This document shows positions 1-64,000 of a stretch of DNA of 64,000 bases, piece by piece. The DNA is from Tubulanus polymorphus (taxonomy: Eukaryota > Nemertea > Palaeonemertea > Tubulaniformes > Tubulanidae): NCBI RefSeq assembly GCF_964204645.1, contig NC_134036.1, positions 1,240,001 through 1,304,000 of the forward strand, read 5' to 3'. Made by a program: the position numbers and the translations under genes. The notes under the pieces were generated by a model. That model searched no databases. It worked only from the letters and a program-made list of their open reading frames with translations, and was not told the DNA's origin. Every line of letters begins with the position of its first letter. The stretch's first letter is position 1.

Positions 1-1080
1 TTATTAGTAAATGATCGCAATTTTACTGAATCGACGAGCTTATTCTTCTGGCATATAGAATGTAGCTTCATCAAATGAGTGAACAGGTTGTACTTCTAGT
101 ACTGTTAGGAGGTCAACTGATATTATTAGAAATTATGAGTTTTCGGTACTGGTACTAACTTCATTAGGTAAATGGATACAGTCAATGTAGAAATAAAAGT
201 ATCTATAGAGGAGCCAGGAGTTGATACGCAGCGGGAGCCGAGTAATTACAAATAAATTATTAGTGATTAGGTAGAGATGAAATTTCTAATTATTTATAGG
301 GATAGTGACTCTGGCTGAACATTATATATATTTTATATATATTTCAAATTATCCTCAAAGGGTCTTATAGTGACTATGGTTATTATATATATTGTATCTA
401 TAAAACTCTATAAAAGTGTGGAAAGCGTAATGAAGTCGTCATTTTCGAAATTTAACGTCACTCAACGTTTTAAACGCCAACGCTCAACGTCTTCCCTCCC
501 GTAAAATACCCCATCGATAAAACCCTCCCAGGTGTTTGCGTTTGATTCTCTTTGTTTTAATCCGCGGGTAACTAATCCACCTCGCCCGGGGGCTACTACG
601 ATGTTAAATGATGAAGGGATTTATCAGGGAGTAGAAATTAATCCAGGATTGCGGTTTCGGTTAAGCCAGTTGGTGGCGATATAATGCCAGTCCTTACCAA
701 CGTTCAACAAGCATTTTGATCAATAATTCGGCTACGTTTCATTGTTGCAACGCTGTATACTGTTGCAACCGGCAGTATTGTTGACGAAAACACGGAAGAC
801 ATTAGGGGATTTATGAAGGCGGTCATCTTTTTCTGGCAGTATCTATGTATCACTGTATCAATTAAATCTGATGACGTCAGAGAGGGATCTATAAGGACGA
901 GATTTTTATAGGAAGTATCTATAATACGATGATAATAGTAATGATATTTATTTACAGTCCATTACATAAAACATCTCCAACAGATTTTACAAATTCACAA
1001 AACATAAGACAATTGACAGATATATAAAATATTACTCAATTAAATAGAATTCAAACAGTTGCATCAGATAAAAATCATTT
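1..1080. other. Intergenic, no gene seen
   Basis: No credible coding region. There are AT-rich tracts around 320-400 and a TATAAAAG at 409-416 with nothing recognisable downstream of it. AACG repeats five times between about 461 and 500. Three TAATCC sites lie at 558-563, 573-578 and 639-644. The stretch from about 920 to 1080 may be the 3' untranslated tail of the minus-strand LINE fragment that follows, since read on the minus strand it ends in an ATTATCATC-like microsatellite. Confidence 0.5.
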
Positions 1081-1106
1081 GTAGCGCTCATTGAATAGGT
1101 GAGTTT

Positions 1107-1378
1107 TCAATTGCGAACTAATAAGGGACGATAAGACTGTGGCAAAGCATTCTTAAGATAAAGATCATTTATTTTCCATTTTTTCAAGTTTTCAATTGCG
1201 AAATAAAACTTAAGGGAAGATAGATCGAGCATCGACTGTGGCAAAGCATTCCAAAGGCGGAGAGCTACCACCGCAAAAGCTCGAGAGCCATAAAACTCTT
1301 GGTGGTATCTTGGTTCAAATAATTTAGTTGCCACAGTCAAACGCGTGCGTCTGGAAGGTGTACGAGTAGTTAAATGTG
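1107..1378 (-). mobile_element. Non-LTR retrotransposon 3' fragment (reverse transcriptase C-terminal tail)
   Basis: The minus strand encodes about 90 residues ending in a stop at 1107. They contain YGSRAFAVVALRLWNALPQS, which matches the conserved tail found after the reverse transcriptase domain in many CR1/L2/Jockey-type LINEs (general form RAFSVAAPRLWNSLP). The preceding residues TRTPSRRTRLTVATKLF also fit that tail. In-frame reading upstream hits a TAG near 1390, so no catalytic domain is present and this is a 5'-truncated dead copy. The tail carries a partial internal duplication: the phrases encoding NALPQS and IENLKKW-like sequence occur twice, about 85-120 bp apart. The family assignment is from motif memory; the exact clade is unresolved. 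Confidence 0.75.
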
Positions 1379-1457
1379 TATCTATCTATACTCGGGAGAG
1401 CCTTATCAGTTTTATCCAAGTATAGGATTTATAAAGACAGCCTTAAGCTAAACAAAA

Positions 1458-1656
1458 ATGATAACTTGTTTTTCCGCAGCGGCCGGGTCATTTTTGTGAA
1501 ATATGATAAAATTTGTAAACAATTCATTTCTATAGCGACCGGGTCTGTTATGGTAAAATTGATCACGATTCCAAAAAAGTATAATGTACAGGGTAGATAG
1601 GCGGCCTGTCGGGTCAACTTTTAAACTCAGCAGAAATTAGAGACGAGGTATCAATT
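1458..1656 (+). mobile_element. TIR MITE family A, copy 1 (199 bp)
   Basis: Non-coding element with ends resembling TGATACCTTGTTTTTC and its complement (GAGGTATCAATT). Internal landmarks are GGCCGGGTCATTTTTGT, CTGGGTCTGTTAT-like, TGATCACGATT, TAATGTACAGGGTAGATAG and GTCGGGTCAACTTTT. The same landmarks recur at 11250-11513, 27945-28226, 33667-33865 and 46662-46765. The length equals that of the 33.7 kb copy, which supports these borders. No target duplication is resolved. Confidence 0.7.
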
Positions 1657-1909
1657 TTTTGCCTTATTTTCCAAAACTCGTCGGTTCGCTATGTTGCAAT
1701 ATGATATGATAGTGATTCCTGCTCTCTGGTTTATGAATTACGTCGTGTATCGATTCAATAATTGAGTATATAATTAGATAATGTGTTTTGTTGTGCAAAC
1801 AAACGCTGTAACCACGGGTATAATAGTGATTGTTGTAGTGAAGCACATCTCGAAAATGAGATTAAATCCACAAAACATTGTGTCGGAACTGAGTCAACAG
1901 TTAAATTAT

Positions 1910-2027
1910 AGGCCGTAACTATGTGGATAGGGCCGGGGTAAGATTAATAGACCCGTAAAAAGGCCATAACTATAATGTGAATAGGGCCGGGGTAAGATTA
2001 ATAAACTCGTAACAAAGCCGTAACTAC
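1910..2027. repeat. Short tandem repeat, ~52-bp unit, 2.3 copies
   Basis: The phrase AGGCCRTAACTA followed by TAGGGCCGGGGTAAGATTAA occurs at about 1910 and 1961, and the first part recurs at 2015. Non-coding. Confidence 0.75.
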
Positions 2028-2054
2028 CAGGGAATGGGACGTTTTGGTTAGAAA

Positions 2055-2290
2055 CTGGACCCAGAGTCAAATTTAACCCACACAACCGTGGAACTCAATC
2101 CCAGTGTCGAATTAAACCCACGCAACTGTAGAACTGGATCCAGAATCAAATTAAGCCCACATAACTGTGGAACTACTGGATCCAGAGTCAAATTAAACCC
2201 ATACAACTGTGGAACTACTGGATCCAGAGTTAAATTAAACCCACATAACTGTGGAACTGGGTCCAGAGTCAAATTAGATCCACATGATTT
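2055..2290. repeat. Minisatellite, 38-43 bp unit, about six copies
   Basis: The unit is built on CTGGATCCAGAGTCAAATTA followed by AACCCACATAACTGTGGAA. It starts near 2055, 2095, 2133, 2176, 2218 and 2257. Both strands are open in one frame only because the units lack stops; the varying unit length breaks any constant peptide period, so I do not call a gene. Confidence 0.85.
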
Positions 2291-2299
2291 CGCAATTTA

Positions 2300-4220
2300 G
2301 AAATAACGAGATGCAATCTATGAAGGTGTCGATTAAACAGTTTGAAATAGGTGTTAAATAATTTCTACGACGTGTGAAATTGTCAATTATTGAAAGCAAG
2401 AAACCGCGATTTGGCATTTGTGTCAAATCAATTATTGCTTCTATCAAGTGTATTTAAGATGCACCTAGTTATTGAGTTATTACCGAAAAATAACAGGTTT
2501 CAGTCCAGAGTTAACTCTAAACTCACAACACTCAAGCTGTATTTTGTATTTTTGATGAATATTTAGTAAAGCAATCGCCCAATTGGTCCACGAATTTTAT
2601 TATTGCTAACAATATGCTTGTTGTATCAACTTGAGGGTTTACTAGGAGTTCATTACTGGGTCCAATACTGGGTCCAATACCACAACAATAACAATTTAGT
2701 TTGAATTGTAGTTTTGTCGACTATCGACTGGTTAACTCTTAACCAACGTCTGAGCAACAAACACGAGAATTGTCAGCCTAAAATAGGGATGACACGTGAG
2801 CTGTTAGGTATCCCCCGAAATGAAATATTTAAGCGAATTTGTCATAATCGTGGAAATTTTATGTCTATTTTTTTTACATTTAAAGGATGATTTCGAAAAG
2901 AGCCCTGTCATCGCGGAGCAAAGGTTCTTTTTTAGTTTTTTTAAGATGAAAATTTAAATAATTAACTTCGGAAGTAAAGTATAAGTTAATCCTCTTTCAC
3001 AGAAAGAGTATTAACTTATTCAATGAATCAACGATGAGACTTAATCACTTGGGGTCCGATTTCATATATAAAAGTTATCTAAAATTCTCCTACTATTGAT
3101 AGTACACATCAACAAAAGTTGAAATGTATTTTTTGCCTTACCTTACTTTGTATTTTATTCCCTGTGAAATCTCAAATTATCTCCCACTATAGTTCAGATG
3201 GGTCCTCTCTCAGTCACTCTCTCACGCCGCAGTTTTGAATTCGCAGATGTTGCTGCTGCTGCTACTGCTGCTGCTACTGACGTGGTACTTATAGGGGCAA
3301 CAAACACAATATGATAATTGATAATTCTACAGCTGATTTTATAATTCACCCATATCCATTTCTGTCTTTCTCTTTCTCTCTCCTCTCTCTCACTCTCTCC
3401 TCTCCTCTCACTCTCTCTTCCCAAGTCTGAATAACAGAACGATAAAATAATAGGTTTTGAATAAGTGATTATTCACGACATAAAAATGTCCAAAACCTTA
3501 AACGAAAAAAACCAGCGACCAAAGCAGAATAAAAACCAGATTCTCATTTTCCACATACCTTGTTTTAAATCCTACATGTATTCCAAAAATACTGTAGACT
3601 TCAATTCTAATTGAAGTAAAAACATCGGTTATTTCCGTGATACACCCTTAAAGTGTTTTTTAATATTTAATAGTAGTTGGATAAACTATATATATCGTAG
3701 ATTTTAGTACATAAAGTTCAACAAAACAAATATATGGTACAATACCCGACGCGGTCTTTTGAGGGGTCACTTTATTTCCACGTGCGTGCATATTGCTTAG
3801 AACCGCCTTACAATAAACATATTAAAGCCTCGTATAGGTTTGTACTGGTAAATACAAGCCCTCATTACGTATTGTCGCTTCGTTCTGACCTGTCCTCAAT
3901 TTTAATACTTAAAATATCACAAATCCCCGAGAACGTTTTAACATGTCAATATATGAATGGTGGTCGAATTGAACTGTAAACACTATGCACGGGACAGAAT
4001 TTTACCAAAAATATACACGATCGTATTACAAAATACCAGTGAACTCGAATGAAGCCTCCCTAATTGAATTGCTGTTGTAGTCAATCCATATTTTCAGCGA
4101 GGACACCAATATTAAAACTCAACCGTTTTAAGCTTTACCCCGTTAACGAAACGAAACCATTTATCCTTGATTTATTTTCGATTAAACATGTCAAAACTTG
4201 TATCGTTTATACCGGCGGGC
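2300..4220. other. Intergenic; microsatellite and polypyrimidine tract
   Basis: No gene recognised. It holds a GCT-type trinucleotide run (about 3245-3280) and a CT-rich tract (about 3362-3420). A repeated phrase CTGGGTCCAATAC occurs twice near 2655-2682. Confidence 0.55.
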
Positions 4221-4364
4221 GACTTTGGGGGAGGACAAAATAAGATGGGTACGGCAGATTTTGGGGGAGGAAAAACTAAGATGGGTACGGCAGACTTAGG
4301 GGGAGGGCAAACTAAGACGGGTACGGCAGACTTTGGGGGAGGACAAACTAAGATGGTTACACGC
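4221..4364 (+). repeat. 36-bp minisatellite, exactly four units
   Basis: Units at 4221-4256, 4257-4292, 4293-4328 and 4329-4364, of the form GACTTTGGGGGAGGACAAAC followed by TAAGATGGGTACGGCA. The period is a multiple of three. A plus-strand frame (ATG at 4167 or 4188) would read four copies of ADFGGGQTKMGT within 71 codons. No splice or conservation evidence supports translation; I treat it as a minisatellite with an incidental frame. Confidence 0.85.
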
Positions 4365-4719
4365 CTACGCTCACAGCTATAACTCATTACTCTCCTTTCG
4401 CACGATCAGTTACACCTTGTAATTAATTACGAAGCCTTGGACTGAGTCCACGTTACTGTTGTAGATTTATATTTAAGTCTGTGTTGTTGCTGTTGACGCT
4501 TGTGTATTTGAAGAAAGTAATCACCAGGGAAGGAGAGGGAGAGTGTTATATAAATGTCGTTTGGTTGAATTTATAAGTGGTCTTTGATTAACAGCGTTAT
4601 CGCGTATCTCACACGTTACGTAGCTTTCTATTGTTTGAGTGAGGCAAACGAATCGAATATATTAGTTTCTTATTTCGTGTAAGAGCCTCGGTCCCGACCG
4701 CTTTTGGAAAGTGTATGTG

Positions 4720-5905
4720 TTGGAGTGGATGGTAACTTTCTGAATGCATGGATTGATGTGCTTCAGTGCATGCCATCTTCTGGATTGATTGGCTAATTTC
4801 GGAATCCTTGCATTGATGTGCTTGAGTGCTTGGCAACTTTTGGATTGCACGGCAACTTTTGGAATGCATGGATTGATGTGCTTGGTTGCATATGGTATCT
4901 TTCGGAAATGTTTGAGTGCATGGCAATTTTCGGAATTGCTTGATTGCATGGCAACTCTTTGGATGCTTACATTAATGTGCTTGAGTGCATAGCAACTTTT
5001 GAAATTGCTTGTGTGCTTGGCAACTTTTGGATTGCACGGCAACTTTTGGAACGCATGGATCGATGTGCTTGATTGAATGGCATCTTCCGAAAATGTTTGA
5101 TTGCATGGCAACGCTTGGAATTGCATGAGTGCATAGAAACATTTGGAATTGTTTGAGTGCATGGCAACTTTTGGAACGCAAAAATGATGTGTTTGATTGC
5201 ATGGCAGCTTTTGGAATGCTTGCATTGATGTGCTCGATGGCATGGCATCTTTCGGGATTGCTTGAGTGCATGGCACCTTTTGGAACGCATGGCAACTTTT
5301 GACATGCTTGCATTGATGTGCTTGATTGCAGGGCAACTTTTGGAATTGCTTGAGTACATAGCAACTTTCGGAATTGTTTGATTGCATGGCAACTTTTGGA
5401 ATGCTTGCATTGATGTGCTCGATGGCATGGCAACTTTCTGAACTGTTTGTTTGCATGGCATCTTTTGGAATGCATGAATTGATGAATGCTTGATTGCATG
5501 GCAACTTTTGGGGTGTATGGCAACTTTTGGAATGCATGAATTGATAAAGGTTTGATTGCATGGCATCTTTCCGAATTGCTTGAATGCATGGCAACTTTTT
5601 GAATGCTTGCATTGCAATTTACATGTTTGCGAGGTAATGCTTGTTTGATTGCATGGCAACTTTTGGAATGTATGAATTGATAAATGTTTGATTGCATGGC
5701 AACTTTTGGAGTGTATGGCAACTTTTGAAATGTATGAATTGATGAATGTTTGATTGCATGGAAACTTTTGGAGTGTATGCCAACTTTTGGAATGCATGAA
5801 TTGATAAAGGTTTGATTGCATGGCATCTTTCCGAATTGCTTGAATGCATGGCAACTTTTTGAATGCTTGCATTGCAATTTACATGTTTGCGAGGTAATGC
5901 TTTGA
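4720..5905. repeat. Satellite array on the phrase GCATGGCAACTTTTGGAATG
   Basis: The phrase GCATGGCAACTTTTGGAATG and close variants recur every 28-45 bp for about 1.2 kb, alternating with TTGATTGCAT, TTGATGTGCTTGA and GAATTGATAAATG linkers. A higher-order duplication is visible: 5521-5642 is identical to 5781-5902 at a 260-bp offset. Several minus-strand frames of 100-316 codons stay open at once and differ in frame between sub-blocks. That is expected of stop-poor repeats rather than a protein. Confidence 0.9.
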
Positions 5906-6652
5906 GTTTGTATGTTTATGTGCTTAGTATTTTTTTTTCCAAATCATAGACTTAGTGTGTGCGGTATCTTTCTAAGATAGGGAAAAAGAAAATTTCTGTT
6001 TATGTTTTGATTCAGAACACGTTGAAATTGTCTTTCTTGGCCTGACATCCATTAACTGCTGTTTGAAACGTGTTAATTACCGATTCTAGAAATAATATCC
6101 GCGTCAACACACCGAGTTACACAGACCGACTGAGTGGAGACAGTGAGTGGAAACGTAGTGAGGAAACAGAGTGTGGATAGTAAACCGTGCCGTTACCTTA
6201 GTGAAAGCCACTCACCGGGCTTCATTAGTATCAACAACAAGAATTATCAATTTTACCCGATTATACTGAAGAAAGCTTATCACTGTATTTCAAGGTTTTC
6301 AATTAGATTTTACTGAATATTTTCCCTGAGATTTGCGATAGCGATTATCTGATATTTTTGATAATATGCATGTAAATCAAGGTCACTCGATAATGATAAT
6401 ATCGATAGAATAGAAAGATGGAAAATTATGAAATATTGTTTTAAGATAAAATTCCGGACAAACCTGTGAGGTAAGGCTTAAAGGACAAGCTCATATTCAT
6501 ACTGATATTTTGAACACATATTTGATAACTATGATAACGTTGGGTTGGAGTCATCCCTTTAAGTAGCAAGTTTTTTTTTATAAGTGTGACTCGAGCCCTT
6601 AGGTATAGAACTTAACCAGCGACTTGTTGAATAGTATATTCAATATTTGTTT
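5906..6652. other. Intergenic, nothing recognised
   Basis: Unique-looking AT-rich sequence between the satellite and the piggyBac insertion. A 60-codon plus-strand frame at 6134 has no recognisable features. Confidence 0.5.
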
Positions 6653-6656
6653 TTAA
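6653..6656. repeat. TTAA target-site duplication, left end of piggyBac
   Basis: TTAA directly abuts the element's terminal CCCTGGG. It is paired with the identical TTAA at 9288-9291. Confidence 0.9.
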
Positions 6657-6788
6657 CCCTGGGAAGCCCAAACCATCTTATAGGTCTCAGAAAAATATTT
6701 GCAGCTAGTGAATAATACATCAGCATGCCAGCTATCAGAATCTAGTGATTTTTCCAGCATCCTCTGACCTTGACCTACTTTTCCAGAC

Positions 6789-6806
6789 TGGGTCATATAT
6801 GACCCA
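6789..6806. repeat. Subterminal palindrome of the piggyBac element (left)
   Basis: TGGGTCATATATGACCCA is a perfect palindrome that extends two bases further on each side. It is followed by GGGCTAC, which also occurs at the right terminus. Confidence 0.85.
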
Positions 6807-6888
6807 GTGGGCTACAATGACATAAAATGTTTAAAAATATAAATCAAGCCAAAGTCTTAAATTAGATAAATCATCACTTTATTACAGC

Positions 6889-8701
6889 TCAATTTCTAAC
6901 ATGATACTCTTTGTAACAATTTCTGCGCTCATTGAAGCATAGGGGAATGTTACATTTTTCACATATGGTATCGGTCTTCAAACTGCAGATAGGGCAGCGA
7001 CCCCGTTTTTCTGCTTTCTGTGGCCAATGGGCTAATTGATCGTATCTTCCATCTAAGCTAGGTTTGATGCGTACCATCTTCGCAGGTACAGGGGAAGGAT
7101 CACCAGCAGTAGATGGCCGACCACGCTTCCTTCGCATTCCAACTTCAACTAAGCCATGTGCGATTTCTGCTTGAAACTGCCTAAGCCTGAGAATAGACTT
7201 TTCCGGTGTGTTATGCAATCTGGAGTCACGTTTATAAAGTAACCAGGCATTTATGACCGCAACACTGACAAAATGCCAGAATAAAATAGTATACCACCTA
7301 CGGGTTCGAAACCTAAATTTACTGTGTGCTAAATAGGCATCTAAAATATCAACCCCTCCCATAAAAGAATTATATTCCTTCACAAGAAACGGCCTATTGA
7401 CATCACGAAAATCATTCCTGGCTTTGTCCCACCTACGAGCTGCCTCAATAGGCTCAATACTGGAACAGGTTGTAATAAATGTTACAGACTTTGTGTCTTG
7501 CCAGCGTAGACACATCACTTTCTCAGTATTCTCCACACGAAAACTATGACTTCCACGCCCCTTCGCTTTCAATTCTTTCTCGGAAGGCAAAGGGCAATTG
7601 CCAAGTCTATTTGCCCTTGCTGTACCGGTGTAATAAAACCCAGAAGTCAGGAGTTTTGTAGCCAGTTGTACAGAGGAGAACAAATTATCTGCAAAAATTT
7701 TATATCCACAATTTTTTGACAAGGTTTCACACAGTTTCATCACAATGTTACCAGCTATACCGAGTTTCTGATCATAATCATCACCTTTCTCAGCGCCTTT
7801 CCCTTGATATACCTCAAAATCATAACAGAAACCACTGTTGTCACACCTACACCAGATTTTAAACCCCCAAGGGTGTGGTTTATTTTTGATATATTGCCTC
7901 ATACCACTGAACTTGCCCTTATAGGGCACCATTTGCTCATCAATCGATAGCTGCTGGGGAGGAGTAACCAGACGGCAACGATCCCTAAACATATTTATCA
8001 ATGGACGAAGCTTCCACAGCTTGTCCTTCTTATCATCATCGCACACGGCATTGTTATCTACAAAGTGAATATATGCAATCAAATTTAAAAACCGATTCCT
8101 GGGCATAACATCGGACACTTGGGGATAACGGATGTAGGTGTCCCAGTACATACGGACACTGTTCATTTGAACTAAGCCCATACGCATATAAATCCCAAGT
8201 AAAAGTTCGATTTCCTTCTCATTAGATACATCTACCAGCTCCTATTTTCTGAGAGCTATACAAGTTTGTATTGTCTACAATCAATTTTATCATGTCCGAA
8301 GTGAAAAAGCGACGAAAATACTCTAACGGAGTTTCAGTTACTCCTGTTGGATCTGTCGGTTCAATATTTGTCCCAGTAAAGTTCACAACAGGTACAACAA
8401 AATTAGACTTTGACCAAATATACCGCCGATTTATACCCTGACCAACGCCAGCCATCTGAGCCAATGGAATGTCATCATCAGAATCAAAGCCTTCACTTTC
8501 ATTTTCATCGCCTGGAAATTCATCGTCATCGCTTTGTTGTGAAGCAGCAGGTTGCATGTCTTCATCGTTGTAATCATCGGGGTCTGGGAATTCATCATCA
8601 TCATCATCATCACTCTGTTCATCATCCCCAATATCACTGTCATCCGCTGTAACCGCATCAATTATTTGGTTCAGACTCATACATTTACGAGGACGTTCCA
8701 T
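6889..8701 (-). pseudogene. piggyBac transposase (DDE_Tnp_1_7 type), one frameshift
   Basis: Cuts and pastes the surrounding transposon at TTAA. The N-terminal part (8701 to about 8225) begins at an ATG in good context (ACAATGG; MERPRKC). It has the long acidic stretch usual for the family and the segment TPLEYFRRFFTSDMIKLIV. The frame ends in TAA at 8222. The rest continues in the next frame from about 8241 to the stop at 6889, so a one-base indel lies within 8222-8241. The catalytic aspartates are all visible: SIDEQ (D83 of the second block), FADNLF (D167) and GGVDILD (D280/D283). Their spacing is close to that of the insect enzyme. The C-terminal cysteine-rich domain (CPIC, CEKC, then further Cys/His) is present. 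The break is either a true recent mutation or a sequencing error. An acceptor-like TTATTTTTCAG at about 8740 could mark a 5'UTR intron. Confidence 0.9.
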
Positions 8702-9253
8702 TGTATTTGATGTCGATGACAATGGATGTCAGAATCTGAAAAATAAGATCAGTAATTTAATCATAAATGTTCTCTGATAATGCTGAAATTCATTTAAGTT
8801 AGATGATTTATTGATACAAACCCTTGGAAGAAAATCGTGAATAAATTTATAAAAATTTTTATTTTCATATCACCATGACTAAGGTTGACATTTCATCCCA
8901 GTGGGTCACATATGACCCCACCAAAAAGCACCGGTTTGTTTGAACACACGGATATGTAAATCAGAACTGTCACTGTTGCTAGACATTCTTTATAATTTAT
9001 TTTTTCGAATTATCACTTGTAAATAAGCTTTACATACCTTATTTGAGTATAAATTGTCGAACACAAACTGGCCTGACCATCCAATTTTCAATTCATGGGC
9101 GCAGCCATTTTGTAATGAACAAAGTTGTTACAAGATGTCGCCACAATCTTGTTACCATTGGGTCATATGTGGAACATCGGGTTGTAGGTTCAGTAAAAAT
9201 AGTAAAATGAATGGAAAATTAACATCTCAAGTTCCCAGGGGTACCCAAATGAG

Positions 9254-9273
9254 GTGGGTCACATGTGACCCAC
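9254..9273. repeat. Subterminal palindrome of the piggyBac element (right)
   Basis: GTGGGTCACATGTGACCCAC is a perfect 20-bp palindrome just inside the right TIR. A near copy lies at 8901-8920. Confidence 0.85.
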
Positions 9274-9287
9274 AGGGCTACCCAGGG

Positions 9288-9291
9288 TTAA
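9288..9291. repeat. TTAA target-site duplication, right end of piggyBac
   Basis: TTAA directly follows the inverted terminus CCCAGGG at 9281-9287. Confidence 0.9.
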
Positions 9292-9702
9292 AGAATTCCC
9301 GAACGTTGCTATCGAGCAACTTGCGAAATATCCATAACGACATGATTAGTTGATAGATAAAAAAGTGTTGTTGGTGTGATTGTTGGCGGGAGGCGTTAGT
9401 TAGGTGGGCTCTATCTGACAAATCCGTTTGACACGACTCTGCTGATGGATGAGGCTTCCTCCTTTAGCGGGAGACAAAAGTTCAGAGAGACAAATTGTGA
9501 TTAGATGTCAGGTCTAAACTAAATGTACAGTAAAAGTAGTTTATAATGCTCCCGTGGGGGCCAATGGAAAATTTGGTAGCGTTATAAAGAATGGTATTTT
9601 CGAATTTGAGATTGAGCAATTTTTTGTGTGAAAAATGTTGGCATTAAGAAAACAGCGGCATTAAACAGGATGGCCGCGTTATAATGGATCTGACTGCATA
9701 GT

Positions 9703-9799
9703 CCGCTAGATGGCGGATGTGAATATCGTACACGTATATTCTTCTGATTGTGACATTTTGCTATCTGTTGTAAACCCAATAAAATCCGCTAGATGGCGG
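9703..9799. repeat. Duplicated segment with CCGCTAGATGGCGG, period 83
   Basis: CCGCTAGATGGCGG followed by ATGTG(A/C)ATATCGTACACG occurs at 9703 and 9786. The 14-mer fits the CTCF core consensus CCASYAGRKGGCRS at 13 of 14 positions; this is a similarity only. The surrounding 9292-9880 has no gene. Confidence 0.7.
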
Positions 9800-9879
9800 A
9801 TGTGCATATCGTACACGAGTCTACCATTTATAAAAAAATAATTAAGCCAATTCGAAAATTGTTATTGGAGAAGAAGACT

Positions 9880-10010
9880 CTGGCCAAGTGCTCAAAAGTT
9901 GGTTAAAGATAACCGGCCGTTAAATACCATAGTAAAAATGAGATTTCAATTGATACCATATCGACTATCCACTTGTTAACTCCAACCAACTTTTGACCAA
10001 CCGGCCCCTG
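9880..10010. mobile_element. TIR MITE family C, copy 1
   Basis: Inverted ends: left CAAAAGTTGGTTAAAGATAA, right GTTAACTCCAACCAACTTTT followed by GACCAACCGGCCCCTG. Internal ATAAATACC-like phrase. No coding capacity. Related copies at 26676-26884 and 47930-48052. Confidence 0.75.
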
Positions 10011-10289
10011 TAATTTCACGTAGCATAGAAAACAGAAACTCGATCTAGAATGACAGGAGCAAGAGTTAAAGTTCGTTTATCAGAGTCAAATACCCTTTTT
10101 TCATTGGTCCCAACAGTCAAATTATAAAAGGACAACCATTCGATGTCGGCGCTGTGACAATGTATAGAAAATCCCATACTGATATAACGCCAAGGTGAAG
10201 TCTAAAAATTTACTTTCTAATAATTCATTGATTCGTCGTTTCGACTATAACCTAATAGTCATCTTCCTTAGGAATGTTGTGATTTGAAT

Positions 10290-10424
10290 GTACAACAGCT
10301 GCTCAAAACTCGGTTCTTAAAAAGTAGTCTTAATCATAGGGTTTGTCATAAGCTGTTAGAATAGCTTTATAACTAAGATGGACTATTCTTAAGTCTAAGT
10401 CATGACATTAGAACCGGGCCCCAG
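10290..10424. mobile_element. TIR MITE family B, degenerate copy
   Basis: The right end reads AGTCTAAGTCATGACATTAG then GAACCGGGCCCCAG, as in the 23.5 kb copy. The body has diverged versions of the GGTCTTAAG/AAGCTGTTAGA phrases. The left end is eroded. Confidence 0.6.
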
Positions 10425-10932
10425 ATGGTTTACTTTAACCATATCCTCAGGAATGTAGAATCGATAGATTATTAGCTTTGAGGAAACTTTTCGGAATTCA
10501 TCTTCCTCATTTTTATAGAACGTCTCTACATATATCGTCAGAACACAGACACCAATAGTTTTCAAGAATACTCGTGCTGTAAGATTTTTAACATTATTTT
10601 CAGTAGAGCCGTAATCTCTATTCTAAACGACATTTATTGTGAACAGACAAATATAAAGATAATTCCTGAGAGACCTGATTTTCATCGCTAGTTTGGCGCT
10701 TATACTACGTCTGCGCTGGCTGGGGATATAACTATTACTATTTGATTAAGGAGAATTCGCGAAATTAAACCCGCGTCACGATTTCAAGTCGTTATTTTCC
10801 CAATCAGTGTCGGTGGCGTCACCTATTGCGTAAATACGCGGAAGGAAAGCAGACGATAAATTCAGTTTTATCTTCCTCGAGATAAAGAGCTGATATGTTT
10901 TTATCCCGTGTATTTGACGAGGAGTCGTTAAA

Positions 10933-10964
10933 GGGGAGAGGGGAAAGGGAGGAGGGCGGTTGGG
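10933..10964 (+). other. Potential G-quadruplex motif
   Basis: Five G-runs (GGGG, GGGG, GGG, GGG, GGG) with 3-5 base loops on the plus strand. No gene in 10425-11249. Confidence 0.6.
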
Positions 10965-11249
10965 TGTTGAGAGGGTAGCTCGACAAGATTTATCGGTTTA
11001 TTAATGGATATGACTTTTTCCTACGACACGAACTTTGGATGATTCTGCCATGAATTGATCTACATTTTTTTTTCAGCAAAGTGAATTTTCAGTTTCGTTT
11101 TTTCGTTTCCTTGTTCGAATTTGCAGACATCAATCCGTAGTTGTGTAGTTTCTCTGTGATGGGGAGAGAGAATAAGGTGACTTGTAGATTTCTGATATCT
11201 GCTGATATGCGAACCCACTAATATGATGCTGTTTGGGCTAGAATATAAT

Positions 11250-11513
11250 TGATACCTTGTTTTTCGTAATCGGTCGGGTCGTTTTTGTAAACTGCGGTGA
11301 AATTTGTAATCGGTTAATTTCTATAACTGCTGGGTCTGTTATTGTTAGCTTGATCATGATTTAAATCCGTTGACCCGACCCTGTACATTACTCTTTTTGA
11401 TATATCATGATCAATCTAACAATTACAGAACCAACAGTTATAGAAATTAACTGATTATAAATTTTATTGCACTTTACGAAAGTGACCCGGCCGATAAGGA
11501 GAATCAAGGTAAT
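11250..11513. mobile_element. Foldback element made of two inverted family-A MITE halves
   Basis: The left arm (11250-11360) contains TGATACCTTGTTTTTCG, CGGTCGGGTCGTTTTTGT, CTGGGTCTGTTATTG and TTGATCATGAT. The right arm (11403-11513) is its diverged reverse complement (ATCATGATCAATCTAACAAT, GTGACCCGGCCGAT, CAAGGTA). A 40-bp spacer contains CCCTGTACATTACT, which is normally internal to the element. So two left halves lie head to head, unlike the 199-bp standard copies. Confidence 0.75.
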
Positions 11514-12860
11514 CATCTTATTCTAGTTTAATAAGCTATTTAAACGTAAACAGTATTGTGGTTTAACCAATCGAAACCTGAACCTTCTAGATTTTGATAA
11601 AGTTCTTATCCTGAACACAAAAATAAAAACCAAATCCTCTTTTATTTATATTTAGAGTAGAACAGTAAACTTGAATTTTTATTGATCCAAAAATAAACAA
11701 TAAATATCTCTTTTTTTGAAAAATAATTTTCTTTCATTATTAAAAACGTCAACATGTATTTTATATTTTTGTATATTATTATTTTATATTAAAAAAATTG
11801 TGTTATCACAGATTTTAACTTTTAACTAGAAATATTACTTTGTCTATTTACAAAATCACAGAATATATTCGGATCTATCTTGGATCATGTTTCCAATCCT
11901 AATCGTTTATTGCATTTCATTTAAGTAGGCTCGTGATAATTAAGACCCAGATTTTGTGCATCTAAATGAGAATTTCTAAAAATTGACCCTGGAATATGAT
12001 AGTTAAAAACAAAAACTATCTTGATTCCAAGTTTAGCCAAACTATTGTCAACCGTATCTCAGTATGTCGGTTATAGATAACATTAAAACATTCAAAAAAT
12101 ATCACAGAATATTTCGGGTTCAGATCTCATAAACTAGGCACTAATTCTAATCCCAGAGATATTTGCTTCCATGGTAATTAGCTTTAGTGTAAGGTTATAT
12201 TTATACCTAGTTTACGGAAATTTCACCCTCAGCAGTTTTTCTAAAAAAAGAAATTAAGTTAAACGAAAATATATAAAATTCATATCTTAAATTACAACAA
12301 CGAAATGCAACCGAAAGTGCATTGATATCCGATTTCCGAACGCCACTTGAAACCGCCGCCATTTTTTGTTTTCACCGCCGCGACGGTTACTACCGGTCGT
12401 TATTGTTGCGTCGGTAACTGTATCACTATACGGTAACGAAAGTTTATATCGAAAGTGTTTCTGGATTAAGAAGTCGTGCTGCGAATCGTTTTTACACTCC
12501 TCGATAGGAGACGACTTCTTAGAAAATGTAAGATGACCGAGTTTGCGCGCCCAATGTCCGTTTTGTGGTTTGTGTCTTTGTCGAGGCAAAATTTCATGTC
12601 TAAGGTCAAGTGCTCGATCAAATTAAGATCTAATTTCTTATATCGAAGATCTTTTGTTTCGGAAAACTTTCCCACGACAATTCGTTCAGACAGTTGAAAT
12701 CGTAAATGTTATATCGTATGTCTCTCAGTCCGTAGATCTTAAGTCCGATATAGATCAAATCGTAGTTCGAATATCTTATATGCTTATGGCACGATATTCG
12801 AGATTCGAGGTCTCCGAAGCGTTCTCCTTGGGAGAATTAATGAAGTTTTTGACTAATATT
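11514..12860. other. AT-rich region, likely 3' flank/UTR of the downstream minus-strand gene
   Basis: Very AT-rich, especially 11580-11900, with no coding signal. A minus-strand AATAAA (plus-strand TTTATT near 11640) is a possible distant polyadenylation signal. 12300-12860 looks less AT-rich and could be 3'UTR; its short frames have no recognisable protein. Confidence 0.4.
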
Positions 12861-13091
12861 TCACAAATTCGTATCGACTGCTGAAGTAGGAGGTGTCTCG
12901 CCCCCCAAGTTAACACCGCCACCTGCACTGACACCGCCACCTGCACTGACACCGCCACCTGCACTGACACTGGCGCCCAAGTTGACACTGCCGCCTGCAG
13001 AGCCGCCTTGTTGTTTTTTCTTGAAAATAGCCTTCAATTTATCGCTCAATTTAGACCCTGTGCTCGAGTTCGACCCACGACGTTCTGAATC
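12861..13091 (-). CDS. Coding exon 5 (terminal) of the AHNAK-like gene
   Basis: Begins after the acceptor TTTATTTCAG in phase 0, matching the phase-0 donor of exon 4. Its 76 residues start DSERRGSNSSTGSKLSDKL and KAIFKKKQQGG. Three or four Gly-rich VSAGGG units (18-bp period) follow, then NLGGETPPTSAVDTNL and a TGA at 12861-12863. It repeats the basic amphipathic motif one last time (KLSDKLKAIFKKK). No domain recognised. Confidence 0.75.
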   Translation of the reverse strand, partial: DSERRGSNSSTGSKLSDKLKAIFKKKQQGGSAGGSVNLGASVSAGGGVSAGGGVSAGGGVNLGGETPPTSAVDTNL

Positions 13092-16000
13092 CTGAAATAA
13101 ATACCGAAATAATGAAACAAATTTAGAACTAGGCAAAATTTCAAAAACAATACCGAAATTACTCAAAATGATAAAAAATAATATTGAAATGACAATTCTA
13201 AAAAATCTTTCGAAATAAATTGACGGTTGATAAAGTTTTTTTTTTCAAAATTAAATCAACACGCAAAAGTCGATTGTGTGGAGTGGGTGTAATTGGCTTT
13301 ACCTCGTTAAATAGATCAGAGACACCTGGCGGACTCAACGTGAACCCTTCCGTCACCGAACTCGATCTCCGTACGGCTGTGTTACTCTCGGTCTCGGTCA
13401 CCGTCGCTGTCTTCCCATCATCAGCGCCACCTAGGCGGCCATCTTGTTCTGTATCGATTCCGATCCCTTCTGGTATAGAAATCGATCGATTCACTCCGGG
13501 TATTCCCAGTTTATACGTTTTCGAGCGATGTTTATTTTTTCCCACCGTCGAGGTAGCCGAGAGCGAAGCCCCGGCCTCTAATCCGTCGACCATCGATTTC
13601 GACCTCTTGATTTTCATCCCTTTTAACTTAGCGATTAACCCCCCTCGATGTTTCCTGCCTTTTCCCGCTGATATTCCGTCCATCATTGACTGTGATCGGT
13701 TGATATGGACGCCTTTGTTGCCTTCAGTATCCAGGGTAACGGCTCCGCCGAGGAAGCTTCCCCCAGCGGCGCCACCTATTGGTATATCATCGACAAGCGA
13801 TTGGGACCGGTTTAAATGTATGCCCTTCACTTTTTTGAATATGTTTGGTTTTTTCGACGTGTTCGAGGGAATATCGTCCGGACTAGTACCACCGCTGGTG
13901 CTGCCATCTGTCAGCGGTGATTGAGGACGCTTCGTTTTCGAACCCTTGATTTTGGCCATTAGGGCGGCGCCACCGGTGCGTTTTTTGCTCGGTTTCAATT
14001 TTAAGTCTGGTGTGGATATCGACACGTCTTGCCCGGATAACTTATCGATTTTCGACCCTTGTTGAAGGTCTGTAGGCGACTGTGTCGAAACCGCAAATTT
14101 CGGTAACTTGACGTCGCCATGGAGATCATGGCTCGTCAGATTATCGTCGTTCTCTCTATCGCCGTCAGATGTCGCTGTATTACCCTTCACTTTAAATAGC
14201 TTTTTCGTTTCGAGCTTGAAATCGTGAAACTTTTCTTTAAATCCCTTTTTCTTCTTCCTACGTTTTTTGTTACTGCTACTCGCCGCTGGGGCGGCGTCCA
14301 TGTCGATAGCACATGCGCCACCAACCGGATTGGCCCAGTTCTGAGCGTATCTATCTTTTAAATCAGCGTTCAAATCCGTTGGACCGTTCAGCGTAGCGTC
14401 GTTTACACCAGCACTGGCAGTTAAACCGAGGTTAACTCCAACTCCTGGTGTTTCTTTCACTGTCAGGTTATCGCCGCTGTTCTCGCTGCTGACGATACTA
14501 TCAGCGTCCAGATCGGTCGTTTGTATTCCGGAGAACTTATTCTTTAGTACCGTCTTCAGATCCAAGGAGGCGCCACCGTCAGCACCACCGACACCGGCGG
14601 CGGTTTTCAATTTTCCGAACGGATTTTCGAAAAACCATTTTTCGTTTTTGATCACGGTGTTGACCGAGTCCGAGTCCTCGGCCGTATCGCTGCCGTTGTC
14701 CGGGTAGATTTCCAGTTGAGCCCGTTCCTCTTCGAATTCACCGTTCGAATCGTCGTCCAGTAAATTCGTCATGCTCTCCGACAGGCGAGATTTATCGTCG
14801 ATTTGCTCCTCCAGTGATTTCTCCATCGTCACCTCTCCTGCGCCTCCTGTCTTCAGTTTGATATCCGCGGTCAGAGCTTTCAATCCGTCCCGGAAGAAAG
14901 TCTTCGTCGTGTCCAGTTTGTCGCTGATTCCTTTCATTTTGTCTTTTAGCGCGAAAGTTTTGTCGCCACCGTCGACACTTTCAAATTCCAGCTCGTCAAC
15001 GTCTTTGATTGTTGCCGTTTTCAATTGTGGAACAGCAACATTTGGGGATTTGACATCGCTATCAACTGTTCCCACATCTGGAGTTTTCAAATTAACTTTT
15101 CCCAACTCTGGAAGTTTCACGCCGATTTTTCCTAAATCTGGTTTTCTGACATCTACTTTTCTCGAATCAGCTTTTGCGAATTTTGGCAACTTAACATCAA
15201 CATTTCCCAATGCTGGGTCGACTCCTGCAATGTCCGGCTCACCGATAACGGAATCAGTAACATCTAATCCGTCGATACTAGTGTCAACGTCCATTTCTAC
15301 ATTACTCGGCACCGTGCCAACTTGAATTCGTGGAGTTTCGAGATTTGGAAGGCCTTTGGTTTCCAGATCCCCAATATCGCTGTTTATATTCAGATTATCG
15401 CCTGCGCTTAGTTCAAACGGCAATTCTAACTCCATTCGAGCGATTTCCGGTGCTGGGCATGTGACCTTCGCCTTTTCGGTCACATCCAGTTTAGATTCAA
15501 ACTGATCTCCAGCTCGCGTCGATTCCAACATTTGCAAGGCGTCTACCGAAGCCGGTAGTTTCAGATCCTCTTCGCTAGGTGTCGCCACAGCCTTGACCAT
15601 ACTGAATCGATCAACCATACGACCCCAGATCGTCTGCGTGTCTCTGGAAGGTGATTTCGCCCGGATTTGTTCCGTTGCCTCCACCGTTTCGGGAGTTATT
15701 TCTCCCATGTCGTCGAAAGTCGGATCGTTATCGGATAACCTTCTCAGACGATCGTTCAGTTTGTTTTTCCACGAGACTAGCGATTCGTTTTTATCCCGAT
15801 TGTTGACTCGCAGGTCGAACTTACCGCCAGTAGCGCCATCTACACCGATGTAACCGGTGGCGGCGCGTGGTGGCTGAATATTTAGGAATCCGGAACTTTG
15901 CGTGAAATCTTCCTCATCGTCTCCGAACACGTTATCAGATATATCTATCTCAGGTGGTGATATGATCGAGTCGAATTTTCCGACATTTTCGAAATTCATA

Positions 16001-19000
16001 TCGTCATCAGTTTCAATATTGATGTTTGGAATATTTTCTGTAATCGATTTCGAGTTAGCTCGTAGATCAAGTTCCCCGCTTGGTATTTGGACATCAGGAG
16101 GGATAATATCTTTCCCCAATCCTGTAGTAGTTCTGAGATCCAGTTTCCCAAAACTGGGAACTTGGACACCAGGTTGGATATTGTCTGTACCAAATCCTGA
16201 AGTTGCTCCGAGATCCAGTTTACCACTGGGAACTTGGACACCAGGTGGGATAATGTCTGTACCCAAACCTGAAGTTGCTCCGAGATCCAGTTTACCAAAA
16301 CTGGGAACTTGGACACCAGGTGGGATATTGTCTGTACCAAATCCTGTAGTTGCTCTGAGATCCAGTTTACCACTGGGAACTTGGACACCAGGTGGGATAT
16401 TGTCTGTACCCAAACTTGATGTTGCTCTGAGATCCAGTTTACCACTGGAAACTTGGACACCAGGTGGGATAATGTCTGTACCCAAACTTGAAGCTGCTCT
16501 GGGATCCAGTTTACCACTGGAAACTTGGACATCAGGTGGGATATTGTCTGTACCAAATCCTGAAGTTGCTCTGAGATCCAGTTTACCACTGGGAACTTGG
16601 ACACCAGGTGGGATATCGTCTGTACCCAAACTTGAAGTTGTTCTGGGATCCAGTTTACCACTGGGAACTTGGACACCAGGTGGGATATTGTCTGTACCAA
16701 ATCCTGAAGTTGCTCTGAGATCCAGTTTACCACTGGGAACTTGGACACCAGGTGGGATATTGTCTGTACCCAAACCTGTAGTTGCTCTGAGATCCAGTTT
16801 ACCACTGGGAACTTGGACACCAGGTGGGATAATGTCTTTCCCCAATCCTGTAGTAGTTCTGAGATCCAGTTTACCAAAACTGGGAACTTGGACACCAGGT
16901 GGGATATTGTCTGTACCCAAACTTGAAGTTGCTCTGGGATCCAGTTTACCACTGGGAACTTGGACATCAGGTGAGATGATGGCTGTACCCATTCCTGATG
17001 TAGCCCTGAGGTCTAGTTTACCAACAGGAAATTCGCCAACTTCCCCAGACACATTAACATCGGGTATTTCCACATTTCCGAATATGTCTCCTATGTCAGT
17101 GTTCATCGTCCCACTCGGAAAATCGATTCCAAAACCTTTTGAAATAACATTCTTGGCTTTATCTTGTATCTTGTTGTTCGCAGCAATTCCTGCATTGCCA
17201 TCGGTTCCTGGTAAACTAACGTTTAGCGCAACACTGTTCAATTTGCCCGGCTCATCAACATCCGACCTGCTGTCCGATCCGTCGTCCAGATCTGAACTCT
17301 TATTCCCTCGTTTCTGCTTACGGTGCCTTCTCGGGGACAAACCTTTGAAGCCGCCTTTTAGTTTATCAATGAAACCAGTCTTTTTCGTGAAACTCGCATC
17401 CATCGTGTCATTAGCGACGTCTGGTGACTGGATTTGTAACGAAGGCACGTCAGCCGTACCGTCAATGTTTACGTTAGGTGTTCGGACGTCAAGGGAAGGT
17501 GCATCGGCATCGAACGAAATGATATTGTTGTCACCAGATATTTTGATACTTTTTTGGGGAACATTTGGCCTAACGTTAGCTAGCCCATCATCCAATCCAC
17601 CACATAAATCGATGTTGTCTGACATACTGGTTTGACTTAGTCGGATGTCCTCTATATCAAAGAACTGATTAGCGTCGACTGAACCTGTAATTTTATCAGG
17701 TATATTCATGTCGACTGTCTGATTAGGGTTGGTCGTATCGATGTCGGCTTCCACGTCAATCCCAAGAGAGTGTCGGCCTATGTCAGGTAGTCCTACCTGT
17801 GGCATCTTTGTTGGAGCATTAGGAGTTTGAAAGTTATCGGATGATTCGATTGCCACCGCTTTCAATTCACCAGGACCCCCCACGTAGAAAGCTTCTACAG
17901 AGTTCATCGGTTTGGCGTCCAGGTTCGCCGCATCTGGCAGGTTTACGTCGGCGAGTTGGTTTTGTAACTTTGTCTGTTTAGCACTGACGCCAACAGCTGG
18001 AGTATCCACATCATCAGCTCCCTCTATTGCAGCCATTCTCAATTCACCATGGCCTCCTACGTAAAACGCTTCGGCAGGATTCATCGGTTTAGCTTCCATT
18101 TGAGCAGCATGTTGCGGATTCGGATCCACGAGATGTTTTTGTAACTCTGCATTTCTAACATCGATTTCTACATTAGGAGCATCAAAACCGACAGAGGCAC
18201 CAACTGGCGGGGAATCCTTGTCATTATTTTTGTTCCACTCGTCCTCGAATTTCGATATCGTTCGATCTTTGAAATCTTTGATCTTATCCAGAAATCCCAA
18301 CTTTTTCGAACCGCCGCCGCTAGACGTCACTGCAGCCGTGTTCGCCGGGACATCCACGGCGGGGATTTCGACTTTAGGAGTACTGGTACGCGGGAATCCA
18401 GCATCGGGAAAATCGGCACTAACGGGTGAACTGTTAGCGAGTACGTTCTGTTCGAAGTCGATACGTTCGGAGAATCCGGAGTCTCTCATCTGCTCGACGT
18501 CATCGTCCAAATTTCCAGAATCGTCTAAATTCACTTTGACCTTTCGACCTCGTACGTCATCAGACCCGTCAATTTTTAATTTAGGAAACGCCATTTTAAC
18601 TTTATCAACGTCATCAGGATCGAAGTCGCCGACAACATTCACATCAGGTGAACTCATCACTGAATCTGGTCCGGTCTGTTTTCCGTATTCCGTAGAATCC
18701 GGGCCGACCTGTATTCCGTATTCGGCCTCCAACGACGCCTGGTATTCGCCTAGAAGTTTCTCATCGTCACTTGCATCATCCTTTCCTTCATCCTTTTCCG
18801 TCGACCATCTCGGCATCCGGGAAGTTATGCTGTCCAAATTTCTTTGAAATGCGGCCGGAATTCCGGAGATTCCCGAGCGATTCGTGTTGACGTCGGCAAT
18901 TTCCGGTAACGAACTGAAGTTCTGAGCCACCTCAACACGTCTGCTGGCCGCGAGTCCGCCGGTATCTCCCCGTAGATTTAAACCCACTCCGCTCACGTCG

Positions 19001-21584
19001 CTTTCCACTGAATACGTACCGAAATGATCCTCAACGTCGACCGACCCGACATCAGGTGTGGTCGGCACCTCGTTATCGGTGTCTGAGTAACCCGATACAT
19101 CATCGACGCCGTTTAGAACACCATCGTCTGCGCATGCTTGGAAAATGTTTTCCATGGCGACGGCCTTTTTCACGAGCCCTGTAAAAAAACAAGCAACGAC
19201 CGTTTTAGGAAGTGTAGTTCACTGATTGCAAGCCGCCCTTTAGAAAATGAATTTTGAACAATCTTTTTTCTTGAAAATTGAAACTAGATCAAGCGTTGAC
19301 ATTGTATTTGGTGTATGGGGCGCCCCCTTATGGTGTAATTCGTAAGCACGTTTGTTAAGGAATACATACTTGGTCGTTCGTGGTCTTTGTCCTCGTCGCA
19401 TTCCGAATCGGAAGTTCCCACGTAGTTGTTATCGTCGTATCGCGAATCTATGTCCGGTGCCGATTCCGTGGCCGCACCCGAGTTTTTGCGGACCATTTCC
19501 TCGAAAACCTCTTCATCATCGTCAACACCATCGATTTCGCTATCGGTTACAAACTCCGGCAATTCGATATCGTCATCATCATCTTCATCATACGAGAAAT
19601 CGTCGAACGTAATCGAGTAGTCTCCGTCGTCGTCGCCAGATGTCACTGCTTCCAGCGTATCGTCGTCCGATTGGTCGAACGCAGGTTGACCCAATTCTAA
19701 TTGGTTCACGGTTTCTAAATTGATCACGTGTTCGCCGTCTGCGTCGCTGACTGTGATGTTCAGAAAATCGTCGTCATTCGGATCAACCTCTGCTGTTGTT
19801 TGTATCTTCTGCTGTTGTTGCTGTTCAGTTGTCTGAACGTCGTCTTTACTGAATAGACCTGTGTCGAATATCAAATATTCGATCATTTCATACGTGTAAA
19901 TCGTTAGATTTTCGAATTTCGTCTAATGCCATAAGACTTTCGACATAACTTTTCATCATTCATAATTTTGGAGATTTCTAAGTTTTGTTCAAATAATTTA
20001 AGGAATCCAAATTTAGATAAATTTTTCATTAAAATTTTTGAAATTTGAAATCAACTGCTTCTCCTTTTTTTTACCTTTGAATTTTCCGAACAGACCGATG
20101 TCGCTATTGTTCCGTGTTAGCGTCGGCTCAGATTGGGCTGTCGTCGTTGCCGGGGTTACTTCGATTAGCGACCTTCTTTTCTCATTGTTGGACGACGTTT
20201 CCGGGAACTTGGGAATTTTCAGATCCACGTCGGTTTTCAGGTCTTCGTTTGAATCTTTGAAGCGAAAAATTCCTGGAAAAGAATCGTATGAAATTCAATA
20301 ATCTAGAAAATTCGTTGCTTGGAAAACAATTTACTTCAGCTTTGGATTTATTTCATTAAATTTTTTGTATGGCGAATTGAGAATGAGCTAAGACTGTTTA
20401 ACATATTGGTATCGAATCAATAGGACTAGGCTTAGTTTGGTCTTGTGATTGAGGGTGGTCGCAACTGGTGTTTTAGCACTGGATGTAATATGCTTAGCCT
20501 GGTCGGGTTATCAGGCCCAACTTTGAAGTTTGCTTCACCATCTGGGTCTATATCAACAAACCTAATAAATAATCTGACGAAAAAAATTGGCCCATTTCGT
20601 CCTCTAAAGTAAGATGATATTCTACCTTTAAACTTGTCGAAAATTCCAACTTCGTCATCGCTATTAGCATCAGTGGCGACACCTGGTTGTATTTCGCTGA
20701 AGCTCGAATAACGTGTTCTATCAGTTGCTGCGTCCGGTGTTGCAGTTGCTATAGTTTCACGCTTATCCATCCCCACAGCATCCGTATCATCCTCAGTAAC
20801 CACTGTAACATCCACCTCAGCTGCCAGAGTTGGTTTGTTAGTTTTATCGACGATATTGATTGGTTGTTTCTCGTCCACGTTGTTTTTATCGTCTGTCGCG
20901 TTTTTCAGCAGTTGTTTGTTTGAAAGTCCGGTAAAATTAAAAAATCGATCAATTAAATCTGGATCTTTGCCCCCCTCAACGTTCTCCTCATTTTTATCGT
21001 CATTATTATCCGTCACTACGGCAACAACGTTATCGGTATTGTTGATAACGCTGTTGCCGGTTGACCTCTCTCTTCCACCGCTTCTGATTGCTAGGTCCAT
21101 CGGTTCCAGCTTCCCAATCTCTTGCGGCTGCTTAGCAACGCCGTCTGGTTGCTGGGCAACCTCTTTCGGATTCGCAGCAACCGTATCTGGCTGTTTGACA
21201 ACCTCTTGTGGTTGCTTAGGGACCTCTTGCTCTTTGTTGCCACCGAATACCCCTCGTAACCGGTTGAATAGCCCGCCAGATGGCGCTGCTGCTGCTGCTG
21301 ACGATTCGGGCAGCTTGCCTTCGATGGATATTTCTGGCTTCTCGTATTCGATTCCGACATCGATTCGCTTCGGGCATTCCTCGCTTGCCGGTGCTGGTTT
21401 CGATGGTAGCGACGCCTGTTGGATGATAACGTCGTCCTGGTTCGGCTTCTGGTCTCGCGATTTCTTGAAAATGTTCGGAATGATTTTAAAGATGGCGCCC
21501 TCCTCCTCGTCGTCGTCGTCATGGTGATGATCATTGTCAGTGTTTTTGTAAGTGGGGAAAACCGAAAAGGTTTTGTCCATTGTC
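12861..21584 (-). CDS. Giant acidic repeat protein, AHNAK/periaxin-like (gene model, five coding exons)
   Basis: Proposed join, 5' to 3' on the minus strand: 21580-20626, 20272-20075, 19858-19370, 19178-13303, 13091-12861. Every junction has GT donor and pyrimidine-tract AG acceptor. The phases fit (1-1, 1-1, 1-1, 0-0) and the total is 7749 nt, exactly 2582 codons plus stop. The product is acidic and low in complexity. It has beta-like segments of alternating V/L/K/D/P (VDVKLPKF, GVKLPELGKVNLKTPDV) reminiscent of AHNAK and periaxin, a 13-copy 24-residue repeat and a (K/R)RSQS-rich tail. A basic amphipathic motif of the form GhFxKhKG recurs through all exons. No PDZ domain, signal peptide or membrane segment is visible. 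AHNAK-family proteins are scaffolds at membrane and cytoskeleton; here that function is inference from composition only. Confidence 0.78.
13303..19178 (-). CDS. Coding exon 4 of the AHNAK-like gene (giant 5.9-kb exon)
   Basis: The exon runs from the acceptor TTTTTTTACAG to the donor AACGAG/GTAAAG, 5876 nt, residues 548-2506, uninterrupted. In order: an acidic start (AMENIFQACADDG) and FLDKIKDFKDRTISKFED. Two copies of a segment built on AKPMNxxEAFYVGGxGEL follow (near 18090 and 17930), then FIDKLKGGFKGLSPRRHRK and 13 tandem 24-residue units (residues ~1267-1581). After these come AHNAK-like VKLPKF/VNLKTPDV stretches (~15070-15210), KDKMKGISDKL and a Lys/Arg cluster KKRRKKKKGFKEKFHDFK that could act as a nuclear signal. 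Three diverged tail modules follow (AKIKGSKTKRPQS, KKVKGIHLNRSQS, AKLKGMKIKRSKS), resembling phosphorylation sites. The 72-bp period also keeps other frames and the opposite strand open for hundreds of codons; those are shadows. Confidence 0.88.
16078..17022 (-). repeat. Coding minisatellite: 13 units of 24-25 codons in exon 4
   Basis: Consensus unit GKLDLRATSGLGTDNIPPGV followed by QVPS. Three units have an extra Phe, which explains the 945-nt total (13 x 72 + 9). Units differ at a few positions (R/G, S/T, G/S, F/L, N/I/D), and a degenerate fourteenth unit (GELDLRANSKS) follows to about 16006. High nucleotide similarity between units implies recent unequal exchange or conversion. Confidence 0.92.
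19370..19858 (-). CDS. Coding exon 3 of the AHNAK-like gene (symmetric 1-1, very acidic)
   Basis: 489 nt between the acceptor TATTCGACACAG and the donor CCAA/GTATGT. It encodes residues 385-547: LFSKDDVQTTEQQQQQK followed by a long Asp/Glu-rich segment (FDDFSYDEDDDDDIELPEF, DGVDDDEEVFEEM), ending DSECDEDKDHERP. Phase 1 on both sides, and therefore a cassette-type exon. No domain recognised; it is probably disordered. Confidence 0.75.
20075..20272 (-). CDS. Coding exon 2 of the AHNAK-like gene (symmetric 1-1)
   Basis: 198 nt between the acceptor TTTTCCAG and the donor AAAG/GTAAAA. It encodes residues 319-384: IFRFKDSNEDLKTDVDLKIP at the start, RRSLIEVTP and LTRNNSDIG in the middle, GLFGKFK at the end. 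The length is divisible by three and both borders are phase 1, so it could be skipped or duplicated without changing frame. It begins and ends with the same basic amphipathic motif as exon 1. Confidence 0.68.
20626..21584 (-). CDS. Coding exon 1 of the AHNAK-like gene
   Basis: Starts after the acceptor TATATTTTCAG, so the first four bases (GACA) are 5'UTR. The ATG is at 21580-21578 in good context (ACAATGG). It encodes residues 1-318: MDKTFSVFPTYKN, an acidic His/Asp/Glu run, IFKIIPNIFKKSRDQK, a poly-Ala stretch, GGLFNRLRGVFGGNK and a Gln/Pro/Val-rich stretch of KQPQEV-type repeats. LIDRFFNFTGLSNKQLL follows, and finally GIFDKFKG at the donor AAAG/GTAGAA. Reading through the donor gives about 60 residues of unrelated sequence before a stop, which supports splicing there. 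The exon ends in phase 1, as do the next two. Confidence 0.75.
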
Positions 21585-21960
21585 CTGAAAATATAGAATA
21601 TGGAAAACGAAATTTTACTGAAAGTTTTTGAATTCAATGGCCGTGGAAAAACACGAAATGATGGCGGTTTCATCAGAAAAAATGGCTTCTCCCGTGTATA
21701 TCCCCCAATGACGCAATCAAACTGTCGCTTTCTAAAATATCCAAATTATTTTCGTGAACTGTTTCCGACTGTTTCGACCTAACTTAGCCGTCGCTGGTTC
21801 TTTACAAATCGTCGAATAATCTTTCAAATACTTTTTCAAAATAGAGAATGACAATATAGATTGTAATGACGTAGTTAATGATGCCATATTTTTCACACAA
21901 AAGAAGTAAATACCCGTAATTAAGTTTTTTACGTATGTTATGTGAAGTTTATTTACTTAC
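21585..21960 (-). other. Candidate 5'UTR intron of the AHNAK-like gene
   Basis: A perfect minus-strand donor GTAAGT (plus-strand ACTTAC, 21955-21960) lies 370 nt upstream of the acceptor used by coding exon 1. Joining them would place an untranslated first exon just above 21961. The donor choice is inferred from sequence only. Confidence 0.45.
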
Positions 21961-22330
21961 GGCGTTCACCACTCTCGGAATATTTATAAGCGTCGTATTC
22001 GCGTACTGTGTATGCCTTACATTATTACGAATAAGATAATTCGGAATTTTGAACGTGGCTCGATTTCATTCAAGCATTTAAAACTCGCTTTATGTGTATA
22101 TAGTACTATTATCTAAATACCTCCTAAATTACCCTGGTCGCTCTTCGGGCCGCGCGCGCGGCTTTTCGTTTGTCTAAACAAATTTCGGCAAGCAGCGGAT
22201 TAGCGCGGATTATTGTTAATCCGTCGACTGTGAACGGGATTAAAGTACTCGTCGTTGGATTAACGTTGTAACGCATTCCGACGACGGGCACTCCTTAATT
22301 ACTGGGATTATTGAACGATTAGTGATTATA
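21961..22330 (-). promoter_or_regulatory. Putative promoter region of the AHNAK-like gene with GGATTA cluster
   Basis: Lies upstream of the candidate first donor. It contains a minus-strand TATAAATA (21981-21988), a GC-rich stretch near 22148-22162 and six GGATTA/TAATCC sites: 22197-22202, 22207-22212, 22217-22222, 22237-22242, 22257-22262 and 22305-22310. GGATTA is the known site of K50 homeodomain proteins (Otx, Gsc, Pitx, Bicoid). The promoter role is inference from position and motif density. Confidence 0.4.
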
Positions 22331-22364
22331 ACGTTTTTATAGACGCTTTCACGGAATATGGCCG

Positions 22365-22430
22365 CCTCCATAAACCCCCCTAACTCAATTGAAAATAAAT
22401 TGAGTTGAACCCGGGTTGTAGTTAATCTAA
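22365..22430. repeat. Short inverted repeat related to the 25.0 kb foldback
   Basis: CTAACTCAATT and AATTGAGTTGA lie around a 7-bp spacer, followed by ACCCGGG. The same words form the centre of the 24934-25053 foldback. Confidence 0.55.
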
Positions 22431-23460
22431 AAAGTAATCTAGGAATTAACCCTCTTGTAAAAAGATAATTGGCGTTATTTCACAAATCGTGTGTCCAGTA
22501 AGTCGGGGCCATCGTGAAATTAATCGTATCGGGATGTTTGTTGAATTCAGTTGGTTTTAAGCATTAAGAGGAGAGTGGTCCAGTTTTATATAACTGCCAC
22601 CCAGCCGTTCACAGTTCAATGAATTATGTAAAATGTAAATGACCCCAAATCTTAAGGTGAACACCACTCTTCAGTTGTACGCAGTTTAAAGAATTGTATT
22701 AAGACAATTTTTGAATGGCCCTTGGCGTGGTCAGCACTGGTCAGTTCTTAGAAAGTCACTCAGTCAGCCCGTCAGTCAGTCAGCCAAATCCAGGTCTCCA
22801 TAAACCCAGGGTTCGACCGGACCCATTATACGGGTCAGTTCACACGCCGATTTTATAAGAAGTCGCTTGTATAATAGTTTTTCCTTGGAATCGATTCTAA
22901 GGCTCTGATCCGTGAAAAAAAGTAGTTTTAGTTTTAGTCGAGTCGGTCGATCTTTGTGCCTCGGCGCAGAAAAGTTAAAAAAGCCCCTGAAGGTCCGTGT
23001 TTCGGTTTTCTGGCAAACAAACAACAAGTTCACATGTACCGCAGGTGTTTCCAAGTAAAACCAGCCCTTAGTGGAGTAGGCGATGGCAATCGTGATGGAC
23101 AGTTCCTCTGTTAGAATAGATGACTCTTTGAGCTTTCAACAGTATAAAGACGATGTTCAGATATGTTACATATTATGTTATATTTCTCAGTGTTTCTGCC
23201 ATAAACCAGTAAGACCAACTCTTAGTTAAGAGTGGTGACGAATGGCAAACGTGAGGCAGAGTTCCTTTGTTAAAATAGATGACTATTTGAGCATTCAACA
23301 GTATAAAGACGATGTTTAGACGTCTGGTCATTCTCAATACCGTCGTGGTCTTATGAATATCCATAAACTCAAAACCATTGTCATAATCTACTTTTTTAAA
23401 ACGCAGAAAAATCATAAACCATTGTTGCTACATTGAGCGAGGGATGTGGGCAAGTGGTTC
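22431..23460. other. Intergenic with one tandem duplication
   Basis: No gene. CAGTCAGTCAGTCAG-like repeats lie near 22760-22785. 23071-23157 is duplicated at 23230-23316 (offset 159), sharing TTCAACAGTATAAAGACGAT and AGTTCCTYTGTTARAATAGA. Confidence 0.6.
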
Positions 23461-23604
23461 CTGGTGCCAGTTGCACAGTCGTGACTTAAGTCCAAAAGTG
23501 GTCTTAAATCTTAAGACTGGTCTTAAGTTGTTAGATTGGCTATAGAACGAAGTTGGTCTTAAACTGGTCTTAAATCTAAGTCATGACTATGCAACCGGCC
23601 CCAG
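23461..23604. mobile_element. TIR MITE family B, best-preserved copy (144 bp)
   Basis: The left end CTGGTGCCAGTTGCACAGTC and the right end, read inward, CTGGGGCCGGTTGCATAGTC are near-perfect inverted repeats continuing into GTGACTTA. The body is built of GGTCTTAAG, TTGTTAGATTGGCTATAGAA and TCTTAAATC phrases. Non-coding. Confidence 0.75.
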
Positions 23605-23605
23605 G

Positions 23606-23745
23606 GGATAACTCTGGGAAGCCAGGTCGTGGGCTTGAACCCCTTACGTTACCGTAGTGACCCCAGGCAAGACAATCATCCTCATTGCCTCTCTTCGCCC
23701 AGAAGGTACCCGGTCCGATAGATTACTTCTGAGCGCCTAGAAGCT
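23606..23745 (+). mobile_element. SINE-like element
   Basis: Starts with TCTGGGAAGCCAGGTCGTGG then a B-box-like GCTTGAACCCC, and later has GAAGGTACCCGGT. The same layout occurs at 39355-39480. This is the order found in tRNA-derived SINEs with a conserved core. It abuts the family-B MITE. Borders are approximate. Confidence 0.45.
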
Positions 23746-24706
23746 GCACGGATGTTCCTGATGAATGATGGTTATGGGCGGGGCGTAATAATACTAATTT
23801 TATTGGAAAGTGTTGTTGTACATTGTAGCACTGTGTAAAGGATACTATAAAAATTATACCATAGAGATATCAAACCAAAACAAATTTGAGTTTTATAATT
23901 TTGGAAAACAATTGAAATTTGTACTATTTTTCGGGTCCAGAAATTTTGTTGGACCATAAAGATCATAGATGTTGAGAAGAGTTCCTCTAGGTCCTTGGGC
24001 TCCAGGGCCCAGACCAAAATCGAGAAATCAATATCTGAATATCCTTTTGGCACGAAAGATCCAAAACGCAGTGCGTATTTATAACGCTAGGTGGAGCCAC
24101 ACGCGCGCGTATGCGTCGTCGACAGAAGACGGCGATAAGAAAATTATTCAGATTCTATCGTTTGCGAAAAGGAAAATTAATTTCGCTGAAAATTTCTCGC
24201 TTCACTGATACACGTCACATTCAATCTCGTGTTGCTATTAGTAATAATATCGGTAATAAATGCAAATTCTGATTGCACAGATGGAGTAGACGAGAGGTGG
24301 ACGGAGGGAGGGATAGAGTCTAATTTCAATTTCAAGTCGTCGTTTGCCCGAATCGTCCTTATCTAGTTCGGTAATTTCCGGAACGATGCCCCCCGACTGT
24401 CGTTTGTGATTAGTTTTCGTAGTCTTCCGACCAAATGAGATTTTAATTCTGATAACTATGATAACTTTCTTCGGTAATAATTTATACTCTCTCTCGATTC
24501 AGAATATTCCAGCATCAACCGTTAAATGTTCAACTGATAATTTCATTCTTATGCAGGGCCTCTGTTGGCTATTGGGTTTGACTTGAGAGATTTTGATATT
24601 TTAGCGGACCAGCTGAGCAGGACATAAGGCATGTTATATGAAAACCCTGCCCACTAAGGTTAAGATTTGCTCAAGATAGCATTCCCCACTCTTCCTATTC
24701 TAAGTA

Positions 24707-24935
24707 TGGGGCCCAGTTGTACGGGCATGGCTTAAGACCAACTACTATAACTGGTCTTAAGTTACACCTTAGTTCTATTTTAAACTATTAAGACTGGTCT
24801 TAAGTTATCAGATTGGCTAATATTCAGACCAGTCTAAAGGTCTTAAGTTATTAGATTGGCTATATTCAGACCAGTCTAAAGGTTAAACACCAGTTTTCGA
24901 CATAAGTCACGTACAACTGTGCAACGCGTCCGGGG
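24707..24935. mobile_element. TIR MITE family B, copy with three internal repeats
   Basis: The left end TGGGGCCCAGTTGTACGGGC and the right end ACAACTGTGCAACGCGTCCG are inverted. Between them the ACTGGTCTTAAGTTATTAGA-type unit occurs about three times. Abuts the next foldback. Confidence 0.7.
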
Positions 24936-25053
24936 CTGGTTTTATAGACTGGTATTACCTTTAACCCGCGGGTTAACTCCGATCGAAAATGAATTGAGTT
25001 AGCCCCCGGGTTAAAGGTAATACCTGTCTATAAAACCGGGCCCATGGTTTAAT
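24934..25053. mobile_element. Foldback MITE (about 120 bp, ~45-bp arms)
   Basis: The left arm GGTTTTATAGACTGGTATTA continues into CCTTTAACCCGCGGGTTAACTC. The right arm is its near-perfect reverse complement, ending CTGTCTATAAAACCGGGCCC. Non-coding. The termini (GGGCCCGGTTTTATAG) share GGGCCNGGTT-like ends with families B and C. Confidence 0.8.
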
Positions 25054-26029
25054 AACTCAAAAAAATGATTGCACTCAATGTATGAATGGAAGGTTTAAGG
25101 CTACAAGCTGCACTTACCGATGCGACCCGACGTTAGAGGTCCATTTCGAATTCAGCCATACGTCCGCTGACCAGGATCATCGGCACGACCAGAATTACCA
25201 AAAATATCATAACAACCAACATTTTCAGACCAGTGTATATACAACAGGATCTTCGTTCTCTTCTCAACAAACAGCTGGCCTGGTCTAAGCGCGGTTCCTG
25301 CCTGTCTCAGTGACGACTGCTACCGATACAATGCAAAGACCCGAGTTTGTGTGATCTTGAAATGCCTTGGACGAGAACGTGTTCGCTTTGAGAGATAGGT
25401 CATTCAATAAAACGTACAAAACCTGCACTTAGGATTTATTTTAAGATTTTAAATACATGTGTACTGGTTAATAGATTCACGCTCGGCTGCGCTGGTGTCG
25501 TCCTGTTAACAGATAGATTAGCCATATTGTGACGTCAGGACGTGGTAACGGGCCAGCAGGGGTTTATGGGTTTGGGGGTCGCGGCACTAATGACGTACGT
25601 TCTCGGAAATACTGCACGGCCCGCCGACTAGACTCAACGGGTTTAGAGAGAGTTCGTAAAAACGCTTGGCTGAATAAACAGTGGCGATCGCGGGGGTTGT
25701 AACGAGGGTTTAACCGTTCATTGTGACAAGATTAGCAGGATTTGTTTTAGTAAATTCTGTATAATTGTAAATTGTACAACGTCGTGGGGGGTCGAGTTGG
25801 ATCCAACTTGAATTTGTGATTGCCGTGCTTGTGGTAGAAATTTTTGTTGCATAATTTTATTTTTGTCTCCGGATGAGGTCCAGTACCCATATTATTAGTT
25901 GATATTGTGAGTAAAATCTAGCTCACAACTTTCGTGAATTCGGTCCTTTGCGTCTTGTTAGAACGAGTGAATTATGAGCGAGGACTTTAGAAAATACCTG
26001 GTGTAATTAAAGGTATCAGAAAAAGTGTA
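25054..26029. other. Intergenic, nothing recognised
   Basis: A plus-strand frame at 25082 (68 codons) starts at an ATG but has no recognisable domain or splice context. The rest is unique-looking sequence. Confidence 0.45.
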
Positions 26030-26112
26030 TGGAGAACCCGGGCATCGATCCCGGAACTTCCACCAGGTTGAAACAGAAAATATGAAGTTAAAAAAATCTG
26101 AGCTAGTGCCCC
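26030..26112 (-). pseudogene. tRNA-Ala pseudogene, ends kept, centre replaced
   Basis: On the minus strand both termini match the neighbouring tRNA-Ala genes: 5' GGGGCACTAGCTCAGAT and 3' CCGGGATCGATGCCCGGGTT then CTCCA. The D-arm 3' half and the whole anticodon arm are replaced by an A/T-rich 83-nt version that cannot fold normally, and no CTCGC/GCGAG anticodon stem remains. It sits 173 nt from the next gene, close to the spacing inside the cluster, so it is a decayed cluster member. Confidence 0.8.
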
Positions 26113-26202
26113 GATCTGTAGTTCCCTTGTTATGTTACATCTGGGTGTCCGGTCTTGGTGCGTCTACCTAACTATTGTAGGGTTTGACAAAAAAGATTGC
26201 CT

Positions 26203-26275
26203 TGGAGAACCCGGGCATCGATCCCGGTACCTCTCGCATGCTAAGCGAGCGCTCTACCATCTGAGCTAGTTCCCC
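26203..26275 (-). tRNA. tRNA-Ala (anticodon AGC)
   Basis: 73 nt folding into a full cloverleaf: acceptor GGGGAAC/GTTCTCC with the G3:U70 pair that defines alanine tRNAs, D-arm TAGCTCAGATGG (A box), anticodon stem CTCGC/GCGAG with loop TTAGCAT, T-arm CCGGG/CCCGG with loop ATCGATG, discriminator A. No intron, and CCA is not encoded. A T6 Pol III terminator follows on the minus strand (plus-strand A-run near 26190-26195). First of a pair with the UGC gene. Confidence 0.97.
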
Positions 26276-26350
26276 TGTCATAACATCGCCTGGTAGTCAC
26301 AAGTTTGTCTGTCCTCACTAAATGTTGGGGTTTGAACAAAACAATTTGTA

Positions 26351-26423
26351 TGGAGAACCCGGGCATCGATCCCGGTACCTCTCGCATGCAAAGCGAGCGC
26401 TCTACCATCTGAGCTAGTTCCCC
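26351..26423 (-). tRNA. tRNA-Ala (anticodon TGC)
   Basis: Identical to the AGC gene except for the anticodon loop TTTGCAT, giving anticodon UGC. G3:U70 present; 73 nt; a short T4 terminator follows (plus-strand AAAA near 26337-26340). Its start is 148 nt from that of the AGC gene. A conserved flank (TCACTAAATGTYGGGTTTG) precedes each copy on the plus strand, showing that the duplicated unit includes the trailer. Confidence 0.97.
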
Positions 26424-26675
26424 TGTTGGCATTGACCGCCGTGACGCGTGTCTGGGTACTGATGACCGCATTTAGGGAATAGAACGCATTCTAAGATCTC
26501 GTGTGGCCTGGAACTACCTACGTATTTCCATCAGCTTTTAATGGAAGTGCTGATAACGAAATATCTCAGGTGAAGCACTGAACACAATATGTAAAGTGTT
26601 GACGATCATGGAAGAAATATCGATTATCCCTAGTAGGTTTAGACTGCAGACCCTAGTCTGTTAAAATTTATATTC

Positions 26676-26884
26676 CCGGGGTCGCAGTGGCGCTAAAGTT
26701 GGTTGAAGATAACCGGCGGATAAATACCATGTCCCGGTTCCACTGTTGGGAGTTAAAATCATTTTATTTTCGTTGTTTTGAATAACGTCGGTCCTGTTAT
26801 TTTCCATAAACTTTCAATTGTCGCTACTTCATTCTATCCGTTTGGTTAACTCTAACCAACTTTTGACCGACTGCAGCGCCCCCT
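26676..26884. mobile_element. TIR MITE family C, copy 2
   Basis: Left CTAAAGTTGGTTGAAGATAA then CCGGCGGATAAATACC. Right GGTTAACTCTAACCAACTTT then TGACCGACTGCAGCGCCCCTG. It is longer than the other copies because of a non-coding interior. Confidence 0.75.
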
Positions 26885-27004
26885 GTATGGACTGTTGCAT
26901 GAAAGTTGAGTGCGTTGTCGGAAACGTTTTAGAAATTGTTGTTCTTTTCTGAAATCGACTGTGACCATGGAACGCAGGACGTTCCACAACACGTTTGCTG
27001 TTGT

Positions 27005-27041
27005 CTCGTGTCGTGTGTCGTGTGTCGTGTGTCGTGTGTCG
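27005..27041 (+). repeat. Microsatellite (GTGTCGTG)n
   Basis: About four and a half copies of an 8-bp unit GTGTCGTG. Confidence 0.8.
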
Positions 27042-27316
27042 GTCTATACTTGTGAAAATATATCCAGTCATTTTTAGTCGAAGGATTCGAGGTCAAAACA
27101 AAGTTGTAATTTATGGTTTGCGACTTTCTTTGTCGTTGGTCCTGTTTGACTCTAATGCCAACGGCATTCTCCTTTTTTTAGGTCAATGTATTATTTGAGT
27201 TTTTGTTTATGAGACCCATTTTTAATGCGTCCTCGAAGATTATATTGTTCTATTCGAACGTTATAAATAATTTTCTTCGTGATAAATATCTTTATATTTT
27301 CGTAAGTGGAATTTTT

Positions 27317-27700
27317 CCGAAGGGAGAGGGATAGGGAGGGGAGAGGGAGAGGGAGAGGGAGAGAAGGAGGGAGGGAGGGAGAGAGGGAGAGAGATGAGAG
27401 GGAGAGAGGGGTAACTATGTGCCAATACCAGCTGCAGAGAGAGAGAGGAGAGGGAGAGAGGAGAAAAAGAGAGTGGAGAGAGAGAGAGAGAGAAAGGGAG
27501 CGGAGAGAGAGATAGGGAGAGGGGAGAGGAGAGGAGAGAGAGAGGGACAGGGAAGGAGAGGGGGAGGGAGAGAAGGAGGGAGAGAGGGGGGACAGGGAAT
27601 GAGAGGGCTAGCGAGAGGAGAGAGGGGCATGGAGATAATGGAGAGCGAGGGAGAGGTGGTCGAACGGATCGGAAAGAGGAGAAAGAGAGAGGGAGAGGTC
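27317..27700 (+). repeat. Polypurine (GGGAGA)n tract
   Basis: About 380 bp almost free of pyrimidines on the plus strand, interrupted once near 27412-27435 by a unique phrase. It opens frames on both strands (Arg/Glu-rich and Leu/Ser/Pro-rich), which are not genes. Possible triplex-forming DNA. Confidence 0.9.
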
Positions 27701-27944
27701 GGATGGAGAGAGGTGCCTAAGGCGGGTTTGGGAAAGGATGGCTAGTTCTAAAAAAACCATCATGATTCAAACAGTCTGTTGTAGACAGTGAGTCTGTCTC
27801 GTCATATTTCGCCACGATGGATGGATTATCTCTCAAAATAAACTCGCGTGATTAAATATCGGGCCAAATCTGGCGAATAATTCCGATAAACTCCGCGCAT
27901 GGCACAAAATGACATCCACGCAGCATAGCAAATAACAGATCAGG

Positions 27945-28226
27945 ATTTACCGGGTCAAACCGCAAAAATAGAATTTGTAATCAGTTCATTTCTACAACTG
28001 CTGGGTCTGTTTTCACCAAGAACCTTAGTTTCTGATGTACCACTGGGTTATTTGGGATCGTAGAGCGACGGAGGTGGAGACAAACACTGCCAGGACTTGG
28101 TGAAGCTATGTTATTGTTAGCTTGATCATGATTAGAAAAAAGTAATGTACATAATAGATAGGCTATACGGGCTGGGTCAACTTTTAATCAAGCCCAGCAG
28201 AAACGAGGAGAAACAAGGTATCAATC
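27945..28226 (+). mobile_element. TIR MITE family A, copy 3, with nested insertion
   Basis: Family-A landmarks ACCGGGTCAAACCGCAAAAA, CTGCTGGGTCTGTT, TTGATCATGATT, GTAATGTACATAATAGATAG and GAGAAACAAGGTATCAAT are in the usual order. Between CTGGGTCTGTT and ATTGTTAGC, contiguous in other copies, lies about 90-100 bp of foreign DNA (next entry). Confidence 0.75.
28011..28104 (+). mobile_element. Tiny TIR element nested in a MITE
   Basis: The inserted segment begins TTCACCAAG and ends CTTGGTGAA, an exact 9-bp inverted repeat. The sequences beside it (CTGTT and ATGTT) may be an imperfect target duplication. No coding capacity. Confidence 0.5.
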
Positions 28227-28756
28227 TTTAACCTACAGATTAATGAGACGACTGGGAACCGCGGGACCGTATTAGTTTTTGGCGTCGTTCGCTGAGGTCA
28301 CTGTGAAATAAAGCAGAAGGTCAACAGTCATAATTCATCACTTTCGAACGCAACATCGTTTTTTGTCGTCGATTTTCACGGTACCGTCTCCTATACGGTT
28401 TACCTGTCGTCTGTCGCTAATCAGATTCAACCGAATCTCATCTCGTCTGCTCTGCGTCAACCGTATTAACCTCGTTCATTTATTTTTCGACGACTATTTT
28501 CGCCCCGTTTTTTTTTTCTTCTATGAATTTCTGATTTTATTAATCTCTCGCGCAGACGACACAGGTCCGCTGATACTCAATAATAACTAATTGACTATAA
28601 ATCATTGTTACCAGGGGGACGACAACAATGTGTGAATCTACGTCATTAGTTTTCAGTGCGTGAACATTTTTTGTCATTCTCTCACAGAATTTCATGTCTT
28701 TCGACGTAGCTGGTCTCTCAGTGGTGTCCTACTGATTCCACTTCACCAGAATGCTT

Positions 28757-29100
28757 GGACATCAACAGCCTGAGAGCTCTCCCTGTTCAGCTGGTATCTC
28801 GTCAAGCCCTTGGGCAGCCTCAACACGTCCCCTGAACTTTTGGACATCAACAGCCGGAGAACTATTTAGCTGGTATCTCATCGAGCTCTTGGACAGCCTC
28901 GACACATCATCAGGACGTTTGGACATCAACAGCCTGACAACTGTTCAGCTGGTATCTCAAGTCCTCGAACAGCCTCGACCCGTCATCAGGATATCGTTTG
29001 GACATCAACAGCCTGAGAACTATTTAGCTGGTCATCAAGCCCTTGGACAGCCTCGACACTTCACCTTGACGCTCGGATATCAACAGCCGAGGAAATCCAC
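28757..29100 (+). repeat. Tandem repeat, 75-85 bp unit, 4.4 copies
   Basis: Units begin GGACATCAACAGCC at 28757, 28842, 28921 and 29000, and GGATATCAACAGCC at 29075. Each contains AGCTGGTATCTC, CTTGGACAGCCTC and ACACGTC-like words. Unit lengths vary and are not multiples of three, so the 125-codon frame across it is fortuitous. Confidence 0.85.
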
Positions 29101-29732
29101 TTCACACTTGGACACAGAGACTGAATAGGGTCGTGGGGCATCACTTGTGGATCTTGGCAAATCATTGAGATCCACCCACCAATGTAACAGATATCACTGA
29201 CAATCTACAGACATACTGCTCCAACAGACAGAAGCTTCCATCAATCACATGGCATTGAAAGCTAGAGATACCTTGAGAGATGCACATCAACACGGCTACT
29301 GCAGATAACGGCCATTAATTCACGCGTACAATATTTATATATGTACATGTACATATTTATGGCTCTTAGGAAAGACATTGTTGCATAAAATATAGATTGG
29401 ATACAAATAAAACGTATTAATGGAGATAGATTTACGGTCGGACAATGGAGGGCAATAAACGAATATTATAATCAAACGTATATTTCAACTCCTGGTTTAT
29501 TTAACAGTGCAGTAAACCTTGCCTTACCGGGACGTTGCCAATTCTGACCTGCGACACTACAACTGGGGCGCAGACAACTTTGACATGACATGTGTGACGA
29601 TAACTGGGGAATGTACAATTCTGACCTGTGTCACTACGACTGGGACCAAAAGTACAATTTTCTGATAACAATTGTCTGTAGTTTCACCTTGATCTGTCCT
29701 CACTGAATGTCGGGTTTGACAAAAAGAATAAT

Positions 29733-29805
29733 TGGAGAACCCGGGCATCGATCCCGGTACCTCTCGCATGCTAAGCGAGCGCTCTACCATCTGAGCTAGT
29801 TCCCC
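29733..29805 (-). tRNA. tRNA-Ala (anticodon AGC), second pair
   Basis: The sequence is identical over 73 nt to the gene at 26203-26275, with G3:U70 and intact A and B boxes. A T5 terminator follows on the minus strand (plus-strand A-run near 29721-29725). The flank TCCTCACTGAATGTCGGGTT shows shared ancestry with the 26.3 kb pair. Confidence 0.97.
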
Positions 29806-29884
29806 AGACATACTATGACCATGTTTTCTCACGCGGGCCTGTTCTCACTAAATGTCGGGTTTGGCGAAAAAGAATCTAAAGCTA

Positions 29885-29957
29885 TGGAGAACCCGGGCAT
29901 CGATCCCGGTACCTCTCGCATGCAAAGCGAGCGCTCTACCATCTGAGCTAGTTCCCC
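29885..29957 (-). tRNA. tRNA-Ala (anticodon TGC), second pair
   Basis: Identical to the gene at 26351-26423. Its start is 152 nt from that of its AGC partner. A T5 run follows on the minus strand within the conserved trailer. The AGC/UGC order is the same as in the first pair, so the pair moved or duplicated as one unit. Confidence 0.97.
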
Positions 29958-31574
29958 TGTCCATACACTGACTAGTGTGACGTGTCTCGAAAATATAAAC
30001 TAAATGATTTTCTGATTTTCAAATTAATTTTGTGATCCATGGCAGTTTAACGAACTTTCCTATTGTCGTCAGACCGATCTTGCTGCGCTTCCTGCAGTTT
30101 GACCGAGTATCGGTGTTGCGGGGTCATAATAGCTGGGACATAACATTTCTACAAATCAAAATAATGCCCAGTCGATTCTACTGAGGCATTGAAATAATTG
30201 TAGAAATCAAATGTCAAATCTGGTGTCTTTTTTGGGGACACACATTCTCGAGAGAAATAGTAAAAAAACTTCTTCTTCTGGCGCCAGTTACTTTCCAATC
30301 AATAACCGATAAATTCCCACCGATTTCGAAGAATCGCGTCGCGCTCATTCAACAATACGCGTCGGTTATATTTCCGTAGTAACACAGTAACGATATACAA
30401 CGACTATTTAAATCATATCGATAACGATATTTCTGATATTTCCGGCTGATTAAATATCTGATATTTCACGTCTGCCGTTTCAGCCGTTTGAGCGCCGTCA
30501 AAGACAATACGTGCGCGACGCATTACTGTTTCTCGGTATTCCGCCGCGGGGCCTTCTCACTGCGCTGTACTCACGCTCCGCAGCGCATTAATACATTATT
30601 AGTCCGTCTGAAATGTGATAAATGTTTCGATCGTTGATACGAGCGAGATTAAACGAGATTTAACGACAATTGACGAGACACGACAATTATGTACCTATTT
30701 AAATGAAGTATATTTACAAAGCACACGAATTTCTTCCGGTTTCGATGCCCGTTTCCGTTTTCGAAGCTGTAGTCGCCATCTTGAAACGGAAACGCCACCA
30801 TCTTGAAAAAATTACTAAATTTGATTTAAAAACATGATTTGAAGTGGTTTTTGTTGCGCTGCTTTTTTGTGCACATTGTATTTCGAAGGGGGCGCCACCT
30901 GTAAATAATTACACAATTCACAAAACGATACCAACAAGGTTTACATTTTTTTGGCACTAAATTCTTAAAGCTTCATTCGTAATTTGGCAACAAATGAGGG
31001 GAACACTATTATAGGCAATGTCACGTGGTATCGATCGGTTTTATTTCGCGGACGTCATCCATTTTTTTTCTCTCCCCACATCCGGTTTTGATTATAGGTG
31101 GGTTGGATTCCGGCATCTCAATCCGGATGTGGAACATCCGTTTTTTAGTGAAATCCCATACAATTATCATCGGTACTTGGTGATTTACGTCTCACGGTTA
31201 CGAAGTGTCACATTAATTTTCTCGACTCCGAGATCAAAGCGTTCTTCGACTCTGCGCGGGTATTAAAGTTACGAAGCGTAAATTTGAAACCATTTGACGG
31301 GTCTCCGGTGACTAGTAGACGATCTTTCAGACCTTAAAAAGATTATCAGGAATTTTTGATATGAATACAAGAGGAGTCGCCTTACCTGCAGAGACTGTTA
31401 GAATGATAGTACAGAGTATGGTGTCCATGTATGATCAGATTCAGGAACATCTTCAGCATTGACTGTTTATCCGGAACAGGCACTCAAATCGAAGAATTGA
31501 ACCGAGGGAGGGTTGGGGCGGGGACGGGGAGTTCATTACCGCGAGTGATAGTTAACTTTCAGATGGACTTGTCC
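29958..31574. other. Intergenic; small hairpin, no gene
   Basis: Plus-strand frames at 30615 and 31018 show nothing recognisable. An inverted repeat CCACATCCGG (31076-31085) / CCGGATGTGG (31123-31132) is present; GGAT/ATCC words here resemble ETS-type cores. Confidence 0.45.
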
Positions 31575-31925
31575 TCGTTGTCAGAGAAGAGAGAGTTGGG
31601 AGAGAGGGTGCGAGAGAGAGAGAGGTAGAGATAGGGAGAGAGGAGAGGGGAGAGGATAGAGATAGGGGGAGAGGAGAGGGAGATGGAGAGGGAGAGGGAT
31701 AGAGATAGGGAGAGAGGAGAGGATAGAGATAGGGAGAGAGGAGAGGGAGAGGGAGATGGAGAGAGAGAGGGAGAGAGATATAGGGAGAGAGAGAGAGAGA
31801 GAGGGGAGAGAGGGAGAGAGTGGAGAGAGGGAGAGAGATAGGGAGAGAGAGAGTTTTAGGGCGAGGGGGAGAGAGAGGGGGCAAGGTGAGAGATAGAGAG
31901 AGAGGGGAGAGAGGGGAGAGGTGAT
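31575..31925 (+). repeat. Polypurine (GAGAGG)n tract
   Basis: About 350 bp of G/A on the plus strand, largely GAGAGGGAGAGAGATAGG variants. The second of two long polypurine tracts in the window. Opposite-strand Ser/Leu/Pro frames are artefacts. Confidence 0.9.
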
Positions 31926-33540
31926 CAGCACTTTAATTCCTCGAACTAACCGGTTTATTCCCTGTGTTGTCTGCGACAGTGGAGCGTGGTTCCACTAGCA
32001 GATCGTTTCTATTTGTTAATCAAAGCTGTGATAACGCTTTGGATTTATTTAGCTTGAATTATTCAAGCCTCTCCTCTTCACTCTCCTCTTCACTCTCCTC
32101 TCACACAATTTAGTCTCTAATCGAACTAACGGTTTGTTCGGTGTCAACAAACATAATCATTAGCGCGCGCCATCCGAGCCAAGGTCGACTGGGGCTGTTT
32201 TGTATATTGTACACTGTGTTACTAATTATTTGAATTTCCAATTTAACGACATCCAGCAAGCGTTTATTTGAAATTCAAATTTAACGGTTTCGTTACCGAT
32301 TTGCGTAAAACGTGTTTTTAAACCTAGTTGAACCTGAGTTTATTATGGAAATACAAGCTAATATTGGAGAGTTTGATTTTTCTTCCCGGAATTATTGCAT
32401 TCACCATTAAAAGCTATTTTCCTGTGACCAACAGATTGGGGGGCTCGGAATTTGGGGTCCAAAATATCGAACCTTGAATCAAACAGATTCTTTAGTATTA
32501 AATCGAAATAAATGAATTTGGAAATCACATATCTGTTGCTGGAAACAATACATTGGGAGGCTTGATTTTGAAATGAGAATTTTGAGAACAAAATGTCTAT
32601 TTTGAACCGAGAATTTCTCGTACAAACACGAGGTACATATTGGATATATGTGTAACGTGCAATTTGGCGCCTGCCGCAAATTTTCCACTTTTAACTAATT
32701 TTTATAGATTGAACGAATCGGCGCGCGATCAATGTTCGGCGCTTCATCGTGTCTTTATAGCATCGTCGGTTACTCCTAGATTAGATTTATGTGTTTACCC
32801 GTTTAGTTCGTGTGGAGTATATTGTAATAAAACCCGAGAGTAACTCTTACTCCGATAGTTTATCGCGTCCTTATATCGGCGGAGTGATTTATCTATGGGG
32901 TGTGGTGCGGTTTGAGGAGGGGAAGTTTTGATTAGATTCCTTTGTTTTGTTGATAAGATGAATTTCCTGTTTTAACACGGGTTTAACAGTACAGCGGAAC
33001 ATGAATTATTTCTATCGGACAATTTCGAGTTGGCTGCGTCCTTCTATGGTATCATCAAATTATCAGAGTTTTTGAACCTTATAACTACGATCTAGAGAAT
33101 ATTATTCTGAATGATTATCGAGTTTTTCTACTGGATAATTTCCAGTTGGCGGTCGCCATTTTGTTCTTTTTATTTCCGTACAAAATCTCTAGAGGAAACA
33201 CAACGCGAAGAGTCGAAACAATTTGACAGAAAGGCTCGAAAATTGATACCTTGAAACACCTTTTATCATATAAACAGAGGAAGTAGTTCTAAAAATCAAC
33301 AAGCGGTTCCAATCTTGGTTGATTTTTTACTTTAATAGTAGTTTGTGACATTTGAAATGAATTTGGAATTCCACATTAGCTTAGCCCAGAAATTCTACAT
33401 TTTTTTCGCAGGCGTCAAATAATTTTCTAAAATTAATTTTCTTGTTTACTTTAATAGTAGGTTGTGAAATTTGAAATGAATTATTGTAACCTGATATTTG
33501 AAATAACTGAAAATGAAGCTCAGGACTAATGTTCCACTGC
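31926..33540. other. Intergenic, minor repeats
   Basis: CTCTCCTCTTCACT repeats near 32070-32100. A duplicated phrase TTTACTTTAATAGTAGKTTGTGA occurs near 33329 and 33447. No coding region supported. Confidence 0.5.
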
Positions 33541-33543
33541 TAC

Positions 33544-33619
33544 GAGTTGACTTTGCTTCCTATGAGTTGAAATCAGTTCATTTTCAATTACTTCAACTCT
33601 TAAGAAGCAATGTCAACTC
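33544..33619. repeat. Imperfect palindrome, 28-bp arms
   Basis: The left arm (33544-33571) starts GAGTTGACTTTGCTTCC. The right arm (33592-33619) is its reverse complement with about three mismatches. 20-bp loop. Resembles a small foldback insertion. Confidence 0.7.
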
Positions 33620-33666
33620 TAAACCATGGATTCGAGCCCAATAACGAGTGAGATAAGGACAACAAA

Positions 33667-33865
33667 CTGATATATTGTTTCTCTCATTTCTGCTGGGCTC
33701 AAAAGTTGACACGACTGGCCGCCATTCTACCCTGTGCATTACTTTAAAACAAATCATGATCAAGCTAACAATAACAGAACCGGGAGTTGAAGAGATGAAC
33801 TGATAACAAATTATAATGCATTTTACAAAATGGACCGGCCGATTTGGAGAAACAAGGTATCAATT
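33667..33865 (-). mobile_element. TIR MITE family A, copy 4 (199 bp, reverse orientation)
   Basis: Begins CTGATATATTGTTTCTC and ends GAGAAACAAGGTATCAA. This defines the ~17-bp inverted ends TTGATACCTTGTTTCTC. Internal words CTGCTGGGCTCAAAAGTTGA, CCCTGTGCATTACTTT, ATCATGATCAAGCTAACAAT and GGACCGGCCGATTT occur in reverse order to the copy at 1458. Confidence 0.8.
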
Positions 33866-36640
33866 CTATTCTACCACAAATATCATCATATTTTAGTGGG
33901 TTTTTATCTTAGCCTGAGCGACAAACGGACAAACGTGAAAATACGGAATGTGCAACCACAATTCTCGCAACTCGCTAGAAAAGGGTTAACACTCATTCAC
34001 AGTCGCCCGGGGTCGATTCAAATTTCATTTCCTATCGGTGTTAAGCGTGAGAAGAACGGGACGGCTCCGAACGATCGATCGATACCGCGGGCTGCCGGTA
34101 AACCGCACACGCGTGCGCGAGCGAGCGAGCACGGTGCGCGTCAGCGGTATCTTTAGTTAATAGCTCTTCTGTACGACTGAATTCCCGCGGGGGTCTCCAG
34201 AAGAGGATGATTCGCGAGCTGGGAAAAGACAATAATGTTGTAATAATTTGATTCGCGAACGACTCGACTCGTCGTTCATATTACGAGATCTGATGATTTT
34301 TTTTTTATCCGCCAGTTTCAAAGGCATCGGCGGCAGCGGCGGTACGTTTCAGTCGGCATTTAAACGGCGAGTCGTAATAGTGATACGGGAACAAATATTG
34401 CCGACGCGTTCGTATGCGTAATCAGAAATCATTTTTGGACATTTTCGTTTATGTGAAGTTAAAATCTTTAAATTTCGTCTCATGGTTTAGAAAAAAATAT
34501 GTATACGAATATTGATCCTGTATGGCGGATAGAAAACCGTTGAATCGCGTCCTCTCCCCCAGTTCGGTTCCTACAGCTAGTTTATGTAATACCGGCGCCT
34601 GCTGGGGGTTCGCTCTCTTATCGGAGCTAATTAGTATCGATTTCTATTGTTACGTATTTTTACGATACAAGTAACGTATACGTTATCCAACAATTACAAC
34701 TGTTGTAGTAGCTATGAAACCTAGAGACGCTTACACTGTTGGCGAATGTGAAGAATTCTGATGATCAATGATACATTGTAATACTACAATGATTTACATT
34801 ATAGTATTTAGCAGACGTTAAGCGGGCTGCAAAATGTAACGCTGGATTCTATTTTACGTTGAACTCGATGGTGTAATTGCTAAATTGGTAACAACATGTT
34901 TTCAATGAGGACAAAAATTCAAATTTAACCGTTTTTTAAACTTATAGACTTTTCCATGAAACTTGAACCTCACTGCGAAACCGTCCATATTTTGATCTTT
35001 TGAAATTTAACCGTTTTGCGCGACAATTCAATCTGTTTTAAGCTTGTCCAATTGTCTCACTAGATCTTCGTCTAAAAGAAGTTCCTTTTGTATTAATATT
35101 GTGAAGACATGATTTAGGCGTTTTCACAATTCGAGAGGTACACGGTCTTAATACGAACCCTGAAAATACCCCCAAAAAAACTTTGTGTCCACGCGAGTCG
35201 AAAATGTGTTAGCCCCCAGTTAGAATTCGATCTCAAATCAACAACCGATGGAATCTGAAAGATAACAAAAGAGTCTACTTTTTACTCAAATTGAATTGGA
35301 GAAGCAAAGACTATAATACATTTCATTACATTTCTAGAAATTTGAATATTGTTTCTATGCCATTTAACGGATAGTTTTTAATCGCCCAACAATGGCCCCG
35401 ATGGCTTTTGACAAGCCCACGCGTGATTATAGGAGCGTCTTCGAAATCAGGTTTTAAAGTTTTTTCCAATTTCTGTCTCAAGCCACAACACGAACTCGTA
35501 TTTCTTCAAAGTCGTCTGTGGCACTTTTAACGGAATCGGATCCGTTTCGATAATATTTCAACACCTCTGAAGTTTTAAATTACGCACTTGACTTTTTTGT
35601 CCTTTTAAAATTTGAAACTTCCTCTTCAAACGAGGTGTATTGTTGCTAGGATTTTTTGTACCCGTAGGTTGTTAAGGAAACGCATCAAACGCTCTGATGT
35701 AATCTGATCGTTTGTCAGAATGGGGAAGTTTCATTTTTGTTAAAAAAGTTCTTCCAATGTATTTAAAGTAATTCTCCCCTGAAAAACAAAAAAAATTCAA
35801 ATTATATATAGATATATTTATTATACATCTTTCCCAAAAATTCTTCGTTTGGTTGACATGTGACTTTGGATTTTTCATTAAGAATCCCTCTTCATCGCAA
35901 CCGATTCAAAATAAAGTTTATTCAGATTCAAGTCTTACTTAAAAGTGAAATTTGAATTCGGCGGAATGACGCACCGACCGTTACGGGTTCCGGAGTTGTG
36001 TTAGATATGCGATGCGCTGGACAAAGCGCATGTCGACTCGAGTCACGGGGAGTCAGTCAGATACATCGTTTGGCAGCGGCAGCAGCAGCGACAGCGACAG
36101 CGACAGCAGCAGTGGTATTACTTACACTACTTATCTGTGGCTGACGTTACAATATTATCATCATATACTCCGTATAATATATTTATAACGTAAACTGACT
36201 GAAAATCGGTAACATGGATTCAGAATTCGGGGTTCGAACCTGAACATTTGAGACGCGTAATACGCTTATAATAGCAGATGTTACCGTTTCTGAAAGTGAT
36301 TTGTCGTGATGCGATTTGTCCTGCGAGATAAATCTATTCTATTTGGGAACGTTGACAGTTTCTAACTGCGCGTTTTCCGTCGTCGTTGCCAACGTATATA
36401 CCGTCGACGTTACTTTACGTTAACGCTAGCGACGTAAAGTAACGTAAGAGTGTCTCGCGCTGTGAGATCGACCGTCACTTTTAACATCGCGAACAGGCGT
36501 CCGACGAACAGACGATTGAGTCGTCTGCCGAGAGATTTCTGCCGTTAATTTTGTCGTGAGTTTAAAGAGGATTTTTATATTCTTGATTGACGATTTTTTT
36601 TCGAAATCGTTAATAAGCGCGAGCTGTAAAACATTGGAAA
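33866..36640. other. Intergenic; CpG-rich patches, microsatellite, hairpin
   Basis: CpG-dense patches occur at about 34040-34160 and 35960-36060, with a CAG/GACAGC microsatellite at 36072-36115. A perfect hairpin with 14-bp arms (ACGTTACTTTACGT / ACGTAAAGTAACGT) and an 11-nt loop lies at 36407-36445. These could belong to the upstream region of the plus-strand candidate gene at 37.6 kb, but no gene is seen. Confidence 0.45.
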
Positions 36641-36642
36641 AT

Positions 36643-37011
36643 TCTTATTGGCACCGAGCCAAGAATAAACGTTGTTTAGTGCCACCGGACCCGTTTGTTG
36701 TCGGTGCTTTTGAACTTTAAATTCGGTTCAAATTTCAACGATCCAAATTTTGTTTTTGGAATCAAAATCTCCTCGAATTGATATCAGCGTACAACCCGTT
36801 ACAGCGGCATCGCGGGGGATTTTATTGTTCCAATACCAATTAGTGAATTAATTAATTAATTTGTCGAACAGAGTGTATGATTAATTAGGGATGATAATAA
36901 CTTATTATTGGCACCGAGTCAAGAATTAACGTTGCTTAGTTTCGCTGGAGCCGTTTGTTGTCGGCGCTTTTGAATTTCGAATTCGGTGCGAATTTCAACG
37001 GTCAAAATTTA
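36643..37011. repeat. Diverged direct duplication, offset ~260
   Basis: 36643-36752 and 36903-37011 share TATTGGCACCGAGYCAAGAA, CCCGTTTGTTGTCGGYGCTT and AATTTCAACG. An ATTAATTAATTAATT run lies between them (near 36845). Confidence 0.75.
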
Positions 37012-37649
37012 AGTATACTAACGTGTTCGTTCATCATTCTCCAGTTCATTCGCAATCGGAACTTTTTCGAACCGAGATATCTCGATAAAACTGTTTATAG
37101 CGCCAACCATTCGTTCCTGAAAACACAAACAAACGACTAAATCCGGTGAAACATTTTTTTTCGAAGCGGCGGCAACAACTACGAAAATATAAGCATATTT
37201 CGCGTGGTCGTTATTTTCGCGTGGTAGATATTTTCGCGTGTTATATGCGTCGTTCTCGCGACGGGAGCTGTGTCGGTGCGCGCGCGCGTGTGAGAGAATT
37301 TCGAAACAGAGTGATTGTGTATTCAGGAGGGATAGCGCGAGTAACCAGGCAGCAGGGTCAACAACAAAGGCGGTTCGTTAACGGAAACTAGAAGTTTGAA
37401 ATAAAATTAGATTATTTAAAAATCTAACCGAAGCTCGCGGAGTTTAGGGGATTAAAATTCCGAATCCGACCCGTTTTTCATAAATATTTAATTGATTTTG
37501 AGCCGAATCTTTTTTTGTGTGAGCGGCTCCGACAATTTTGAATTTCGTAGAATTTTCGGATCGCGCGGAATAAGACGCGTTGGTAACCTCCCTCTCTGTG
37601 GGTGACTCTCACTCACTCGCGTTTCTCGGAAATCAACGTCAAGGCAACA

Positions 37650-37935
37650 ATGAAATCCGTTACCACTACCCATCGGTGTCGCCGAGCAACGACGGATTCG
37701 AGCGTCGATAATGACGTGGACGACGACGTAACAATGGAACGAAGAAAGTTTTACGCGAACTTGACGACGACGACGACGACGAATTGCGTAACGAATATCC
37801 GGGAACCAGTCTCGTCAGCGCGTAACAACCGGGAACCAGTCTCGACCAGGTTCCGCGGTCTGCAGTTGTTAACGATGAATTCGTCGATGATATTTATAAC
37901 GTTGTTATTGGTAATTAGTGCGACTCAATCGCAAG
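37650..37935 (+). CDS. Candidate first coding exon: signal peptide of a secreted or membrane protein (partial)
   Basis: The sequence from ATG 37875 reads MNSSMIFITLLLVISATQSQ, a textbook signal peptide (short polar n-region, hydrophobic core, small polar cleavage region). The exon then stops at a strong donor, GCAAG/GTAAGC (37936-37941), in phase 1. Signal-peptide exons joining phase-1 extracellular modules are typical of animal receptors and matrix proteins. In the same frame an earlier ATG (37650) would add 75 residues rich in Thr, Asp and Arg, including a Thr6 run from a CGA microsatellite. A secreted protein would more likely start at 37875; both ATGs have A at -3. I could not find downstream exons in the remaining 26 kb, so identity is unknown. 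Confidence 0.5.
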
Positions 37936-38770
37936 GTAAGCTCACACCACGATCCCGATAGTGTTTAGAATAATTGTGTTTCATCTCAGGGTTGGAAGAA
38001 TCCGAATTATGTATTTTCGTCCTTTTTCAATTACTACATGTGTCGAATTAACAGTTGAGAAGATAGATATGACTTTGGGCCGAAGGAAACCTGCGAAAAT
38101 AGCCCGGATGTTTTAGAAATCTTTTTGGATATTTAGGCATGTTTTTCTGGTAAACGCAAGTTCTATTTGGCTTTTAGGCGAGTTTTAAAAAGTTTTTGAG
38201 GCGAGTTTTTCCGTCGATTAGGCGAGTTTTTCTCTTCGAATATAATCGATGGGCGGGAGGGGTTTCAGGGTCGGATACTATTTTCACTTTTCGATCATCG
38301 GGGGGAAATATCGAATTTGATAATGCGCCCCCGAGAAAAATCTGGAAATAAAAAAAGAAAATGAAGCCTTTGGATGCGAAAAAAATGTAAAATAAGAAAT
38401 TTTAACGTAAAAAATATAGCCGCAAAGCAGCCATAATGGGTTTCAGCATTCGGCATAATCGGTCATCTTGTATGTGTTTCGTTTTACATTCATCTAATTC
38501 TAGTTCAATATTCATCTAGGACGCCTCCGAGTTAAATATTCATCTTATTCTAGGACGCTTCCGAGTCAGATTGGACCCCTCCGATTTTAGTATCATCTAA
38601 TCCGATTTTAATATTATCTTATTCTAGGACCCCTTGAAAAATCAATTCATCCTTTATTCTCATCTAATTCTAGGAAGTTCCGCTGTAAGAACAAACTATT
38701 ATTGTCGTTTCCAATTTAACAATAGAAATTGTACCCTATCAGTATCTATGGTAATATTATCCGCGGGAGA
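37936..38770. other. Probable intron or intergenic, nothing recognised
   Basis: Follows the candidate donor. Repeated words TTCATCTAATTCTAG and TAGGACGCYTCCGAG occur several times between 38490 and 38680, a loose tandem array. Confidence 0.45.
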
Positions 38771-38772
38771 TT

Positions 38773-39151
38773 GTTTTTGTAATGGCAGACGATAACTGCT
38801 GGTGACTGTAAAACCTCTCAGTTGGCTCCAATTCTCCTTCCGATGGCATTGAATTCAATACTTTTGTTTTTTTTCGGAGGTTCAAGTTTGATATCAATTT
38901 AGTTAGATCGACGAATCTTTTTTCGTTGTTTATTGGCGCGAATAGTTGTTAGCGCCAGATGGTTTTTGTAATGGCAGACGATAACTGCTGGTGACTGTAA
39001 AACCTCTCAGTTGGCTCCAATTCTCCTTCCGATGGCATTGAATTCAATACTTTTTTTTTCGGAGGTTCAAGTTTGATATCAATGTCGTTAGATCGACGAA
39101 TCTTTTTTCGTTGTTCATTGGCGCGAATAGTTGTTGAGCAGCGCCAGATGG
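38773..39151. repeat. 189-bp tandem duplication
   Basis: 38773-38961 and 38962-39151 are nearly identical (GTTTTTGTAATGGCAGACGA through AATAGTTGTT and GCGCCAGATGG). The differences are a T-run length and a few substitutions. Recent duplication of non-coding DNA. Confidence 0.9.
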
Positions 39152-39289
39152 CGTTGAATGTTGAAATTTCCTTCCCCCAGGAATCCTTATACTGTGGTCG
39201 GTTGGATGAAAGTTTTTTTCCCAACGCGATTCGGTTGATTAAGGATCTTCCTAAAAAACACAATTGTTCTCTTGGAACCGTCTGTGCTC

Positions 39290-39480
39290 TTTCGGTCGGC
39301 CAGGGGATGGTTTTACCAAAGCGACTCCGTAATCCCCGCCATCCAGAGCGTTCGATTCTGGGAAGCCAGGTCGTCGGTTCGTACGCCGTTTATTGCTCTC
39401 TGGCTAGGCAGTGTTGCACCCCCTACCCAGGAGTAAATGGCGTACCCAGCCTCTGTTTATCTGTTAGTGGAAAACCTTCC
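39290..39480 (+). mobile_element. SINE-like element
   Basis: Contains TCTGGGAAGCCAGGTCGTCG followed by a B-box-like GGTTCGTACGCC and, further on, GGAGTAAATGGCGTACCCAG. The order is that of the element at 23606-23745. No open frame of note. Borders approximate. Confidence 0.45.
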
Positions 39481-40499
39481 GAATGAACCCTCAAATCGGT
39501 AGAGACTGTAGTTGCCGGGGATATGTAATATTTAAATGAGCTACAGCTAACACGGAAACCGAGCGAGACGAAATGTCGATTAAATGTAAAACGTCTAGAC
39601 CTTGAAACGACGAAAATAGGTTTGAAAAACATGTCTCCAAATCACTGGACGATTTGAGTCTGATTTGAAATGTAAAATTCCTCTCTTTCCGATACTAATT
39701 TGCATAATAAGACAGTTAATGACGTCATCCGCATTTCGAAACGGAATAGGATTTATGTGTATGTATATGATACATAAGAGCGACAAAATGATAGAGAAAA
39801 CGATACTGAAAGATTTCCTGGGGAAAATATCCCGTTTCATTATTGTTTCTTGATCATCCTTAAACTAAGTTCTGTCTCTAACTTATGTAGGACTTAAATG
39901 ATAAGTAATGATTATGATTATGATTAATGATATGTAATGACTGGTATCATTGAGCTAATTTCTCTTAATTATAATTTCTTTTGATCATAAACTTCTGTCG
40001 GACTTCAACTCCATAGCGTCGTGATAGTAGTATTGTCTTCTCAGCCTACCTCGCTAACTGGGGCTGCTGGTGTGAAGGTCTAATTGACCCTTGCCCCGAC
40101 GAGAGACAGCTGTTGGTGTGGAGATCTAATTGACCCTTCTTGCCCGAACAAGAGACAAACATTGAACTACTTTCAACTGAACCGGGAATGATTGAATGAT
40201 TCCCCGCTCACTGTTTGCGATGGTGAATTCAAACACTTGCTTCATTATCCCGGTCGGTTCGCCCTCTCAAACCAGGCGAGTCGACTCCTGGTTCATTCTC
40301 TCCAAACATGCGCGCCTACGATTGAAGTTTCGCGGTTCCGTTTACGAGGATCTCCTCACATTGAAGTAGTAGTTACACTATCTCTCATAATTACATCGAG
40401 TTCATTATTCCGATATTGCTGGTCGGGGGATACTTTACATTCAAGAATCAGTTTTACAAATACGTTGAACTTGTTAAGCCATTCAATTTCTTCATTCAT

Positions 40500-41000
40500 T
40501 CATATATGAAATTCAGAATTTGATGAGTTTTTGTTTTGCCGTGTCCTGGCCCCTAAACTTATGAACCACTGGATACGACACGCTTGAAATTTGTCTAAAA
40601 TGGTGGCATCAATATCATTAGTGATGGCTAAATCAATATCACTGCTTTGCGGCTATTTTTAATTTCTTCATCATTCAGGTTATATGAAATCTAGAAGTTA
40701 ATTAGTTGTTATGACCCTCGATCTTTTATGAAACACTGGTTAGATAGGACGCCCCTGAATTGTTCGTCCTATCCGTTAAATATCATTTGATTTTCATCTA
40801 AAATTTTGAAGTTAGTACGTCTTTGTTTTGCTGGGTAGTGACCCTAAAAGTTGTATGAACCATGGGATAGGACACGCCTAAAATGTGTGTGTCGGCATAA
40901 ATAGTAAAATCGATATCGTAATGGCTATATCATTAGTTATAGCTGCTTCGCGGCTATTTTTAATTTCTTCATTATTCGGTTTTATCTGAAATCGATTTAA
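40500..41000. repeat. Direct duplication, offset ~300, with the GCTTTGCGGCTAT motif
   Basis: 40516-40690 and 40815-40995 share TTTGTTTTGC, GACACGCYTRAAAT-like and CTGCTTYGCGGCTATTTTTA then ATTTCTTCA. A partial third version lies between. The same motif recurs at 52970, 53090, 61370 and 63130-63400. Confidence 0.7.
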
Positions 41001-41219
41001 GAGATACTCGTGAATAAATTGATACGAAAGATACCCTCATCTGAGGACAACAATTAAAACCGTTTAACGAGCTATGAACTTTTTTCACACGCCATAGTAA
41101 CAAGCAACCCGTATAGTAGAGTAGTATTCCAAAAATCGATATAGAGAGGTTGTATTTCTTTTCAAACGTTCGTTTATTTGGGAGAAAGAGACCACTTTAT
41201 TCATTCTTAATTCATTGAG

Positions 41220-41650
41220 TTCCCGGTCGAATCGCTTATTAAGGCAAAACTCTCCCCTTATCGTCTGCGCGCGCGCCCGTAATCGTCCTACCTTAAGGAC
41301 TTTGAATTAGCTCTAACCGCAAACATACATCGTCGACCCGTAACAAATTAGCGGCACATTAGTTAGCGAGTGAGCAGACGATAAGTGTTTCGTGAGAGGG
41401 GGTAATTAATGTGTATTCGCAGGCAACAGAGTTCCCGATTCGATAATCTCTTCAGAACCAGATTACCGACCCGACCCGACCGACTACAAATTATATCAAA
41501 AGCCATAAATATACACATTATGCATATTTATCGTCATTGAGTCGGTTAGTGAAATATCATTCATTATTGGACCACTTGAGTATCGCCGAGATTCGGTAAA
41601 TCCGGTCTATTGAGCGAGGTCACGCGCGTCGGCAATCCGCTGACGCAACA
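41220..41650. other. Possible cis-regulatory island, no gene
   Basis: Mixed CpG- and TAATTA-rich sequence with GGTAATTAATGTG, CCATAAATATACACATTATG, TTATTAAGG and CAGACGATAAG words. It looks unlike the repeats around it. Function is a guess. Confidence 0.25.
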
Positions 41651-42174
41651 ATGAGTGCGGTTGTTGGTTGCTGTAGCTACGCGACCAGTGGCGACCAGTG
41701 GCGAGAATGCTATAATAGTAGTAATAATAATCGCGTTTGGCCGTTTTTATTACGAGTAGATTCGAATTTCGAATATTATATAAATCTTAACGGACGCCGT
41801 AACGGTCGTAAAATACGAACTAACGGCGATTCGATTCGGTCGTAAAATCGTATACGTGCGTCGCATATACAGGAAATAGTCTTTCTTCGTTGGACTGGTT
41901 CCCGCGGTTGTCGTGGGAATTGACCGTTGCTCCGTGCATAGGTGCGGTGACCAGTCAAGCGAATATAATTTTACAAGCGAATTTATGATTTCCAAATCGC
42001 GTTCGATGCGATCGATGAAACGTAGATAGAATCTGATTGTTTTAACGGCGCTGATTGTTGAGTTACGACGCGTAATACACGACGTTTCCCTCAGGCTACA
42101 TACGCCAACCTACGCCTGTTTTGTGTAAATGTTTTATGTAATTTGTTTTCGGATTTTGCATTTCGAAATGGCTG

Positions 42175-42545
42175 GGGGAGGGGGGGGGGGGTTCTGTATC
42201 TTGCCGTTTTTGAAAGCTCTCTTACTTATTAGCGAGTTCCGTCTTTCATTACGAATGTTTTAGTTCGAATTTGTCAGCGCGAAAGTAATCAAATATCCTA
42301 GATGAATTCTTTGTAAAATTTTGTAAAATTTATTCGCGAATGGTTTCGACGTTCAGAAGTTCCGTTTGTAAAAAGCCCCTGGGGCGCTCCGGTTCCACAG
42401 TCGCGCGCTCGGCAATAGATTCATAACCGAATTGGATTATTTTGACCTTCAACCTTCCCGTACTTTGAGGAATAATAAAATCAGTGATGTGTGGGTAATA
42501 TTGCTGCTGCTGCTGCTGTTGCTGCTGGTGTGACTGCTGGGTCAT
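42175..42545. repeat. Poly-G run and CAG/CTG microsatellite
   Basis: A G-tract of about 17 bases with one A (42175-42191). A GCT-type repeat lies at about 42500-42535; on the minus strand it would give a poly-Gln run (MTQQSHQQQQQQQQQYYPHI) in a 71-codon frame. Weak Kozak, no clear donor; not called as a gene. Confidence 0.7.
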
Positions 42546-44082
42546 CCGTTTAGTTTGAAAAGGGCAACAATACTCGACGCGAGGTCGCTAAGTGAATGTT
42601 ACCGTACGACCGCATTGTTGAGAGCTTTTATTCCAAGTTGATCCATATTTCCAATATTCATTCATCACTTCCACAACACGATGATTCACTGGAGGAAAAT
42701 GTCGAGAAATTTTCGCAAACTTATAATCGAAAAGGAAATGTCCGATATTGAGAGTAAGAAAAAGCTGGTAACGTTTTAGGAATTAGGATTCATTACATAA
42801 AAAGCTGAAAGGTATTGACAACGACTTTTTCAGTTAATGAGAATAGGACAAACGGGACGCATTGGTAGAGTTTCAAACAATGCGCGTGGGATGCATCGAA
42901 CTTATAAACACTATTTTGGCATATTTAAGAAACCTTTTTTTCTACGTTCTTTTCTTCGCTTAGCAACGGTAACAATGGGAGAACTTCGACATAGACAGGT
43001 TTTACCAACGAATTTTAATTATATGCCATTTCAGTCACCAACAACAAGTTAGAATACTAGAGCGAAAAGAGTGAATTGATGATTTAGAAAAAAAAAAACA
43101 ATGCGTGGTTCGTAACCCTCTTATTTCTGTAGTGACTGTAGTGAACCTGTAATCGTCTGAGATCGTATCACGTATCGCGTTAGTCTAACATTGTTAGTCT
43201 CACGTAACTCGCCGTTTGCAGGTGGCAAAAAATGACAACGATTTGTTATCGCCAACCCCCGTTATAAAATAAGAGCTGAAAATGAAGAGTAACTAAACCT
43301 GGACAATGCAAAGTTTGAAGAAGGAAAAGAAGTAAAAAGAAAGAAAAATAGAAAATCTCATTTCAGGTTTGAAGTCGTGTTTCAGGTTTGAAGTTAGCGA
43401 AGATAACAACAATAAGAAACGATACCGTGGAAATTAAGACTTTTCGATAGTGTTACTCAACCTCGTGTAAGAAGACATTGCGAAGTTTGTTTACGTTTGA
43501 ATGTCAAAAATATTAAGTCTATCACATAGCAGACTTTGAAAATACGAAAGCCCACGTCGAAGTGCTTCATGCAAATCAAAACTTCAAAACTTAGTTAACT
43601 TTGATCATACACATTTCTTTGCTCCCAGTCTTTGGATTGCTCTACTCAAAAACATTCGACATGAGCCCGACTTGGAAAAATTCAAAGGACTCCTAAAAAT
43701 ATCATACCTGTTTACTGGATTACTTTGAAGCGCCTTCGAAAACTGAATCTAGTAAAATTTTCGCTGTACGAATAAGTTTTCATCGTCATCGTCATCATCA
43801 TCATTATAGATGAAGATTGACTGAAGTTAATCTCTCTTCCTAATCCTAACCCCAGAGTAAGGTGTTCCTAACCATGGTAGTAGTTGCTATAGCAAAAAAA
43901 CAGAGAATAAGCTGTTCCTAAAAATGTTGTAGTTACTACAGCAAACAGTGAGTAGAACAGAGTAAGAACGTAAGAAATCCCGTATCGCCCATAACGATTC
44001 ATGAAAATCATCAGTGGTTTTAATCTTACGTAAAAACGATACTTTGAAAACTTTTTTGTTTCATCGACATTATTGCGTCAAA

Positions 44083-44440
44083 AAATAAACGTTTTCCTTT
44101 CCACGGCGTTCTTCTATCATTGTTTCACCGCCGTTTTCAACGCGCTTAGCAACAACGTTATTATCTTTCAATATTGTCGTCGACGTAATAATCACGTGTG
44201 ATGATATCACGTTGTTTCCAAGCGAGCGAGCGTTGTTGCGTTTGTTGTCTTTGAACTAACGTTCGTAATTCAAACATAATAAAAACCGTTATTTCACTTT
44301 ATTCTAATATCTAATGCCGCAGAGACGGCAGCAAATGCGGTGGCAGCAGCAGCGGTAGCAGCAGCGGCAGCGGCAACAGCAGCAGCAGCGGCGGCTACAG
44401 CAGCGGCGGCAACAGCAGCAGCGGCAGCGGTCCACATGGC
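44083..44440. repeat. AACG/CGTT-rich stretch followed by GCN microsatellite
   Basis: 44083-44275 is dense in AACG/CGTT words. 44326-44440 is a (GCA/GCG)n repeat. One plus-strand frame reads an Ala-rich run followed by VHMADMICIDEFEQ. A fair acceptor precedes it (TTTATTCTAATATCTAATGC then CGCAG) but no good donor follows, so coding is unproven. Confidence 0.55.
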
Positions 44441-44694
44441 CGATATGATCTGTATAGACGAATTTGAGCAAGTTTCATGTGCTCCTAAACTTCTTAGAGA
44501 CCGATCATTTATATTGACTTATATGTGGATGATTTGAAGACTTAGCATTTACTTTTGCTAGCTATTGAAGCATAACTTCAGGTTGGTTAAGGAGTTTTAT
44601 TTTCAATTGGGATTGGTTCTATCTATTCCAGGAAAAAAAAACTTCTCAAGAAACCTGTTTCATCTAACCAAAGAATGTTCGAAGAATGGTCGAA

Positions 44695-44910
44695 AGTGTC
44701 CCCTCTCCTCTCTCCCTCTACATCTATCTCTCCCTCTCCCTCTCCATCCTCTTTGTCTCACCTTCCTCTCCCTCACTCCTCTCTCCCTCTTTGTCTCATA
44801 TTCCTCCCTCCCTCTCCCTCCTCTTTGTCTCAGCTTCCTCTCCCTCCTCTCTCCCTCTTTGTCTCATCGTCCTTCCTCCCTCTCCCTCCTCTCCCCTTCC
44901 TGTCTTTCCC
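44695..44910 (+). repeat. Polypyrimidine (CTCTCC)n tract
   Basis: About 215 bp of C/T-rich repeats with TTTGTCTCA inserts spaced about 60 bp apart (44750, 44793, 44827, 44860). Ser/Leu/Pro frames are artefacts. Confidence 0.88.
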
Positions 44911-46660
44911 TAACTCTCATTAACGATACCCCAAAATCCTCCTTTGCAAAAGTAAAAAAATGTTCTTTGTTTTCCTTTTCTTTCCCTGTCCTTCCTCTCT
45001 CTCCTATCGAAAGCTTCCTTAAAAATATGAAACAATGCGACTGGAAAACAATCTCAGACGGAATTAAGATACGCGACGTCGTTTACTCGAGTATCGAATA
45101 TCGAACTAAATCCTCTTAGACTTACAATTTAAGACTTACGACGTAAACGAGAGAGAGAGAGCGTACTTCAATTTTATTTCTTTAACCGTATTGGGTTTCA
45201 AAAGAATGGCCGGTCTTTCATTTGAATATAGACGCTATTCGAAAACGGACAAAAATTGGTTTTGAATCAACTCGCTTTTTTTTGAATGGATCGGAATTTG
45301 ATATCGTTGAAGAGACCTCCAGCTAGTAATCGGATTTAGTCTTACTATGTATTAAATTATGCAAGACTTGGAATATCAGGAAAGATGGCGTAGTTATTTT
45401 GAAGTATATTTGAAGTAGAATTTCGTTCGTCTAACTTTTGACGAAGACTTCTATTTCTACATGTTCGGTTTCAATCGCCGATACAACAATGTCGACCGTT
45501 TTTCTGTGGTCGTCTGGTTCGAAAGCAACAATGTCGATCGTTGTTGGAATTTTATAGCTTTTACTCGAAACAACAAAATCTATCTTTAACTTTTGTGAGA
45601 TTCGAAAAGCTTTTGAATTTTCTTCTTGATAACAATAACGACGGTTAGATTTATAAGTGCAATATAGTTAATTTAATTGTTTTTTCTAATGTTAAATACT
45701 AAGCGCTTTTTATTGAGAACCTGTTTTTTTAAACAACAATGTCGACAGTTTATTGGAACCGAAATTCAAAAAAGCATTCGAACTAAAACGTTCTATTCGA
45801 CACGACTGGCCGCACCGGAATTCTCAATATCCTCGGTGAATTTCACGAGCGAAAGAACGGGAAATTCGATTTGAAAGTTTCTTTGAAGAAGATCAAAAAG
45901 GCAGTTGAGCTGTGGCGAGAGACGAATATCTTTCAATTTCTCGGGAAAAAAACTAAAACGCTCGCACACAACCTGACACCGACTTATTTCTGTTTAGTAA
46001 TGAATTCTATTTTAGAAAAAAATCGTGTTTGGAATGCACGAACGCGCGTCCCTGTAACCGTGGAGAAAGGGAGGCAATCATCTTCAATTGAAAAACGACG
46101 GTTAAATTTAAAATGTTATCAAACGAATTTTCTCCAGCAATTTGAATACGTGTGTTCGCGTACGGGCTAAAACGTCTCGTCTGCAGCTCTGTGTATCATC
46201 GCGGACAGAAATACGCAAATTTCTCCGCTGCGCGTGGGGGGGGGGGGGGGCGGTGGGGTTAATTTGATATGTAAATTTATGCGAAAATCGATTCGGCACC
46301 GATTGTTGGACGCTCTCGAAAAGGTATCCCGTAGCAACTGAATTCGAATTTCATGTAGAATCTGGCTATGACTGATTTTTCATATATATTCTTTTCTGAA
46401 TCTTTGATCGGCTGCTGGCAATGATTGGAAATCGAAATAAAAGCTATAAGGATATTATACGATAGATCGTCTGCCGAGGGTCTAGTTTCACGAAGGGATT
46501 AATTCCGAAATCAATTTATCAATGATTAGATACAGATTATAGATTTTAGAACTGACCTCTTCACTTATGGCACGTGAAAAATTTCAAGAGGCTTGAATGT
46601 TCCTAATTTTTACTCACGTGTTATTTTCGCCGATATCATGCTTTGCATAGGGCTAAACCG
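44911..46660. other. Intergenic, poly-G run
   Basis: No gene supported. A 16-base poly-G lies at 46235-46250. The phrase AACAATGTCGACNGTTTNTTG occurs about three times (45487, 45529, 45738). Confidence 0.45.
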
Positions 46661-46661
46661 A

Positions 46662-46765
46662 TGATATCTTGTTTCTGCTAATCGGCTTGGCCACTTTTGT
46701 AAACTGCAATAACTGAAATTTGGACCGAGTCAATTTGAGCGCAGCAGAAATGGGAAACAATACAT
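46662..46765 (+). mobile_element. TIR MITE family A, internally deleted copy
   Basis: The left end TGATATCTTGTTTCTGC, CACTTTTGTAAACTGCAATA, GGACCGAGTCAATTTGAGC, GCAGCAGAAATGGGAAACAA: both ends of family A are present but the middle is missing. Confidence 0.6.
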
Positions 46766-47115
46766 ATTCCTGCACATCGTAATGAGGCTGATCAGAGAGG
46801 CAGTTGAGGTCATGGTTTTGGAATGAGGCTGAATAAATTCTGAATAAACGATAGCTAGTGAGGAAATCGTAATAAAAAAGAAACAAAAAGTTTGACGAAA
46901 AATCCATACATGGATAGTATTTCCAGTTTCACGACTTGGCGTTTTCGACAAATCACGGGTTTTGTGGTCGTCGATGAACACGTGGGCGCGTCGTTGTACG
47001 TATGAAGTTTGTTCGCTCGCGGTTTGGGAGAAAATTAAACACGCGAATTTGAGAACGGTAAACTGTAATTGTATAGCCCCGCAGAGATTTAGTGAGGGCT
47101 TCGGGAGGATGTTTA

Positions 47116-47175
47116 CCGTCTGTTCCCGGTGCCCCAGTGGTCATCTCTATTGAATGCGAGTTCGGTTCCTGGTCG
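47116..47175 (+). mobile_element. Possible tRNA-like SINE head
   Basis: GTGCCCCAGTGGTCATC followed by GCGAGTTCGGTTCCTGG has the spacing and sequence of A-box- and B-box-like promoter words, without a cloverleaf. Confidence 0.3.
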
Positions 47176-47484
47176 TCGTAAGAACAATGAAAATGTATGA
47201 TATTTAAGACGGTCAGTTCGACCTCCTCCAGATCTCTGAATCCCTCGGTTGCATCTATCCAATCTCTTTTCCTCACCCTCCTTCTTTTCATTCGCCTTCT
47301 TTGTCCCTACTCTCCTGACCCACTCTCCACTCCTATTCCTTCACCGACAGGCGATAGACCAACTCATTGTTACGCCGCATCAGGAAATATCGCCGCTATA
47401 TTACTCAGGCTATCGGGTCCCGTGTGGGTTTCTATCACATAACAAATCTACGCCGTGGATATCACGCGGTATATGTGATAAAAA

Positions 47485-47625
47485 GATATTCTCTCTCTCC
47501 TCTCTCTTCTCTCTTCTCTCTCCTCTCTGCCTCTCTCCCCTCCCCCCTCTCTCCCCCCTCTCCTCTCCCTCTCTTTCAACTCTTCTCCCCCTCTCCCCTC
47601 TTCTCTCTCTCCCCTCCCCCTCTCC
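47485..47625 (+). repeat. Polypyrimidine (CTCTCC)n tract
   Basis: About 140 bp of C/T only, the fourth long purine/pyrimidine-biased tract in the window. Confidence 0.88.
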
Positions 47626-47929
47626 CCATTTACTTCTATTAAGATACTATAATATCCAATAATAATGATGATATTGTTTGCTGTTTGATGGCGTCAGTGA
47701 CATTCCTATTCCTCGGAGACCCGTTATCGAGAACTCATTCACTATTGATCAATGGAATAGATCTACGACCCCTTGTATCTAGCCCCGCGCCGCTCGGCTG
47801 CTCCGCTGATAACAAACCCACTGGTAACTATTCCAGCTATCGACGCTCACGACTGATAAGTCGTCGCGGACATGATAAACCACGTGTAATTATTTTTCGA
47901 GTCAAATTCTCGCGTGGATTAAAACGTCT

Positions 47930-48052
47930 GGGACTCTTGAGCCGGAGTTGCTGAAAGTTAGTTAAAGATAAACGGATAAATACCAAAGTAACAATGAACG
48001 TTTAATTCTCACTATGTCAAGTTAACCAACTTTTCAGCAACTGCAGCCCCTG
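47930..48052. mobile_element. TIR MITE family C, copy 3
   Basis: Left GTTGCTGAAAGTTAGTTAAA then GATAAACGGATAAATACC. Right AAGTTAACCAACTTTTCAGC then AACTGCAGCCCCTG. Good inverted match at the ends. Confidence 0.72.
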
Positions 48053-48164
48053 TCCCTGCTGCAAAATTTCAATATCGTTAAGTGCTCGAAATACAAACAG
48101 TTCAAGTAAGAATGTGGTAATAATTCATGATTATTAGAAAGCGCTTCAAACATTAAAACCAGCG

Positions 48165-48475
48165 CCAGGAATTTGATGATGTGGGATTTGTGAAAGCAGC
48201 CATATTTTTCTTGCGTTGTCGATTATCACTGTAATGGAGCCAAGGATCAGGGGGAACCAATCCTAAAATAGCATTCAGAAGGCAATTCCTCCGTTATTTT
48301 CTAACAGAAAAAAACAACAGTTATGACAGTGACGCCGTGAATTAGAAGGCTATTTATTTACATATGAATGATATAAACATGTCGGATCTTCGGATAAGTG
48401 CTAGACAGAACAATCACAACATCAAATCGATTCGATGATGTCATAGGTGGGATTTGTACTAGCCGCCATTTTTTC
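48165..48475. repeat. Two isolated copies of the GATGATGTCAT/GCCATTTT repeat
   Basis: GATGATGTGGGATTTGTGAA then AGCAGCCATATTTTTC, and GATGATGTCATAGGTGGGAT then TTGTACTAGCCGCCATTTTT. They belong to the array at 51905-52535. Confidence 0.55.
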
Positions 48476-48799
48476 TGGAACACCGTATTCTATATCTCAA
48501 TCGACACATCAGTAATTGGGAGATTTGGCAGACATTTTTTTTTTCTGATAGCGTCAGATGATATGTAAATAGACAAACTAAGCAGCCATTTTGGAAAGTT
48601 TTAACATTAAGGCAACAAAATGATTCCACGTTGGTATTGCACATACTCTGACCAGTAGTAGGTCTCTGGAGCTTTGCCAACTTCTCAGCGAGTCGCCTGC
48701 GCTTCGAAGAAATGCCCCTTAAGCTCCGAGACCTGCGTCACACAGCCGAGTCCGTCCATCGTCTTTGTCTTTGTTGTTCTTGGACGATGTTCTTCCAGA

Positions 48800-49230
48800 A
48801 TCAAATACATATTAATTACGCCATTGTACTGGTGAGTTTGATCGATAGCGCGTGCTTAGCCTTCGCGAGAGCTTCTCATTTGCATATACGATATCGATCG
48901 ATACGACCGTTAGATTTCGAAAATTCGTATTCCCGACGCGCGCCCGTTAAACCGCTCGCATTGTTGAATTAACTAATGGATCGACCGCTTTTACCGAGCC
49001 GGATTGTTGCTCAATTAATTTAGTGCCGAATTACGGGCCGAGTATATAGATCCTTCTAATAAAATAAACACGATCGGTCGATTGAAATACTGGTTCGTCT
49101 GTCGGTTTGTTCCGATAATGGCCTCCGTGATCGGTTTCATTTTGAATGAAACTCGCGCCCGGTTTTCGAGAGCTAACGAGAGTTTTATGTAAATATTTGA
49201 ATTATGACCGTTAATTAGCACATGCGTGTA
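48800..49230. other. Possible cis-regulatory island, no gene
   Basis: Non-repetitive stretch dense in homeodomain-type cores and CpG: ATTTGCATAT (octamer-like), GAATTAACTAATGG, CAATTAATTTAG, CCGTTAATTAGCACATG. It stands out from the AT-rich repeats around it. Function is inference only. Confidence 0.25.
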
Positions 49231-49879
49231 GCGACAGAAATAGTAGTAGAAGTAGTAAAAGCAGACCGCAGAAAGTTTGCAAATATTTTCAGATTATTGA
49301 ATTTTATTCATAGTTTTAGATCCGCATGAAAGAAAAATCTTTTTGAAAACTTCCTTTAAGCCACATTTTTAGCATATTTGACCATTTTCCCAAAATAATG
49401 ATTTTTGGAAATCATTTATCGGTGCCTTAAGTATTTTTCAATTGAAAGTTTTCAAAGAATCAAACAGATTAATTGTCAAGTTGTCATATTTTTCCGAAGG
49501 AATTGGAAACTACAGCCTTTCAATTGATAGTTTTCAAAAAATCCACCTCAAATGTCCAAATTAAGCAGAAAACATTAAGCAAAAAGCTGATTAAGTGAAT
49601 TACAAAGCATTGTTCATTTTTTGGGATTCTGCCACGACCCCCTAAAAATTGCCCGAAAATTTTCCTAAATTGATTGAAACTTGACATTGGAAAAAATACC
49701 AAGGTATGTCTGATGAAGTATTCTGTTCTGAGAAATGAACCTATTAAGTATCAAGTAATTCCAGACAAAAGGTTTACTGACATGCCGTATCTTTAGAATG
49801 TCTTTTCTAAAGAAATTACTAAAAGAAAAAGCCAAGTTGTGAAGATATCGAATTTCATTTTACGGCAGGACAATACAGA
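49231..49879. other. Intergenic, nothing recognised
   Basis: AT-rich. A phrase CAATTGAAAGTTTTCAAAGAATC / CAATTGATAGTTTTCAAAAAATC is duplicated near 49439 and 49519. Confidence 0.45.
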
Positions 49880-51370
49880 AGGATTGAATCCGATGCTTAG
49901 GAAGGTGGTGCTACCCACCCGATATCAGTAATTGATTCTAGGAAATTCAGACTATCGTCCTTCAATGCAAACAAGTGTGAGTTATTACGAAAAGGTCAAG
50001 ATTACTTTTGTAAAAGTCAAGATCGATTTTGTCCAGGATGCTGAACTTGTGGTTGTGCCATTGGAACTTGAAGAGGCGACAAAATGCCATTGGAATACGA
50101 TGCCTTGTTGAAGACCAAAACTAAAAGCGAATATTTAAGACCACAACGAGGCTGAATTTGCTGTTAGGGACAAACAACAGTCCAGGAAGGTTAACTATTC
50201 CATTGAAACCCGAAGAGAGGAATTATGCCATTTAAATCCGATGCCATCTCTGAAGATGCTACACTGCGACCAGCAAATTGAAATCTGAGGCAAGAAGATG
50301 TTGCACTTGATGACAGTAATACGAAACTCAGACCCAGAAAGATGTGGAACTTGGGGATTTACAACAAACAAAAATCTCTGAGACAAGGATATATGGAAAT
50401 GGACATGCAGTGATGGGAAACCCGGTGGGAGGCTGACAGACTTGGACGACAGAGCTATCAACATTAAGTCATTGTGAATGCTAACTTGAAGGTGGATTGC
50501 GTTAGACTGGGCCAAAAGAAGGAAACAACGTCATTGGAGAAAATTCAATCATAGAGGACTTGGACCAACAAAGCCTCTTAACTACGTTCATACAACGTTT
50601 TTATGTTGAGCATATTTTCTAATGGCAAATGAAAGTGAATTGAAAGAATATTTATCTATTTAATGCAACCTTCAAGACGAGAACGTCTCAAAATCTGTGA
50701 GTTGTGGGACTTTTGACTTCAAATGGAAGAATTTGACTCAACATCCCGAATTGATGGAAGAGACTTTAATTACGAGCGCCACCAACCCAACGTTCTTCAC
50801 TAAACCTAAGAGGAGGACTCACTATACATTTCGTCCTATCTTGTCCGGACTAATGATACTTAATTAATGCATTTTGGAAGACTGCCATTTATTGAATGCT
50901 ACCTTCAAGGACTCGAACCCCCACCAACACAACGTCCTAAACAAAGAGTATTTTCTTCGAAGAAGGTAAAGAACTTGGATTGGAAGAATGCCATCTATGC
51001 CACTTTCAAGATAGGAGGTACGTATCAAACCTGTAGGTTGTAAGACCTTGGACAAACGACACTTCGAATCGATTGGAAAGACTACCACCGGTCTTTGTAG
51101 TGTAAATGGGAGGAAAATATCCGCGACCTAAATGAATCGAAAGAATGCCATCTACTTTCAAGGGGATGATAATATGTGATACTTGAGGCAAGATGGAAGA
51201 TGCCTTGGACCGGCAACAGAATTTCTTTGAATCAATATGAAAGACTCGATCTACTAGGGTTCTAAAGGAGGAATGTTTTCCGATGCCAGCTTGGAGGAAG
51301 GTGTTACACTTGGAGTGAGATTTTTGATAAGCGAGAGATTTTGACCGGTAAAACACAAATCTCTGAGACG
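49880..51370. repeat. Degenerate long tandem array (GAATGCCATCTA...CTTCAAG family)
   Basis: Words such as GAATGCCATCTA, ATGCYACCTTCAAG, GACTTGGA-like, GAATCGATTGGAAAGA and AAGGTGKTRC recur at irregular spacing of roughly 60-180 bp. Minus-strand frames (for example 51006-51509) cross unit boundaries and show no domain, so I read the stretch as decayed repeats. Unit length is not settled by eye. Confidence 0.4.
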
Positions 51371-51904
51371 TGTTTGTAAGAGAGAATACGTCCAGCCACC
51401 CGTCCAGCAGACGACCGATGCGTCTCTTACTGAACGTGCGCTGGTGGCAAAACGACATGTAGCATGAAATTCGTTTTACCGGACGTCGCTTGACCGGACA
51501 GACGATCAATCACTGCCGCCGTCGACCTGCATCCCGATAAAATAAAACTATAGATAATGCATCATCCCACTCTCCCCTTCCCTCTCCCTCTCTCTGATCT
51601 TGATCTCGGCCTGTTGCTCGATCATTACTCAATATCTGAACACAAAGAATGATTTGTCATTAGTCGAGTGGACGCGCGTGAGGCCAAACAAAACAATTTC
51701 AAAGACACTGAATTGTTTTACAATATTTGACGAGGATATACGATGAATTTAAGCCATCCTTTCTCTGTATTTATGTACGACCACTTAAATTTTAATGACG
51801 TTCGTTTTCCTTTGAGGTTTCTGATTGGACTATTCCGCTTGGACTGGTTCTAGGAATGTGCTCACTCCGTGGTAGTATCTTAATTAGCTTCTTAACAACT
51901 AAAA

Positions 51905-52535
51905 TTTAATGATGTCATAGGGTGATTCATGGTAGTGACCATTTTTTCTCGAAGTGTTGATATCACCGCATAGAGTCTATTTTTAAAATTTTGATGATAT
52001 CATAGGGGGCTTTGTGGTGGCAGCCATTTGTTCGGGAGATGTCAAATTGATGATGCTATAATGAGATTTATGGGATTAGCCAATAAGCTTTCGGTTCTAT
52101 ATCAACATTCATTTGAAGACGTCACAGGGGAACTAATGCGCGAGACTCATTTTTTTTTGGAATTGTCCACATAATTATTGAGATTGATTTGATGATGTCA
52201 TTGGGACATGTTGGCGACGGCCATCTTGTCTGCAAGAGTGTCTATATCGCCACATCGATGAAAGGGATATTTAAGGACGGCGCCATCTTTCTCTGGAAAA
52301 AACATCCCTCTTTACCACTTGTTAATGTCATTGAGGGATTAACGATGGCGGCCATGTTTTCATGATGCGTCTAGGTGCATCCTATTAGCGCAGAAACTAT
52401 AAAATATCGATAAAATAGACGTAATTGATGATAACCTCTTTACTTCAGGTGTGTAAGTGCACTGAATATAGAAGCCTGGAGTTATTACGCGTTAACGTTA
52501 GTGACATGTCGACGACGGCGGCGGCCATTTTGTTT
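51905..52535 (+). repeat. Degenerate tandem array of GATGATGTCAT...GGCGGCCATTTT units
   Basis: Roughly ten diverged units, 45-80 bp apart. Each runs from a TTGATGATGTCATAGGGGGA-like start to a GTGGCGGCCATTTTTTCTGG-like end. Examples start near 51908, 51994, 52046, 52190, 52325 and 52500. Non-coding. Confidence 0.65.
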
Positions 52536-53558
52536 TAGTGCGCCGTTAAAGGAAATAGCCCGGTGAAGAATGAGGCTATAAAATGGTTGTTATATCCGGC
52601 AATGTAACTATTTCTGCGATACATTACTCACTTACACTGATAAACTACACATCCGCTGATAACTATTCGTCATTCGCTCTCTATAATGATAATCAGGATT
52701 TTTTGACCATACGACAAAATGTGTTTATCGATTATTCTAATGATTATGATTATTTCTTATCATTCATCAGGTTCGAATCCCAGAAAATTGAATTTTTTCT
52801 TTTTGTCTAGGAAATTTGTATTATCTGCTTTAATGTTCTATTGTTATTGCGCAGCTACGCAAAAAAAATCCGTTTCATTCGGTAGAAAACGTTAAAGTTC
52901 AATTTCTTAGTATCCTTCAGTTCAAAAGTGAACGGTACAACTTTGCAGAAAACCCGTAATCGCTGCTTTGCGGCTATATTTATCATTCATTCGTTTTGTC
53001 TTATACTGATTATTCAATGATTTCAATCTGATCAAAATTTGAGGATGGAGGATTCCGCAGCTATCAATTTATACATGTAAAAACCCCTTATCGCTGCTTT
53101 GCGGCTATATTTATCATTAGTGTCTTTCTGTTTATATAATAATTTGTTTATTTAATATTGAAGTATCTTTATATTTGATGAATGAACGAAAGAGTAAACG
53201 ACTTTAAACTGAAGAAGGGTAGCAGAAACTGCACCCGAAGTATTTCTATTACGTTGTATTATCAAGTAAACCGATTACATCTTTCGAAGATAGTAAATAG
53301 ATTTTACATTCATAGTTTCATCGTTGATTATTCAAACAATAAACAAACAACCGGGCAAACATCATCTGATTTTCTGATGGTCTTCATCATCAGATCCCAT
53401 CCGACCAGAGTCCATCACAAACTTGCGAACTAATTGATATACACGCAGAGATTCCTATCTCTGATTCCGTGATCGGCTGCCGCTGCCGCTACGGAACGCT
53501 ATCTTACTAATCGACATTTAGCGTACCGCTTAATCCACACACAGCAATTGATTTCCTG
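52536..53558. other. Intergenic; two GCTGCTTTGCGGCTATATTT motifs
   Basis: No gene supported. GCTGCTTTGCGGCTATATTT followed by ATCATT occurs twice, near 52963 and 53092, about 130 bp apart. Confidence 0.55.
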
Positions 53559-53830
53559 ATGCGCAGCAACGACGGTCTCAACAGCAGCGTTGAGTCAACG
53601 TTTAAACGTAAACGTTATCTAATCCACCAATAATGAATCGTACGGAACGTAAGCGTTCGTTCTAACGTTTAGATAATGTAAAACTAACGTAAAACGCCTA
53701 TCAGCAGACGATATAAGCCTACAACGTATTTTAGCGTTGTACATTTTTTTTTTCAAACGCTGCTTCAATAATGAAAGTTTTAACGGCGCTCGGGAACGCT
53801 GTTGTCAACGCTTCCGAACGTTTTTAATTA
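53559..53830. other. AACG/CGTT-dense island
   Basis: About twenty AACG or CGTT words within 270 bp, including AAACGTAAACGTTATCTAA and its partly inverted counterpart TAACGTTTAGATAATGT. AACG is the core of Myb-type sites. No gene here. Confidence 0.5.
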
Positions 53831-55480
53831 TACGATCGTTGATCTTCCAATTATAGATGGATTTAGAGCATAATCCGGTAAACTATATTATTCTGTGATT
53901 ACTAGAAGCCTTTTTAGTCACACCGAATTAGTCCGGAAATTTCCGGGCATCAGCGAGTGTTTTAAAATATTCTCTACATAAAACAAAAAATTTAAACCGT
54001 TTTCATTCTTGGAGAGCTTGGTAGTGAGAAGTAACCTATGGTTACGCGATAACAATTTAGCTTTTTAGCTTTAGTTTTTAGCTTGAATTTGATTTTTGAA
54101 TATTCAAAACCGGCGTTGGCCCCTCCTAATCTCTTTTTATTTTGAGTTGACACTTTTCTGTCACTAGCTAGTTGTTCATGTGCGAGCTACCATCTAAATT
54201 CACTATTTATGTTTATCGCATATATCGGTTACTACATATTTTCGACAACAATTCAAACCGTTTTCGAAAGCTAGGATTTAAGAGAAAAAAACGTTAGTTT
54301 CTTTTTGTCATGTCGAAATCGTTTCGATTTTCTCACAACAGAAGCGACCGAGTAAAATACAAAACTCCAGTGAATAGATATCCTATGCGAGGTACTGGTC
54401 CTTACTTCGGCTCGTAACATCCATTAGCTTAATAACAATACCCGACCTACTATATCTCGGCGAAGTCGGCGAAGTCGGCGAAGTCGGCGAAGGCTTTTGA
54501 ATGTAAATTCCATTACGTTCTGGAGAAGGAGATTATTGCTAGCTTGCGCGTAAGTGACCGACGAACACATATCATCGTCTGCATCGATTCGCGGCGAAAG
54601 TCAATCTCGTATCTACCGGTTTAAGTCTGATAAAGGCCTCGCTTTTAAAAGCCGTCGCATTTTTAAAGCGTTGTGCCGTATGATAGGGAAGGCGTGGCTC
54701 GATAGAAATGTCAATCAATTACAGAAAAAATTAGGTGAACAATTGAATCGGTTGCGTTGGTGATTTTTATAGCCGCATTTACAACAACAATGTTGGACGT
54801 TAACCGGTTTCTTTTGAATCTCGATTTGAGAGGCGGGAGTGGGCGATCGTGAGTATGACCTATTGAAAAAAGAGGTAAAAGCAATTCAAGAAACAGATCC
54901 GGTCTAGAGTGGACATTTTTGAACGTACCACGTCGACGCGTGGCAGTAGACAAATTGATCTCCGGCGCTGCGGTCTATCGTGAAGAACGACGACGACTTT
55001 TTTTTTAGTTACGACGATGGCTCGGGTTGAAGTTTTACATCCGTCAGAGATTAAACGGTCGACGCGCGTTTAGATTAGCTTGAAGAGGTTTTTATAGAAT
55101 TAACTCTCAGTGTTTATCGTTGGCAAAACACATCACGCGAACTAATGGCACTTCAGGTATGCGCACGCGCGTGTCCACATTTCACTAATCCGACGCCGAC
55201 TGCCATCGCGTTTCTATCAGCCGGGTGATGAAGATTATACGATATGATTTTTGGAAGTGTTAAAGATGTTTTGAAAGTGGAATAATCTTTCCCGATACTG
55301 GGTTCTAGAACCAGTGCGGTAGTGAGGAATGATTATTGAATGATTATCTCAGTAATAAGATAAAAACCACTATGTACAATTTGAAAGAACTTCAAAATCA
55401 TTTTATAGCGATCATTTTCATATTTGATTTATCATTTGATAGAGAATTATGCAATTAATCTCAAGAAATGTGACAGTTCT
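53831..55480. other. Intergenic with 9-bp microsatellite
   Basis: GGCGAAGTC is repeated about four times at 54459-54494. A 69-codon plus-strand frame at 54554 has no recognised features. CpG-rich patches lie near 54930-55080. Confidence 0.5.
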
Positions 55481-55489
55481 TCACAAGCC

Positions 55490-55960
55490 GTCGGTCATCC
55501 CCTCAGGTACCAATAATAGAAAGGTCTCATGTTCCTCAGTCTTGTACTGCAGAGCAATTCGTTAGATTGGTTATAGAAACGAAATGGTCTCATAATCCAA
55601 GTAATGACTGACCTCAGGATAATCCAGTTACCTGATGATGTGATATAGAAATCCACAGAAAAATTGACTATAGTGTAATTCATTACTAGTTGATGATTAT
55701 GATGATTATTTCTGATACTAATGATGATAATGATTTTTGTCAGATATCTTTTTACAATATGATAATAATTATTTACAGATGAAATTACAAATTTTCTGAT
55801 AAATTCGTCGCGTGTTCAATAAGGCACATTGTAATATGTTACGTAATAATATGAACGAAAGTAACATTCCATAAACAGGTTCTAAAACACGTCACATTCC
55901 CCAAGTCCAAAAGTGGTCTCAAATCTTAAGGCTGGTCTTAAGTCTAAGCCATGACTATGC
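55490..55960. mobile_element. Two family-B MITE fragments
   Basis: 55550-55612 contains TTCGTTAGATTGGTTATAGA then AACGAAATGGTCTCATAATC, with a TAATGACTG end. 55893-55960 contains AAGTCCAAAAGTGGTCTCAA then GGCTGGTCTTAAGTCTAAGC and CATGACTATGCA. Both match parts of the 23.5 kb copy. Confidence 0.55.
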
Positions 55961-56053
55961 ATTCTTTCACTTTTAAAAATCCACATATTTTGACTATCTT
56001 TGTATTGAATCCCGAATGAAACACGTTATATCATGTTGGATTAAAACCGGGTG

Positions 56054-56059
56054 TTTATT
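56054..56059 (-). promoter_or_regulatory. Polyadenylation signal AATAAA overlapping the stop codon
   Basis: Minus strand ...ACACAATAAACACC: the codons CAA TAA spell AATAAA across the stop. If used, the 3'UTR would be only about 15-30 nt. Confidence 0.6.
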
Positions 56060-58853
56060 GTGTTCCAGTGAGTACAGTGTTTATATTATAAACTCGCAGT
56101 GAGTCCGTTTTATTACTGTTATCCCAGTGACGGATAACTACAGTGTTACTGTCACACACTTTGTGTATTTCACCTGTATCACTGTCTGCAGAGTTCAATA
56201 CTATGCGCGGGTGATCTATAAACCCCTCATCATTATATCTCATACTAATCACGGCTCCTTTGTTACCAGTCCCACAGTTTACCGATAGTAATACATGGTT
56301 ATCATTGATAACACATGGCTGTCCCACAAGTGGGTTAATTGTTAGTCCGGAATCTTTCACATTGATAGAACTGACCAGTTCCGCATCAGCTGTTAGATAG
56401 AGTAATCTTTCTGATCTATCACAGTATACAAACATGCGTCCCCGTGCGTCGACATCGAAACTGTTGATATAATCATACTCTCCATCCGGGAGCTGATATG
56501 TCTTCACACGGTCTCTATCAATTAAACTGTTTACAGGGTTTTCTAGTAAACGTAAAACACGAACGTCTCTACTTGACTGAATGTAAATATTGTGACCGCG
56601 AATGACTAGTGTTCCACACCCAGACACAATATCAGTGACATCTTCCTCTAACACTTTGTCCTGATCTTTATATTTTCTCAGGAAGAGTTTCTCGTTTTTC
56701 TCCACGACTACAAACAGGTGACCGTTACTATCTGTATCGAGTCCTAGTAAACAATCATCACCATCACACTCTATATATCTCTTCATTACATTATTATCAT
56801 CCATGTAATATATATCACTGCACTCCCATCCCGCACATATTATACGTGACTGTTGACCCGTCTGCTCACCAGGTAATGACGTCACTAGGTTAGGTGAGAA
56901 GTCTGTCTGAACCTGTTTACTGATCGTTAATGAATCAATGACGTCACCAATGAAACTCTCCACTTCATCCATTCTCCATATGACGTCACCAATAGATATC
57001 TCCAATTTATCTATTCTCCCTTTGACATCATTGATTGTTCTTCCTGTGACGTCATCGATAGTCTTATTCAGTTTTACTTCCAATGCTTCAAGTTGTTGTT
57101 CAGTACAGCACCGGTTCAGCCTCTCTTCAAGTTGTTGTTCAGTACAGCACCGGTTCAGCCTCTCTTCAAGTTGCTGTTCAGTACAGCACCGGTTCAGCCT
57201 CTCTTCAAGTTGTTGTCCAGTACAGAACCGGTTCAGCCTGTCTTCAAGTTGTTGTTCAGTACAGAACCGGTTCAGCCTCTCTTCAAGTTGTTGTTCAGTA
57301 CAGCACCGGTTCAGCCTCTCTTTAAGTTGTTGTTCAGTACAGCATTGGTTCAGCCTCTCTTCAAGTTGTTGTTCCGTACAGCACCGGTTCAGCCTCTCTT
57401 CAAGTTGTTGTTCAGTACAGCATTGGTTCAGCCTCTCTTCAAGTTGTTGTTCCGTACAGCACCGGTTCAGCCTCTCTTCAAGTTGTTGTTCAGTGCAGAA
57501 CTGGTTCAGCCTCTCTTCAAGTTGTTGTTCAGTACAGCATTGGTTCAGCCTCTCTTCAAGTTGTTGTTCAGTACAGCACCGGTTCAGCCTCTCTTCAAGT
57601 TGTTGTCCAGTACAGAACCGGTTCAGCCTGTCTTCAAGTTGTTGTTCAGTACAGCACCGGTTCAGCCTCTCTTCAAGTTGTTGTTCAGTACACCATTGGT
57701 TCAGCCTCTCTTCAAGTTGTTGTCCAGTACAGCACCGGTTCAGCCTCTCTTCAAGTTGTTGTTCAGTACAGCATTGGTTCAGCCTCTCTTCAAGTTGTTG
57801 TTCCGTACAGCACCGGTTCAGCCTCTCTTCAAGTTGTTGTTCAGTGCAGAACTGGTTCAGCCTCTCTTCAAGTTGTTGTTCAGTACAGCATTGGTTCAGC
57901 CTCTCTTCAAGTTGTTGTTCAGTACAGCACCGGTTCAGCCTCTCTTCAAGTTGTTGTCCAGTACAGAACCGGTTCAGCCTGTCTTCAAGTTGTTGTTCAG
58001 TACAGCACCGGTTCAGCCTCTCTTCAAGTTGTTGTTCAGTACAGCACCGGTTCAGCCTCTCTTCAAGTTGTTGTTCAGTACAGCACCGGTTCAGCCTCTC
58101 TTCAAGTTGTTGTTCAGTACAGCATTGGTTCAGCCTCTCTTCAAGTTGTTGTTCAGTACAGAACCGGTTCAGCCTCTCTTCAAGTTGTTGTTCAGTACAG
58201 CATTGGTTCAGCCTCTCTTCAAGTTGTTGTTCAGTACAGAACCGGTTCAGCCTCTCTTCAAGTTGTTGTTCAGTACAGCACCGGTTCAGCCTCTCTTCAA
58301 GTTGTTGTTCAGTACAGCATTGGTTCAGCCTCTCTTCAAGTTGTTGTTCAGTACAGAACCGGTTCAGCCACTCTTCAAGTTGTTGTTCAGTACAGAATCG
58401 GTTCAGCCTCTCCTCAAGTTGTTGTTCAGTACAGAACCGGTTCAGCCTCTCTTCAAGTTGTTGTTCAGTACAGAACCGGTTCAGCCTCTCTTCAACTGTG
58501 TCTATAGTGCGCTTCAATTGAGAGAATTGATTTTCTAAATTATCATGAAACAGTTTAACATTGTCAATTAGAGAATTAAGACGTTGATCAATGTCTGGTT
58601 GAACTGTTCGCGCTTCACTGATCGGTACAGTGTTAACTCTAAACACGTATTCGTTCCCGTGACGACTAGCACCGATCACAAGACCTGAACCTATTGATTG
58701 CGGAGATTGTTGAAGTCGTGATTTGTAGATTTCACACATTTCTTTAATTTCACATTTAACGATAAACACGTGATTCTGAGGTTGATGATTGAACGGGATC
58801 GGATGATTCGGTATCTCCACACCAGAGGGCGCATCTCTCCATTCTAATTTCAC
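56055..58853 (-). CDS. Exon 2 of the repeat-rod/propeller gene
   Basis: Starts after TATTTCAG with VKLEWRDAPSGVEIP (in frame with exon 1) and runs without intron to the TAA at 56057-56055. It carries the rest of the N-terminal region, the 36-unit repeat, a coil (LEVKLNKTIDDVTGRTINDV) and the propeller-like C-terminus ending in NTVLTGTQ. The plus-strand frames of 481 and 527 codons opposite the repeats are shadows: a 39-bp unit without stops keeps every frame open. Confidence 0.88.
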   Translation of the reverse strand: MKLEWRDAPSGVEIPNHPIPFNHQPQNHVFIVKCEIKEMCEIYKSRLQQSPQSIGSGLVIGASRHGNEYVFRVNTVPISEARTVQPDIDQRLNSLIDNVKLFHDNLENQFSQLKRTIDTVEERLNRFCTEQQLEERLNRFCTEQQLEERLNRFCTEQQLEEWLNRFCTEQQLEERLNQCCTEQQLEERLNRCCTEQQLEERLNRFCTEQQLEERLNQCCTEQQLEERLNRFCTEQQLEERLNQCCTEQQLEERLNRCCTEQQLEERLNRCCTEQQLEERLNRCCTEQQLEDRLNRFCTGQQLEERLNRCCTEQQLEERLNQCCTEQQLEERLNQFCTEQQLEERLNRCCTEQQLEERLNQCCTEQQLEERLNRCCTGQQLEERLNQWCTEQQLEERLNRCCTEQQLEDRLNRFCTGQQLEERLNRCCTEQQLEERLNQCCTEQQLEERLNQFCTEQQLEERLNRCCTEQQLEERLNQCCTEQQLEERLNRCCTEQQLEERLNQCCTEQQLKERLNRCCTEQQLEERLNRFCTEQQLEDRLNRFCTGQQLEERLNRCCTEQQLEERLNRCCTEQQLEERLNRCCTEQQLEALEVKLNKTIDDVTGRTINDVKGRIDKLEISIGDVIWRMDEVESFIGDVIDSLTISKQVQTDFSPNLVTSLPGEQTGQQSRIICAGWECSDIYYMDDNNVMKRYIECDGDDCLLGLDTDSNGHLFVVVEKNEKLFLRKYKDQDKVLEEDVTDIVSGCGTLVIRGHNIYIQSSRDVRVLRLLENPVNSLIDRDRVKTYQLPDGEYDYINSFDVDARGRMFVYCDRSERLLYLTADAELVSSINVKDSGLTINPLVGQPCVINDNHVLLSVNCGTGNKGAVISMRYNDEGFIDHPRIVLNSADSDTGEIHKVCDSNTVVIRHWDNSNKTDSLRVYNINTVLTGTQ

Positions 58854-59239
58854 CTGAAATAGAAAACGACATTTTTATTTGACTCTCACCTCGAAGTGGT
58901 CACCCGTCTAGTATCACACGCGCATGATGATGAAACAAGATGAGAATTACAGATTCTTACCTCATCAAACGGCATCATCTGCACCGCTATTACGTGACCT
59001 GTATAGATGGTTTTTAGTTCGTGTTTAATAGCAGCCTCTAATTCTTCACACCACAGAGTTATATCAAGTTGTAATATATTTCCATCCGCAGTTATTCGAT
59101 CAGATTCCAAATTAAACAACGGCTGATAAAAGTAATTTTGTATCGTTCTGTACTCATTATCCTGATCGGACCAAACGGTAACGCGACGTCCTTTGAAAGG
59201 TACGGAAATCTCGAAACGATCCGGATTACTTGTAGCCAT
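56055..59239 (-). CDS. Repeat-rod protein with NHL-like propeller (gene model, two exons, 1025 aa)
   Basis: Join on the minus strand: 59239-58961 and 58853-56055. The donor is GATGAG/GTAAGA and the acceptor TTTTCTATTTCAG, both phase 0, giving 93 + 932 residues. Layout: a ~210-residue N-terminal region of mixed alpha/beta look with no domain I recognise, then 36 tandem 13-residue repeats (residues ~214-681), a helical linker and a C-terminal ~270-residue part. That last part has NHL-like strand patterns (GLDTDSNGHLFVVVEKNE, SFDVDARGRMFVYCDRSE) expected of a beta-propeller. The order helical rod plus propeller resembles TRIM-NHL proteins, but no RING or B-box is present. No signal peptide or membrane segment; probably cytosolic. 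Function unknown. Confidence 0.85.
57090..58493 (-). repeat. 36 tandem 39-bp units coding LEERLNRCCTEQQ
   Basis: Exactly 1404 nt = 36 x 39. The unit is EERLN(R/Q)(C/F/W)CT(E/G)QQL. Nearly all units are the same except at the R/Q and C/F positions. The variant EDRLNRFCTGQQL marks units 14, 23 and 33, and the order of variants in units 13-19 recurs in 22-28. This shows a nine-unit (351-bp) higher-order repeat. The unit is predicted helical, with Leu at two positions and Cys-Cys or Phe-Cys on the same face. Confidence 0.95.
58961..59239 (-). CDS. Exon 1 of the repeat-rod/propeller gene
   Basis: ATG at 59239-59237 in good context (AACATGG). Encodes 93 residues, MATSNPDRFEISVPFKGRRV through VIAVQMMPFDE, and ends at GAG/GTAAGA. 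Reading on through the donor gives about 24 unrelated residues before a stop. Confidence 0.8.
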
Positions 59240-59243
59240 GTTG

Positions 59244-59560
59244 ACCGTCAGTAATTAACACCAGAAATGAACTGAATGCGGTTTGGGCGTAGAACAGTCA
59301 GGTGATATTAGTCCCAAGGTCTGATTCTAATCGCGGTGACCTGTCAAATGTCCAGATTGCAGTGACTGGTAGGTATCTTAAATCATGGCCCCGATTATCA
59401 GATCTTGTGACGCAGTGGTTTTGTCTCGGGTAAATATTATAGACACATATAAATGGTTTCTCTATGAACTAGATAACGTCAGTAATCAACTCAGGTGTTT
59501 AATAAGAACAGTCACGTGATATGTCCAGGGTCTGATTCTAATCGGTGTTCAGACCCCTTT
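59244..59560. repeat. Duplicated block just upstream of the repeat-rod gene, offset ~230
   Basis: 59247-59335 and 59477-59550 share GTCAGTAATYAAC, AGAACAGTCASGTGATAT and GGTCTGATTCTAATCG. The first copy lies next to the start codon and so in the 5'UTR or core promoter. Confidence 0.65.
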
Positions 59561-61360
59561 CTCATATTTCCTGAAGCACTTTTTTTGTCGAAATACTTTG
59601 AAAAGACAGAAATAAAATTGATAACGAGATTTCCAAGTTCGACGTGCCCACTTGGGAATTATCTGAAATCTAAGATCTGAAAGCCTGTCCTGAAAATTAT
59701 CAAACTCAGGCCAGGAATCCACCAACCTGACATCCGTATGACCCGTACTTTTCTGCTCAAAATCATACAGTCTGAATCTATGCCATCAGGCGGGTTGACG
59801 GTCGCGTTCGCTTTTCACCTAAAGATAGCCATCAGTCGGGTGGTGGAAGGCCGTTAAAATTCATGAATGAGGCGTTCGAATCCCGATACAACTCAGATGT
59901 TGTCAGTTATCACCTCGAGATAAATTTCTATTCGCGATGAAAAGTTTGTACACAGTCCACCCGGTGAAAAACTGGACGCTATTTACGTGTGTCACCAAAT
60001 CATAGCGTGAAAAGTGGGTCTAGTGAAAATGTTGAGAAATTAAACCTTAGCAATTTCTAGGTATTTGAGCTTGTGGCAAACTGAAGAATGATAAATTAGC
60101 AGGCTTGGGCGTCGTCAGGTGGTACCGAATTTTTTTGCTGGAATAATCTTCGTGGGGGGGGGGAACTGATAATCTAGAAGATAGCACTACCCCAGGTGCT
60201 GTACCCTGGATCCGCGCCTTAACCTTCGGCCGAATAAATATAGTAGCCGTGTATCGGGGTTTTTTAACCGTAGATTTTATTTTCTTTATACAGATGAGCA
60301 TGAACATAGATTTTCCTCAAATCGTCCGATCCAATTAAACGATTGTCTATTTCCACTTGACTTCAGGTGGCCTAGTTCAGTTATGATAACAACTATTTTA
60401 TGATTTTATGTAGGTTGGTTATCTAACATTAGAAAATAGATATTTTCGTGCTTTGCTGGTATATCTGAGGTATGTTTATTTCTCCTATCGGTTTGGTGAA
60501 ACTTGATTTCTGGTTTTTTTTTTAGTCACCGTGATTTGAGAGTTTCGCAGAAATCTCCTCAGTGTCTGAGGTAAATCAGACACTAAGGTTCTTGGTTAAA
60601 TCAACCGGCAGCTCCTTGGGCACTCTTTGCGTATTAGGCACCTCGGGCAGCCTGTCCGCGTCTTGGGCATCTCCGAACCGTAATCTGCCATATCAAAGGT
60701 TGCACAAAACCCACAATAATAAGAAATAAGAGCTAATTGTTTCTTACGGACTTTTCGGGTGCATGGATCGATTCCACCCCCGGTCAGAGACAGAGTTTAT
60801 TTGGTTCTTGGTTTCGGATGCAGCTATCTACGTTCAGAGCCAGAATTTATTTGATATATGTACCAGAACACTTTGCGGGTTCTTGGTTTAGGGAGCATTG
60901 TTTTTACCTACGGACTTTTTTTTTACATATGTATATAACACTTCGTGATGTATGAGCTATCGCCACTTCTCTGATCCCATAGAACACTGATTTTCAATCC
61001 AGTGACGTCGAATCGATGACAAGACGAACGATTTTCACGAATTCGGAAAATGTTGCTTTTTATTAGAAACAAAATATAATAACGCCTCTCATTTTATCGA
61101 TTATCATATTGTAAAAACCTTGCAGAGCGCTTACGATATGACGTATCGGGATCTGCTACCTGTGATTGATGCTCGACTCGATCGGGATTGACAACCCTCG
61201 CGTGCCGCAGCCCACTCGTCATCCATTTCGTCGACGAAAGTAGAATTTTACGAGTGATAAATAAATCTCGTATTTTGACAGATGAAGAAAGCGCTTGAAG
61301 CAGCTGCAGTCTAATTGTAAAACAGTCGTTAAATTCTTGGTACTGCTTTTAGTGTAAAAC
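59561..61360. other. Intergenic, nothing recognised
   Basis: Poly-G run at about 60152-60162. A repeated phrase GGTTCTTGGTTT occurs near 60801 and 60880. Short frames (60737, 60047) show no features. Confidence 0.45.
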
Positions 61361-61499
61361 CGATATCGCTGCTTTGCGGCTATATTTAGCATAGTTAATA
61401 TCAAGGTCATTCGATAATGAGATTATTGATTAAGATGATTAAGGTTATAAGATGTTTTTTATTCAATAGATGAATTCCATGACTTTCAATATTTCGCGC

Positions 61500-62095
61500 G
61501 GGTCGCAATTTAAAGCGGTCTTTAATCGTAAGGTTGGTATTAAGGTGTAAGATTGCCTTTAGAACCTAAATCAATTTAGACTGATCTGATGTTGTTAGAT
61601 TGACTTTTCAGCTAAAATGAGCTAAAAAAATTAACTCTGGTCTTAAGTTGTTATTGAACCAAAATGAGTTTAGACCTGTCCTAAGTTGTTAGATTGATTA
61701 TAGAACCACAATGAGCTTAGACTGGTATTAAGTTGTTAAATTGGTAATAGAACCCAAATGATCTTAGACTGGTCTTAAGTTGTTAGATTGGTTATAGAAC
61801 CAAAATGAGCTTAGACTGGTCTTAAGTTGTCAGATTAGTTATAGAACCAAAATGAGCTTAGACTGGTATAAGTTGTTAGATTGGTTATAGAACCAAAATT
61901 AACTTAGACTGGTCTTAAGTTGTTAGATTGGTTATACAACCAGAATAAGCTTAGACTGGTCTTAAGTTGTTAGATTGATTATTGATCCAAAATCAGTTTC
62001 GACTGGTTTTAAGTTTTCTTAATGATTAAGATAAAGTTTATAGAACTTATAATATAGTTTCACTTAAACATTGGTCTTTAAATCTAAGCATCTGT
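61500..62095. repeat. Satellite expansion of MITE family B, ~47-bp unit, about ten copies
   Basis: Unit TTAGACTGGTCTTAAGTTGT then TAGATTGGTTATAGAACCAA and AATGAGC, repeated from about 61575 to 62040. The flanks (GCGGTCTTTAATCGTAAGG at the left; ACATTGGTCTTTAAATCTAA then GCAT at the right) look like the ends of family B, whose other copies carry one to three units. Confidence 0.85.
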
Positions 62096-62944
62096 AGATG
62101 TGGACAAACATATTAATGGACGTTAAATTCTTAATTGGAATTTTTCCTGCTGACACTATTTTATCATCCCTATTCAAATAGTCGTCTAGACACGTTTTCG
62201 TGTCGGCGTGAGCCTCGGTTTGATTTCTCGTCGAACGAGATACCTGATTTTTGATCGGTTAAAAATCCACGAATCGTCACGAATCGAAGGACATTTCATT
62301 ATCTAAAAGCCATTATATACTTTCTGATGTGGACCTTAATCAATCTGCGTCCCGGGCATAAACACGACACGTTGTTAAAATGGATTTAATATATCGCTGA
62401 AATGTCATTAAACTGTCTTGATATTGAAAAAAATATTCCCAAATGTTTTTCACTAATAGATTTCAACGATTCAGTAAAATTGTGATTAGTTACTGATGAC
62501 GACCTTCTCGTTCTCAATAACTTCAACGATTCAGTAAAATTACGATTAGTTAAAGGGGATTGTATTCTAACGTCTTCCTCCCAAGGCTGATTCTTGACCA
62601 CATGAAATAGTCCATAGATATGTTTGCCGATTGTACGTCATTGGCAAACTGCCCGAGGCGGCTGCAGTCCTAATGCACGTCACCTGGACCAAAAACATAC
62701 CCGATATCGAGCCGTGGCTGTTAAAAGACTTAACAAGTCACATTCGGAAAAAAGAATCCATTTTCTATCCGTCTAACAAACCGTAGATAGTAATGGATTG
62801 AGGAAGGGGCGGTTGCGAATAAAGTCGAATCCAGCGCAACAGTGAGATCCGTTGAGGTGACATTGTGTGTGATAAGGTCAGTTTCGAGTGCCTCGAGGGA
62901 AAATAGAATACCAGCCTTTAGATACCGCCAGGTGGCCATTATTT
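62096..62944. other. Intergenic with one short duplication
   Basis: CTTCAACGATTCAGTAAAAT then TRYGATTAGTTA occurs at 62460 and 62521. A minus-strand frame at 62730-62939 begins MATWRYLKAGILFSLEALET but has no recognisable domain; not called. Confidence 0.45.
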
Positions 62945-63420
62945 ATTTACGTGATATTTCAGATTTTAGAATGATATCTAATTGAATTTCGAATTTTCGG
63001 TTATTTTAGATTAAGTCTAATTGACAGATTTGTGGCCATTTTGAATTTCATGATTTATCGTATGCTTTTTAAGTTACATAGGTTCCTAACTTGTTTTATT
63101 ATTACTGGCGTAAAGTCTAAATGACTATTTTGCGGCCGTATTGCAATTCATGTTATTTTAGATTTTAGAATGATACCTTAGCAAAGTCTATATGACTGCT
63201 TTGCGGCTGTATTGAATTTCGTGTTATTACGTATGCTATATTTTAAGTAACATGACATTTCAATGGTATCCTGTGTTGTAGAAATTAGACACGCCTAATT
63301 GCGTTTATATAACGTGATAAACAACGCAATATTTTGTCTTTCGACGCGGTGTCATTGGGTGTCACTTTAATAAAGCATAAGTGACTGCTTTGCGGCCGTA
63401 TTGAATTTCGAAACTATTAT
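62945..63420 (+). repeat. Degenerate array with GACTGCTTTGCGGCCGTATT motif
   Basis: Units with AAGTCTAATTGACAG-like starts, TTTGCGGCCGTATTGAATTT centres and CATGTTATTTTAGATTTTAG ends occur near 63022, 63124, 63190 and 63380. The motif is shared with 40.6, 40.9, 53.0, 53.1 and 61.4 kb. Confidence 0.65.
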
Positions 63421-63734
63421 ATATCTAGTCTCGGATTTTCCATTTTTTTTCATAGAAATTTGAGTCTAAAAAGGCTAGAATTACTTTGGGATCTTATTCG
63501 TTTCTCTGTTTTCATCCCGCTTCACTTTCATGACACTTCGTAATATTTATGTCATCATGCGTTGGCGGCCATATTGAGTTTCGATGATATATATTCTTAA
63601 TTTCTAAACGATTTTGGGAGAGAGCACGCGGTCGAGATTTTCTGAGAAAAACGTCAGAACTATTTATTTTCATTATAGAAATACTTTTTTACCTAAATTT
63701 TCACTTCATAAGATATGATCAATGCTCAATCATT

Positions 63735-63970
63735 GATAACGCCTAGCGGCGGAAGAGTAAGATGGTATTCACGGGATTAATAAATCACGCCATCTTGTGG
63801 ATGAGTTAACATTCTTTAGTTAAATAAATGAAGATTGATCACGCCATCTAGTGGCGAAATAGTTAATATTTTCGAGGTAATTAAATTAAGATAAATCACG
63901 TCATCTAGTGGTGAAATAGTTTATATTTTTGAGATAGATGAATCACGCCATCTAGCGGTGGAAAAAGTGG
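63735..63970. repeat. Minisatellite with four CTCF-core-like motifs
   Basis: ATCACGCCATCTAGTGGCGA and variants repeat with spacing of 54, 57 and 47 bp. The cores lie at 63788-63800, 63842-63854, 63899-63911 and 63946-63958. The reverse complement CCACTAGATGGCG matches the CTCF core consensus CCASYAGRKGGCRS over its 13 positions in the best unit. The array probably continues beyond the window. Confidence 0.75.
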
Positions 63971-64000
63971 TAATGGAGGTTATCAACTCGTGGCGGGTAT

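Follow-up and report, generated by a model that had tools for sequence, protein, structure and literature searches.

A basic amphipathic motif of the form GhFxKhKG is confirmed as real, and as far above chance, in a 2,582-residue protein encoded on the minus strand (21580..12861) of the window, i.e. the whole 64,000-nucleotide stretch of Tubulanus polymorphus DNA that was analysed. The odds appear about even that this protein is a single-copy giant disordered scaffold which docks by about nine basic amphipathic helices, most likely to anionic membrane.

The exon joins of the gene were predicted from the sequence. Joined in this way, the five exons form an uninterrupted frame of 2,582 codons. 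All four predicted introns (353, 216, 191 and 211 nt) are of the GT-AG type, and the GC content was 0.47-0.54 in exons versus 0.26-0.38 in introns. The open reading, the intron borders and the GC contrast bear out the five exons, the coordinates and the protein length given in a preliminary description of the sequence. That description had counted three internal junctions, all in phase 1, but there are four, with phases 1, 1, 1 and 0 (the last being GAG/GTAAAG; here and below a slash within a sequence marks the splice junction). In exon 3 the net charge reaches -36 over residues 401-500. As an acceptor-like TATTTTCAG lies four bases before the ATG, a 5' UTR exon is probably located upstream.

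Positions of the gene's exons, repeats and selected helices in the window
Feature	Position	Strand	Remarks
Exon 1	20626..21580	-	318 codons + 1 base; helices AIFKIIPNIFKK (residue 29) and GLFNRLRGVFGG (103), start of GIFDKFK/G (312)
Exon 2	20075..20272	-	198 nt, phase 1-1; (G)IFRFKD ... DLKIPKF ... GLFGKFK
Exon 3	19370..19858	-	489 nt, phase 1-1; (G)LFSKDD, followed by a strongly acidic stretch
Exon 4	13303..19178	-	giant, 5,876 nt; bulk of the protein
Exon 5	12861..13091	-	helix KLSDKLKAIFKK (residue 2520), Gly/Ser-rich tail, stop
Helix GFLDKIKDFKDR	18262..18297	-	residue 842
Helix GFIDKLKGGFKG	17341..17376	-	residue 1149
24-residue tandem array	16045..17019	-	about 13 copies of (S)GKLDLRATSGLGTDNIPPGVQVP, residues ~1268-1592
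ALKDKMKGISDKL... and following helix	14767..15033	-	residues 1930-2018; sole long-helix stretch in AlphaFold, pLDDT up to 68
C-terminal composite repeats	13477..13998	-	hhxKhKG-hxhxRSxS[LM]hDG; residues ~2275-2448

Four further features were recorded elsewhere in the window: (i) a piggyBac-type transposase (DDE_Tnp_1_7, E 1e-75) at 6889-8728 on the minus strand, in two overlapping frames of 450 and 168 aa; (ii) a satellite-like array at 4662-5943, based on TTGATTGCATGGCAACTTTTGGAATGC and with several higher-order periods; (iii) two tRNA-Ala pairs (AGC and TGC) at 26202-26493 and 29732-30027, about 3.4 kb apart and likely a local duplication; (iv) a 939-aa frame at 56055-58874 on the minus strand in which a 13-residue repeat resembling EERLNRCCTEQQL occurs ~36 times (39-nt units of 93% identity) and whose match to the Pfam Galaxin-like repeats (E 1e-26) is possibly an effect of Cys-pair composition.

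The motif peptides listed in the preliminary description were found in the protein, and the comparison with shuffled proteins that it had proposed was run and showed the motif to be far commoner than in the shuffles. The pattern hh.[KR]h[KR]G was observed seven times versus 0.04 expected, and none of 3,000 local composition-preserving shuffles reached seven; GhhxbhbG was observed five times versus 0.00 expected from local shuffles. Unbiased enumeration of reduced-alphabet patterns (lengths 6 to 8, tandem array removed, 60 shuffles) placed h.bhbG, h..bhbG and hh.bhbG at the top, with z values of about 11-12 compared to 6.5-8.2 for the best shuffle. A held-out profile trained only on the three copies of exons 1 and 2 recovered five windows with scores of at least 15 in exons 3-5 (GFIDKLKGGFKG, KLSDKLKAIFKK, NIFKKVKGIHLN, GLIAKLKGMKIK and ALKDKMKGISDK) versus 0.34 expected, and zero windows in four further long ORFs taken from this genome. 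The copies themselves diverge, with a mean column identity (A1) of 44%.

With respect to helix formation, two classes of copies can be distinguished: about nine are clearly amphipathic helices, and three near the C-terminus are part of another repeat. For nine 12-mers (residues 29, 103, 312, 378, 842, 1149, 1684, 1957 and 2520) the helical moment at 100 degrees was 0.50-0.71, compared to a protein mean of 0.23; their net charge was +1 to +4, and the moment was lower at 160 degrees. The C-terminal copies 2286 and 2394 formed no amphipathic helix and copy 2326 a weak one, and all three were left as coil by AlphaFold. AlphaFold was run on single sequences, without an alignment, for exon 1 and for residues 1930-2506, and confidence was low (mean pLDDT 43 and 40.5, respectively). 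Helices were predicted near residues 105-108, 207-214, 221-229, 1954-1991, 2000-2018 and 2088-2093, mostly at motif or motif-like sites; at residue 29 the models show no helix, and at 103 hardly any. Up to about residue 2200 the chain is net acidic. Transmembrane segments are absent, with 19-residue hydropathy peaking at 1.05, and in these models the chain looks mostly disordered outside the helices. The earlier picture of a single class of docking helices on a disordered acidic chain holds as a property of the sequence for the nine amphipathic copies, but it does not extend to copies 2286, 2326 and 2394.

The element h-x-[KN]RSxS[LM]hDG of the C-terminal composite repeats recurs at 2338, 2375 and 2406 (looser forms: 2298, 2445, 2485) and is preceded by the C-terminal motif copies. 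A 60-residue duplication (AKPMNxxEAFYVGGxGEL; 17821-18180 on the minus strand, residues 881-1000) is well conserved (score 153) and differs from the remaining chain. An overlapping frame of 338 aa (15996-17012, minus strand) is another frame of the tandem array and stays open because the 72-nt array unit is a multiple of three.

Searches of Pfam and NCBIfam with any of the exons returned zero matches, and PDB gave no sequence match; a PDB profile match to the ADP/ATP carrier (E 0.97) was not significant. In the 268-Mb animal genome this gene alone was found with residues 1-547, 561-1010 and about 1601-2506 as queries, and a weak extra match (E 0.24) was traced to a run of acidic residues in a zinc-finger gene resembling basonuclin. 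The GhFxKhKG DNA pattern, which overlooks CGN arginine and intron-split copies, occurred at 17 places in the genome versus four for a reversed control, two of the 17 being in this gene. Among nine other places read, each carried a solitary motif in a short frame and none was a second multi-copy gene; a longer DNA pattern, with the same blind spots, had zero matches genome-wide.

The preliminary view that no named domain has this form is correct for Pfam and NCBIfam, but two copies closely resemble the K-segment of plant dehydrins. This segment, X-K-X-G-X-X-(D/E)-K-I-K-(D/E)-K-X-P-G, turns helical on anionic vesicles (PMC8961592). Copy 842 together with the preceding KKL fits K-segment positions 1-11 of 15, and copy 1149 fits the core (two core matches versus 0.0045 expected); zero complete K-segments were found in the protein, the K-X-P-G end being absent from every copy. 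Shared with the dehydrins are thus a disordered chain and a number of short, basic, amphipathic helices whose core almost matches, whereas the missing K-X-P-G end, the lack of a Pfam dehydrin match, the animal origin of the gene and the far greater length of its product set the two apart.

If the protein is a membrane-docking scaffold, each of the GhFxKhKGhFxK helices, about nine over 2,500 residues, would make a weak contact, most likely with the anionic inner membrane face, and many such contacts would add up to strong joint binding (avidity). The acidic and proline-strand spacers between the helices would form a tether or cortical coat, and phosphorylation of the C-terminal basic RSxS sites by basophilic kinases might tune attachment or recruit partners. 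We infer the membrane partner, the avidity and the phospho-control; a membrane is favoured as the partner because of charge, amphipathicity, the varying hydrophobic residues and the analogy to dehydrins (PMC8961592).

Several features recall AHNAK, AHNAK2 and periaxin (the desmoyokin group): a giant exon between small ones (here the 5,876-nt exon 4, under the predicted splicing), a disordered chain with proline-spaced V-x-I strands and KIPKF/KLPKF peptides, and a basic C-terminal region bearing RSxS sites. The chain carries P-D-V-x-I / P-[DN]-V-x-[VI] strand units; P[DNEK][VIL].[VIL] was observed 11 times versus 1.39 expected and the DVKLPKF/DLKIPKF class seven times versus 0.11 expected (0/2,000 shuffles in either case). 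These features would suit an invertebrate AHNAK/periaxin relative, that is, a giant-exon, disordered, P-x-V-x-I-rich scaffold of the membrane cortex whose PDZ domain was lost or never present, a descent that we consider rather unlikely. Many GhFxKhKG helices are present in this protein, and we know of none in AHNAK. No PDZ match was obtained within the window or near the gene, the nearest on the contig being at 0.42 Mb and the gene at 1.25-1.26 Mb, in a search that would miss an upstream domain divided among several exons too small to be scored. The PDZ-bearing long frames L015, L016 and L017 code for other PDZ proteins (RGS12- and MPP5-like by eye) and are not AHNAK-like. The array unit comprises 24 residues, as opposed to central repeats of ~128 residues in AHNAK and 165 in AHNAK2 (PMC10682155). 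KIPKF/KLPKF is shared with the S100A10-binding peptide of AHNAK in PDB 4drw/4ftg, which contains MKIPKF, but the genome had no match to the S100 family; phmmer with the DLKIPKF piece as query found nothing, and motifs this short easily converge. A literature search of partial coverage yielded no report on invertebrate AHNAK-like proteins. Because the PDZ domain, the ~128-residue repeats and the S100 partner were not found, the protein was not filed with AHNAK/periaxin. It is assigned to neither the AHNAK nor the dehydrin family and may work like either.

Calmodulin-like proteins are common binding partners of basic amphipathic helices located in disordered chains, and the adjoining RSxS repeats suggest phospho-regulated protein partners. 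It is nevertheless unlikely that the helices bind proteins (calmodulin-type or another folded partner) instead of membranes, given that every hydrophobic site varies among the copies, which is more lipid-like than expected of a shaped pocket. The 24-residue array, the EAFYVGG pair, the C-terminal units and the absence of relatives from the searched libraries would also agree with rapid, lineage-specific evolution of a repeat protein whose motif copies are left over from old internal duplications and have no common docking role. We regard this as decidedly unlikely, as the flanks of two tested copy pairs were shuffle-like while the motif itself was kept, a pattern that speaks for selection acting on the motif or for its repeated gain.

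As originally described, exons 1 and 2 terminate within the motif (AAAG/GT), the spliced junctions reading EVGIFDKFK/GIFRFKD and DIGLFGKFK/GLFSKDD. Under a uniform model, the probability that two of four junctions fall within motif copies is 0.002-0.02. In eight of nine KhKG copies the codons read AA(A/G)GG, and introns would be favoured at the motif because these Lys-Gly codons contain AG/G, the usual proto-splice sequence; judged from the codons, this would be a simpler reason than cassettes for introns within the motif. Shuffling of motif-bounded cassettes, as proposed initially, was not upheld: with the motif excluded, the end of exon 1 resembled exon 2 no more closely than shuffled sequences did (75/1000), and comparison of introns and exon edges revealed no clear DNA similarity. 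Nor did the comparison bear out exon duplication beyond the motif. Since exons 2 and 3 are symmetric (1-1), their skipping would preserve the frame and is possible. That the gene represents a giant-scaffold family of invertebrates not yet described, in which the phase-1 border helices let alternative splicing vary the number of membrane contacts is quite improbable.

Cortical scaffolds of the AHNAK/periaxin type are usually studied in vertebrates. If the helices do dock to membranes, T. polymorphus would have an animal protein that uses multiple weak helices in the style of dehydrins on a chain of AHNAK-like size and build, which would help to ask whether invertebrates possess scaffolds of the AHNAK/periaxin type that function with neither PDZ domains nor S100 partners.
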